A DNA stretch of 41,031 nt, from the NCBI GenBank assembly GCA_001794605.1, contig MGKD01000023.1, positions 1-41,031 on the forward strand. Reading direction: 5' to 3'. How positions within the stretch are numbered: the first letter of the stretch is position 1; each line of letters starts with the position of its first letter. The notes below the pieces were generated by a model. It saw nothing but the letters and a program-made list of their open reading frames with translations. It was not told where the DNA came from and ran no database searches. A program made the translations under genes and the position numbers. This stretch comes from Candidatus Yanofskybacteria bacterium RIFCSPHIGHO2_12_FULL_45_19b. Its GTDB lineage: Bacteria; Patescibacteriota; Minisyncoccia; 2-02-FULL-40-12; IGHO2-12-FULL-4. Below, piece after piece: positions 1 through 41,031 of this stretch.

Positions 1-63
1 ATAATGCAAGAGAAGAATTTATTAAAAGATATTAATACCGAAGAATATGCACTTGAGGGCTGA
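1..63 (+). CDS. C-terminal end of an unidentified CDS (...MQEKNLLKDINTEEYALEG*)
   Basis: Open frame from base 1 to TGA at 61-63; truncated by window edge. Confidence 0.4.
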   Translation: MMQEKNLLKDINTEEYALEG

Positions 64-125
64 ATTTAGGTAACTTATTGTGTTTTAATTATAACACTAA
101 AAAGCACCATCTGTCAAGTATAACC

Positions 126-156
126 TGAAAACCCTTGTTTTGTAAGGGTTTTCAGG
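126..156. terminator. Stem-loop, likely intrinsic terminator
   Basis: ctgaaaacccttgttttgtaagggttttcag inverted repeat. Confidence 0.6.
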
Positions 157-447
157 TTAGTCGATTTTAAGCAGAGCCCTAGCCCCTCCCAAGGAGGCTC
201 GAGTTGGCTATCGTCAAAAACTAAGCGAAGCCCCGTCATTATCCCATCCCTTGAGGTTAAACCTCAAGGGATGGGCATGGCTAAAAAGCCCAAGGGTTTT
301 TAGGGGAAGTGTAGCCCTCGGCCTTTTGGTAGCTCCATTCAAAACCTGAGCGAGCCCCATTCCTCTGTCATTCGTCAAAGAGCTCTCTGTCTGTATAAAA
401 CCACGAGCCGATTGCAGTGGATCGGTGCTAAATAAATCAGAGATATA

Positions 448-472
448 GAAAAGCCCCTTAACGGGGCTTTTC
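448..472 (-). terminator. Stem-loop downstream of rpoC, likely terminator
   Basis: gaaaagccccttaacggggcttttc. Confidence 0.65.
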
Positions 473-569
473 GGAAGAGGCTCGATTTTTTAGCTAGAGC
501 CACTAAATCGCGCAGTGAGTTTTATTAGACAGTGCGAGAGAATGGCAGAGGGATGGGGCGAGGCGAGGC

Positions 570-3500
570 CTATTCTACTTCCGGTTCTATCACACTCGGC
601 AACGATGCCCCATAGCCCGTACCAGCGGGGATGAGCCGACCGATGATCACATTCTCCTTGAGACCACGCAGGCGATCCTCTTTGCCTAAGACCGCGGCAT
701 CAATTAAGACCTTGGCAGTTTCTTGGAAGGAGGCGGCGGAGAGGAAGCTTTCGGTGGAAAGCGCCACCTTACTAATACCTAACAGAATTAACTCATAAGA
801 GGCCTCAGTGCCACCGGCCTGACGGGTAATTTCGTTTTGCTCTAAGACTTGACGGCGCTCCACAATATCCCCTGGCAACAAAACGGTATCGCCTGGATCT
901 AAGATGCGGGCACGCGAGGTCATCTGACGAACGATTAACTCCACGTGTTTGTTGTTAATACCTTCACCAGTGGAGAAGTAGACACTCTGTACCTCACGAA
1001 TAATGTAACGCGCGACGATACCAATATCTTTCACGGTATGGTAGAGTTCTTTGAGATCAAGGTGACCTTCACTTAACTGCTGACCAACCGTTACTAAGTC
1101 CCCTTCTTTTACCCACAAGGCCTGACCAAAGGGTACTACAAAGGTGCGCTCTTCGCCGGCACTAGTGAGCATGGTAATAGTATATTGTCGCCCGCTCTCT
1201 TTAATTTCTTTGACACTACCATCCACATCAGACAGACTAGCCTGCATGGCCGGCACACGGGCTTCAAAAATTTCTTCGACCCGCGGCAAGCCCATGGTAA
1301 TATCACCGCCACCGGCGACACCACCACTGTGGAAGGTACGCATCGTTAGCTGAGTACCTGGTTCACCGATCGCCTGCGCCGTAACAATACCGACGGCCTG
1401 ACCAATTTCGACTAAACGATTCTTAGACAGGTCGAAACCATAACAACGCTGACAAACGCCTTCGCGTGACTTGCAAGTAATCAATGAGCGAATTTTAACT
1501 TGCGGAATACCAGCGGCATCAATCTGCGCCGCCATTGCTTTATCAATTAATCCGCCCTTTTTAACAATCAAATTACCAGCTTTATCTTTAATGTCTTCCA
1601 GAGTGGTGCGGCCTTTGACGCGTTTGCCCAAAGTTTCACCCAAATGCTTACCCTCTTCCAGAAACATCATATAACCAACAGTGTCTTTACAATCGGCCTC
1701 ACGCACCACCACATCCTGAGCCACATCTACTAAACGACGGGTTAGGTAACCGGCTTGTGCGGTGTTCAAGGCAGTATCTACCAAACCTTTGCGTGCGCCG
1801 TGCGTAGATAAGAAGTATTCCAAAACGCTCAACCCTTCCTTGAACGAACCCTTGACTGGCAACTCAATAATTTCACCGCTCGGGTTAGTCATTAAACCGC
1901 GCATACCGACTAGCTGGTTAACCGTAGACCAAGTACCGCGCGCGCCGGACTCTACCAAGATATAGACGGCATCTTCCGGTTTAAAGTTCTCTTTAATTTT
2001 CTTTTCTAAGTTAGCCTTGGTGTCAGTCCAAATTTCAATCGCCTTAGTTTTGCGTTCGTGTTCGGTTAAAAGACCTTGTTCATACAAAGCGTGACTTTCC
2101 TCTACTGCTTTCTCGGCTGCGGCAATCATCTCTGGTTTCTCTACTACACTATGCATGTCGTCCATGGAGAAAGAGACACCGGATAAAGTAGCATGATGGA
2201 AACCAAAATCTTTAATCCGGTTGAGCAAGCGCACGGCTTCCACTTCACCGCGTTCGTCTAAAATTTCCGCCTCCAGTCCCTTGAGCGATCCCTTGGCCAT
2301 GGTCTTGTTTAAGAAACGGAAATCTTCTGGTAGACCACTATTGAAAATCAGGCGACCAACTGTGGTTTCCAGCAAGCCAGACTTGTCTAGTTCTTTTTCA
2401 TCAATCTTTTTAGCCGGTGGCACCTTAATTTTGGCACGTAGATCAACAAAACCATTTTCGTGAGCCATTAAGGCCTCGGGCATTGAGGAGAAGATTTTAC
2501 CCTCGCCCTTTAACCCATCAATCATCTGGGTTAGGTAGAAGCAACCAAACACCATGTCTTTCGATGGGGCCGCGACTGGTTCACCCGTGGAAGGCTTCAA
2601 AATGGCATGACTAGCTAACATCAACTCACGCGCCTCAGTTTGCGCCTCTTCGGTTAAGGGTAAGTGGACGGCCATCTGGTCACCATCGAAGTCAGCGTTA
2701 AAAGCGGCAGTCGGCAAGGCTGGAATCTTAATGGCCTTACCTTCAATTAAAATGGGTTTAAAAGCCTGCACACCCAGGCGGTGCAAAGTCGGAGCACGGT
2801 TTAGCAGGACTAGTTTATTTTCGATTGACTCTTCCAGGGCCTTCCACACTTCTGGAGTTTGCTGATCAATTAAACGATTGGCGGAACGAATGTTGTGCGC
2901 CAGGTCAGCTTTAATTAAACGGTGTACCACGAATGGTTTAAACAACTCCAAAGCCAAGTGTTTTGGTAAACCACACTCATCAATATCTAAATCCGAACCG
3001 ATCACAATCACGCTACGGCCGGAGTAATCCACCCGTTTACCGAGCAGGTTCTGACGGAAGCGGCCCGTCTTACCCTTCAACATGTCAGACAAAGACTTAA
3101 GCGCCCGTTTTTGGCCAGTCGAGGCCGAGATCATAGTCTGACCACGACGCATGGAGTTATCAATCAAGGCATCTACTGCTTCTTGCAACATGCGCTTCTC
3201 GTTCTTCATGATAACCTCTGGCGCGCGCAACTCGAGCAAGTGTTTCAAACGATTGTTACGATTAATCACGCGGCGGTATAAGTCATTTAAATCAGCCGTG
3301 GCAAAACGACCACCATCCAGCGGTACCATGGGGCGAAGCGCTGGCGGGATCACTGGCAAGATCTCCATGATCATCCACTCCGGACGAATGTTATTCTTGT
3401 GCATCCCACGCAACAATTTTAAGCGACGCAGCAATTTTTTACGCAGATTGGGGTTATCGGTAATTTTTAGATCGGACTCGCTACGGTCAGCTTCCGCTAC

Positions 3501-4160
3501 TAAATCCATTTCCGCCAACAATTTGCGAATAGCCTCAGCACCAATTCCCGCCTCAAATACCTCACCATATTTCAACGACAAATCCCTGAACTCTAGTTCA
3601 GACAAGACTTGGTACTTGGTGATATTGCGCAGATTGCCGCGTTCACGATCTTTTTGCTCTTTGATCTTAATCGCTTCAGCTTCATCAGTGGCGTTTTTGA
3701 TCTTAGAACGAAACTCGCCTTCAATTTTTTTCATCGCCTCGGCTTTCAACTCATCATTGACCCGCATCACGATATAGCTGGCAAAGTAAACGACTTTTTC
3801 GACATCAGCCAAAGAAGCCTCCAGGGCCATGGCTACCTTGGAAGGCACGCCACGTAAAAACCAAATATGCGCCACTGGACTAGCTAGTTTAATATGGCCC
3901 ATGCGCTCACGTCGCACAATCGAGCGAGTGACCTCAACCCCACAACGATCACAAATAATTCCCTTATAGCGAATGCGCTTATATTTACCACAGTAACACT
4001 CCCAGTCTTTCATCGGACCAAAAATCGGCTCAGAAAAGAGGCCATCTTTTTCCGGCTTAGCGGTACGGTAGTTAATCGTCTCCGGCTTGGTTACCTCACC
4101 GTAAGACCACTCCAAGATTTCATCCGATGAAGCAATTTTAAGTTTGAGTGACGGATTCAT
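570..4160 (-). CDS. rpoC: DNA-directed RNA polymerase subunit beta'
   Basis: 1196 aa; NADFDGDQMAVHLPL catalytic motif, zinc-binding CYCGKYKR..CDRCGVEV, FHSGGVAGGGDIT. Confidence 0.99.
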   Translation of the reverse strand: MNPSLKLKIASSDEILEWSYGEVTKPETINYRTAKPEKDGLFSEPIFGPMKDWECYCGKYKRIRYKGIICDRCGVEVTRSIVRRERMGHIKLASPVAHIWFLRGVPSKVAMALEASLADVEKVVYFASYIVMRVNDELKAEAMKKIEGEFRSKIKNATDEAEAIKIKEQKDRERGNLRNITKYQVLSELEFRDLSLKYGEVFEAGIGAEAIRKLLAEMDLVAEADRSESDLKITDNPNLRKKLLRRLKLLRGMHKNNIRPEWMIMEILPVIPPALRPMVPLDGGRFATADLNDLYRRVINRNNRLKHLLELRAPEVIMKNEKRMLQEAVDALIDNSMRRGQTMISASTGQKRALKSLSDMLKGKTGRFRQNLLGKRVDYSGRSVIVIGSDLDIDECGLPKHLALELFKPFVVHRLIKADLAHNIRSANRLIDQQTPEVWKALEESIENKLVLLNRAPTLHRLGVQAFKPILIEGKAIKIPALPTAAFNADFDGDQMAVHLPLTEEAQTEARELMLASHAILKPSTGEPVAAPSKDMVFGCFYLTQMIDGLKGEGKIFSSMPEALMAHENGFVDLRAKIKVPPAKKIDEKELDKSGLLETTVGRLIFNSGLPEDFRFLNKTMAKGSLKGLEAEILDERGEVEAVRLLNRIKDFGFHHATLSGVSFSMDDMHSVVEKPEMIAAAEKAVEESHALYEQGLLTEHERKTKAIEIWTDTKANLEKKIKENFKPEDAVYILVESGARGTWSTVNQLVGMRGLMTNPSGEIIELPVKGSFKEGLSVLEYFLSTHGARKGLVDTALNTAQAGYLTRRLVDVAQDVVVREADCKDTVGYMMFLEEGKHLGETLGKRVKGRTTLEDIKDKAGNLIVKKGGLIDKAMAAQIDAAGIPQVKIRSLITCKSREGVCQRCYGFDLSKNRLVEIGQAVGIVTAQAIGEPGTQLTMRTFHSGGVAGGGDITMGLPRVEEIFEARVPAMQASLSDVDGSVKEIKESGRQYTITMLTSAGEERTFVVPFGQALWVKEGDLVTVGQQLSEGHLDLKELYHTVKDIGIVARYIIREVQSVYFSTGEGINNKHVELIVRQMTSRARILDPGDTVLLPGDIVERRQVLEQNEITRQAGGTEASYELILLGISKVALSTESFLSAASFQETAKVLIDAAVLGKEDRLRGLKENVIIGRLIPAGTGYGASLPSVIEPEVE

Positions 4161-4164
4161 AATT

Positions 4165-4245
4165 ACAAATTTACGAATGGACTCTAATCTACGAATAAAG
4201 TCTCTTTCGGTATTAGTACATTTGGATTAATTAGTAAATTAGTGT
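4165..4245. repeat. AT-rich intergenic repeat, copy 1 (other copy near 39012-39088)
   Basis: aaatttacgaatggactctaat..acgaataaagtct..gtattagtacatttggattaattagtaaattag closely matches aaatttacgaatagatcctaat...ggattaattagtaaattag near 39012. Confidence 0.75.
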
Positions 4246-4246
4246 G

Positions 4247-7200
4247 TTAGTGTTCAATTAATTCAACACTCAAGCCCAAGCCTTTAATTTCAGAAAGTAA
4301 AACTTTGAAAGATTCTGGTAAGTGTGGCGCCTTAATCTCTTCACCGTTAACAATCGATTCGTAGGTTTTAGCACGACCCAAAACATCGTCGGATTTAATA
4401 GTTAGCATTTCCTGTAAAGTATGCGCGGCGCCATAACCTTCTAGGGCCCACACTTCCATTTCTCCAAAACGCTGACCACCAAACTGGGCTTTACCGCCTA
4501 ACGGCTGTTGAGTAATCAACGAGTACGGACCGACCGAGCGCATATGTAGCTTGTCTTCCACCATGTGACTTAGTTTCAGGAAGTAAATCATGCCAACAGT
4601 AGAAGGATGGCTAAATGGCAAGCCCGTTTTTCCATCATACAATTGCGCCTTACCATTCTCGGGTAGACCGGCCTTTTTCAGCTCATCGCGAATCGCCTGC
4701 TCAGTTGGACCAGCCATGGCTGGTACGGCCGCCTTGTAGCCCAAGATTTGTGCCGCCCAACCTAAGTGCGTCTCCAGCACCTGACCGATGTTCATACGCG
4801 AGATAATACCGAGCGGACTGAGCACGATATCGACTTGGCGACCATCGGCCAAGAAAGGCATTTCTTCGTCTGGCAAGATGGTGGAGATGACACCCTTGTT
4901 ACCATGACGACCAGCTAGTTTGTCTCCCACCTGAATCTTGCGCAGTTGAGCAACAGAAACCTGGATAGTCTTAATGACGCCGGCCTGTAGCTTATCGCCC
5001 TGATCACGCGAGAATACCTTAATACCAACCACGCGACCCTGTTTACCATAATCCAAGCGCAGTGAGCTATCTTTTACATCGCGAGATTTTTCGCCAAAGA
5101 TGGCGCGCAGTAAACGCTCTTCGGAAGTTAGATCGCTCTCGCCTTTGGGAGAAATCTTACCAACCAAAATATCCTGCGAACGCACCTCCGCACCGATACG
5201 CACCACCCCATCGGGATCAAGATCTTTTAGACGCTCCTCACCAACATTTGGAATATCGTAGGTAGTTAATTCTGGACCCAGCTTGGTCTCACGTACATCA
5301 ACTGAGTATTCTTCGATATAAACCGAGGAGAGTACGTCCTGTTTGACCATTCGATCAGACAAAACAATCGCGTCTTCAAAATTTAAACCTTCAAAGGACA
5401 GGAAGGCCACCAATAGGTTGGTGCCTAACGCCAACTCACCACCATCGGTGGCCGGACCATCAGCAATAATCTGGTGCTTCTTTACTTTATCGCCTTTATT
5501 CACCAACGGTCGCTGACTAATACTGGTGAAAGCATTGGATTTAAGAAACTTAATTAATTGATAATCATGTTTCTTACCATCATCACCTTTGATACTAATA
5601 TGCGCGGCATCAACGCTTTCTACCACCCCATCCGCTTCAGCCACTACTACCAAACCAGAGTCACGCGCGACGGTTTCTTCTAAACCAGTACCAACATAAG
5701 GCGCCTGCGGATTAACTAGCGGTTGGGCCTGGCGTTGCATATTCGAACCCATCAAAGCACGGTTGGCATCATCATGTTCCAAGAAAGGAATCAATGAGGT
5801 GGCTGCCGAAAAAGGCTGTTTCGGTGAAACATCAATAAAGTCTAACTCTTCCGGAGAAACCAAACCGGGCTCACCCTGAATACGCGCCGCTACTCGTTCA
5901 TCTAAAATTTTACCGTCCGCTGAAATTTTCACACCAGCTGGCGCAACAATAAAACGTTCTTCTTCACTAGCGTCGAGATAAACAATTTCACTAGTGGTTT
6001 TTCCCTTAACCACTTTGCGATAAGGCGTGAGAATAAAACCTAATGGAGAAATCTTGGCATAAAGTGCCAAGTGGCCGACTAGACCAATATTTTGCCCCTC
6101 CGGAGTTTCAATCGGGCAGATCCGGCCATAGTGCGAAGGATGTACGTCACGCACGTCAAAACTGGCGCGCTCCTTGGTTAAACCGCCGGGACCAAGCGCA
6201 GACAAGAGTCGCTTGTGTTCTAACTCGGACAGGGGATTAAACTGGTCCATGAATTGAGAGAGTTGGCCAGAGGAAAAGAATTCTTTCAAGCGCGCCACAA
6301 ATGGACGCGGGTTAATTAACTGCGAAGGTAGGACTGTATCGGTATCCAGCGTACTCATGCGGTCTTTGATAATACGCTCAGTCTGCGCAAAGGCGACACG
6401 CATCTTATCTTGTAGCAGCTCACCCAAAACCTTAACGCGACGATTACCAAGATGGTCAATATTATCAGGACGAGCAGAGGGGTTGTTATTTAAACGGATA
6501 ATTTCGCGAACGGTATTAATTACATCCTCCGGTTTGAGGGTACGCTCAGTTTCGGTTAGCTCATAGTTAGTAGCAAAACGCTGGTTGAGACGATGACGGC
6601 CAACGCGCGACAAGTCATAGCGAGCGAAGTTGAAGAACATGTTATGAATCATTTGGCGAGAGTTTTCCGCGGTGGCCAAATCACCCGGACGAATACGACG
6701 ATAGACCTCGGCCAAGCCCTCACTCTCGGAAGCGGCTGGATCCTGAGCCATGGTGGCCATGACAAATTTCATCTGATCGTCGGTATCAACATCTGACAAA
6801 ACTTTTTTCAGTTGCTCGTCAGTACCAATGCCGAAGGCGCGCAATAGCGTGGTGACCGGCAGTTTGCGCTTACGATCAATGCGCGCACTAATGGTGCCAT
6901 TTGACTCGGTTTCAAACTCTAACCAAGCACCGCGGGAAGGAATCAACTTGGCACCAAAAAGATTTTTCGCACCGGCCAGGCGCGAATAACTGAAGAAAAT
7001 ACCTGGACTGCGAATCAGCTGTGAGATAACTACCCGCTCCACGCCATTGATAATAAAAGTCCCGCGTGGGGTCATAAGCGGGAAATCTCCCAAATACAAT
7101 TCTTGGTTAGTGACCTGACCAGTGCGCTTATTGCGCAGTTCTATTTTGATGCGTAAAGGCGCCTCGTAGGTAACATTTTTTTCACGCGCAGTGCGCTCGT

Positions 7201-7426
7201 CAAATTTCGACTTTTCTAGGGTATAGTCCTGAAAGTAGAGTTCATATTCCTTCTCGGTCCAATCTCGAACCGGAGAAATCTCTTTTAGCAACTCCTTCAG
7301 ACCGTGTTCTAAAAACCACTGATAGGAGTCGAGCTGGACCTGAGCTAAGCTGGGACCAGTAAAACTATCCGGTGCGTATTTGGAGAAAAGTTTACGATTA
7401 GCCATAGGCGAAGGGTGGGCTACCAT
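4247..7426 (-). CDS. rpoB: DNA-directed RNA polymerase subunit beta
   Basis: 1059 aa; GDKLAGRHGNKGVIS, ICPIETPEGQNIGLV, QQPLGGKAQFGGQRFGEMEVWALE. Confidence 0.99.
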   Translation of the reverse strand: MVAHPSPMANRKLFSKYAPDSFTGPSLAQVQLDSYQWFLEHGLKELLKEISPVRDWTEKEYELYFQDYTLEKSKFDERTAREKNVTYEAPLRIKIELRNKRTGQVTNQELYLGDFPLMTPRGTFIINGVERVVISQLIRSPGIFFSYSRLAGAKNLFGAKLIPSRGAWLEFETESNGTISARIDRKRKLPVTTLLRAFGIGTDEQLKKVLSDVDTDDQMKFVMATMAQDPAASESEGLAEVYRRIRPGDLATAENSRQMIHNMFFNFARYDLSRVGRHRLNQRFATNYELTETERTLKPEDVINTVREIIRLNNNPSARPDNIDHLGNRRVKVLGELLQDKMRVAFAQTERIIKDRMSTLDTDTVLPSQLINPRPFVARLKEFFSSGQLSQFMDQFNPLSELEHKRLLSALGPGGLTKERASFDVRDVHPSHYGRICPIETPEGQNIGLVGHLALYAKISPLGFILTPYRKVVKGKTTSEIVYLDASEEERFIVAPAGVKISADGKILDERVAARIQGEPGLVSPEELDFIDVSPKQPFSAATSLIPFLEHDDANRALMGSNMQRQAQPLVNPQAPYVGTGLEETVARDSGLVVVAEADGVVESVDAAHISIKGDDGKKHDYQLIKFLKSNAFTSISQRPLVNKGDKVKKHQIIADGPATDGGELALGTNLLVAFLSFEGLNFEDAIVLSDRMVKQDVLSSVYIEEYSVDVRETKLGPELTTYDIPNVGEERLKDLDPDGVVRIGAEVRSQDILVGKISPKGESDLTSEERLLRAIFGEKSRDVKDSSLRLDYGKQGRVVGIKVFSRDQGDKLQAGVIKTIQVSVAQLRKIQVGDKLAGRHGNKGVISTILPDEEMPFLADGRQVDIVLSPLGIISRMNIGQVLETHLGWAAQILGYKAAVPAMAGPTEQAIRDELKKAGLPENGKAQLYDGKTGLPFSHPSTVGMIYFLKLSHMVEDKLHMRSVGPYSLITQQPLGGKAQFGGQRFGEMEVWALEGYGAAHTLQEMLTIKSDDVLGRAKTYESIVNGEEIKAPHLPESFKVLLSEIKGLGLSVELIEH

Positions 7427-7595
7427 TTAACTAAATTTTTGGCGGCAAAAAGACAAAACGGGCAACAACGGTCCGGTAAAATTTGTCCCTGATTAATTTT
7501 GTTCAGCCATCAGCAAGTTAATCAAAAAAAACTTGGCTTTAGTTGATCACCTAAATACTTAAGTCTTAGCCTTACTTTAGGGCTTAAATCATCAA

Positions 7596-7868
7596 CTATT
7601 TCAATCCGCTCAACACCGCCTGGGCAATTTGGTAGCTTAAACTACACCGCGAAACCCTACCCATGATTTGGTAGGTTTTAAAAGAGATTAAACTCATTGT
7701 ATTCTTTAATAAAAGCTTGTCAAGGGTTAATAACAGTAGCTGGTCCAGATCCCGGTTAAAGCTGAAGGCTTCACTGGCGATTAATTTTCGTTCGCTCAAG
7801 ATAGACAGTTCACCTCTAGACTGATCAATAAATTTTAATTTTAGCTTAAAATTCTTATTTTCTGACAT
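7596..7868 (-). CDS. Hypothetical protein (90 aa)
   Basis: ORF abutting the SEDS gene on the same strand; no family recognised. Confidence 0.5.
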   Translation of the reverse strand: MSENKNFKLKLKFIDQSRGELSILSERKLIASEAFSFNRDLDQLLLLTLDKLLLKNTMSLISFKTYQIMGRVSRCSLSYQIAQAVLSGLK

Positions 7869-7874
7869 ATGGTA

Positions 7875-9041
7875 TCATTGCGTACGCCGATAGATACTCT
7901 GCACCAGCCCTAACCCGATAGCGGTAGACAAAAGGAAACTACCGCCATAACTGATAAAAGGAAAGGGTATGCCGGTAATCGGCAAAACCCCGAGATTCAT
8001 GCCGGCGTTAATTAATACGTGGCTAAAAACAAAAATCATCAAACCGATGGTAAACAGTTTAGCAAAATTATTACCGGCGGAAAAACCAATCTTCCCTACT
8101 CGCCAGAGTAGATAGAATACTAACCCAAGTAATGTGCTACTGCCAATCCAGCCAAATTGCTCCGCTAGGGCGGCAAAAGCAAAATCTGTGTGTGCTTCCG
8201 GCAAAAATCCAAAACGGGCCTGACCACCCTGCCCCCAGCCAGTCCCTCGCCAGCCGCCAGAACCAATTGCTATACGAGACTGGATAATACTATAACCCTC
8301 CCCTTTTGGATCAAGATAAGGATTAATAAAAGAGACTATTCTGCCTTTTTGGTAAGGTGCCAAAAAATAAAACCAGGCCACTACCACTAACAGCATACCA
8401 ATGGCAATAACCACTAATAGGTGGCGCCGTTTAATGCCAGCCGCTAAGAGCATCCCCAACCAAATTATAATCGCCACCGCCGCTGAGCCAAGATCTGGTT
8501 GTAATAAAATTAGTCCGGCTGGTAGAGCGACATAAATTCCTGAAACAATGATATGGTAGATGCGATAAATTTCAACATGTTTTTGTGAAAAATATTTGGC
8601 CAACAAAATCACTATCGCCAGCTTAGCTAGTTCCGATGGCTCGAGACGTAAAGCCCCCAAACTAATCCAGGCACGGATTCCTCTGATTGAACCAGAAATT
8701 AACGAGGTAGAAATTAATAACAACGTGATGCCATAGAAAATTACTACCGGCGTAGAATAATTTTTAAAGATTCGGTAATCAAATAAGGCAAACAAAATCA
8801 TCACCACCAAACCGATGCCGATAAAAATTAACTGCTTATGCCAGAAAGTGGTCTGCACCTCTCCTCCGGCCATTGCCAAAATGCCAAACAAATTTAATCC
8901 TAACCAAGTTAGGGCTAACGGCCAGTCGAATGAGTGCCGTAAACGGCTCCAGCCACTACGGGTAAAATTGCTGAAATTTTTCTGGTTGACCGTAACGCCG
9001 GATGAAATTTGCATCTTGGAAAATATTAGTACCGACCTCAA
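7875..9041 (-). CDS. rodA: SEDS-family peptidoglycan polymerase, RodA-like (true start probably downstream of the track start)
   Basis: Multi-TM protein; LLQPDLGSAAV, FLPEAHTDFAFAALAEQFGWIG, GIPFPFISYGGS motifs. Confidence 0.92.
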   Translation of the reverse strand: MRSVLIFSKMQISSGVTVNQKNFSNFTRSGWSRLRHSFDWPLALTWLGLNLFGILAMAGGEVQTTFWHKQLIFIGIGLVVMILFALFDYRIFKNYSTPVVIFYGITLLLISTSLISGSIRGIRAWISLGALRLEPSELAKLAIVILLAKYFSQKHVEIYRIYHIIVSGIYVALPAGLILLQPDLGSAAVAIIIWLGMLLAAGIKRRHLLVVIAIGMLLVVVAWFYFLAPYQKGRIVSFINPYLDPKGEGYSIIQSRIAIGSGGWRGTGWGQGGQARFGFLPEAHTDFAFAALAEQFGWIGSSTLLGLVFYLLWRVGKIGFSAGNNFAKLFTIGLMIFVFSHVLINAGMNLGVLPITGIPFPFISYGGSFLLSTAIGLGLVQSIYRRTQ

Positions 9042-9822
9042 TATCTACTCGCTCAGGGGTGCCGCTAACTGGCGGGGTCTGCCAAAAAACTAGAAAACCA
9101 TTGTCTTGCTTGGGTGAAGAAGTACGCACCCCAGTCTGATTAGCCGCCACCGGTACCCCATTCTCGAACAACACCACTACCAAGTCAACCTGCTCCAATG
9201 CCAAATCGCTATCGTTGCGCATAGTACCGGACAGTTCAGCTGCCCGGCCCGGTTGAGTACTTAGGTGATAATCGTAATTTTTTACCACCAAACGTAAGTT
9301 CTGGCTAAAGTCATTACTAGCCAACTGCCAATCAGCGGAAAGAATTTTCACCTCGGCTCGGGTAGCAATTGTTTTGATTGTCGGCAGAGCGAAATAGACG
9401 TATTTAGTCTGCCCAGGCAGAATGTAAAAATCCCCAGATTGAGCGGAAACAACCACGCCGGTTTGGTCGTAAAGATTTAACTGATAAACTGTACTGCCGG
9501 AACCAAAATTAGGATTGCTATTGGTTACCCGAAACAACACATCATAGCTCACCCCCGCCGCGGTACTGCCAGCATTGATTAGCCAGGTATCTTTAATTTT
9601 CAGCGGGGCTAGACTGGGAGTGCAAAGTTTGGCACAGATTCCACCACAATCTACACCGGCTTCATTTTGATTTTGAATGTTGTCGAAACAAGTGACTATC
9701 GGAGTAGATAGTAGACGCAAACCTAAGAATAACAAAACAATAATTGCTAGAAAGACTAGACCAATGAGTGACTGTTTAACCGGCCGTTGCATTGGTCTAA
9801 TTATAAAACAAAGCGTAGCCAC
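8956..9822 (-). CDS. Hypothetical membrane-anchored protein (288 aa)
   Basis: N-terminal TM segment then extracellular beta-rich region; CFDNIQNQNEAGVDCGGIC cysteine motif. Confidence 0.7.
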   Translation of the reverse strand: MATLCFIIRPMQRPVKQSLIGLVFLAIIVLLFLGLRLLSTPIVTCFDNIQNQNEAGVDCGGICAKLCTPSLAPLKIKDTWLINAGSTAAGVSYDVLFRVTNSNPNFGSGSTVYQLNLYDQTGVVVSAQSGDFYILPGQTKYVYFALPTIKTIATRAEVKILSADWQLASNDFSQNLRLVVKNYDYHLSTQPGRAAELSGTMRNDSDLALEQVDLVVVLFENGVPVAANQTGVRTSSPKQDNGFLVFWQTPPVSGTPERVDIEVGTNIFQDANFIRRYGQPEKFQQFYP

Positions 9823-9828
9823 ATTAAA

Positions 9829-9859
9829 GCATCAACCCCGCTGAGGGCGGGGTTGATGC
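9829..9859 (-). terminator. Stem-loop downstream of 5S rRNA
   Basis: gcatcaaccccgctgagggcggggttgatgc inverted repeat. Confidence 0.75.
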
Positions 9860-9878
9860 GGAAAGTAAAATTAAAGCC

Positions 9879-9998
9879 TGAGTTCTGGCGACTACCTACT
9901 TTTGCGGATGTACCGCTATCATCGGCCTTGGCGCCTTTCACTACTGAGTTCGGAATGGGATCAGGTGGGACAACGCCGGTATTATCACCAGAACTCAG
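9879..9998 (-). rRNA. rrf: 5S ribosomal RNA
   Basis: Complement of conserved 5S: ...ctactgagttcggaatgggatcaggtgggac...; terminal pairing agttctgg/ccagaact. Confidence 0.93.
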
Positions 9999-10300
9999 AC
10001 TTTAATTTATTAATGTTATCCAAATATATCACAACGATAGCAAAGTTTTAATTGCCTTGCTGCGCGATTTAATCTTGTAAGGAATAGGATCGATTAGTAA
10101 CTCTCGGCTGAACACCTTACGGTGCTTACACCTGAGTCCTATCAACGTGATAATCTCTCACGGATCTACGATACCTAATCTTGGGGCCCGTTTCGCGCTT
10201 ATATGCTTTCAGCGCTTATCGGCACTAAACATAGCTACCCAGCAGTGCTCTTGGCAGAACAACTGGTACACCAGAGGTTTATTCATCTCGGTCCTCTCGT

Positions 10301-11080
10301 CACATATTCTTATATCACTATAAGTGTAGACTATATCTTTCTCCTCCCGCCTTGGCGGGATAGGAGATCGGCATATTATAACTAGTCTTTGACATTATCG
10401 CCTCACTAGCCATCTCTCCCTTGGATAAATCCTTAGGATCAGTCGTTACGGGGTCAAACCTAAAATTGTTTCAAGTTCTGATTTAGACTTCTTGTTCTTG
10501 GTCGCATAGTTTTCTGATTGAATGGTCAAGATGTAATTAATGATTCTTTCAAGCCTAGCTCTGTTTAATTCTGAAATTTTATTTTCCACCAGCAGTGCCG
10601 TAGCCTTGCTAAGCGCTAGCGCCTGATGTTTTTTGAATTTTACATAAGGCATAATATTTTTCAGAATTTCGTTCACCGGCTTAAACCCATTAATTCGCAA
10701 TTCGGTCATACCGTCATTGCGTCTTGCTATATAACCAATGCCAAGCTTTTTTCTAATCCAAAATAGTGGTGTTTCATGGCGACTATCTTGATAAAAACAG
10801 ATAGTGCTCATAAACCGCCAGCCTAGCCTACTATCACCACGCTTCTTGATTTGCAACATTAAACTACCGTCTCCATCAAGAAAGCCTGCAATATAAGCTA
10901 GATCAATTTTAGATTGACTTCCCACGGTATTGTCTTAATAATTTCTGGTCCTCAAGTAATTGTACCACAGCTATCGGACCGATAGTAATTGTGGTTATCA
11001 ACGGATACAGATTTATTAAGATTCCACCGTTATTAGCCGAATTGTCATCACAGATTACTCCGTGAAGTAGCAATTATTTT
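10301..11080 (-). other. Group I intron in 23S at L2656 (sarcin-ricin loop)
   Basis: Exons join to CUCUAGU|ACGAGAGGACC; group I P7 strands AAAGACUA / GAUAUAGUC; intron ends in G; contains a LAGLIDADG ORF. Confidence 0.88.
10446..10925 (-). CDS. LAGLIDADG homing endonuclease, in L2656 intron
   Basis: 159 aa with IAGFLDGDGS motif. Confidence 0.9.
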   Translation of the reverse strand: MGSQSKIDLAYIAGFLDGDGSLMLQIKKRGDSRLGWRFMSTICFYQDSRHETPLFWIRKKLGIGYIARRNDGMTELRINGFKPVNEILKNIMPYVKFKKHQALALSKATALLVENKISELNRARLERIINYILTIQSENYATKNKKSKSELETILGLTP

Positions 11081-11142
11081 ACTAGAGACAACCCCCCTCA
11101 AGTATCAACGCCCGCACCAGATAAGGACCAACCTGTCTTGCG

Positions 11143-11882
11143 CAAAATATATTTCTTGGAAATTATTTCGGACTATACCTTATTCCATTTTTAGATGGAA
11201 TCCAACGTCTTATCCCGCTTAGCGGGATCCGTCAGTTTAAAACTGACAAGTCTCTACGGGGTTAGTGTACGAAACTTTCTTTTCTTTGAGTAATTAAGTT
11301 CTCGAAATGAATCAACCAACTTAAGCATCGCCGCAAAATCTTCTTCTTTTTCGATTTTGTTTTTTTGCTCAAGAATTTGTTTCATGAGAGCAATCTGTTT
11401 TCTTTTCAAAATAACAAATGGCTCAACCATTGATATAAATTCCAGGATGCTATCAATTTTATTAATAGTATATTCTAGAATTCCATCTTTTCGAGTTCTG
11501 ATGTAGCCCAAATTAATAAGTGAACAAATTTCTTCAAATTTAGAACGATCTTTAGCTGACTGAAATAGAATAATAGATGGTGCAACCTGAAACCCGTAGC
11601 GATAACCATCATTTGGCTTCGCACGTACATACACGCTACCATCTCCATCTAAAAATCCAGCTAAATAGGCTCTTTTAATTGCAGAAAGTTTATTCTTCAT
11701 ACACAACTTCCCTCGGTATTATCCTAACATATGACAGGTTAAGTTCAATGTTAGATATCCACCGATATGAGTTGGTTTTTCAATCTCGATTACTCGGGAA
11801 AGCCGCCGCTATTGTGTTATTTATCGGGTTCAGACGGTTCTATCCATGATTCATGATACCTACTTCATGATTCACATTCAGA
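11143..11882 (-). other. Group I intron in 23S at L2593
   Basis: Exons join to UUCAGACCGU|CGCAAGACAGG; P7 strands GUAGAGACUU / GGUAUAGUCC; intron segment ACCGUCUGAACCC pairs with the 5' exon GGGUUCAGACCGU at 12 of 13 positions. Confidence 0.9.
11254..11706 (-). CDS. LAGLIDADG homing endonuclease, in L2593 intron
   Basis: 150 aa with LAGFLDGDGS motif. Confidence 0.92.
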   Translation of the reverse strand: MCMKNKLSAIKRAYLAGFLDGDGSVYVRAKPNDGYRYGFQVAPSIILFQSAKDRSKFEEICSLINLGYIRTRKDGILEYTINKIDSILEFISMVEPFVILKRKQIALMKQILEQKNKIEKEEDFAAMLKLVDSFRELNYSKKRKFRTLTP

Positions 11883-12641
11883 ACGGTCTGAACCCAGCTC
11901 GCGTACCCTTTTAATTGGCGAACAGCCAAACCCTTGGGGCCTTCTTCAGTCCCAGGATAGGGCGAGCCGACATCGAGGTGCCGAACTGTGCCGTCGCTAT
12001 GGACGCTCGGGCACAACCAGCCTGTTATCCCCGGGGTAGCTTTTATTCGTTGAGCTTCCGCGTTCCTACGAACCACGGTCGGATCACTAAGTCCTGCTTT
12101 CGCATCTGCGCGACATGTCCGTCTTGCAGTTAAGCCAGCTTGTGCCTTTGCGCTATCGCTCTGATGTCCATCCAGAGCTAGCTGACCTTAATGAACGCCT
12201 CCGTTACTTTTTGGGAGGCTGCAGCCCCAGCAAAACTGCCCACCAGCCACTGTCCCAACCCAGCCCTCTAGGTGTGCGACGTTTTGCGGGAAAAAATTTC
12301 GAATAAAACAAACTATCCACCGAACGAAACTTTATCTTCCCGCGTTTAGTCATGCAACTAAAGGGCGGGGCCGGTTAGAATTACAAATTTTACAGATGAG
12401 TGTTTCATTGGCGTCTCCACCACAACCGAAATCATGGCTTCAAAGACTACTCACTACGCTACGCAGTAAAACTCGTAACCCAATAACAAGCTACAGTGAA
12501 GCTCCCGGGGTCTTTCCGTCTTGGTGCGGGTAGTCGGCATCTTTACCGACATTGCATTTTCACCAGGCTATTGGCTGAGACAGTCCCCCAGTCGTTACGC
12601 TATTCATGCGCGTGGGAACTTACCCCACAAGGTATTTCGCT

Positions 12642-13327
12642 TGACATGTTACAACAACGTGTTGTGGTATTCTTACCCTCTATGTCGCCATAGAGACCGG
12701 ACTATATCTTCTCGCTTCGGTTTATCATTCCGAATGAGTTCGACGTATAGTCTCTGAGGATTCTAAGACTTTATACTTTCTTCGATTCATCGTCTGAAGC
12801 AAAGATCGTACCTCATTCAATCCCTTCTCTGAACGATGTTTTCCCAAAATCATCATTTTGATAATTCTTCGAAAAACCAGAAAATCTTTTTGCTTATAGG
12901 TTTTCAGTTTATTTTTCTCAAAGAACGGAATAATTTTCAGATTAAGATCATCGATAGCTCTGACGCAATATTTTAACATTTGTTCATGATGATTATCTCG
13001 ACGAGTATTGAGATTTATGTAGCCACATTTGAAGAATTTCTCAATTCTTTTTAATGCGCCACGACTCCTTTCGCCTTGACTCACCACGAACTCTGGAAAT
13101 ACCTGCCAGCTTTCTCTTGTGGTTACTGTGCGATTACGAATTATACTTACAGTAAAGCACCCTTCACCATCGACAAAACCACTGATCCAACCTTCTAGTC
13201 TTAGTCTTTCCTGCTGATTGTCTGCACGAGAAGTATTTTCACTCATGGTATCATTATACCATGAGTAACCCTCGATTCTCAGAGTTTCCAGCATATAGTC
13301 GAATTTTATAAAAGCAGTTAATTACCT
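12642..13327 (-). other. Group I intron in 23S at L1931
   Basis: 5' exon UAAAAGU pairs with intron GCUUUUA (U.G at splice site); P7 strands AGAGACUAUA / GAUAUAGUCC; LAGLIDADG ORF. Confidence 0.9.
12725..13294 (-). CDS. LAGLIDADG homing endonuclease, in L1931 intron (start probably at MSENTSRADNQQ)
   Basis: ISGFVDGEGCFTVSI motif. Confidence 0.9.
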   Translation of the reverse strand: MLETLRIEGYSWYNDTMSENTSRADNQQERLRLEGWISGFVDGEGCFTVSIIRNRTVTTRESWQVFPEFVVSQGERSRGALKRIEKFFKCGYINLNTRRDNHHEQMLKYCVRAIDDLNLKIIPFFEKNKLKTYKQKDFLVFRRIIKMMILGKHRSEKGLNEVRSLLQTMNRRKYKVLESSETIRRTHSE

Positions 13328-13341
13328 ACTTTTAGACAGTT

Positions 13342-13639
13342 CATCCTTTTTATTAGTCTCGATGGATTCGATTAACTCACCATCGGACAGCCTCATGGTC
13401 GCCCATGAGATCGGACCATATCTTTCCGCCAACATCTTACGAAGTTTTGGCGGATCTGACGTATGGCCTCTGAGGACTCTCTGGTTTCCCAGGTTGCCTG
13501 CTGATTGTCCGTTGGTCGTCCGAAGCTCATCAGAGCGAAGGGGACCGCACCGAGCACATTTTCACCACTTCTGGTAGTGTCGGATTCAATCGGAGTTTCC
13601 AGCAAATAGTCAGATTTTATAACTACAACTGTCATGTTT
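13342..13639 (-). other. ORF-less group I intron in 23S at L1917
   Basis: 5' exon UAACUAU pairs with intron GUAGUUA (U.G at splice site); P7 strands AGAGGCCAUA / GAUAUGGUCC; shares GCTGGAAACTC segment with the L1931 intron. Confidence 0.87.
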
Positions 13640-13814
13640 ATAGTTACTGCCGTCGTTCACTGGCGCTTCAGGCCTCCGCAGTTCATCCGAAGACAAACCA
13701 CTTCAACCATTAACGTTCCAGCACTGGACAAGCGTCACCCTGTATACATCAGCTTTCGCTTTAGCACAGAGTTGTGTTTTTGATAAACAGTCGCCAGGGG
13801 TCGTTAGCTGCGGC

Positions 13815-13929
13815 CGTCCCAATGCCGACGTTGCCTTCGTGTTGAACTCCGCGCGTTGAGCATGTCCCATTCGGGACTTTGCCAAAGGCGCGGCATGTCA
13901 AAGACAAATGCAATGTCGGCACAGGGACG
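13815..13929. repeat. TIR element copy A (subfamily 1) within 23S
   Basis: cgtcccaatgccgacgttgcc...gcaatgtcggcacagggacg; interior nearly identical to copies D and E. Confidence 0.93.
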
Positions 13930-14476
13930 GCAGGCCTTATCCCGAAGTTACGGCCACTTTTTTGCCGAGTTCCTTAGCCAATAATCACCTGTTCGCCTTA
14001 GTACTATCATACTAGTCTACCTGTGTCGGTTTTAGTACGTTTTCGCTTAGACGCTGTAGAAGCTTTTCTAGGAAGACTCTTCAGTTGAATACCCCCATCC
14101 GAAGACAGAAGTTTAGTCGCCAATGAGTAGTGCCATTGAAGGCAGCGACCGGATTTGCCTGATCGCTATTCTAGCTGGTAGCTACATAAATCCAATAATA
14201 TGCTCAACTTTATTTTCTCCGTCACTCCATGATAAATCTAAACGAAGGGCCGGAATATTAACCGGCTGTCCATCGGCTTCCCCAGCTCGTAAGCTGGGTT
14301 ATCCTTAGGCGCGCCTAACCCTCCACTGATTGCCATCGCGGAGGAAACCTTAGACTTTCGGCGGCAGCGGTTTTCACGCTGCTTGCGGTTACTCATGCCT
14401 GCATTCTCCCTTCCTAACGCTCCATCCCAAGCCTCACGGCGGAACTTCGCTGCGTTAGAAATGCTCCCCTACCACG

Positions 14477-14600
14477 CGCCCCAGTGCCGAAATTGTCTTC
14501 TTGCCGGCCTTTGACCTGACTCCTCCCGCTGCCGAAATTGTAAAATCGGCAAGGGGGACGGGCTCAACGCTCGGCAAAACACAACTTCGGTACTGGGACG
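14477..14600. repeat. TIR element copy B (subfamily 2) within 23S
   Basis: cgccccagtgccgaaattgtcttcttgccggcc...acaacttcggtactgggacg; inner ctgccgaaattgtaaaatcggca hairpin. Confidence 0.92.
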
Positions 14601-15134
14601 CATTCACGATTTCGGTGGTTAACTTAGCCCCGGTAAATTTTCGGCGCATTCGGCCTTCCTCATCCGAAGACGAGGATTGAACAGTGAGCTGTTACGCACT
14701 CTTTAAAGGATGGCTGCTTCTAAGCCAACCTCCTGTCTGTCTAAGGCAGAATACTTCCTTTAACACTTAGCTAACACTTAGGGACCTTAATCTGTGATCT
14801 GGGCTCTTTCCCTCACGACGATGAAGCTTTGCCCCCACCGTCTCACTACCATCCTTATCATCGAGGTATTCGGAGTTTATTTGGTAGGTCTACCGTAAAA
14901 CGGCAAGACGAACCAATTAGTGCTCTACCCCCTCGACTAACAGATGGCGCTGCCCCTAAAGGCATTTCGGGGAGAACCAGCTATTACCAAGCTCGATAAG
15001 CTTTTCACTTCGAACCACAGTTCATCCGATGATATTGCGCTATCAAACAGTTCGGACCTCCAGTCGCCTTTCGGCGACCTTCATCCTGACCATGGTTAGC
15101 TCGCTTGGCTTCGGGTCTTATACCAGATACTCAC

Positions 15135-15271
15135 CGTCCCAGTGCCGAACGCCCCGCTCCCGAAATTGCCCTTATCTTTTGATAGCAAGTCCCCACTAGT
15201 CTTTGGGACCTTGGGACTTAATGTCAAAAGACCGGTTCAATCTCGGCATTGGGACGCTCGGTACTGGGACG
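15135..15271. repeat. TIR element copy C within 23S, apparently nested
   Basis: cgtcccagtgccgaacg[ccccgctcccgaaattgccc...aatctcggcattgggacg]ctcggtactgggacg: a second pair of ends inside the first. Confidence 0.85.
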
Positions 15272-15377
15272 ATATGCGCGCTATTAACACTCGGTTTCCC
15301 TACGCCTGCGTCCTGACGGACTTAGGCTTGCAACTGGTATAAACTCGCAGGCTCATTCTTCAATAGGCACACCGTCA

Positions 15378-15492
15378 CGTCCCAACTCCGACATTGCCTT
15401 CGTGTTGAACTCCGCGCGTTGAGCATGTCCCGTTTGGGACTTTGCCAAAGGCGCGGTATGTCAAAGACAAGTGCAATGTCGGTATTGGGACG
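15378..15492. repeat. TIR element copy D (subfamily 1) within 23S
   Basis: 115 bp, appears identical to copy E. Confidence 0.95.
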
Positions 15493-15764
15493 CTCCGGCT
15501 CTTTGTAGGCATATGGTTTCAGTTACTATTTCACTCCCCTAACCGGGGTGCTTTTCACCTTTCCCTCGCGGTACTAGTTCACTATCGATCACTAAAAGTA
15601 TTTAGCCTTGGACCGTAGTAGGCCCGGATTCGCCACGGATAATCTCCTCCATGGGTACTTAGGTAACAATACAAGAGTTCACTGACTTTCGCCTACGGGA
15701 CTATTACCCGCTGTGGTCTGCCTTTCCAGGCGTGTTCGGCTAGCTAGTGAATTTGTAACTCTTC

Positions 15765-15879
15765 CGTCCCAACTCCGACATTGCCTTCGTGTTGAACTCC
15801 GCGCGTTGAGCATGTCCCGTTTGGGACTTTGCCAAAGGCGCGGTATGTCAAAGACAAGTGCAATGTCGGTATTGGGACG
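15765..15879. repeat. TIR element copy E (subfamily 1) within 23S
   Basis: 115 bp, appears identical to copy D. Confidence 0.95.
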
Positions 15880-15896
15880 ATGTACTATCCCTGCAA

Positions 15897-15994
15897 CCCC
15901 CCTCGACTCGGCGCTAAGCGCCTCGCTCGGGGCAAGCCAACTTTTTTAGATATTGGCTCGCCCTGAGTGAGACACGCAGTGTCGAATCGAAGGG
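15897..15994. repeat. Two different palindromes inserted side by side in a 23S variable hairpin
   Basis: cccctcgactcggcgctaagcgcctcgctcgggg and ccctgagtgagacacgcagtgtcgaatcgaaggg, bridged by gcaagccaac..gttggctcgcc-type pairing. Confidence 0.75.
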
Positions 15995-16003
15995 TTTAGG
16001 CTA

Positions 16004-16035
<32 letters not shown>

Positions 16036-16091
16036 TATGCTATTTATTTTCCTCTGGGTACTGAGATGTTTCACTTCCCCAGGTACGCCAC

Positions 16092-16215
16092 CGTCCCAGT
16101 GCCGAAATTGTCTTCTTGCCGGCCTTTGGCCTGGCTCCTCCCACTGCCGAAATTGTAAAATCGGCAAAGGGGACAGGCTCAACGCTCGGCAAAACACAAA
16201 CTCGGCACTGGAACG
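16092..16215. repeat. TIR element copy F (subfamily 2) within 23S
   Basis: cgtcccagtgccgaaattgtcttcttgccggcctttggcc...acaaactcggcactggaacg; strongly similar to copy B. Confidence 0.93.
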
Positions 16216-16671
16216 GTCAATTTGGTTTTCACCAAATTGGGTTTCCCCATTCGGACACCTCCGGATCAAAGCCCGCTAGACGGCTCCCCGAAGTTTATCG
16301 CAGTCACGCCACGTCCTTCATCGCCTTTTAGTGTCAAGGCATCCTCCATACGCCCTTCATTCCTTACAAGATTAAATGGCTCAGCCGCATGCTAAGCATC
16401 TAATCACTAACAAGATCTTACTTAATGCAATTTTTTACCCGCTATCCTTGTTGATACTTGGATAACATTTAACCAGTTTTCAAATTGCAGTCGGCTTAGC
16501 TACCAGTGGCTGGCTCCGGAAGAACCAATCACCGCTAGCCAAATTTCTGAAAAAAGCACTGAAAAAACCGCTTCCTCAGCGGCTCCAAAATTACAGAGAA
16601 AACAAGGAGGGTTTAGCCGCTTTGGATGTTATTGGATTGATGGGTTGTTTGCATAGATAACTGTGTTTATG

Positions 16672-16699
16672 ATTCTAGCAGATTGCCTAGGGCTGTCAA
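16672..16699 (-). promoter_or_regulatory. Sigma70-like promoter for 23S-5S
   Basis: Minus strand TTGACA - 16 nt - TAGAAT about 300 nt upstream of the 23S 5' end. Confidence 0.75.
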
Positions 16700-16732
16700 C
16701 GGTTTGGCCAGGTGCCCTGTGGGTAGACTGGG

Positions 16733-16778
16733 GATAACAAAACTGGGTCCCGCCGCGGCGGGACCCAGTTTTGTTATC
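16733..16778 (-). terminator. 46-bp perfect inverted repeat downstream of the MscS-like gene
   Basis: gataacaaaactgggtcccgccgcggcgggacccagttttgttatc. Confidence 0.85.
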
Positions 16779-16803
16779 TGACTTACTTTGCAAAGCAAAT
16801 CCA

Positions 16804-17493
16804 CTAGTCACGGGCACGCTTTTTGATGCTCGAGATGAGGTCATCCGCATGCTTCTGACCACCCAGACCAAAGGATAAACCTAAGGCGATGGAAAGAGCC
16901 GCTACGATGCCAATGATTACCACACGGAAGATGTCCTCGGCAATTCCTAACTGCGAAAGGGCCACCATCAACGAGAAAACCACTACTACCCAACGAGTCA
17001 ATGTCCCCAAGAAACCTCCGGAGGCCAACTTGGCCGCACGCATTGAAGCCACCACTAAACCTTCCAGGAAACGTGCTACCAAAATACCAATCAATAGTAT
17101 AAAGGCCGCCACGATTACATTCGGGATGTAGAGCACCACAGTACGCAAAAACTCACTGATCTCGGTTAAGCCTAGGATACTAACCGCCGACATTAAGAAG
17201 ACCACAACAAAGAACCACTTCACTAGCTCACCGAAAAAGTGCGCGCTATCTAAATCAAAGCCAGTTCTTTCCCAGACCGTCTTAAAGCCGACTCGTTCCA
17301 AAGCTTCGTCTAAACGTAAAACGCGAATAATGTAGTAGGCCAACTTCGCCGCTAACACCGCAATTAACCAGCCCACTAAAAAGACCACAAGGGCGGCAAT
17401 TAACTTCGGCAGAAAGGCGATCACGGCATACCACAATCCGGTTAAAGAATTGTATACTACGTCAGACGCCAACACCTGATTGTAACTATTCAT
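16804..17493 (-). CDS. MscS/conserved-TM-helix type membrane protein (mechanosensitive channel-like)
   Basis: 229 aa; TM repeats with SIALGLSFGLGGQKHADDLISSIKK, similar to MscS-type TM helix proteins. Confidence 0.75.
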   Translation of the reverse strand: MNSYNQVLASDVVYNSLTGLWYAVIAFLPKLIAALVVFLVGWLIAVLAAKLAYYIIRVLRLDEALERVGFKTVWERTGFDLDSAHFFGELVKWFFVVVFLMSAVSILGLTEISEFLRTVVLYIPNVIVAAFILLIGILVARFLEGLVVASMRAAKLASGGFLGTLTRWVVVVFSLMVALSQLGIAEDIFRVVIIGIVAALSIALGLSFGLGGQKHADDLISSIKKRARD

Positions 17494-17613
17494 AAATCAC
17501 CTTCCTTTCCCTCCGTCCAACACTTTCTTGCAAAAGTGCGAGACATATTTAATTAAACCAATAACTAATTTTAACACTTAACCGCACGCGCAAGTATTTT
17601 TTTGTGGATAAAC

Positions 17614-17764
17614 CGTCCTGGTGCCGAAGTTGCACTTGCCTTTGGCACGCCGGGACAAGTTCCAGAAGGGATGGATTTCAACAAAAGGAAAAATATCAGG
17701 CACTGGGACGCTCAACGTCGGCAGGAGTAGATTCAACATGCGGTTCAACTTCGGCACTGGGGCG
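17614..17764. repeat. TIR element copy G plus an adjoining partial copy, overlapping the rmuC 3' end
   Basis: cgtcctggtgccgaagttgc...aaaatatcaggcactgggacg followed by ctcaacgtcggcagg...ttcaacttcggcactggggcg. Confidence 0.85.
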
Positions 17765-18802
17765 CTCGGCAACGGGAAGATGAATGACCTTATCTACTCG
17801 ATCGAGCATCAGATCCAAGCGCTTCTCCGAATCATCAAATGAACCCTTGGCATCTGACAAGTGTTTACCCAAACGCGCAAAGCCTTCGCCCAGTTTTTGT
17901 CCATCAATACTAACCCGCTCCAACTTCTTCAAAATTTCCTGCGTGCGTTGTGAAACCTCCATATCTTTAAACCAGTGCATAATCGCCGATAATGTTAAGA
18001 ATAGAGTATTAGGCGAAACGATGAAAACTTTCTTGCCACGAGCATAACTCGCCAAATCTAAATCTTTGTAATCCTTAGCCGTCGAGATTATTTCGTAATA
18101 AATCGCTTCCGCCGGGATAAACATCAAGGCTAAATTAACCGTACCTTCGGCCGGCAAAATATATTTACTAGCGATATCGTCAATCTCCCGTTTTACGTCG
18201 GTGGCAAAAGCTTTACGATAAGCATCCCGCTTAATTTCATCCTGCTCCCCCATTAAACGCTCAAAATTTTCGAGGGGAAACTTGGAGTCAATTGGCAGTA
18301 GAAAATTATTTGGCAAGCGCAATACCGCATCCACAGCCTCACCGCTTTTAAAATAATGTTGTAAGGTGTAACGCTCTTTCGGAAAATACTGACTGAGCGA
18401 AGCATCTAAAGAGGTCTCGCCCCAACGCCCGCGTAATTTTGGCGCTTTAAAAATCTCTTGGAAGCTGGCGACACTGCTGACCTTCTGTTGCACCTGGGAA
18501 ATATTTTCCCGTAAGCTGGTTAGCCCAGCGGTAAAACTTTCCACCTGCTTGTGCACATTTTCGCTTGCCTGACGCGTACTTTCACGGCTCTCTTTTAGCT
18601 GTTCTGAAACCAGGCCAATAGTTTCACGTAAGGCGCGGTTAGTTTCGCCAGAAATCGTATCCAGCCGTTGGTTTAGTGACGCTAAACTGGCAACTACCGG
18701 ATCAGCGGTTTGGTCTTTTTTTTTACTCTTGGCGCGGTATTGAATAGTGATAATTACCAGTGCAATTACCACTACCGCCCCCAATAGAATCTGGTAAAAC
18801 AT
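17696..18802 (-). CDS. rmuC: RmuC-family DNA recombination protein
   Basis: Coiled coil then LRGRWGETSLDASLSQYFPKERY, LPIDSKFPLENFERL, VFIVSPNTLFLTLSAI; start set at MFYQILL. Confidence 0.92.
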   Translation of the reverse strand: MFYQILLGAVVVIALVIITIQYRAKSKKKDQTADPVVASLASLNQRLDTISGETNRALRETIGLVSEQLKESRESTRQASENVHKQVESFTAGLTSLRENISQVQQKVSSVASFQEIFKAPKLRGRWGETSLDASLSQYFPKERYTLQHYFKSGEAVDAVLRLPNNFLLPIDSKFPLENFERLMGEQDEIKRDAYRKAFATDVKREIDDIASKYILPAEGTVNLALMFIPAEAIYYEIISTAKDYKDLDLASYARGKKVFIVSPNTLFLTLSAIMHWFKDMEVSQRTQEILKKLERVSIDGQKLGEGFARLGKHLSDAKGSFDDSEKRLDLMLDRVDKVIHLPVAERPSAEVEPHVESTPADVERPSA

Positions 18803-18990
18803 GTCTGGATTATAACACCTTGAAAAAGTTTGGCTAGACAAGAATTAGCGGCGCCGAGAGTGGCGCCGCTAATAACGAGACCCGAAGAACCCGTCGTCCA
18901 AAAAAAACATTTTTCGAAATCATCGTGGTCTCCTTCCGATCTATAAAACTCTAGTATTCTTTCTATCTAATGAACAGATATTCACGTTTG

Positions 18991-19063
18991 TGGCCCCAGC
19001 TGGATTTGAACCAGCGGCCTCTTCCTTCGGAGGGAAGCGCTCTATCCGTTGAGCTACGAGACC
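18991..19063 (-). tRNA. tRNA-Arg (CCG)
   Basis: Cloverleaf GGTCTCGTAGCTCAACGGATAGAGCGCTTCCCTCCGAAGGAAGAGGCCGCTGGTTCAAATCCAGCTGGGGCCA, anticodon loop CTCCGAA. Confidence 0.9.
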
Positions 19064-19104
19064 GTCAGGCGAGTCGGGCGGGTATCCACTGAGCTATGGG
19101 GTCG

Positions 19105-19677
19105 CTACAATTGTTTTTTAGACAGCCTGAAAACAAAGTGCCATATGGTCAAAAAAATCACAATACCAGCCAGTAGGGCCAGCTCGGCATAATGCAAGTA
19201 CCCCTTAACCAAAACAAAACCGGCACCCGAGGCATAGCCTAGTCCACCAACTACTATTATCCAAATCAAATCAGCCAAAAGATTGACCTCAAAGAATCGC
19301 CTCAAATTAATTTTTAATACCCCGGCCCGCGCTAAAATCGCGTGATGGATTCCATAGGTAAACTTGGAAACAATAAAGGTGTGGATCGGACGATTGGTAA
19401 TATGCTCGTCAAAAGACTTGGTTAGACGCAATAACCACCTGGTAAAAAAATTATTGTGCTGTTTAATAGTGTAGCCCAGCCAGTACCAAGCACCATCACC
19501 AACCAGTCTGCCCACAAGCACAACCAGAAAAACCTGCCCCGGATCAAAAAAACCTAGACTGACGAGGAAACCAACTGAAAATAGGGTGATATCACCCTCC
19601 ACTCCTGAAAGCAAAAAAATCAATAGACAGCCCAGCCAAGGCCAGATTAACAGTGAATCTAAAATAAACGATTGCAT
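19105..19677 (-). CDS. DedA/SNARE-associated family membrane protein
   Basis: Start corrected to MQSFILDSLL because the track start overlaps tRNA-Ala; GDGAWYWLGY, FTYGIHHAILARAG motifs. Confidence 0.82.
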   Translation of the reverse strand: MQSFILDSLLIWPWLGCLLIFLLSGVEGDITLFSVGFLVSLGFFDPGQVFLVVLVGRLVGDGAWYWLGYTIKQHNNFFTRWLLRLTKSFDEHITNRPIHTFIVSKFTYGIHHAILARAGVLKINLRRFFEVNLLADLIWIIVVGGLGYASGAGFVLVKGYLHYAELALLAGIVIFLTIWHFVFRLSKKQL

Positions 19678-19682
19678 ATTGG

Positions 19683-19755
19683 TGGACCGGCGGGGATTTG
19701 AACCCCGGACCCCTCGGATGCAAACCGAGTGCTCTGGCCGCTGAGCTACCGGCCC
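19683..19755 (-). tRNA. tRNA-Ala (TGC)
   Basis: Cloverleaf GGGCCGGTAGCTCAGCGGCCAGAGCACTCGGTTTGCATCCGAG...CCGGTCCA with G3-U70. Confidence 0.95.
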
Positions 19756-19969
19756 GCCTACATTAAAATTACGGCGTGGCAAAGCTCGACAAAAATAAAG
19801 CGTCTTAACGCTTTATTTTTTTACCATATTTTTAGACAATTGGGAAAGCTAAAGCTGAGAATAAAGATAACCTCTTTACTGCCGACATTGCTACTGCCGA
19901 GCTTGCGCACTAAGTAAGGCGTATCACCGGAAGACTGGGATAGAAGGTGCGGGGAATAAAGTAATCAAT

Positions 19970-20081
19970 CATAATGCCGATATTGCAAGCCGTAGTTGAT
20001 CCAACCTCGGTAGTCTGATAACCAAAAGACTGTGACGAGGGGATAGATTTCAACCAAAGGGACAATGTCGGCACTGGGACG
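19970..20081. repeat. TIR element copy H (left end degenerate) abutting the LOG-family stop codon
   Basis: ataatgccgatattgc...gggatagatttcaaccaaagggacaatgtcggcactgggacg. Confidence 0.8.
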
Positions 20082-20822
20082 CTAAAACTCCCTGCGTTCA
20101 GGTGAGTGCTTGATAATTTGATAGGCATCCTCAGCGCTATTTACCACGCGATAGATCTGCATATCCTCCGAATCAATTGCCCGCTTGTTTTCATAAACCT
20201 CCTGCTTAATCCAATTTAATAATGGACGCCAGTATGTCTCGCCCACTAAAATAATCGGCGTAGCTGGAATTTTTTTACACTGTACCAGAGTGATCAACTC
20301 AAACACCTCGTCGAGCGTGCCAAAGCCACCCGGGAAATAAACATAGGCCTGCGCATAATAAGACAGCATCACCTTGCGCACAAAAAAATAGTGGAAAGAA
20401 ATAGCCTTGTCAACAAAACGATTGATACGTTGCTCGAATGGCAATTTAATATTCAGTCCGATTGAATCACCCACCTTGTCTTTATTAGGGTCAGCGGTTT
20501 CAATTCGTGCCTCCACCGCACCACGATTGCCTGCCTCCATAATACCAGGACCACCACCCGTGATAACCGAGTAACCATCTTTGGCCAATAGGTAGCCCAG
20601 GCGACGAGATTCTTCGTACCACTCATCACCACTAACACAACGCGCCGAACCAAAAAAAGTTACGGTACGTTTAAGATCAGCCATAAACTGCCAACCATCA
20701 ATGAACTCCGCCATGATACGAAAAATCCGCCAATGAAAAGATTGGCGCCAATCCTCAACTGGAGTTTTTTTCTCTGCTACCGGGAGCTTTGAGGCCGGTA
20801 GATTATACGACTCCTTGTGCAT
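20082..20822 (-). CDS. LOG-family protein (TIGR00730-type Rossmann fold)
   Basis: VITGGGPGIMEAGNRGA and YFPGGFGTLDEVFELITLVQ motifs. Confidence 0.93.
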   Translation of the reverse strand: MHKESYNLPASKLPVAEKKTPVEDWRQSFHWRIFRIMAEFIDGWQFMADLKRTVTFFGSARCVSGDEWYEESRRLGYLLAKDGYSVITGGGPGIMEAGNRGAVEARIETADPNKDKVGDSIGLNIKLPFEQRINRFVDKAISFHYFFVRKVMLSYYAQAYVYFPGGFGTLDEVFELITLVQCKKIPATPIILVGETYWRPLLNWIKQEVYENKRAIDSEDMQIYRVVNSAEDAYQIIKHSPERREF

Positions 20823-20874
20823 TAAATAATTTTACCACTTTTTTAAAAAGTAGCGAAGAGAAAAAACTATCTGG

Positions 20875-20946
20875 TGGGTGTGGGAGGGATCGAACCTCCG
20901 ACCTCGTCATTATCAGTGACGCGTTCTACCACTGAACTACACACCC
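20875..20946 (-). tRNA. tRNA-Ile (GAT)
   Basis: GGGTGTGTAGTTCAGTGGTAGAACGCGTCACTGATAATGACG...CCTCCCACACCCA(CCA encoded), anticodon loop CTGATAA. Confidence 0.93.
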
Positions 20947-21162
20947 GCTTATAACTACTGTCTACTTTTAAAAACTAAGAAGGAAAATTACTTTCCTACA
21001 AAGAAGCTCGCCCGCCGAAGCTTTAGCGTAGGCGCGAACTACACACCCGGGCACTATACCAAAAAGTCGTCTCACTCTTTACAAATTAAGGCAATTTTGA
21101 TACAATATCGGAAATCAGCGGATCGTCCTAACGCTCCGCAACCAATCAATACTAAAGGAGAA

Positions 21163-21711
21163 ATGGATAAAAATCAACTATTAAAAGACCTGAATAAACG
21201 CGCTAGTGCCAAGTTCAAGGGCGAAAGGCTGCTTTTTGGCCAGGGCAATTTAAATGCCAGTGTGGTAGTAGTGGCTGAATTCCCGGTCAGCGAAGAGGTC
21301 CATGCCGAGACTCCCCTCGCTGGTCCAGCTGGTAAAATTTTTAATCAAGCCCTACGTGGTTTGGGTTTGTCACGCCGTCAGCTCTACATTACTTATGCCG
21401 TAAAAAGTGCCCCGGCACCTGGAGTCATTCCTAGCCCAAAGGAGGTTAAGCAATTCTCACAATTTCTTAAAGAGGAGATAAAAATTATTGATCCTAAATT
21501 AACCATCGCCTTAGGTAGTGTAGCTCTGCGTGGTTTAAGCGTAAAACTTCCGCTCTTCAACATCCGTGGTCGCTTAATCCGTTTTGGCATCAACTCACTT
21601 TTTGCCACCCACAACCCCGCTACCATCTTAAAAAGCGATGCCCAAAAATTAGAATTTGAGAAAGATTTCGGAAAATTAAATGAGGCACTCGCCTCCATCT
21701 CACTAGCTTAA
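21163..21711 (+). CDS. Uracil-DNA glycosylase (type 4-like)
   Basis: AEFP...AGPAGKIFNQAL, LYITYAVKSAP, IALGSVALRGL, FATHNPATIL; aaaggag SD before ATG at 21163. Confidence 0.87.
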   Translation: MDKNQLLKDLNKRASAKFKGERLLFGQGNLNASVVVVAEFPVSEEVHAETPLAGPAGKIFNQALRGLGLSRRQLYITYAVKSAPAPGVIPSPKEVKQFSQFLKEEIKIIDPKLTIALGSVALRGLSVKLPLFNIRGRLIRFGINSLFATHNPATILKSDAQKLEFEKDFGKLNEALASISLA

Positions 21712-21723
21712 AGTTTGGGACGA

Positions 21724-22764
21724 CTAGCCGCCTCCACTCTTACCGAGCGCATCGATCAAGCTCATAATTAGGCTGACAAAACCCTTACCAATAATTAACA
21801 CCCCCAGCCCAAGCACGGAATAAAATATCCCCATGCGGGCTTTTTTGGTTTTGCTAACATCCCCACCTGAGGTCATATATAAGAAACCGTTGTAGACAAT
21901 AAGGATCACTGCCAACATGGTGCCCAGTTGAAAAACAAAGTTAGCCAAAGAGGCTAACATGTCAGAAATATTAGTCCAGCTATTAGGCGGATTGATTTTA
22001 AAACCAAAGTCTAATCCTTTAACATTAATATCACCATCTGGAGCGGTCGGGGCATTAGCCCCACTAGCAGACAAGCCGCACTGAGTTGTTGAAACTGTGT
22101 AGCAACTATATTTCACACAACCGTTATCTAGTGGCATGGCCGTATCTGGAGCCGCCATTGGAGCATGCGCGCAATCGCCCTTATCAGCATACGCCTTGGT
22201 ATTTGGAATACAGAAATTCTTCCCCTTTGCATCGGCATAGGCACATGATTTTTCGCTCGCGTCATCACCGACAATGATCAATTGCACCTCGGGGACAGTT
22301 GAAGTAGGTGCAGAATATAGATTATTGCCGATAGTACCCTCTATCAACAATTTAACCTTAACCATCTGTCCAGGAGCCGCTTCGGAGAAGTTACTATAAA
22401 GCGACTGTACGGGAATTTTTTCCTCTAGGTTCTCCCACTGGTTGACCACCAACTTCTGGTGCGAGAAAGGGAACTCTTTAATATCCCGGGCGCGCCAGGG
22501 TGGTTTAATCCATTCAGCACTGAGATCAAATACTAGCGGAGTATCTAGACAAGTTTGGCTGCTATCCTTCCAACGAAAACGAGCAGACACGGTAAAGCTA
22601 CTGTTGATGCCAACCGATTTTGGATTTATATCAAATACAACATCGTATTTACTAGGATCCTGACATTCGCTGGCAATTGCCCGTACAGACTGGGTTGGCA
22701 ACAAAAAAATACTTGCAGAGAGAACAATTAAAAATACCCCTAATTTGAAAAACACTTGTTTCAT
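21724..22764 (-). CDS. Exported protein with C-terminal VirB2/pilin-like two-TM region
   Basis: Signal peptide; C-terminal LAVILIVYNGFLYMTSGGDVSKTKKARMGIFYSVLGLGVLIIGKGF. Confidence 0.65.
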   Translation of the reverse strand: MKQVFFKLGVFLIVLSASIFLLPTQSVRAIASECQDPSKYDVVFDINPKSVGINSSFTVSARFRWKDSSQTCLDTPLVFDLSAEWIKPPWRARDIKEFPFSHQKLVVNQWENLEEKIPVQSLYSNFSEAAPGQMVKVKLLIEGTIGNNLYSAPTSTVPEVQLIIVGDDASEKSCAYADAKGKNFCIPNTKAYADKGDCAHAPMAAPDTAMPLDNGCVKYSCYTVSTTQCGLSASGANAPTAPDGDINVKGLDFGFKINPPNSWTNISDMLASLANFVFQLGTMLAVILIVYNGFLYMTSGGDVSKTKKARMGIFYSVLGLGVLIIGKGFVSLIMSLIDALGKSGGG

Positions 22765-22784
22765 ATTTTAATACTCCCATTATA

Positions 22785-23759
22785 TCAGCTTTTTCGCTTC
22801 AACACCTTTTTAACTGCTGTAATGATACCTTTTACCCCCATGCCAAAATACTCAATCAACTCTTCGGGTTTGCCGGATTCGCCGAAGTGATCATGCATAC
22901 CAATAAATTCTTGTGGCGTTGGCAGGTTGGCTACCAGTAATTCGGCAATGGTTGAGCCAAGCCCGCCCGCGATTTGATGTTCCTCCACACTCACCACTGC
23001 GCCAGTTTTTTTAACCGAAGTCAGAATGGTTTTTGCATCTAGTGGTTTAACGGTGTGTGAGTTGATCACCTCGCACTCGATTCCTTCTTTGGCCAGCTCC
23101 TCGGCCGCCAACAATGCATTATATAAAAGTAGCCCGCAACCAATAATTGAACAGTCTGCCCCTTGCCCTGAGCTCGCCGAAGGGTTGCGCAAAATCTCGG
23201 CTCTACCAATTTCAAAAGGTGAAGCTTCGTTGGTAATTATCGCCGATTTTTCTCGGGTGAAACGCAAATAGGTTGGCTGATTATTTTTTGCGGCCGCTAC
23301 TGTGGCCTTGCGCGCCTCAATCGCATCACACGGTACCACTACTACTATATTCGGCAAAACCCGCATCATGGCAATATCTTCTAATGCCTGGTGGGTCGCC
23401 CCATCCGGGCCAACTGAAACTCCGGCATGATGTCCAGCAATTTTTACTGGCAAATTATTTAAAGCAATGGTGGTGCGAATCTGTTCCCAATTACGCCCGG
23501 GCGAAAAGGTGGCATAACTGGATATGAACGGAATCTTTCCATAATTAGCTAAGCCGGCCGCGACAGTCGCCATATTTTGCTCGGCTACCCCCATTTCAAT
23601 AAATCTTTCGGGGAATCTTTCCTTGAAAGCCGTGGCCCGCGTGGAATCCACTAAATCAGCCGATAGCACCACCACGCGTTCATCTTGTTCACCTGCCAAT
23701 ACTAAACCCTCGCCATAACCATCGCGAATTGAAACTAGTTTTTTGCTCTGATCAATCAT
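22785..23759 (-). CDS. Transketolase, C-terminal subunit
   Basis: GVAEQNMATVAAGLANYGKIPFISSYATF, HHAGVSVGPDGATHQALEDIAMMR. Confidence 0.95.
   Translation of the reverse strand: MIDQSKKLVSIRDGYGEGLVLAGEQDERVVVLSADLVDSTRATAFKERFPERFIEMGVAEQNMATVAAGLANYGKIPFISSYATFSPGRNWEQIRTTIALNNLPVKIAGHHAGVSVGPDGATHQALEDIAMMRVLPNIVVVVPCDAIEARKATVAAAKNNQPTYLRFTREKSAIITNEASPFEIGRAEILRNPSASSGQGADCSIIGCGLLLYNALLAAEELAKEGIECEVINSHTVKPLDAKTILTSVKKTGAVVSVEEHQIAGGLGSTIAELLVANLPTPQEFIGMHDHFGESGKPEELIEYFGMGVKGIITAVKKVLKRKS
23166..23184. repeat. Short palindromic repeat inside transketolase C-subunit
   Basis: ccctgagctcgccgaaggg, encoding NPSASSGQG. Confidence 0.7.
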
Positions 23760-23773
23760 ACCGATGAACCAAA

Positions 23774-24058
23774 CTACATGCGACGTGGGCTTGCCTGGTT
23801 ACCTCCCCCAAACATATTTCTAAAAAAATCGACGAAAAAACTATTTCGACCGGTATTATTAGACCAGTTGACGGGGCCGGAGCCTAACCCACGATTAGAC
23901 GCCTGGGAAGTACTTGGATTAACTGCTACTCGAGTAGATAGATAGCCCCACAAGAAAACGAGTGCTAAAATAACACAGAAGGTGACTACTACTGTGACAA
24001 TAACTGTTTTTGATTTATTCATGTTTAACCTTCCTATCGCTGGCAGAACCATCTTCAC
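23774..24058 (-). CDS. Hypothetical single-TM protein (start probably at MNKSKTVIV)
   Basis: ORF between split transketolase genes; N-terminal TM. Confidence 0.5.
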   Translation of the reverse strand: MKMVLPAIGRLNMNKSKTVIVTVVVTFCVILALVFLWGYLSTRVAVNPSTSQASNRGLGSGPVNWSNNTGRNSFFVDFFRNMFGGGNQASPRRM

Positions 24059-24095
24059 CTAGAGCCAAAGGAAGACGGCCCTGCCAATTGAGACA

Positions 24096-24341
24096 TTAAT
24101 TTTTTTTCTGATCAACTGGGCAGGTGCCACAGCAGGCATTACCACAACAGCAACGACAAGCTGAAGTACCCAAGCCAATTAAAGCTAAAATAACCGTGAT
24201 TTGGAACATATTCTCATAATCCATCCCCCATAGAGTATTGCCAGTATAAACCACGTACACAAAACCAATGGCAGTCAAAATTACTAACCAACTAACCACC
24301 ATGCGAAAACCATGGTGAAAACATTTACAACCGTTATGCAT
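24096..24341 (-). CDS. Small Cys-rich membrane protein
   Basis: 81 aa, two TM segments, C-terminal ACRCCCGNACCGTC. Confidence 0.6.
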   Translation of the reverse strand: MHNGCKCFHHGFRMVVSWLVILTAIGFVYVVYTGNTLWGMDYENMFQITVILALIGLGTSACRCCCGNACCGTCPVDQKKN

Positions 24342-24391
24342 AAAGACACCCCCCTTCTTCGCCTCGCCGAAAGGCGGACTTTTTTATTTTT

Positions 24392-25294
24392 TTATTCATC
24401 GTTATTTATTTTACCACGTAATGTTCTCAATTCACTCAGGAATTTTTTGGCTTCTTCTGGCTTGGGCACCATGCCATGCCAAGTATAGTTAAACTCAATC
24501 TCTGAAACTCCTTTACCCGGGATAGTATGAGCAATGATCACCGTTGGTCGACTAACCTCCTCCCGCGTTCGTTCTACTGCCCCAACGATCTCACTAAAAT
24601 CATGCCCATTGATTTCTAGCACCTGCCAATTAAAGGCCTCATATTTTTTGGCTAGGGATTCCAATGGCATAACTTCCTCGGTTGAGCCATCAATTTGAAT
24701 ATAATTACGATCTACTAGTGCGGTCAGATTGGCTAGCTTGTTTTTGCCGGCAAACATTACTGACTCCCAGTGATTACCTTCCTGGTGTTCAGCATCGGAC
24801 AAAAAGCAATAGGTTCGCCATTTTACTTGTGCTGCCTTCGTCCCGAGCTCAGGCCGAGGGGAGCGTGCCGAAGCATCCATCCTGGCGCCATAAGCAATAC
24901 CACAAGCCTGGCCCAGACCGGAACCGAGTGGGCCCGAGGTAGTTTCCAGTCCGGGCAAGCGCAAACGCTCTGGATGCCCTTGCAAACGTGAACCGAATTT
25001 ACGCAGAGTCAACAACTCTTCCACTGGAAAATACCCAGCATGCGCCATGGCCGCATAACGTACTGGCACAATATGACCATTAGACAAAATCAAACGGTCC
25101 CGTCCGGCCCAGTTTGGATTGCTGGGATCATGATCAAGGATATAAAAATAAAAGGCAGTGAAAACGTCCGCCATGCCCAGTGGCCCAGCCGTATGCCCGG
25201 AACCAGCCGCCACCAACATCTCAATAATTGACTGCCGAATAGCGTTAGCTTTTAATTCCAGCTCCTTAATTTTGTCCGGATGTAGTGGATGCAT
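24392..25294 (-). CDS. Transketolase, N-terminal subunit
   Basis: SGHTAGPLGMADVFTAFYF, ETTSGPLGSGLGQACGIA, LVDRNYIQIDG. Confidence 0.95.
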   Translation of the reverse strand: MHPLHPDKIKELELKANAIRQSIIEMLVAAGSGHTAGPLGMADVFTAFYFYILDHDPSNPNWAGRDRLILSNGHIVPVRYAAMAHAGYFPVEELLTLRKFGSRLQGHPERLRLPGLETTSGPLGSGLGQACGIAYGARMDASARSPRPELGTKAAQVKWRTYCFLSDAEHQEGNHWESVMFAGKNKLANLTALVDRNYIQIDGSTEEVMPLESLAKKYEAFNWQVLEINGHDFSEIVGAVERTREEVSRPTVIIAHTIPGKGVSEIEFNYTWHGMVPKPEEAKKFLSELRTLRGKINNDE

Positions 25295-25304
25295 GAAACA
25301 TAAA

Positions 25305-25408
25305 CCAAAATGGCTAATGACAAATGACTAATCAATGGCAAAGCCCAAATGCTAAATTAGGATTTTGACATTTGGATTTCATTAGTCATTTGCAAATTTG
25401 TCATTGAT
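25305..25408. repeat. AT-rich intergenic inverted repeat (aatgacaaatgactaatcaatg type)
   Basis: Halves ctaatgacaaatgactaatcaatg and cattagtcatttgcaaatttgtcattga; related sequence near 26078-26152 and 38428-38538. Confidence 0.7.
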
Positions 25409-25409
25409 C

Positions 25410-26072
25410 TCATTTGATCTGTATCTGCAAAATGGTGGCATAAGCAATCGCCACCCCAGCAATCACTGCCAGAGCACCGATTAACCACCAATACTTGGTA
25501 CGGGCCTTGGAAACCAAAACAAATTTATTATCAAAGTTGTCGATAAAGCCGGCCACTTTTTTGTCGAGTAGGTCGGGCTGACTAGCACTGACTTGGCGCG
25601 GGACACTTTTATCTGCCATGAAACGTACCAAATCAAAACGACTGACAATTCCCACCAACTCTTTGTTGAAACCAACTACCGGAATTGGGTTAACTTTATG
25701 GTGCTCGGCAAATAGCTCTGCCAGAGTAGCAATAGGGGCTTCTTCTGGTACCGTCATTGGCTCCTTGTTCATAATCTGCCCCACTGTTAATAATAACAAC
25801 TGCTTCAAATCGTCCTTAACCAGTGCATTATCTTTTTTATAGAAATCAATATTACCCAAAATGTTAATCAGAGTGGGCAGGTGTAAATTACGATTACTAG
25901 AAATTAAATCGTACTCCGTGACAATACCAATCAATTCACCATTATCGTCCACTACTGGCAAACCATTAAATCCATGTTCGGCTAAAATTTTAGCCGCATA
26001 GACTACCGAATCGCCCACTTTCACGGTGAGCGGATGCTCAGTCATAATGTCTTTAACATAAAGTTTTTGCAT
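25410..26072 (-). CDS. CBS-domain pair protein with C-terminal TM
   Basis: DIMTEHPLTVKVGDSVVYAAKILAEHGFNGLPVVDDNGELIGIVTEYDLI. Confidence 0.88.
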   Translation of the reverse strand: MQKLYVKDIMTEHPLTVKVGDSVVYAAKILAEHGFNGLPVVDDNGELIGIVTEYDLISSNRNLHLPTLINILGNIDFYKKDNALVKDDLKQLLLLTVGQIMNKEPMTVPEEAPIATLAELFAEHHKVNPIPVVGFNKELVGIVSRFDLVRFMADKSVPRQVSASQPDLLDKKVAGFIDNFDNKFVLVSKARTKYWWLIGALAVIAGVAIAYATILQIQIK

Positions 26073-26146
26073 AAAAAAGTTTAATGGCTAATGACAACTC
26101 ATAATTTAGATTTGGGTTTAGTCATTGATTAGTCATTAGGCATTTG

Positions 26147-27184
26147 TCATTCAAGTAGCTCCGCTACTCTTTCCACATGCTTCAGCAACATCGCACAATA
26201 GCCCCACTCATTATCGTACCAGCTAAATACCTTGATCAAATCCCCGCCCACCACCTTGGTTAGGGCCAGATCAACAATCGAGCCATGTGGATTACCCAGA
26301 ATATCACTCGAGACCAATGGTTCATCGGTGGTCATTAAAATTCCCTGCCACTCCGGTTGCGCCGCCGCCATGCGAAAAAGCTGATTAACCTCTTCAACAC
26401 TAGTGGATCGTTCGGAGACAAAAGTAAAATCAATTAGTGAACCGGAAATTACTGGCACCCGAATGGCCAAGCCATCAAATTTATTTAAAAGTTCCGGAAT
26501 CGAGCGGGTAGTCGCCTGCGCCGCTCCGGTAGTCGAGGGCACAATGTTTACTGCTGCCGCGCGGGCCCGGCGAAAATCATCTTTACGATCGGGGCCATCA
26601 ACCAACCCCTGAGTTGCGGTATAACCATGCACAGTAGTGAGTACGGCCTTTTTTATACCAAGATTTTTTAACATTATTACTACCACTGGGTTGGTAGCAT
26701 TGGTAGTACAAGAGGCATTGGAAGTAATCGCCCCAGTGCCGATATTATCTTTTGTTGAATCCATCCCTCCCGACATTGCACCAATCCCTGGTGTTATCAC
26801 TGGTGTTATATCATCCTTCGGTGGCGCCGTAATCACCACCCGCTTTGCTCCGGCCTTAATATGTCCTCTTGCCTTATCACTCGAATCAAACACCCCAGTT
26901 GCCTCCACCACAATATCGACTGACAATTGCTTCCAAGGTAAATCAGCCAGTTCCTTAAATCCAAAAACTGGAATAGTTTGACCATCTACTACTAGCGCGT
27001 CCTTTTTGGCCACTACCGTTCGGCCGTACTCTCGGTAAACCGAATCGTGTTTCAATAAATAAGCGAGATTTTCGGCGCTACCAAGATCGTTAACCGCCAC
27101 GATTTCTAAATCCGGCCGACCAAAAGCCTGACGAAAAAATATTCGCCCAATTCGGCCGAAGCCATTGATAGCAATTCTGGTCAT
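26147..27184 (-). CDS. gap: Glyceraldehyde-3-phosphate dehydrogenase
   Basis: MTRIAINGFGRIGR, SNASCTTN, SWYDNEWGY. Confidence 0.97.
   Translation of the reverse strand: MTRIAINGFGRIGRIFFRQAFGRPDLEIVAVNDLGSAENLAYLLKHDSVYREYGRTVVAKKDALVVDGQTIPVFGFKELADLPWKQLSVDIVVEATGVFDSSDKARGHIKAGAKRVVITAPPKDDITPVITPGIGAMSGGMDSTKDNIGTGAITSNASCTTNATNPVVVIMLKNLGIKKAVLTTVHGYTATQGLVDGPDRKDDFRRARAAAVNIVPSTTGAAQATTRSIPELLNKFDGLAIRVPVISGSLIDFTFVSERSTSVEEVNQLFRMAAAQPEWQGILMTTDEPLVSSDILGNPHGSIVDLALTKVVGGDLIKVFSWYDNEWGYCAMLLKHVERVAELLE
26729..26790. repeat. TIR element fragment copy I, in frame inside gap
   Basis: cgccccagtgccgatattatcttttgttgaatccatccctcccgacattgcacca matches the complement of copy G/H interior and TIR. 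Confidence 0.75.
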
Positions 27185-27195
27185 CTACCCTAATT

Positions 27196-27858
27196 TTACA
27201 ACAATTTACTAGTCAGAGTAAATGAACGACGGTGGATTAGCGATGGGCCAATGGTTGTCAACCACGCAAAATGCTCTTTAGTGCCATAACCTTTGTGTTT
27301 GGCAAAACCATATTGTGGATAAGTCTTGGCATATCTAATCATTATTTGATCACGACAAACTTTAGCAATGATTGAGGCACAGGCAATAGTAAAAACTTTT
27401 TGATCACCCCCGATGATTGTCCGCTGAGGAAGTTTAAGTTTTGGAATTAACCTATTACCATCAACCAAAACAATAGAATTACTTTTTTTGTCTAGCTTTA
27501 TTCTTAATTCATGATTCATCATTCTACTTACTGCCCGGCGCATGGCGCCCTGGGCGGCCAGCAAAATATTAATCCGGTCAATTGTCGCTGGCGAAGCCGA
27601 GGCAATTTGAAAAGTAACCCGCGGATCATTCCGGAGCGCGAGCGCAATGCGCTCGCGCTCCGCGGCTGTCAGCTGCTTTGAATCCCTCACCCCTAATTTT
27701 AGTAATGCATCATTTTTCTTTACCCGCTTCCAGTCGATCATCAGCGCGCACACCACCACTGGCCCAGCCAGCGCGCCATAACCTACCTCATCCACGCCAA
27801 TGATGTTTTTGTAGCCCACTTGTAGCATTTTATGCTCTAAGTTTTTTGTAGGAAACAT
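27196..27858 (-). CDS. rnhB: Ribonuclease HII
   Basis: NIIGVDEVGYGALAGPVVVCA, RDSKQLT; start set at MFPTKNL. Confidence 0.92.
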   Translation of the reverse strand: MFPTKNLEHKMLQVGYKNIIGVDEVGYGALAGPVVVCALMIDWKRVKKNDALLKLGVRDSKQLTAAERERIALALRNDPRVTFQIASASPATIDRINILLAAQGAMRRAVSRMMNHELRIKLDKKSNSIVLVDGNRLIPKLKLPQRTIIGGDQKVFTIACASIIAKVCRDQIMIRYAKTYPQYGFAKHKGYGTKEHFAWLTTIGPSLIHRRSFTLTSKLL

Positions 27859-27928
27859 GAGAGTAAATTTTCCATTTACCAATTTCCATTGACTGTACCA
27901 TTTGCACATTGATACATTTCAGAAAATG

Positions 27929-28420
27929 TTAATTGTTAAATGATTTCTCAATAATTTGATAAAGTACCACACCGGTTGCCACCGCCACGTTTAGTGACTC
28001 TTTTTTACCGAACATCGGAATTTCTATAATCTCGTCCGCATATTTTAAAATATTTTTGGTTAGGCCCCTACGTTCATGCCCCACGACTATTGCCAAACTC
28101 TCACCGGACAGAGCACCGAAATTATAAGCAAATAAATTTTTACTCTTACTATCCAGCTCCAGGGCGACAATATCTGTTCCCTGTTTTTTCAATTGATTTA
28201 ATAGCCGTCCGGTCTGTCGATGTTTCTCCCAAGACACAAACCCCTCTGCTCCGAGAGCGGTTTTAATTACCTTCGGCTCATCCGGTGTCGGGGTATAACC
28301 ACAGAGATAAATTTTGGCCACGCCCGCTCCATCGGCAGTACGAAAAATCGAACCGACATTATAGGCGCTACGAATATTGTGCAGGACTAAGTAGATGGTT
28401 TTATTGGACTTGCTCAACAT
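27929..28420 (-). CDS. TrmH/SpoU-family RNA methyltransferase
   Basis: NIRSAYNVGSIFRTADGAG, VVGHERRGLT, IPMFGKKESLNVAVATGVVLY. Confidence 0.94.
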   Translation of the reverse strand: MLSKSNKTIYLVLHNIRSAYNVGSIFRTADGAGVAKIYLCGYTPTPDEPKVIKTALGAEGFVSWEKHRQTGRLLNQLKKQGTDIVALELDSKSKNLFAYNFGALSGESLAIVVGHERRGLTKNILKYADEIIEIPMFGKKESLNVAVATGVVLYQIIEKSFNN

Positions 28421-28445
28421 AATGGGTAAGTTATAATATCACTAT

Positions 28446-29201
28446 ATGATTAACGAATTGTTTAGCAAGACCCAACGGGTCATTCTCTCTTGGTCGATTA
28501 TCTTAATAATTCTAATTTTCGCTATTGGTCGACTAGATAGTATTAAGGTCAGCAACGAAACCAGTAACTACGACTCTATTACTGTTTCTGGCGAGGGCAA
28601 GACCACTATTAAGCCAGATGTGGCAGTAGTGCGCGCCTCGGTCATGACCACCAATCGTGATGTCAAAAAAGCCCAGGACGAAAACACTACGCGCGCTAAT
28701 GCCGTGATCAAGTTTTTAGCCGACCAGAAAGTTGCTGACAAAGATATTAAGACCGTTGAATACTCCATCAGTCCAAACTACAGTTACGACTCCGGTCGAC
28801 AAACCTTACTTGGCTATAATGTTACTCAGTCACTGGAAATCAAGATTCGTGACTTTAAAAACCTGTCGGGCATTGTTGATGGCATGGTCAGCAAGGGCGT
28901 CAATCAAACTGGCGGTATTCAGTTTAAAGTAGATGACCAAAAGCAGGCCGAAGCCGAAGCCCGCGCTCTGGCGATAGCCGATGCCAAATCACAGGCCCGG
29001 GAACTGGCTAATAAATTAGGCGTGCGATTAGGCAAATTAACCAGCTTTACCGAAAACGGCGGCAATGTTATATACTATAACGACACCGCCATGGGTATGG
29101 GTGCTGGTGAATCGATAGCTAAAGCGCTCCCGCCCAGTCTACCGACTGGCGAAAACGAGATTAAGTCGAATGTCAGCTTAACTTACAGAATAAATAATTA
29201 A
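28446..29201 (+). CDS. SIMPL-domain (DUF541) protein
   Basis: ITVSGEGKTTIKPDVAVVRASV, GYNVTQSLEIKIRD. Confidence 0.9.
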   Translation: MINELFSKTQRVILSWSIILIILIFAIGRLDSIKVSNETSNYDSITVSGEGKTTIKPDVAVVRASVMTTNRDVKKAQDENTTRANAVIKFLADQKVADKDIKTVEYSISPNYSYDSGRQTLLGYNVTQSLEIKIRDFKNLSGIVDGMVSKGVNQTGGIQFKVDDQKQAEAEARALAIADAKSQARELANKLGVRLGKLTSFTENGGNVIYYNDTAMGMGAGESIAKALPPSLPTGENEIKSNVSLTYRINN

Positions 29202-29209
29202 GAAACCGT

Positions 29210-29249
29210 CCCAATCAAAAATCCCGCCACGGCGGGATTTTTGATTGGG
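29210..29249 (+). terminator. Strong intrinsic-terminator-like hairpin
   Basis: cccaatcaaaaatcccgccacggcgggatttttgattggg. Confidence 0.85.
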
Positions 29250-29289
29250 TGAAACTCCTAGTGAAAGATTATTATCTCTTACAGTCAAC

Positions 29290-29580
29290 TAGACCGGTAC
29301 ACATTTTTTGTTCTGGGTACCATTGAACCAAGAATCGAAAACGATTCCTGCCCCGTTAGAGGTAGGTTATCCTGAGATAACCGTAAGCTCTAATGGGGTC
29401 CGATTTAACCTTCGGACCAGGCACCTGTCTGGATTTTGTAAAACAAACTTTTACTTTACAAAACCCAGACAGGTATCGACACCTCTATAATTTTCGTTCC
29501 TCGAGGAGTTATCCGCCTTTGTCCCGAAGGGCTTCGGCGAGATTATTCTCTTTTGAATGTTGCTGATAAATCAGCAACTC
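29290..29580 (-). ncRNA. Densely structured region downstream of 16S (trailer or separate ncRNA)
   Basis: Hairpins at 29351-29398 (with inner 29365-29382), 29397-29418, 29423-29474 (acctgtctgg.ttttgtaaa stem) and 29559-29578. Confidence 0.4.
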
Positions 29581-29645
29581 AATAGAGGAGAATAAAAATA
29601 GAAAGGAGGTGATCCAAGAGCAGGTTCCCCTACCCTTGCCTTGTT

Positions 29646-30577
29646 CATGTATCTCCGAGTATTACTACCGGCATGGACTATATCTTCATCCCTTTTATAA
29701 GGGAGCCAACATATAATACAAAATTTAGATTTTATATTATGGCCACTGGCCAAAGTCTCTACGGGGCTAAGGAGAATCACTTAATTAACCAATTTATATT
29801 GTAACGAGGGAATGACTAGATCGCCAATAAGCTTACGGAAAGCATCCCTACTTTCAGCGCCCACATACAACCGTATTTTGCCATGATTGCCTTGAAGAAA
29901 ACATTTAATTCCAAAATTTTTGTAGATTGCGGATTTCAGCCTTTCATTTTCTTTTACAGAAAAGGACTGCGTGTTCAGATGAAACCCCTGTAATTTACCG
30001 TATTCGATTCGTTTGTTTCCGTCATCCATAAACCAAACCGATAAAACAAAAGGATTTAACATTTCCTCAATATTTATCGGGGCTATCTTTTTACCCTTTG
30101 GATAGAACATCTCTTGAAACTCTTTCAGTTCATGATGACTAACTGTCCGAAACCTAAGTGATTGATTTACGGCTTGCTGTTTTGGTGGTGCCAAAACAAA
30201 ATTTTGTAATTGTCTGTACTTCCAAAATACTAGTTCGCTTTGTTTTATCGAATGTTGTATTTTTAGACAATAATTTTTCCCTGCCCTAGTCTTTTCAAGA
30301 GTCCCATCACCAAGTAGTGTTCCGATAATTAAATCGCGCTGTCTTGGCGAAAAACTTTCGCTTTTCTTGATTAAGTAAGTGATTCTCCCAGCTTCCCTCG
30401 GTATTATCCTCATACCCTAATTATATTTGGCAGCGAGGATTAAGCGAAAATTATTTTCATTTAATCCGAGCGAACCATATATACATAGTATAACAAATTA
30501 GGAGTTGGACTTCACCGATATTAGTTGGATTTTTTTGTCACATTGCTGTGACAAGTCGCAATTTGCAGTATGCACTA
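29646..30577 (-). other. Group I intron in 16S at about S1498
   Basis: 5' exon AAGUCGU pairs with intron GCGACUU (U.G at splice site); exons join to AAGUCGU|AACAAGG; P7 strands GUAGAGACUUU / GAUAUAGUCC. Confidence 0.92.
29781..30413 (-). CDS. LAGLIDADG homing endonuclease, in S1498 intron
   Basis: IIGTLLGDGTLE and LSVWFMDDGNK motifs (two LAGLIDADG-like). Confidence 0.9.
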   Translation of the reverse strand: MRIIPREAGRITYLIKKSESFSPRQRDLIIGTLLGDGTLEKTRAGKNYCLKIQHSIKQSELVFWKYRQLQNFVLAPPKQQAVNQSLRFRTVSHHELKEFQEMFYPKGKKIAPINIEEMLNPFVLSVWFMDDGNKRIEYGKLQGFHLNTQSFSVKENERLKSAIYKNFGIKCFLQGNHGKIRLYVGAESRDAFRKLIGDLVIPSLQYKLVN

Positions 30578-30666
30578 ACGACTTAGCCTTGGTCATCGAA
30601 TCTACCGTAGTGCCATGAAACATGGACCTTCGGGTATCCCCGACTCCCCTGACTTGACGGGCAATT

Positions 30667-31119
30667 GTCCTCTAGAAACTTAGAGTTGACGTTCCCATCG
30701 TACCTGCGGATTTCCCGCATACGACGAGCTCCTGGTGTATAAACACCGAGAGTGAATCCTTCTCTCAAGACTGCTTGAGATACTATGATTCAGCTGACTT
30801 CTGACGCGGCGTCAATTCCATTATACCATTTCTATCACCTAAGCTATAGGTAATATTACGCCAGATATCCCCGAGGTCAGTTAAAATTCTTTTCCAAACA
30901 TCTCTTAAAATCCTGCGCTCGCACCCTGAGTTTTCTCTACGCTCACTGCCAATCATAGATCAACTGGATTTTTACTTTTAAGAGCTGCCTTTTGTTTCCA
31001 ACTCCTTCGACTTAAATCTCACGACCTAAGCCTAGTCTTCAACTACGTCCCATCACGGTCTGATGGGAGGATGGATTTTAACCATCTAGAATATTAACCT
31101 GCCGGGCGCTTTCATTGTG
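30667..31119 (-). other. ORF-less group II-like intron or insertion in 16S near position 1400 (boundaries approximate)
   Basis: ~450 nt interrupting CUUGUACUCAC...GCCCGUC; domain V-like hairpin CGUCGUAUGCGGGAAAUCCGCAGGUACGAUGGG, and UCAGAAGUCAGCUGAAUCAUAGUA typical of the pre-domain V region. Confidence 0.6.
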
Positions 31120-31351
31120 AGTACAAGATCCGGGAACGTATTCACCGCAGCGTTCTGATCTGCGATTACTAGCGATTCCAACTTCAAAGAGGCAAGTTGC
31201 AGCCTCTTATCCGAACTGGGGACAGCTTTGGTGGGATTGGCTCCGGCTCGCGCCTTAGCGACCCATTGTACTGTCCATTGTACCACGTGTGTAGCCCAGG
31301 GCATCAAAGGGCCACGCTGACCTGACGTCGTCCCCGCCTTCCTCCCAGTTC

Positions 31352-31472
31352 ACAACCGACAAAATCGGTAAATCCCAAGCACTAAACAACAAATCACAAA
31401 CAATATTCAATTTTGGAATTTATTTGCTATTTGAGATTTGGATTTTTGAGATTTACCTGCCTTGCAGGTTAG
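31352..31472. repeat. AT-rich insertion in 16S h40 loop
   Basis: Flanked by cccagttc/gaactggg stem; AT-rich body aaatcccaagcactaaacaacaaatcacaaacaatattcaattttggaatttatttgctatttgagattt. Confidence 0.8.
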
Positions 31473-32110
31473 GAACTGGGCAGTCTCGCGTGACATAAGT
31501 AACACGCGACAGGGGTTGCGCTCGTTTCCCAACTTAATGGAACCATTCACATGACGAGCTGACGACGGCCGTGCAGCACCTGTCCAGCCGTCTTGCGAGG
31601 GTCTCGGTTTCCCGAAACTTTCGTCTGGATTTCAAGCCCTGGTGAGGTTCTTCGCTTAGAGTCGAATTAAACCACATGGTCCACCGCTTGTGCGGATCCC
31701 CGTCTATTTCTTTGAGTTTTAAGCTTGCGCTCGTACTTCCCAGGCGGCAGGCTTAACGCGTTAGCTTCGCCACCAGGAGGGTCGATGCTCCTAATAGCTA
31801 GCCTGCATCGTTTAGGGCGTGGACTACAAGGGTATCTAATCCTTTTTGATCCCCACGCTTTCGCGATTGACTGTCAGCGCGGCGCTAGCAAGCTGCTTTC
31901 GCTTTTGGTATTCCGTGCGATATCAACGGATTTCACCCCTACACCGCACGTTCTGCTTGCCTCTCACCCGCTCTAGTAATGCCGTTTCCAATGCGGCCTC
32001 GAGGTTGAGCCTCGAGATTTAACACCGGACTAACATCACCAGCTACTCGCTCTTTACGCCCAGTAATTCCGGATAACGCTTGGGGCCTTCGTATTACCGC
32101 TCCTGCTGGC

Positions 32111-33058
32111 CGGTATTACACAATACTAATGAAGTATGTTTAATTTTGGACTATATCACCATCCTCTTTTAATAAAAAGGATGCCTAGCGTTTTATGGAG
32201 ACTCAAGAGTCTCCATCCGACCAATCAATTGGTCGAGTCTCTGAGGGGTTAATTATAATTTTAGATGTTCGAACGGAGGAATCTTATACTTGAAGCACGG
32301 CAAGAGATATGGTTTTATCGTCTCGATAAATTTATCCCTACCTGCCACTCCAATATACAGCTCCGGATAGCGCACACCGCGACAAAGCGGAGCTTGCACC
32401 GAAGTAATAATCCCAAAATTTTCCTTCAAAACACCTATTAGCAGTCGATTTTCTTCTAAGGTAAAGCTGTTGGTAGATAGCGAATAATTATAGTGGCTTT
32501 TGGGCCGATAATCTAAACTACCATCATCCATATACCAAACCGCCAGACTTAGAGGATGAGTCAATATTTCTTTGATGTCTCTTGGAACAATTTTTTTACC
32601 ATCAGGATAAAAAGATTGTCTAAAGAAACACAGATCTTTGTTGGACGAAGTCATAAATTTCCATTGCTTATTGTCTTTGCGTTGTTTAGGTTCGCTTGGA
32701 CAAAAATTTGATAGATTTTCATACATCCAGAAAACATAATCCCTTTGCTTTTCTGAATGCTTTATCTCAAGATAACAATCATTATATCGATCACGATAGA
32801 GATAGCCATCTCCGAGTAATGTTCCAACTAATATCCGTTTTTGTTCAAAAGAAAGTTTGCTCATTTACTACATAATTATAGCAACTTCCCTGCTGATTTT
32901 CCAGTAATTTTGTTAATAAAATCAACAAAATTTTAATTCAGATTGTCACCCACTGGGGTACTGAATTATTGACTGGGTTTTCCAGCATATAAGCTAAGTT
33001 TTTCCTTATTGCCTTACGGCAATAGGTCGCGCCCCCGCCCGAAGTGGTGGGAGATTTC
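32111..33058 (-). other. Group I intron in 16S at S516
   Basis: Exons join to CUAACUUCGU|GCCAGCAGGAGCGGUAAUAC; P7 strands CAGAGACUC / GAUAUAGUCC; intron ends in G. Confidence 0.88.
32253..32864 (-). CDS. LAGLIDADG homing endonuclease, in S516 intron
   Basis: LVGTLLGDGYLY and LAVWYMDDGSLD motifs. Confidence 0.92.
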   Translation of the reverse strand: MSKLSFEQKRILVGTLLGDGYLYRDRYNDCYLEIKHSEKQRDYVFWMYENLSNFCPSEPKQRKDNKQWKFMTSSNKDLCFFRQSFYPDGKKIVPRDIKEILTHPLSLAVWYMDDGSLDYRPKSHYNYSLSTNSFTLEENRLLIGVLKENFGIITSVQAPLCRGVRYPELYIGVAGRDKFIETIKPYLLPCFKYKIPPFEHLKL

Positions 33059-33273
33059 ACGAAGTTAGGAGCCCCTTATTCACTGGGTACCATCAAAATT
33101 TTTCCCCAATAAAAGCAGTTTACGACCCGAAGGCCTTCTTCCTGCACGCGGCGTCGCTCGATCAGGCTTTCGCCCATTGTCGAATATTCTCGACTGCTGC
33201 CTCCCGTAGGAGTACGAACCGTTTCTCAGTTTCGTCGTTGAGGGTAGTGCTCTCACACCCCCTACCCGTCATA

Positions 33274-33308
<35 letters not shown>

Positions 33309-33731
33309 AGGACCTAGGCTGCTCCAGAAGTGCCTTGCGGCTTTACTCTTGCGAGACCATCGGGAATTAGTCTGCCTTTCGGCAGATTATGCCCGGCTTC
33401 AGGGTACATACCAAGGTGTTACTAACTCGTTCGCCACTAACTTATCTCTTCCGTCGCCTTGATGTAATCGCAACTTCTTCCAAAATAAGTCCGTTCGACT
33501 TGCATGCCTTATCCACGCCGCCAGCGTTCATCCTGAGCTAGAATCAAACTCTCAATAATAGTAAATGAATAAATTCACTTACCTCCGATCTAGTTAACTG
33601 TAACAGATAACAATAACTTTCTTTTCACTTTTAATTTCACCAGTCTGACAAATTTTCAAGTTGCTATTGTCGCTTCGTTTTAGACAAGAACCTAAAAGGC
33701 CCGCCCTCCGGAAAAGACAACCACGATTATC

Positions 33732-33836
33732 CGCCCCAATTCCGAAGTTGCACCGTGCGTTGGGCTCGTCCCTCCCGAAGTTACAATATCGGCAAAGAGA
33801 CAAATTCAACAACAAGACAATTTCGGCACCGGGACG
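33732..33836. repeat. TIR element copy J in 16S leader
   Basis: cgccccaattccgaagttgc...gacaatttcggcaccgggacg with inner ctcccgaagttacaatatcggcaaagagac. Confidence 0.88.
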
Positions 33837-33904
33837 ACCAATCGTGGCAGTCCTTAAATCCGCCTCAATTTAGCTGGAGATTTTACCTATGCTTAGCGGA
33901 AGTT

Positions 33905-33932
33905 ATTGTAGCAGAAAGCCAGAGGGCGTCAA
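33905..33932 (-). promoter_or_regulatory. Sigma70-like promoter for 16S
   Basis: Minus strand TTGACG - 16 nt - TACAAT about 350 nt upstream of 16S. Confidence 0.78.
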
Positions 33933-33981
33933 GCTTCGCTTGCCGCCCCAAGTGGACTAACTGTGGATAGCTAAAAATATA

Positions 33982-34815
33982 CTATAAGCCGATCTTTTTA
34001 CCCCTAAGATCGCCCCCGCCATAACGCCCTCCCCCTGAACCACCAATGCCAATATTACCCAGACCACCAAAACTACCCAACCCCCTACCTATACTGTTTA
34101 TGGGGTCATTGTTTAGTCTAAGTGAATCCTCTCGAAATACCGCGTTAATTATTTGTGTCGCCTGGCGATTGGCATCTTGTGATGGTTGGTTAGTTAATGG
34201 TTTACCGGTTTTAGAATTAACCAGCATTGGTCCATGTTGAAGCTGCTGTTTTCTATTCAAATATTGATTCCTTAGGTTCCTCTGCTCTTTTTGGTTTTCT
34301 TTTAACAAATCCAACTGTTTTTCCTCGCGCATGCGTTGCGCCTGCTCTTCAAACATTGCTCTCTTATCTAAATACAAATTGTCTAATGATTGTATCTCCT
34401 GCACTAACTGATTGGAGTTTAACTGTAACTGACTAATGTCCCGCTCGTGTTCAAAATATAGTCGCTGACGCTTAGCCTCATCAAACCCACCCTTAAGTTG
34501 CATGCCGATCTCAAGACCCTTTTGGATGCGCTGCCATTTACTCTGCTTATCCTGGGCCTGAGCGCTTTCCATGCCCGCAAAAACTGCTACCAAAGCAAGC
34601 GCTGTACAGGCCGCCCGGCTTATCATTCTAAGTCTCCGTTCATTTGTATGACTACGAAGTTTGGCAGGACTCAGCTTTTCTTCTTCCGGCCTAAACAGAT
34701 CTACGGCGAGTCTACTGGCTGTCGCCTCTTGTTTAGAAAGTTCAATCACCGGAGCAGTCTCTACAACTGCTTTTTTTGGCTTTTCTACTGTAAATTTTGG
34801 TGCGCTTTCTGGCAT
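33982..34815 (-). CDS. Hypothetical membrane-anchored Gln-rich coiled-coil protein with Gly-rich tail
   Basis: 277 aa; internal TM near AACTALALVAVFAGME; C-terminal GIGGSGGGRYGGGD. Confidence 0.65.
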   Translation of the reverse strand: MPESAPKFTVEKPKKAVVETAPVIELSKQEATASRLAVDLFRPEEEKLSPAKLRSHTNERRLRMISRAACTALALVAVFAGMESAQAQDKQSKWQRIQKGLEIGMQLKGGFDEAKRQRLYFEHERDISQLQLNSNQLVQEIQSLDNLYLDKRAMFEEQAQRMREEKQLDLLKENQKEQRNLRNQYLNRKQQLQHGPMLVNSKTGKPLTNQPSQDANRQATQIINAVFREDSLRLNNDPINSIGRGLGSFGGLGNIGIGGSGGGRYGGGDLRGKKIGL

Positions 34816-34818
34816 AGT

Positions 34819-35061
34819 TTAGTCGTTTTCTTCTTCTTCAATGATCGCCTGCGCTAGTTTTTCATCACCACTCTCTAGCGCCTTAATCTTGATCTTAATA
34901 TTACCGGTCGCCTCGGTCAATTCGGCTAAATCGAAATTTACCGCCTCGATAATTTGCTGCATAACCTCAACTGGTGCCGCCTCCCATAATTTAGACCACA
35001 AAGCCTTGTCCTCATCGGACAAGCCAGAGCTAAGTACAAACTCTTTAAATTTCTCTACCAC
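34819..35061 (-). CDS. Hypothetical protein (80 aa)
   Basis: ORF in series on the same strand, acidic C-terminus. Confidence 0.5.
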   Translation of the reverse strand: MVEKFKEFVLSSGLSDEDKALWSKLWEAAPVEVMQQIIEAVNFDLAELTEATGNIKIKIKALESGDEKLAQAIIEEEEND

Positions 35062-35124
35062 GCTTTAATTATCGCAAACCAAACAATTAGAGGCAAATAT
35101 TTTATCAACGCACTGGGCAATATT

Positions 35125-35766
35125 TTAGGAGTGCTTCTCGCGCCAAAGTGCGATTTTTTTATGATCACCGCCCAGTAACACCTTAGGCACCGCCCGCTTT
35201 TTACCAGCAATTAAAATCTCCTCGGGACGAGTATATTGCGCGTGGTCAGCTTTTACAGCTGACTCAGTTTTGGCAATAAAACCTGGCAACATGCGAACCA
35301 CCGTTTCAATTATCACCATGGCCGCCACTTCGCCACCATTTAAAACATAGTCACCGATTGATAAGGTTTCATCGGCCAAGTAATCAGCCACCCGCTCATC
35401 CACCCCCTCATAACGTCCACAGATTAAAATTAGCTGATCATATTTCGCTAAACGTTTGGCTTCAGTTTGAGTAAATTTTTTACCGCGCGGCGAAAAAAGA
35501 ATGACTCGGGCTTTCTCACTTTTTTTACTCTTGACTTTAGACTTTAGACTTTCGACGGCTTTCATAATCGGCTCGACCTTCATCAGCATGCCTGGCCCAC
35601 CGCCAAACGGCCGATCGTCTACCGTTTTGTGCTTATCGTCTGTCCAGTCACGCAAGTTGTGCGCAGTTAGTTTTAAGATTTTTTTCTTCTGTCCGCGCGC
35701 TAAAAGCGACTGACTAAGCCAGCCATCAAAAATTTCTGGGAAAATTGAGATGATATCAAAACGCAC
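35125..35766 (-). CDS. trmD: tRNA (guanine-N1)-methyltransferase TrmD
   Basis: MRFDIISIFPEIFDGW, DDRPFGGGPGMLMK, ICGRYEGVDERV, SIGDYVLNGGE. Confidence 0.97.
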   Translation of the reverse strand: MRFDIISIFPEIFDGWLSQSLLARGQKKKILKLTAHNLRDWTDDKHKTVDDRPFGGGPGMLMKVEPIMKAVESLKSKVKSKKSEKARVILFSPRGKKFTQTEAKRLAKYDQLILICGRYEGVDERVADYLADETLSIGDYVLNGGEVAAMVIIETVVRMLPGFIAKTESAVKADHAQYTRPEEILIAGKKRAVPKVLLGGDHKKIALWREKHS

Positions 35767-36098
35767 TAGATGTTCCCTAACTCATTGACCACATCCTCAA
35801 TATTTTTGGTCTTACCACCAGTACCACCAGGTACTTCGGCCATCGGTCGGCCACCCTCTGGCTCTTCAATGCGTAAGTTGACGCGGGCATTGTTACGCGT
35901 ACCGATAATGCGTACCAGGGTACGGATCGCCTTGGCGGTCGAGCCTTGTCGACCAATCAGCAAACCCATATCATCTTTATGCACACTGACCGAGAGCAAA
36001 ACTCCCATCTCATCTACCTGCCGCGTTACCACTACATCATTCGGATTGTTGACGATCTGCTTAACGATATATTCTACAAATTGCTTGTCGTTTTCCAT
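35766..36098 (-). CDS. KH-domain RNA-binding protein (KhpA/YlqC-like)
   Basis: GLLIGRQGSTAKAIRTLVRIIG KH motif; overlaps trmD start. Confidence 0.9.
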   Translation of the reverse strand: MENDKQFVEYIVKQIVNNPNDVVVTRQVDEMGVLLSVSVHKDDMGLLIGRQGSTAKAIRTLVRIIGTRNNARVNLRIEEPEGGRPMAEVPGGTGGKTKNIEDVVNELGNI

Positions 36099-36158
36099 CG
36101 CTTTATGATTAATGTTTTACTGCTTACAGGATACTAAATCGGAAACTCTTCTGCAATG

Positions 36159-36485
36159 CTAGGCCGCCACCGCTGGGACTTCGGCAGGCTTAGTCGCCTC
36201 TGCGACACCAGCCTCTTTGACCTTCGGTCGCCAAGACTGCATCTTCTCGCCAGTAATAATATTCTGGTTAATTAAAAGATTGTTGGCAGTCGGTGAAAGT
36301 TGTGCGCCCTTACTACGCCAATAACTAATCCGCTCCGGTTTTACATTGAGCTTTTTGGTGTGCGGATTATAGTTGCCCAATAGTTCCAGGTACTTACCCT
36401 GGGGTTTCATGGTGTGTTCATTTACCACCAACCGAAAATGGGCTTGTTTTTTCTTACCAATGCGTTGTAGACGAATCTTTAACAT
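36159..36485 (-). CDS. rpsP: 30S ribosomal protein S16
   Basis: MLKIRLQRIGKKKQAHFRLVV, LGNYNPHTK. Confidence 0.95.
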   Translation of the reverse strand: MLKIRLQRIGKKKQAHFRLVVNEHTMKPQGKYLELLGNYNPHTKKLNVKPERISYWRSKGAQLSPTANNLLINQNIITGEKMQSWRPKVKEAGVAEATKPAEVPAVAA

Positions 36486-36524
36486 CGTTGGGGATAATAA
36501 CAAATAGTCCACAACAAATCAATA

Positions 36525-36719
36525 TTAACGCCTCCCTGGTTCAGCCACCCCCAGATCTCGACAAATCTTTCTGGCTAGCCAATCATTAATTTCTTGATGT
36601 CTTGGTATAGTAGATGTTAATTTTAATAGTGGATTAAAAAAGACGCTATGTTTGGCGCCTTCTCTCAATAAAACACATTTTAGTTTTTGCAGGTGCCCAA
36701 TTAGATCCAACCGCTTCAT
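36525..36719 (-). CDS. hicA: HicA-family toxin
   Basis: 64 aa; REGAKHSVFFNP, STIPRHQEINDWLARKICRDLGV. Confidence 0.85.
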   Translation of the reverse strand: MKRLDLIGHLQKLKCVLLREGAKHSVFFNPLLKLTSTIPRHQEINDWLARKICRDLGVAEPGRR

Positions 36720-36725
36720 TTACGG

Positions 36726-36950
36726 CTAAAAACTGATTGATTCTCTGATGATATTTTTATCACCAAATCCATCTCGATTGATAGTTTTGTTCACATCCAA
36801 AACCAATCGCAAGGCATCTTTTAGATTCTCCCGGGCTTCTTTAAGAGTTTCCCCCTGTGTATTTACGCCAGGAATTTCTTCAACCCAGCCTAAATACCAT
36901 CTACCATCTTTTTTATAATTTGCACTAAACCTTTGTTTTGTTTTAGCCAT
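36726..36950 (-). CDS. hicB: HicB-like antitoxin 1
   Basis: MAKTKQRFSANYKKDGRWYLGWVEEIPGVNTQGETLKEARENLKDALRLVL. Confidence 0.82.
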   Translation of the reverse strand: MAKTKQRFSANYKKDGRWYLGWVEEIPGVNTQGETLKEARENLKDALRLVLDVNKTINRDGFGDKNIIRESISF

Positions 36951-36960
36951 TGAGTTTATG

Positions 36961-37107
36961 TTAGCACACCTGCTTGTCAGCATCCTCAAAATACAACTCC
37001 AGTGCCTCCTGTTTACTTTTACCAAAGCTTGATACTTCAACATTAAGACATTGGGCCACAAAATGCTTGCCCTCTTTCCAGACTACACTTTTGAGACTCT
37101 TTTTCAT
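36961..37107 (-). CDS. HicB-like short antitoxin 2 (not in ORF track)
   Basis: MKKSLKSVVWKEGKHFVAQCLNVEVSSFGKSKQEALELYFEDADKQVC*. Confidence 0.7.
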   Translation of the reverse strand: MKKSLKSVVWKEGKHFVAQCLNVEVSSFGKSKQEALELYFEDADKQVC

Positions 37108-37266
37108 GAGTAAATATTAGCAAAGTTGGGCATGGATAGTCAATAATCATAACCTTGTTGATAATAAAGCTTGCTTCTGTTGAGGGGGGGTAGAATATAA
37201 GCAACTAAACATTACTTTCCCGAAATTGGTCAATAGGACCATTGCAACGGAAGGTTATAAAAAATT

Positions 37267-37719
37267 ATGGGAAAGGAATCAACTCCTACACCAGAAAAAC
37301 TTGCAGAAATAGAAGAGAGCAGAAATAATTCTGATATTAGATTAGGGTTTAGGGGTGCAGTTCGGGTTGATAACGGTGACCCAATGTTGTCAGAAGGAAA
37401 GGAGCGCTTAGAAGTCACGAAAAAACAGGTTGAGAATGCACACCAGGAGATGAAAATTGAAGACAATGTTGAGGAGGAAATGTATGGTATCAAAGGAAAG
37501 TCAGATCAGGAAATTGCTGAAAGGTTAGAATATTACCAAAAAGGAATGACGGATTTAGCCAAAAGTTACATAGAAGCAGAAGAAGACGAGGCTAACTCAA
37601 GAAATACGTACAAGAGACATTATCTTCTTTACACACGTTTTCTAGAAGAAACAAACAAGGAAAAATCGAGAAGAGAAGCGGAGGAAAAAAGAATAGGAAA
37701 GATGAGCTATAGAGGATAA
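37267..37719 (+). CDS. Hypothetical charged alpha-helical protein (150 aa)
   Basis: Highly charged ORF, plausible coiled coil; orientation opposite to neighbours. Confidence 0.6.
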   Translation: MGKESTPTPEKLAEIEESRNNSDIRLGFRGAVRVDNGDPMLSEGKERLEVTKKQVENAHQEMKIEDNVEEEMYGIKGKSDQEIAERLEYYQKGMTDLAKSYIEAEEDEANSRNTYKRHYLLYTRFLEETNKEKSRREAEEKRIGKMSYRG

Positions 37720-37727
37720 AATAACGA

Positions 37728-38435
37728 CTACCAGCCTTTTTTCTCCAGCGCTTTTTCCGCCGCAATCTGCTGGGCTTCCTGTTTACTCAAGCCCTCCCCT
37801 TCGGCGGCTAACTCCTTGCCCAAATAGACGCCCACCACAAAACTACGGGCGTGATCGGGACCAGATTCTTTTAATACTTCGTAAGTGGGGGTGACTCCTA
37901 CTCGCTCCTGCGCCTCCTCTTGCAAACGACTCTTAGCATCACGGTAAAGTTCTTGAGCGATAATCTCTGGTAACTCGACAATAATAAAACGCTTAATAAA
38001 ATCCTCCGCCGCAGTGTAGCCCTGATCTAAATAGATGGCGCCAATCACTGCCTCCATCGCATTGGCCAAAATATATTGTCGCGCTCGGCCGGTGTCTTTG
38101 GCCTCACCCCGCGAGAGTAAAATATACGAGTTGAGATCAAACTTAGCCGAAATAGTCGCCAAAATATTAGCATTGACAATCGCCGCCCGCCAGTTGGTTA
38201 GTTCCCCTTCTGGATTAGGATAATTTTTGTAAAGATGGTCGGTTACCGCCAACTCCAAAACCGCGTCACCCAAAAACTCCAGGCGCTCGTTATGCTCTAG
38301 CTTCCAAGCAGTATTCTCGTTCAAATAAGAACGATGAGTAAGCGCTTGCAGTAAGATATTCTTATCCTTAAACTCGAGACCAATCTTGCCTTCTAGTTCC
38401 AATATCTTTTCGTCAGACATTTGTTTTAATGACAA
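37728..38435 (-). CDS. rnc: Ribonuclease III
   Basis: HNERLEFLGDAVLELAVTDHLY, AMEAVIGAIYLDQGY, C-terminal dsRBD. Confidence 0.97.
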   Translation of the reverse strand: MSLKQMSDEKILELEGKIGLEFKDKNILLQALTHRSYLNENTAWKLEHNERLEFLGDAVLELAVTDHLYKNYPNPEGELTNWRAAIVNANILATISAKFDLNSYILLSRGEAKDTGRARQYILANAMEAVIGAIYLDQGYTAAEDFIKRFIIVELPEIIAQELYRDAKSRLQEEAQERVGVTPTYEVLKESGPDHARSFVVGVYLGKELAAEGEGLSKQEAQQIAAEKALEKKGW

Positions 38436-38538
38436 ATGACAAAGTGAGAATGACTAGTCAATGACAAAGTTCAAAATCCAAAATTTTTGTCATTTGAGCT
38501 TTAGATTTGATTAGTCATTAGTCATTTTAATTTAGTCA
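38428..38538. repeat. AT-rich intergenic repeat (gacaaatgac type)
   Basis: aatgacaaatgacaaagtgagaatgactagtcaatgacaaa...attagtcattagtcatttt. Confidence 0.7.
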
Positions 38539-39002
38539 TTGTTAACTTCTTCCTTCTTTCTCGGTGCTTCGTCCTTTCCCGGTTCCCCAATCTCACGATA
38601 GATTGTCCCCAAAACACCATTCACAAATTTTCCTGAGGCCTCACCGCCAAAAGTTTTAGCTAATTCAATTGCCTCGTTAATCGCCACCTTGGGTGGCACC
38701 TCGTCGCGTTTGCCAAATAACAACTCAAAAATACCTAAACGCAAAACATTACGATCCACAATCGCGATCTGATCGAGTGGCCATTGTGGTGCCGCCTTCT
38801 CTATAATCTTATCCAGTTGAGACAGATGTTCCAGCACTCCGCCCACCAAATCTTTTATAAACTTAGTCTCTTCCAAACCGGGGGCAAACTCGGCGGTATT
38901 GTGGGTCATAATCTCTGGCAGTAACGCATTGTCGCGACCACGAAAATCCCATTCATAGAGGGATTGCATGGCCACCGATCGAGATAAGTGCCGAGATGCC
39001 AT
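38532..39002 (-). CDS. nusB: Transcription antitermination factor NusB
   Basis: [53 protein letters not shown]. Confidence 0.95.
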
Positions 39003-39011
39003 AGAGTAACA

Positions 39012-39088
39012 TCCAAATTTACGAATAGATCCTAATATACGTATAAAATCCTTTCTGTATTAGTATATTCGGATTAATTAGTAAATTA
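39012..39088. repeat. AT-rich intergenic repeat, copy 2 (other copy 4165-4245)
   Basis: Sequence match to 4165-4245. Confidence 0.75.
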
Positions 39089-39307
39089 GCTACGTTTCTT
39101 GCGCTGCTTTTCTTTTTTCCTTAACTCCTTGGCCAAAACATTAACCACCGCTCGGCCGTTATAATAACCACAGTGCGGACAAGCCCGATGCGAAAGCTTC
39201 TGTTTATGACAGTTCGAACAAGTGGAAAAATTAGCTGGCTTTAAAGCTAAGTGACTGCGCCGACGGCCCTTCTGACCCCGAGTTGAATGCGCGCGTGGGA
39301 CACCCAT
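39086..39307 (-). CDS. rpmF: 50S ribosomal protein L32
   Basis: MGVPRAHSTRGQKGRRRSH, CSNCHKQKLSHRACPHCGYYNGR. Confidence 0.93.
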   Translation of the reverse strand: MGVPRAHSTRGQKGRRRSHLALKPANFSTCSNCHKQKLSHRACPHCGYYNGRAVVNVLAKELRKKEKQRKKRS

Positions 39308-39430
39308 AAGTTCGAATTAGGAATAATGAATTATGAATCAGGCTACCTGAAAGCAAAATTAGATTAGCATAAAACTATTAAAAAGCAAGGTCTCCAGATT
39401 TACCTGAAACTTATCCACAAAAAGGTCAAG

Positions 39431-39507
39431 TTGCGGTGACTGAAGCGAATGTTAAAATCTAGCTGTACCTGCCCCGTGATTCCGAACCAGGTGAGGAATT
39501 TTCGGGG
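39431..39507 (+). promoter_or_regulatory. Promoter-like sequence and structured leader upstream of dnaE
   Basis: ttgcgg-16-taaaat; ccccg..attcc/ggaat..cgggg hairpin with possible loop pseudoknot acctg/caggt. Confidence 0.45.
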
Positions 39508-39529
39508 TGTCATCCTTCAACTAATACAT

Positions 39530-41031
39530 ATGTCTAAGTTTATACATCTTCACGTTCATAGTCACTACTCTTTATTAGACGGCCTTTCCAAAATTGATGA
39601 CCTAGTAAACCGTGCTAAAGAATTGGAGATGCCGGCGCTCGCCCTCACCGACCACGGCGTGATGTATGGCGCCATTGAGTTTTATCAAAAGGCAAAAAAG
39701 GCCGGTATCAAGCCAATTATTGGTTGCGAAGTCTATGTCGCTAATCGTTCCCATCTACAAAAAGAAGCGCACATTGATAACAAACGTTATCACCTCACGC
39801 TACTCGCTAAAAACAACACCGGTTATGAAAATTTAATTAAACTCACTACTGTCGCCCACCTGGAGGGTTACTACTACAAACCGCGCGTAGACCGAGAATT
39901 ACTCAAGCAACACGCTGAGGGATTGATTTGTTTATCGGGTTGCCCCGCCGGTGAGGTGGGTCGCGCTATTCAATCCGGTGATCTCGAAAAAGCTGAGACC
40001 GTTGTCAAAGAATATCAGGCGATTTTTGGGGCGGAAAACTACTACCTGGAGATCATGCACCACCCGGACATGGAGTGGTATGAACAGTGGAAGTCGGGAG
40101 TGCTGAGTTTATCTAAAAAATTAAATATCTCGATTGTTGGTACGCAAGATTCACACTATCTAAACAAAGAGGATGCCTTTGCCCACAAAACCTTAGTGGC
40201 AATCTCTACTGCTACTGATGTCAGCGAAACGGGAATTTTTTCTGGAAGTGGCGAGTATCACTTTTTATCTACCGAGGAGGCGATGGAAAAATTTAAAGAT
40301 ATCCCCGAAGCCGTTACTAATACCAGCCTACTGGCCGAGCGTTGCCAGATAGACCTAACCTTGGGTCAATTTATTTTCCCCAACTTTGAACTGGAGCCAG
40401 GCAAAACCGCCGACCAGATGCTGAATGAATTAACCTTGGTGGGAATGAAAGAAAAGGGTCTAGCCGAAAACCCTGAAGCCGAAAAACGTCGCCAGTACGA
40501 ACTAGACATTATTAAAACCAAAGCCTACGCCCCCTATTTTTTGGTAGTCTCCGATATTTTGCGTTTCGCTCACCAGTCTAACATTTACACTACCGTGCGC
40601 GGTTCGGCCGCCGGATCGCTAGTGGCTTACCTATCAGGCATTACCAATGTTGATCCGCTCGAATTTCAACTGCCCTTTGAGCGCTTCCTAAATCCGTTCC
40701 GCCCCTCTGCGCCCGATATTGATATGGATTTTGCCGATAACCGCCGGCACGAGATTTTGGAATACGCCAAGCAGAAATATGGTGAAGATAAAGTTGCCCA
40801 GATCGGCACCTTCGGCACGATGATGGCACGCGGTGCAGTGCGTGACGTGGCCCGCGCCTTAGGCAAACCCTACGAAGTTGGCGACCGTATCGCCAAATTA
40901 ATTCCGATGGGCTCACAAGGGTTTCCGATGACCATCAAGCAGGCCAAAAAGATCGAGCCCGAGCTAGAAAAAATCTACAACCAAGATCCAGAAGCTAAGC
41001 AGATTCTTGATATTGCGGAAAAACTAGAAGG
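39530..41031 (+). CDS. dnaE: DNA polymerase III subunit alpha (N-terminal part; truncated by window)
   Basis: [52 protein letters not shown], then [35 protein letters not shown]. Confidence 0.97.

Follow-up and report, generated by a model that had tools for sequence, protein, structure and literature searches.

RmuC and the origin of its C-terminus

The RmuC gene of Candidatus Yanofskybacteria bacterium RIFCSPHIGHO2_12_FULL_45_19b runs at its 3' end into a repeat, which raises the question of whether its last residues and stop codon belong to the protein or to an inserted element and, if the latter, what kind of element can be translated in this way. We address this within a 41,031-nt stretch of contig MGKD01000023.1 (the window) and across the 604-kb draft genome of 32 contigs from which it comes.

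The gene occupies 17696-18841 on the minus strand and was identified by its match to PF02646 (E = 4e-57) and by its relatives, with the native domain stopping at residue 359 of 381. The C-terminus then reads ...VAE followed by RPSAEVEPHVESTPADVERPSA and the stop, these last 22 codons occupying 17764-17699 (minus strand), exactly the tail that the first-pass annotation had quoted and attributed to element ends. These codons and the TGA fall within a 151-bp composite (17614-17764) made up not of two equal copies, but of one complete 97-bp palindromic element (17614-17710, minus strand; E = 9e-15, 68 bits, a score that is partly by construction as this element is one of the 17 copies in the covariance model) preceded by a 54-bp half copy (17711-17764, minus strand). 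By alignment and sequence the half copy reads RPSAEVEPHVESTPADVE in the RmuC frame, and the left end of the complete element reads RPSA then TGA. Each of the two ERPSA motifs in the tail begins on an element end, CGCCCCAGTGCCGAAGTTG at 17764-17746 and CGTCCCAGTGCC at 17710-17699, which bears out their earlier interpretation as translated ends.

Comparison of 30 RmuC proteins from the same order, the host's own included, revealed that homologs without the repeat do not share this tail, with 28 of the 29 other aligned proteins ending differently. The exception, G003 from another genus of the same family, has an element end at the corresponding position, where its C-terminus reads VVAMERPDAEVESSAER before the stop and its terminal MERPDAEVESSAER uses the same frame of the element end as host RmuC; the RmuC of its congener G005 has neither the tail nor an element end. 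Because the tail is shared with none of the 29 others except G003, this comparison indicates that it is element-derived in the host lineage, and either insertion happened twice or an older insertion has since been lost.

The stop codon has a narrower origin. The TGA (17696-17698, minus strand) owes its existence to 2 inserted nt that the family consensus lacks, and in the alignment of 17 copies the end reads CC--GA by consensus and CCTGA in this copy only. Because two extra bases turn CC--GA into CCTGA, the stop is, going by the alignment, an accident of that one copy and not a property of the family. The idea that the element supplies both tail and stop thus holds for this RmuC and not as a family trait, the consensus ends being open.

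A dispersed palindromic family in the host genome

The ends of the family are CGYCCCAGTGCCGADRTTG and its complement, both open in compatible reading frames. Allowing up to 3 mismatches, 44 such ends were found in the genome as opposed to 1 for a reversed-pattern control, and the repeat match in RmuC is therefore not due to chance. The covariance model returned 41 matches with both strands counted, and pattern, pairing and covariance model together gave about 29 element loci. The copies are small (about 80-150 bp), dispersed, and fold as strong full-length hairpins with terminal inverted repeats of 19 bp and more; one 115-bp copy (19967-20081, by covariance model and sequence) begins immediately 3' of a gene's stop codon. 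No clear or consistent target-site duplication was seen in the flanks of the copies, and there were no near-identical empty sites for comparison. A TypA-like match (L122, INKIDRPSADVA) was set aside as probably native sequence.

Copies read through in protein-coding genes

At least 13 of the roughly 29 copies lie in coding genes, and in all of these the gene's frame runs on through the element, in most cases with RPSAEV at the entry and GNxGTGT at the exit; in more general form, the sequence reads in as RPSA(E/D)(V/I), meets no stop and reads out as GN(F/V/I)GTGT. The genes concerned are RmuC, GAPDH, TPI, CysS, GalT and bS6 (named from database matches), FtsK, bL25, PGK and PilD (named from conserved motifs alone), a small ORF carrying two copies, and PDZ, our label for a candidate protein of about 400 aa and not the PDZ domain. 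Among complete copies, the length was a multiple of 3 in 6 of 7 within coding genes versus 2 of 15 elsewhere (p = 0.002).

The clearest in-frame case is TPI, for which relatives read YEPVWAIS-TTPGAEP-DTPEN (in general WAISTxPxAxPDTPEN) and the host protein reads YEPVWAIS-[34 aa, RPAPEIA...GNLGSGT]-FYHSDTPEN, the 34-aa insert being the element. An Azambacterium TPI has RPSADIA at the same point. Within the TPI catalytic loop, the residue at which the element sits is the same in two distant lineages (L128 and G000:C24:17275). In CysS, a gap relative to PDB chains (solved structures) coincides with the element between LWKFS and GRPGWHIE; at 130 bp, this copy has a length that is not divisible by 3, and it seems to have native residues within it. 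The GAPDH gene (26147-27184) holds an in-frame half copy (26729-26767, minus strand) that ends ...DNIGTGA just before ITSNASCTTN. Inserts are C-terminal in RmuC, bL25 and FtsK and N-terminal in bS6, and the sequence so added is hydrophilic and falls in a loop or at a terminus, where the protein presumably tolerates it as a linker.

Further element-derived C-terminal tails, for which the first-pass annotation had suggested a search, were found in bL25 and FtsK of the host genome and in a probable RpoB of a Parcubacterium. Its proposal that the family may spread partly because its end encodes a benign tail and stop was not supported as regards the stop, given that in FtsK and bL25 the stop is reached only after the element or its end. 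What is tolerated is instead read-through in a compatible frame anywhere in the protein, whether N-terminal, internal or C-terminal.

Copies in and beside rRNA genes

The single 23S rRNA gene found (11819-16369) contains six copies, a number far above chance (p = 8e-8), all of which are placed at peripheral helices by E. coli numbering. These are a 115-bp copy at 13815-13929 (between E. coli positions 1704 and 1770), a 124-bp copy at 14477-14600 (between 1156 and 1186, helix 45 region), a doubled-end copy at 15140-15271 with a 107-bp core at 15150-15256 (between 644 and 663), a 115-bp copy at 15378-15492 (between 540 and 553, helix 25 region), a second 115-bp copy identical to it at 15765-15879 (between 276 and 419), and a 124-bp copy at 16092-16215 (between 131 and 177, helix 9 region). 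Helices 9, 25 and 45 are known intervening-sequence sites. A seventh copy, of 105 bp, lies directly upstream of the 16S rRNA gene (33732-33836, by covariance model). Short uncharacterised inserts at intervening-sequence sites have been reported from CPR 23S rRNA, with palindromes not mentioned (PMC11270868).

The 23S gene is 4.5 kb long and holds a group I intron besides the six palindromic copies, with three LAGLIDADG ORFs in or beside it (intron and ORF stretches 13392-13704, 10446-10925, 11254-11706 and 12725-13294); an intron-family search at the element copies gave no match. The 16S gene (31070-33551) is itself split by about 0.8 kb, from 32219 to 33018, with a 203-aa ORF (32253-32864). 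Separately, a perfect 46-bp palindrome with overlapping 26-nt arms (16733-16778) lies between the 23S gene and a mechanosensitive-channel gene and is possibly a terminator.

Distribution across genomes

Across 85,000 species genomes the exact end pattern matched 52 stretches, the majority from Patescibacteria (Nomura-, Yanofsky-, Zambryski-, Taylor-, Sung- and Azambacteria, and WWE3), and the remaining matches were compatible with the approximately 20 chance matches expected from the pattern's information content. Several of these exact-end matches fall in frame in conserved genes, among them GyrB, GlmS and TPI as named by conserved motifs. Judged by these ends, the family occurs across Patescibacteria. 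A phage origin was considered and rejected, as the exact pattern matched no more than 5 viral stretches, all of them lacking a good paired end, and no relatives of PDZ were found in viral contigs. In the literature searched, chiefly freely accessible papers, we found no description of such elements from CPR.

A candidate mobility protein

Element ends cluster around a gene pair in which PDZ is followed by a small IVP-like gene. PDZ matches NF050000, an IS1/IS1595-type zinc domain (32.5 bits against a cut-off of 28), and PF12705, a PD-(D/E)XK nuclease domain (27.1 against 22), and across Patescibacteria it shows no variation in its CxxC...C..C, GHxD, DxK and Q motifs. The linkers of PDZ carry element ends at three different places, and the gene is not cleanly bracketed by a single pair of ends. 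Its AlphaFold model was poor (pLDDT 48) and too weak for structure search, and a profile search of PDB recovered a zinc ribbon only. The small neighbour has weak similarity to 23S IVP (E = 0.018, below the cut-off), and the two genes occur together at every locus where both could be seen.

Among 46 relatives, 5 genomes encode PDZ, and these include the 4 with the most elements. Extending this to 286 genomes of the class, we found PDZ in 23 and ends with at most 1 mismatch in 12, with 9 having both, such that 9 of 12 element genomes have PDZ versus 14 of 274 others (p = 5e-9, ignoring kinship between genomes). The association persisted when the discovery genomes were removed (p = 1.6e-7) and when only copies away from PDZ were counted (p = 3e-5), kinship being ignored in both cases. 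No end within 1 mismatch was present in 14 of the 23 PDZ genomes, and one PDZ-bearing relative (G015) has no covariance-model match. Taken together, we infer that PDZ is the best mobility candidate for the element and may move it. In a WWE3 genome (L131), the gene pair sits between ORFs 2-2926 and 4611-6641, whose junctions look like an intein splicing domain divided in two, PF14890 being matched at 1.7e-9 in the downstream one.

A surface-protein gene adjoining PDZ carries NVGIGT repeats whose codons form a near-invariant 18-mer, AACGTCGGCATCGGGACG, which encodes 30 of 36 NVGIGT occurrences in loci not selected for it versus about 0.1% expected from codon use in such genes. This 18-mer is alike in 16 of 19 bases to the element end, a likeness that may be coincidental or may stem from recent gene conversion or from a recognition sequence common to both. 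The near-invariant 18-nt codon set recurs across different genera (L195 and L131) and suggests constraint at the DNA level. Many matches to the element end at 3 mismatches in relatives (for example G037, G026 and G013) proved to be NVGIGT coding repeats without a covariance-model match and were not counted as elements.

Comparison with known systems and alternative readings

The closest parallel is with the Rickettsia palindromic elements (Ogata 2000, 2002; described in the review PMC10969869), which are likewise palindromic, about 100-150 bp long, present in many dispersed copies and found in frame in unrelated protein-coding genes, where they encode a recurring peptide. The Patescibacteria family differs in its host group, its end sequence and its peptides (RPSAEV, GNxGTGT), lies also inside rRNA genes, and is associated with a candidate nuclease gene. 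Set against those descriptions, our observations suggest that the element works in a similar way and is an apparently unrelated second case. It also resembles MITEs in being small, non-coding alone and dispersed, and in having inverted repeats of at least 19 bp at its termini, whereas no clear target-site duplication was seen in its flanks, no parent DDE transposon was found for it, and it is tolerated in coding frames. Its hairpins at variable 23S helices (six copies) and the IVP-like protein next to PDZ recall 23S intervening sequences, although the family also occurs in protein genes and between genes.

We consider it probable that the RmuC tail stems from the insertion of one member of a palindromic mobile family that extends across Patescibacteria, with translatable ends, tolerance in rRNA and mobility provided by the PDZ module. 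Under such a mechanism, the two-gene module (the zinc-domain/PD-(D/E)XK PDZ and the adjacent IVP-like protein) would act on the ends in trans; an element inserted in a gene would be read through in a compatible frame with its linker-like peptide tolerated, and in rRNA the hairpin would extend a helix and might be clipped like an intervening sequence. Were the element mobilised by a trans-acting module in this way, copies would therefore persist only where the frame or the rRNA structure tolerates them. A bolder version, which we hold only tentatively, is that the module represents a new Patescibacteria transposition system in which a zinc domain and a PD-(D/E)XK nuclease replacing DDE, together with the IVP-like partner, recognise the ends and mobilise protein-compatible palindromes, the recognition sequence perhaps also being present in the NVGIGT repeats.

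Alternatively, a REP-type Y1 transposase (RAYT) or some other IS could move the copies as non-autonomous elements, in which case PDZ would be no more than a bystander within an unstable island of surface-protein genes. The element is palindromic with ends that begin CGTC as in CGTC-tagged REPs (PMC3733652), Y1_Tnp genes are common (4 in the host genome), and PDZ loci adjoin repeat-rich surface protein genes. However, such REPs are hairpins of only 20-40 bp with the tag at one end only, as opposed to an element of about 80-150 bp that has an inverted repeat at each end, and the distribution of the Y1 transposase does not track the element, Y1_Tnp being present in 25 of 46 genomes regardless of it and absent from the element-bearing genome G033. 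The bystander role is further countered by PDZ predicting element-bearing genomes even with distant copies alone, so that we regard this explanation as rather unlikely.

If the copies were short introns, or were spliced out or bypassed in some other way before the mRNA and rRNA are used, this would account for their positions in loops of essential enzymes, including the TPI catalytic loop and a site beside the GAPDH catalytic Cys motif, and the same 23S gene does hold a real group I intron. Yet complete coding copies are mostly a multiple of 3 and lack stops, which spliced elements would not need, the RmuC protein ends within its element, and no intron family matched at the copies. The 23S sites, moreover, are peripheral helices that fit known intervening-sequence sites and not conserved cores (PMC11270868). 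Because frame is preserved in coding copies and the 23S sites lie at the periphery, we reject splicing as the main reading and consider it improbable. That the tail is native protein resembling the repeat by chance, as the variability of RmuC C-termini might allow, is virtually untenable and refuted by two separate end matches within 22 codons, the adjoining complete 97-bp hairpin element (68 bits, with the reservation above) and the absence of the tail from 28 of 29 aligned homologs.

Implications

In-frame protein-coding palindromes have been described mainly from Rickettsia, and the mobile family proposed here adds a second, apparently unrelated case in bacteria with minimal genomes, which suggests that selfish DNA can pass through essential genes by being both translatable and foldable. 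The family provides an explanation for some of the short CPR 23S rRNA inserts that had none, and where CPR proteins have unusual loops or tails, these may be peptides of mobile elements. PDZ, finally, provides a testable candidate enzyme for a type of element that has lacked one.

Follow-up and report, generated by a model that had tools for sequence, protein, structure and literature searches.

The closest described relatives of the intron reported here are insertions at site 16IS9 (position ~1400) in the 16S rRNA genes of CPR bacteria. In its main text, Tsurumaki 2024 (PMC11270868) assigns 53 of these to group II by Rfam, 39 with LAGLIDADG and 14 without, and reports none with a reverse transcriptase (RT). 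A group II intron beside group I introns, which the original prediction for our locus thought would be remarkable, had thus already been published for the CPR in that text and, as rns-1396, for giant sulfur bacteria (PMC13190283). Our locus lies in a 41,031-nt stretch of DNA, hereafter the window, from Candidatus Yanofskybacteria bacterium RIFCSPHIGHO2_12_FULL_45_19b.

Mutations of the catalytic triad or of the two-nucleotide bulge of domain V cripple the splicing of group II introns, and the bulge is described as AY. The triad is described as AGC or CGC (PMC4424553, PMC12350094). In the Oceanobacillus iheyensis intron, triad C358-G359-C360, bulge A376-C377, and J2/3 A287-G288-C289 make up a major-groove triple helix (PMC3669008), and this catalytic triplex consists of base triples among triad, bulge, and J2/3 (PMC6224600). 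U80 and C61 of U6 participate in the homologous triplex of the spliceosome (PMC11331412, PMC6224600). The single change C377G in O. iheyensis makes the first step tenfold slower, impairs the second step, and favors an inactive state (PMC3669008).

A group II-like insert in the 16S decoding region

The 16S gene of the Yanofskybacteria genome lies on the minus strand, starts at 33551, and is interrupted by several inserts; the only 16S matches in the assembly (0.6 Mb, 92% complete) come from this locus. One insert of 453 nt is flanked by CUUGUACUCAC in the 5' exon and by (U)GCCCGUC, that is UGCCCGUC, in the 3' exon. An intronless genome of the same family (G004) carries the empty site CTTGTACTCACTGCCCGTCA, which equals the predicted spliced exons exactly; the boundaries of the insert are therefore 31116 and 30664, and the joined exons are natural 16S. 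The predicted insert and its length hold, but the predicted coordinates (31119 to 30667) were 3 nt off. With the boundary set by the empty site, the insert ends in ...GACAAU, the AY 3' end of group II introns. Its fold is much more stable than that of shuffled sequences (z −4.8), and the same insert occupies the same 16S site in dozens of further genomes. Its features outside domain V, all on the minus strand, are the following.

31116 to 30664, minus strand: the intron, 453 nt with exact ends, delimited by Rfam and comparative alignment; empty site CTTGTACTCAC^TGCCCGTCA in intronless G004
31117 to 31121, minus strand: IBS1, CUCAC, the last 5 nt of the 5' exon, pairing with EBS1 GUGAG
31107 to 31116, minus strand: 5' end AAUGAAAGCG, no GUGYG; an A-rich linker of ~7 nt is followed by the conserved GCGCCCGGCAG
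30942 to 30946, minus strand: EBS1, GUGAG, carried by the terminal loop of a hairpin in D1, identified as the complement of IBS1 and by the family-wide match of introns to their own exons
30756 to 30843, minus strand: motif of the D1 3' end, D2, and D3, matched by RF01998 (group-II-D1D4-1; 33.3 bits, E 0.0019)
30793 to 30795, minus strand: probable J2/3, AGC, placed by similarity to Oceanobacillus J2/3 A287-G288-C289 (PMC3669008)
30731 to 30759, minus strand: short domain IV hairpin in the place of the ~150-amino-acid LAGLIDADG gene of relatives, from comparison with a relative (L006)
30667 to 30690, minus strand: domain VI hairpin, from the fold, with two unpaired A's on its 5' strand and no bulged branch-site A

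The RF01998 match, which falls just below the gathering cut-off of 35 bits, coincides with the motif UCAGAAGUCAGCUGAAUCAUAGUA that had been said to recall group II introns. The Infernal and Rfam check suggested with the original prediction gave this match just under the cut-off, but none for RF00029 (the D5/D6 model) in the insert even up to E 10; group II status accordingly depends on D1D4-1 and on comparative evidence. RF01998 matched 24 of 389 genomes of the phylum and 53 of 392 of the class, and every such locus inspected lies at 16S ~1396 to 1400. The CGC triad of its relatives and the D1D4-1 motif make the window intron a candidate for group IIC, a subclass characterized by a IIC-type D1 (no IC2) and a DIV-DV linker A, with D1 taken as a whole rather than by subdomain. 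Homology is established by comparison: the insert shares site and sequence with the 16IS9 lineage, is placed with it on the intron tree, and has a relative (L006) with LAGLIDADG_1 in domain IV (E 1.6e-17). It is a member of the IIC-like group II lineage already reported at CPR 16S ~1400, and the prediction that it is group II-like, ORF-less, and located in the 16S decoding region is supported on all three counts. Another genome of the same family (G001) has the same intron with a 150-amino-acid LAGLIDADG_1 protein in domain IV. From D3 to the exon, the window intron measures 140 nt, versus 547 to 571 nt in CGU introns (see below) that carry the endonuclease insert.

The exon pairing covaries across the family. 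In 117 of 141 introns, a 5-nt EBS1 that complements the intron's own exon end perfectly lies 130 to 225 nt from the intron start; when exon ends were re-dealt among introns 2,000 times, the mean was 51.8 such introns and the maximum 65. EBS1 also tracks the insertion site: UGUAC faces GUACA at 1396, GAGUA faces UACUC at 1397, UGUGU or UGAGU faces ACACA or ACUCA at 1398, and GUGAG faces CUCAC at 1399, the pairing expected of group II introns and the one found in the window. The helices of the core covary as well. In the D1-D3 consensus fold of 31 related cores, 75 of 89 pairs vary on both sides and 95.5% of cells are paired, figures that are somewhat flattering in absolute terms because the fold was derived from the alignment on which it was scored. 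Together with the RF01998 match, these pairs give the window intron a group II D1-D3 core. Its core is 59 to 69% identical to those of its nearest relatives, yet all 35 positions of its domain V agree with theirs.

The lack of a GUGYG 5' end was predicted correctly; the A-rich linker found there is present throughout the main clade and missing from the sister group at site 1397. By fold, a bulged branch A in domain VI is missing from 20 of the 21 CGU introns with mapped ends, the window included, and the remaining one has an unpaired A 6 nt from its end. Of 33 sister introns at site 1398, 25 have retained a bulged A, located 8 nt before the 3' end.

We also noted that E. coli position 1400 in the decoding site (window 30661 to 30663; also G004 and L199 to L206) is mostly U, not C, in 16S genes of this order. 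Of the 13 intronless genomes from the order, 9 have U, as do 4 of the 67 genomes that gave a match in a sample of the class; besides G004, eight intronless genomes of the order read CACTGCCC and four read CACCGCCC. Since intronless genomes show the same U, it belongs to the host 16S and lies outside the intron.

Two further 16S inserts (29781 to 30413 and 32253 to 32864, minus strand) encode LAGLIDADG_2 proteins (E 8e-43 and 1e-36) and give weak matches to the group I model RF00028 (29.5 and 17.0 bits), so that, with the 453-nt insert, three introns break the 16S gene. Within 31116 to 30664, RF00028 has no match up to E 10, and a group I identity was rejected for this insert. At ~31355 to 31465 there is an A/T-rich insert of ~110 nt with inverted repeats and no ORF, which is not a recognized intron. 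The 530 loop (~32076 to 32087, minus strand) reads CAGCAGGAGCGG versus the usual CAGCAGCCGCGG, with two changes near E. coli 518-519, and adjoins a group I intron. The 23S region (10446 to 13704, minus strand) contains a group I intron (13392 to 13704, 60.7 bits) and three LAGLIDADG_1 ORFs; as two of these lie beyond the 23S end called by cmscan, the 23S gene probably extends downstream of that end.

Triad and bulge in domain V

The original prediction described a domain V-like hairpin with a GAAA loop and a 2-nt bulge. The hairpin and bulge are present at 30728 to 30694, but the apex is not a GAAA tetraloop: it consists of 4 bp and the 5-nt loop GAAAU, or of 5 bp and AAA if G-U closes. The elements of this domain are as follows.

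30694 to 30728, minus strand: domain V, CUCGU CGUAU GCGGGAAAUCCGC AG GUACG AUGGG, a layout shared by 69 distinct sequences
30724 to 30726, minus strand: catalytic triad CGU, with partner strand AUG at 30698-30696; the canonical form is CGC or AGC
30704 to 30705, minus strand: two-nucleotide bulge A30705 G30704, AG in 22 of 22 CGU introns; proposed triple G30704. U30724-A30698

The two-nucleotide bulge and the central G.U of the triad are as in group II introns, and across 136 sequences each position of domain V is paired in 96 to 100% of cases, the pairs of the lower stem being of many types. The predicted CGU triad is correct in the standard register, in which the three pairs are located 5 bp below the bulge. 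The window (CGU/AUG) and 21 other distinct relatives lack the canonical AGC or CGC triad, and the window bulge is AG instead of AY; because of its triad the window intron is barred from canonical group II membership and counts as a variant.

Among 155 distinct domain V's from the 16S site, 133 have a CGC triad, with a pyrimidine as the second bulge base in 133/133. In the other 22, among them the window intron, CGU pairs with AUG, and the bulge is AG in 22/22; there were no mixed triad/bulge forms among the 155, so that three bases are linked. This set combines pattern matches with introns found by D1D4 alone, scored regardless of the bulge; 13 loci whose domain V was not parsed automatically stand outside the count, and a chance pattern match in Paraburkholderia (L057), which had no rRNA context, was excluded. 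A GTDB scan, which accepted C or U as the third triad base and A or G opposite it and placed no constraint on the bulge, gave at least 119 rRNA matches (at least 101 CGC/GUG and at least 18 CGU/AUG), with no mixed form among the matches listed. A degenerate pattern was required: a 29-nt domain V pattern with three mismatches allowed matched only the window in 389 genomes of the phylum.

The window domain V differs from the nearest CGC domain V at exactly positions 5, 25, and 31. Between them, these are the third base of the triad, the base that it pairs with, and the second base of the bulge. In every CGU type, moreover, the pair beside the triad is C-G and the bulge begins with A, and the lower stem often differs between the two types too (CGYRU versus GUAGU). 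No other core column tracks the triad type (top mutual information, 0.28 of 0.87). Canonical RF00029 introns of the phylum whose hairpins parsed have AGC with a bulge of AC or UU, which fits a C-G third pair with a pyrimidine.

Two genomes of one genus (L165, L174) have a domain V in which C-A replaces C-G as the first triad pair, with partner GUA. One 16S intron (L034) contains the same domain V twice, ~230 nt apart (3091-3125 and 3318-3352), a tandem duplication or an assembly artifact.

In group II structures, it is specifically the third pair of the triad that the second bulge base contacts. This contact is supported by the roles of U80 and C61 in the triplex of U6 (PMC11331412). The three linked positions are those of the bulge-triad base triple in the active site of group II introns and the spliceosome. 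The natural CGU introns carry the G of C377G, but with U-A replacing C-G as the third pair. Given the defect of C377G in O. iheyensis, a G at the corresponding place could be harmful unless compensated. We infer a swap of donor and acceptor, in which a pyrimidine accepting from the amino group of C gives way to a G donating to the carbonyl of U.

The CGU triad had been taken as a sign of inactivity, and the insert as degenerate. The triad instead proves to be the novel part of the intron, recurring in 22 distinct introns, and the conserved domain V type, the covarying D1-D3 helices, the intact EBS1-IBS1 pairing, and the exact empty site likewise speak against degeneracy. Judged by these features, the window intron does not look degenerate and appears to be intact.

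Spread of the CGU type and proposed splicing

On a tree of 141 intron cores, with domain V left out, the CGU type requires seven changes, three of which are forced by well-supported branches. In the clearest cases, a CGC intron lies within a clade of 12 CGU introns (support 100/100) and a CGU intron within five CGC introns (100/99). Both the intron core (AU p 0.0026) and the endonuclease tree (p 3.5e-5) reject a single origin of the CGU type in one clade. An independent-pairs sign test on well-supported branches gave 3/3, too few for significance.

Repeated switching and exchange of the 35-nt domain V between introns are both compatible with this scatter. Because the lower stem often changes with the switch and a C-G always stands next to the CGU triad, exchange of domain V is a serious contributor. 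Carried further, exchange might account for the whole pattern: the CGU/AG domain V would be a hitchhiking allele spread by recombination, and its three linked bases would have no joint structural meaning. The C-G next pair and first-bulge A common to all CGU types would fit such an allele, as would a domain V of just ~35 nt that is nearly identical among them and a scatter on both trees like that expected from short-tract exchange. We nevertheless regard it as rather unlikely, since the nearest CGC form differs solely at the three positions of the triple, other domain V positions vary in both types yet never yield a mixed triad/bulge form, and the linked bases are those brought together in the triplex by structures. 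We think it reasonably probable that the third catalytic triple has two natural, interchangeable versions, pyrimidine. C-G and G. U-A, and that these have switched as a three-base unit several times in working Patescibacteria 16S introns.

If so, these introns provide a triple covariation, found in nature, for the catalytic triplex common to group II introns and the spliceosome, and the joint change of the bulge base and the third pair of the triad would be sequence evidence for a base triple known from crystal structures. The CGU/AG introns would also offer a ready three-base swap that could be tested in group II introns and, given the homology, in the spliceosome. Profile searches based on the canonical domain V overlook introns of the CGU type.

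We consider it highly probable that the window insert is a group IIC-like intron at 16S 1399/1400, lacking both RT and ORF, that it belongs to the CPR 16IS9 lineage, whose spread relies on a LAGLIDADG endonuclease gene in domain IV, lost from this copy, and that it is likely excised by RNA catalysis with a G.U-A triple. EBS1 (GUGAG) would hold the 5' exon (CUCAC), and domain V would form a two-metal active site in which G.U-A replaces the usual pyrimidine.C-G as the third triple; excision would most likely be RNA catalyzed, and the exons would be joined as CUUGUACUCACUGCCCGUC. The lack of a bulged A in domain VI and the A-rich 5' linker in place of GUGYG make hydrolysis likelier than branching, and the first step is probably hydrolytic. 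Liu 2026 (PMC13190283) argues likewise for group II-LHE introns that have a linker but no branch A.

A decaying remnant that no longer splices, leaving the rRNA cleaved and fragmented in the manner of 23S intervening sequences, would account for the missing ORF, GUGYG, and branch A, for the noncanonical triad, and for an Rfam score slightly under the cut-off. The insert, however, sits in the decoding centre of the sole 16S gene found, its empty site is exact, and EBS1-IBS1, the D1-D3 helices, and domain V are kept despite the divergence of the rest from its nearest relatives, all of which makes decay very unlikely and leads us to infer that the intron splices. That a group I or archaeal-type (bulge-helix-bulge) intron occupies this hot spot is scarcely credible: group I introns flank the insert in the same gene and archaeal introns use nearby 16S sites, but RF00028 picks out the two neighboring inserts and not this one, and covarying D1-D3/D5 and EBS1-IBS1 are group II features.

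It is also conceivable, though doubtful, that splicing requires a protein in trans, either the LAGLIDADG protein of a neighboring intron or another host factor. Two LAGLIDADG_2 proteins are encoded within the same 16S gene, and homing endonucleases can serve as maturases (noted in PMC11270868); the endonuclease of related introns, however, belongs to another Pfam family than these neighbors. The trans-acting maturase whose search the original prediction proposed did not emerge from the genome: neither of its two RTs matches the GIIM domain, and their scores (132 and 100 bits) are far below the 300-bit cut-off of the group II maturase model TIGR04416. These two RTs of the 0.6-Mb genome lie at 1330-2415 (L211) and 1327-1911 (L212), and their motifs seem to resemble those of RTs from diversity-generating retroelements.

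Comparison with described introns

A natural G. U-A version of the spliceosome/group II triple was not found in the open-access literature searched, nor was a description of a coordinated CGU/AG active site. The window intron is a member of a known lineage, and its three-base CGU/AG change appears to be undescribed. It shares gene, site, and host group with the CPR 16IS9 introns and nests among introns at this site; the main text of Tsurumaki 2024 (PMC11270868) contains no analysis of domain V, the triad, EBS1, splice sites, or the branch point.

The rns-1396 group IIC-LHE introns of Thiotrichaceae (PMC13190283) resemble the window lineage in their RT-less IIC backbone and 16S neighborhood, and they carry a single-motif LAGLIDADG protein in domain IV, as do the relatives of the window intron. 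Their insertion point is 3 nt upstream of the window site. Liu 2026 (PMC13190283) lists no CPR members and gives a 34-nt domain V for most families; compared by description, the window layout is one nucleotide shorter, with the same register and a 4-bp/5-nt apex.

The window intron and the group IIC intron of O. iheyensis (PMC3669008) share the CG- start of the triad, its middle G.U, a two-nucleotide bulge, J2/3 AGC, and EBS1-IBS1. They differ in that O. iheyensis has CGC with bulge A376-C377, whereas the window has CGU with bulge AG and a U-A third pair. The U2/U6 catalytic triplex of the spliceosome, in which U80 and C61 of U6 take part (PMC11331412, PMC6224600), is homologous.
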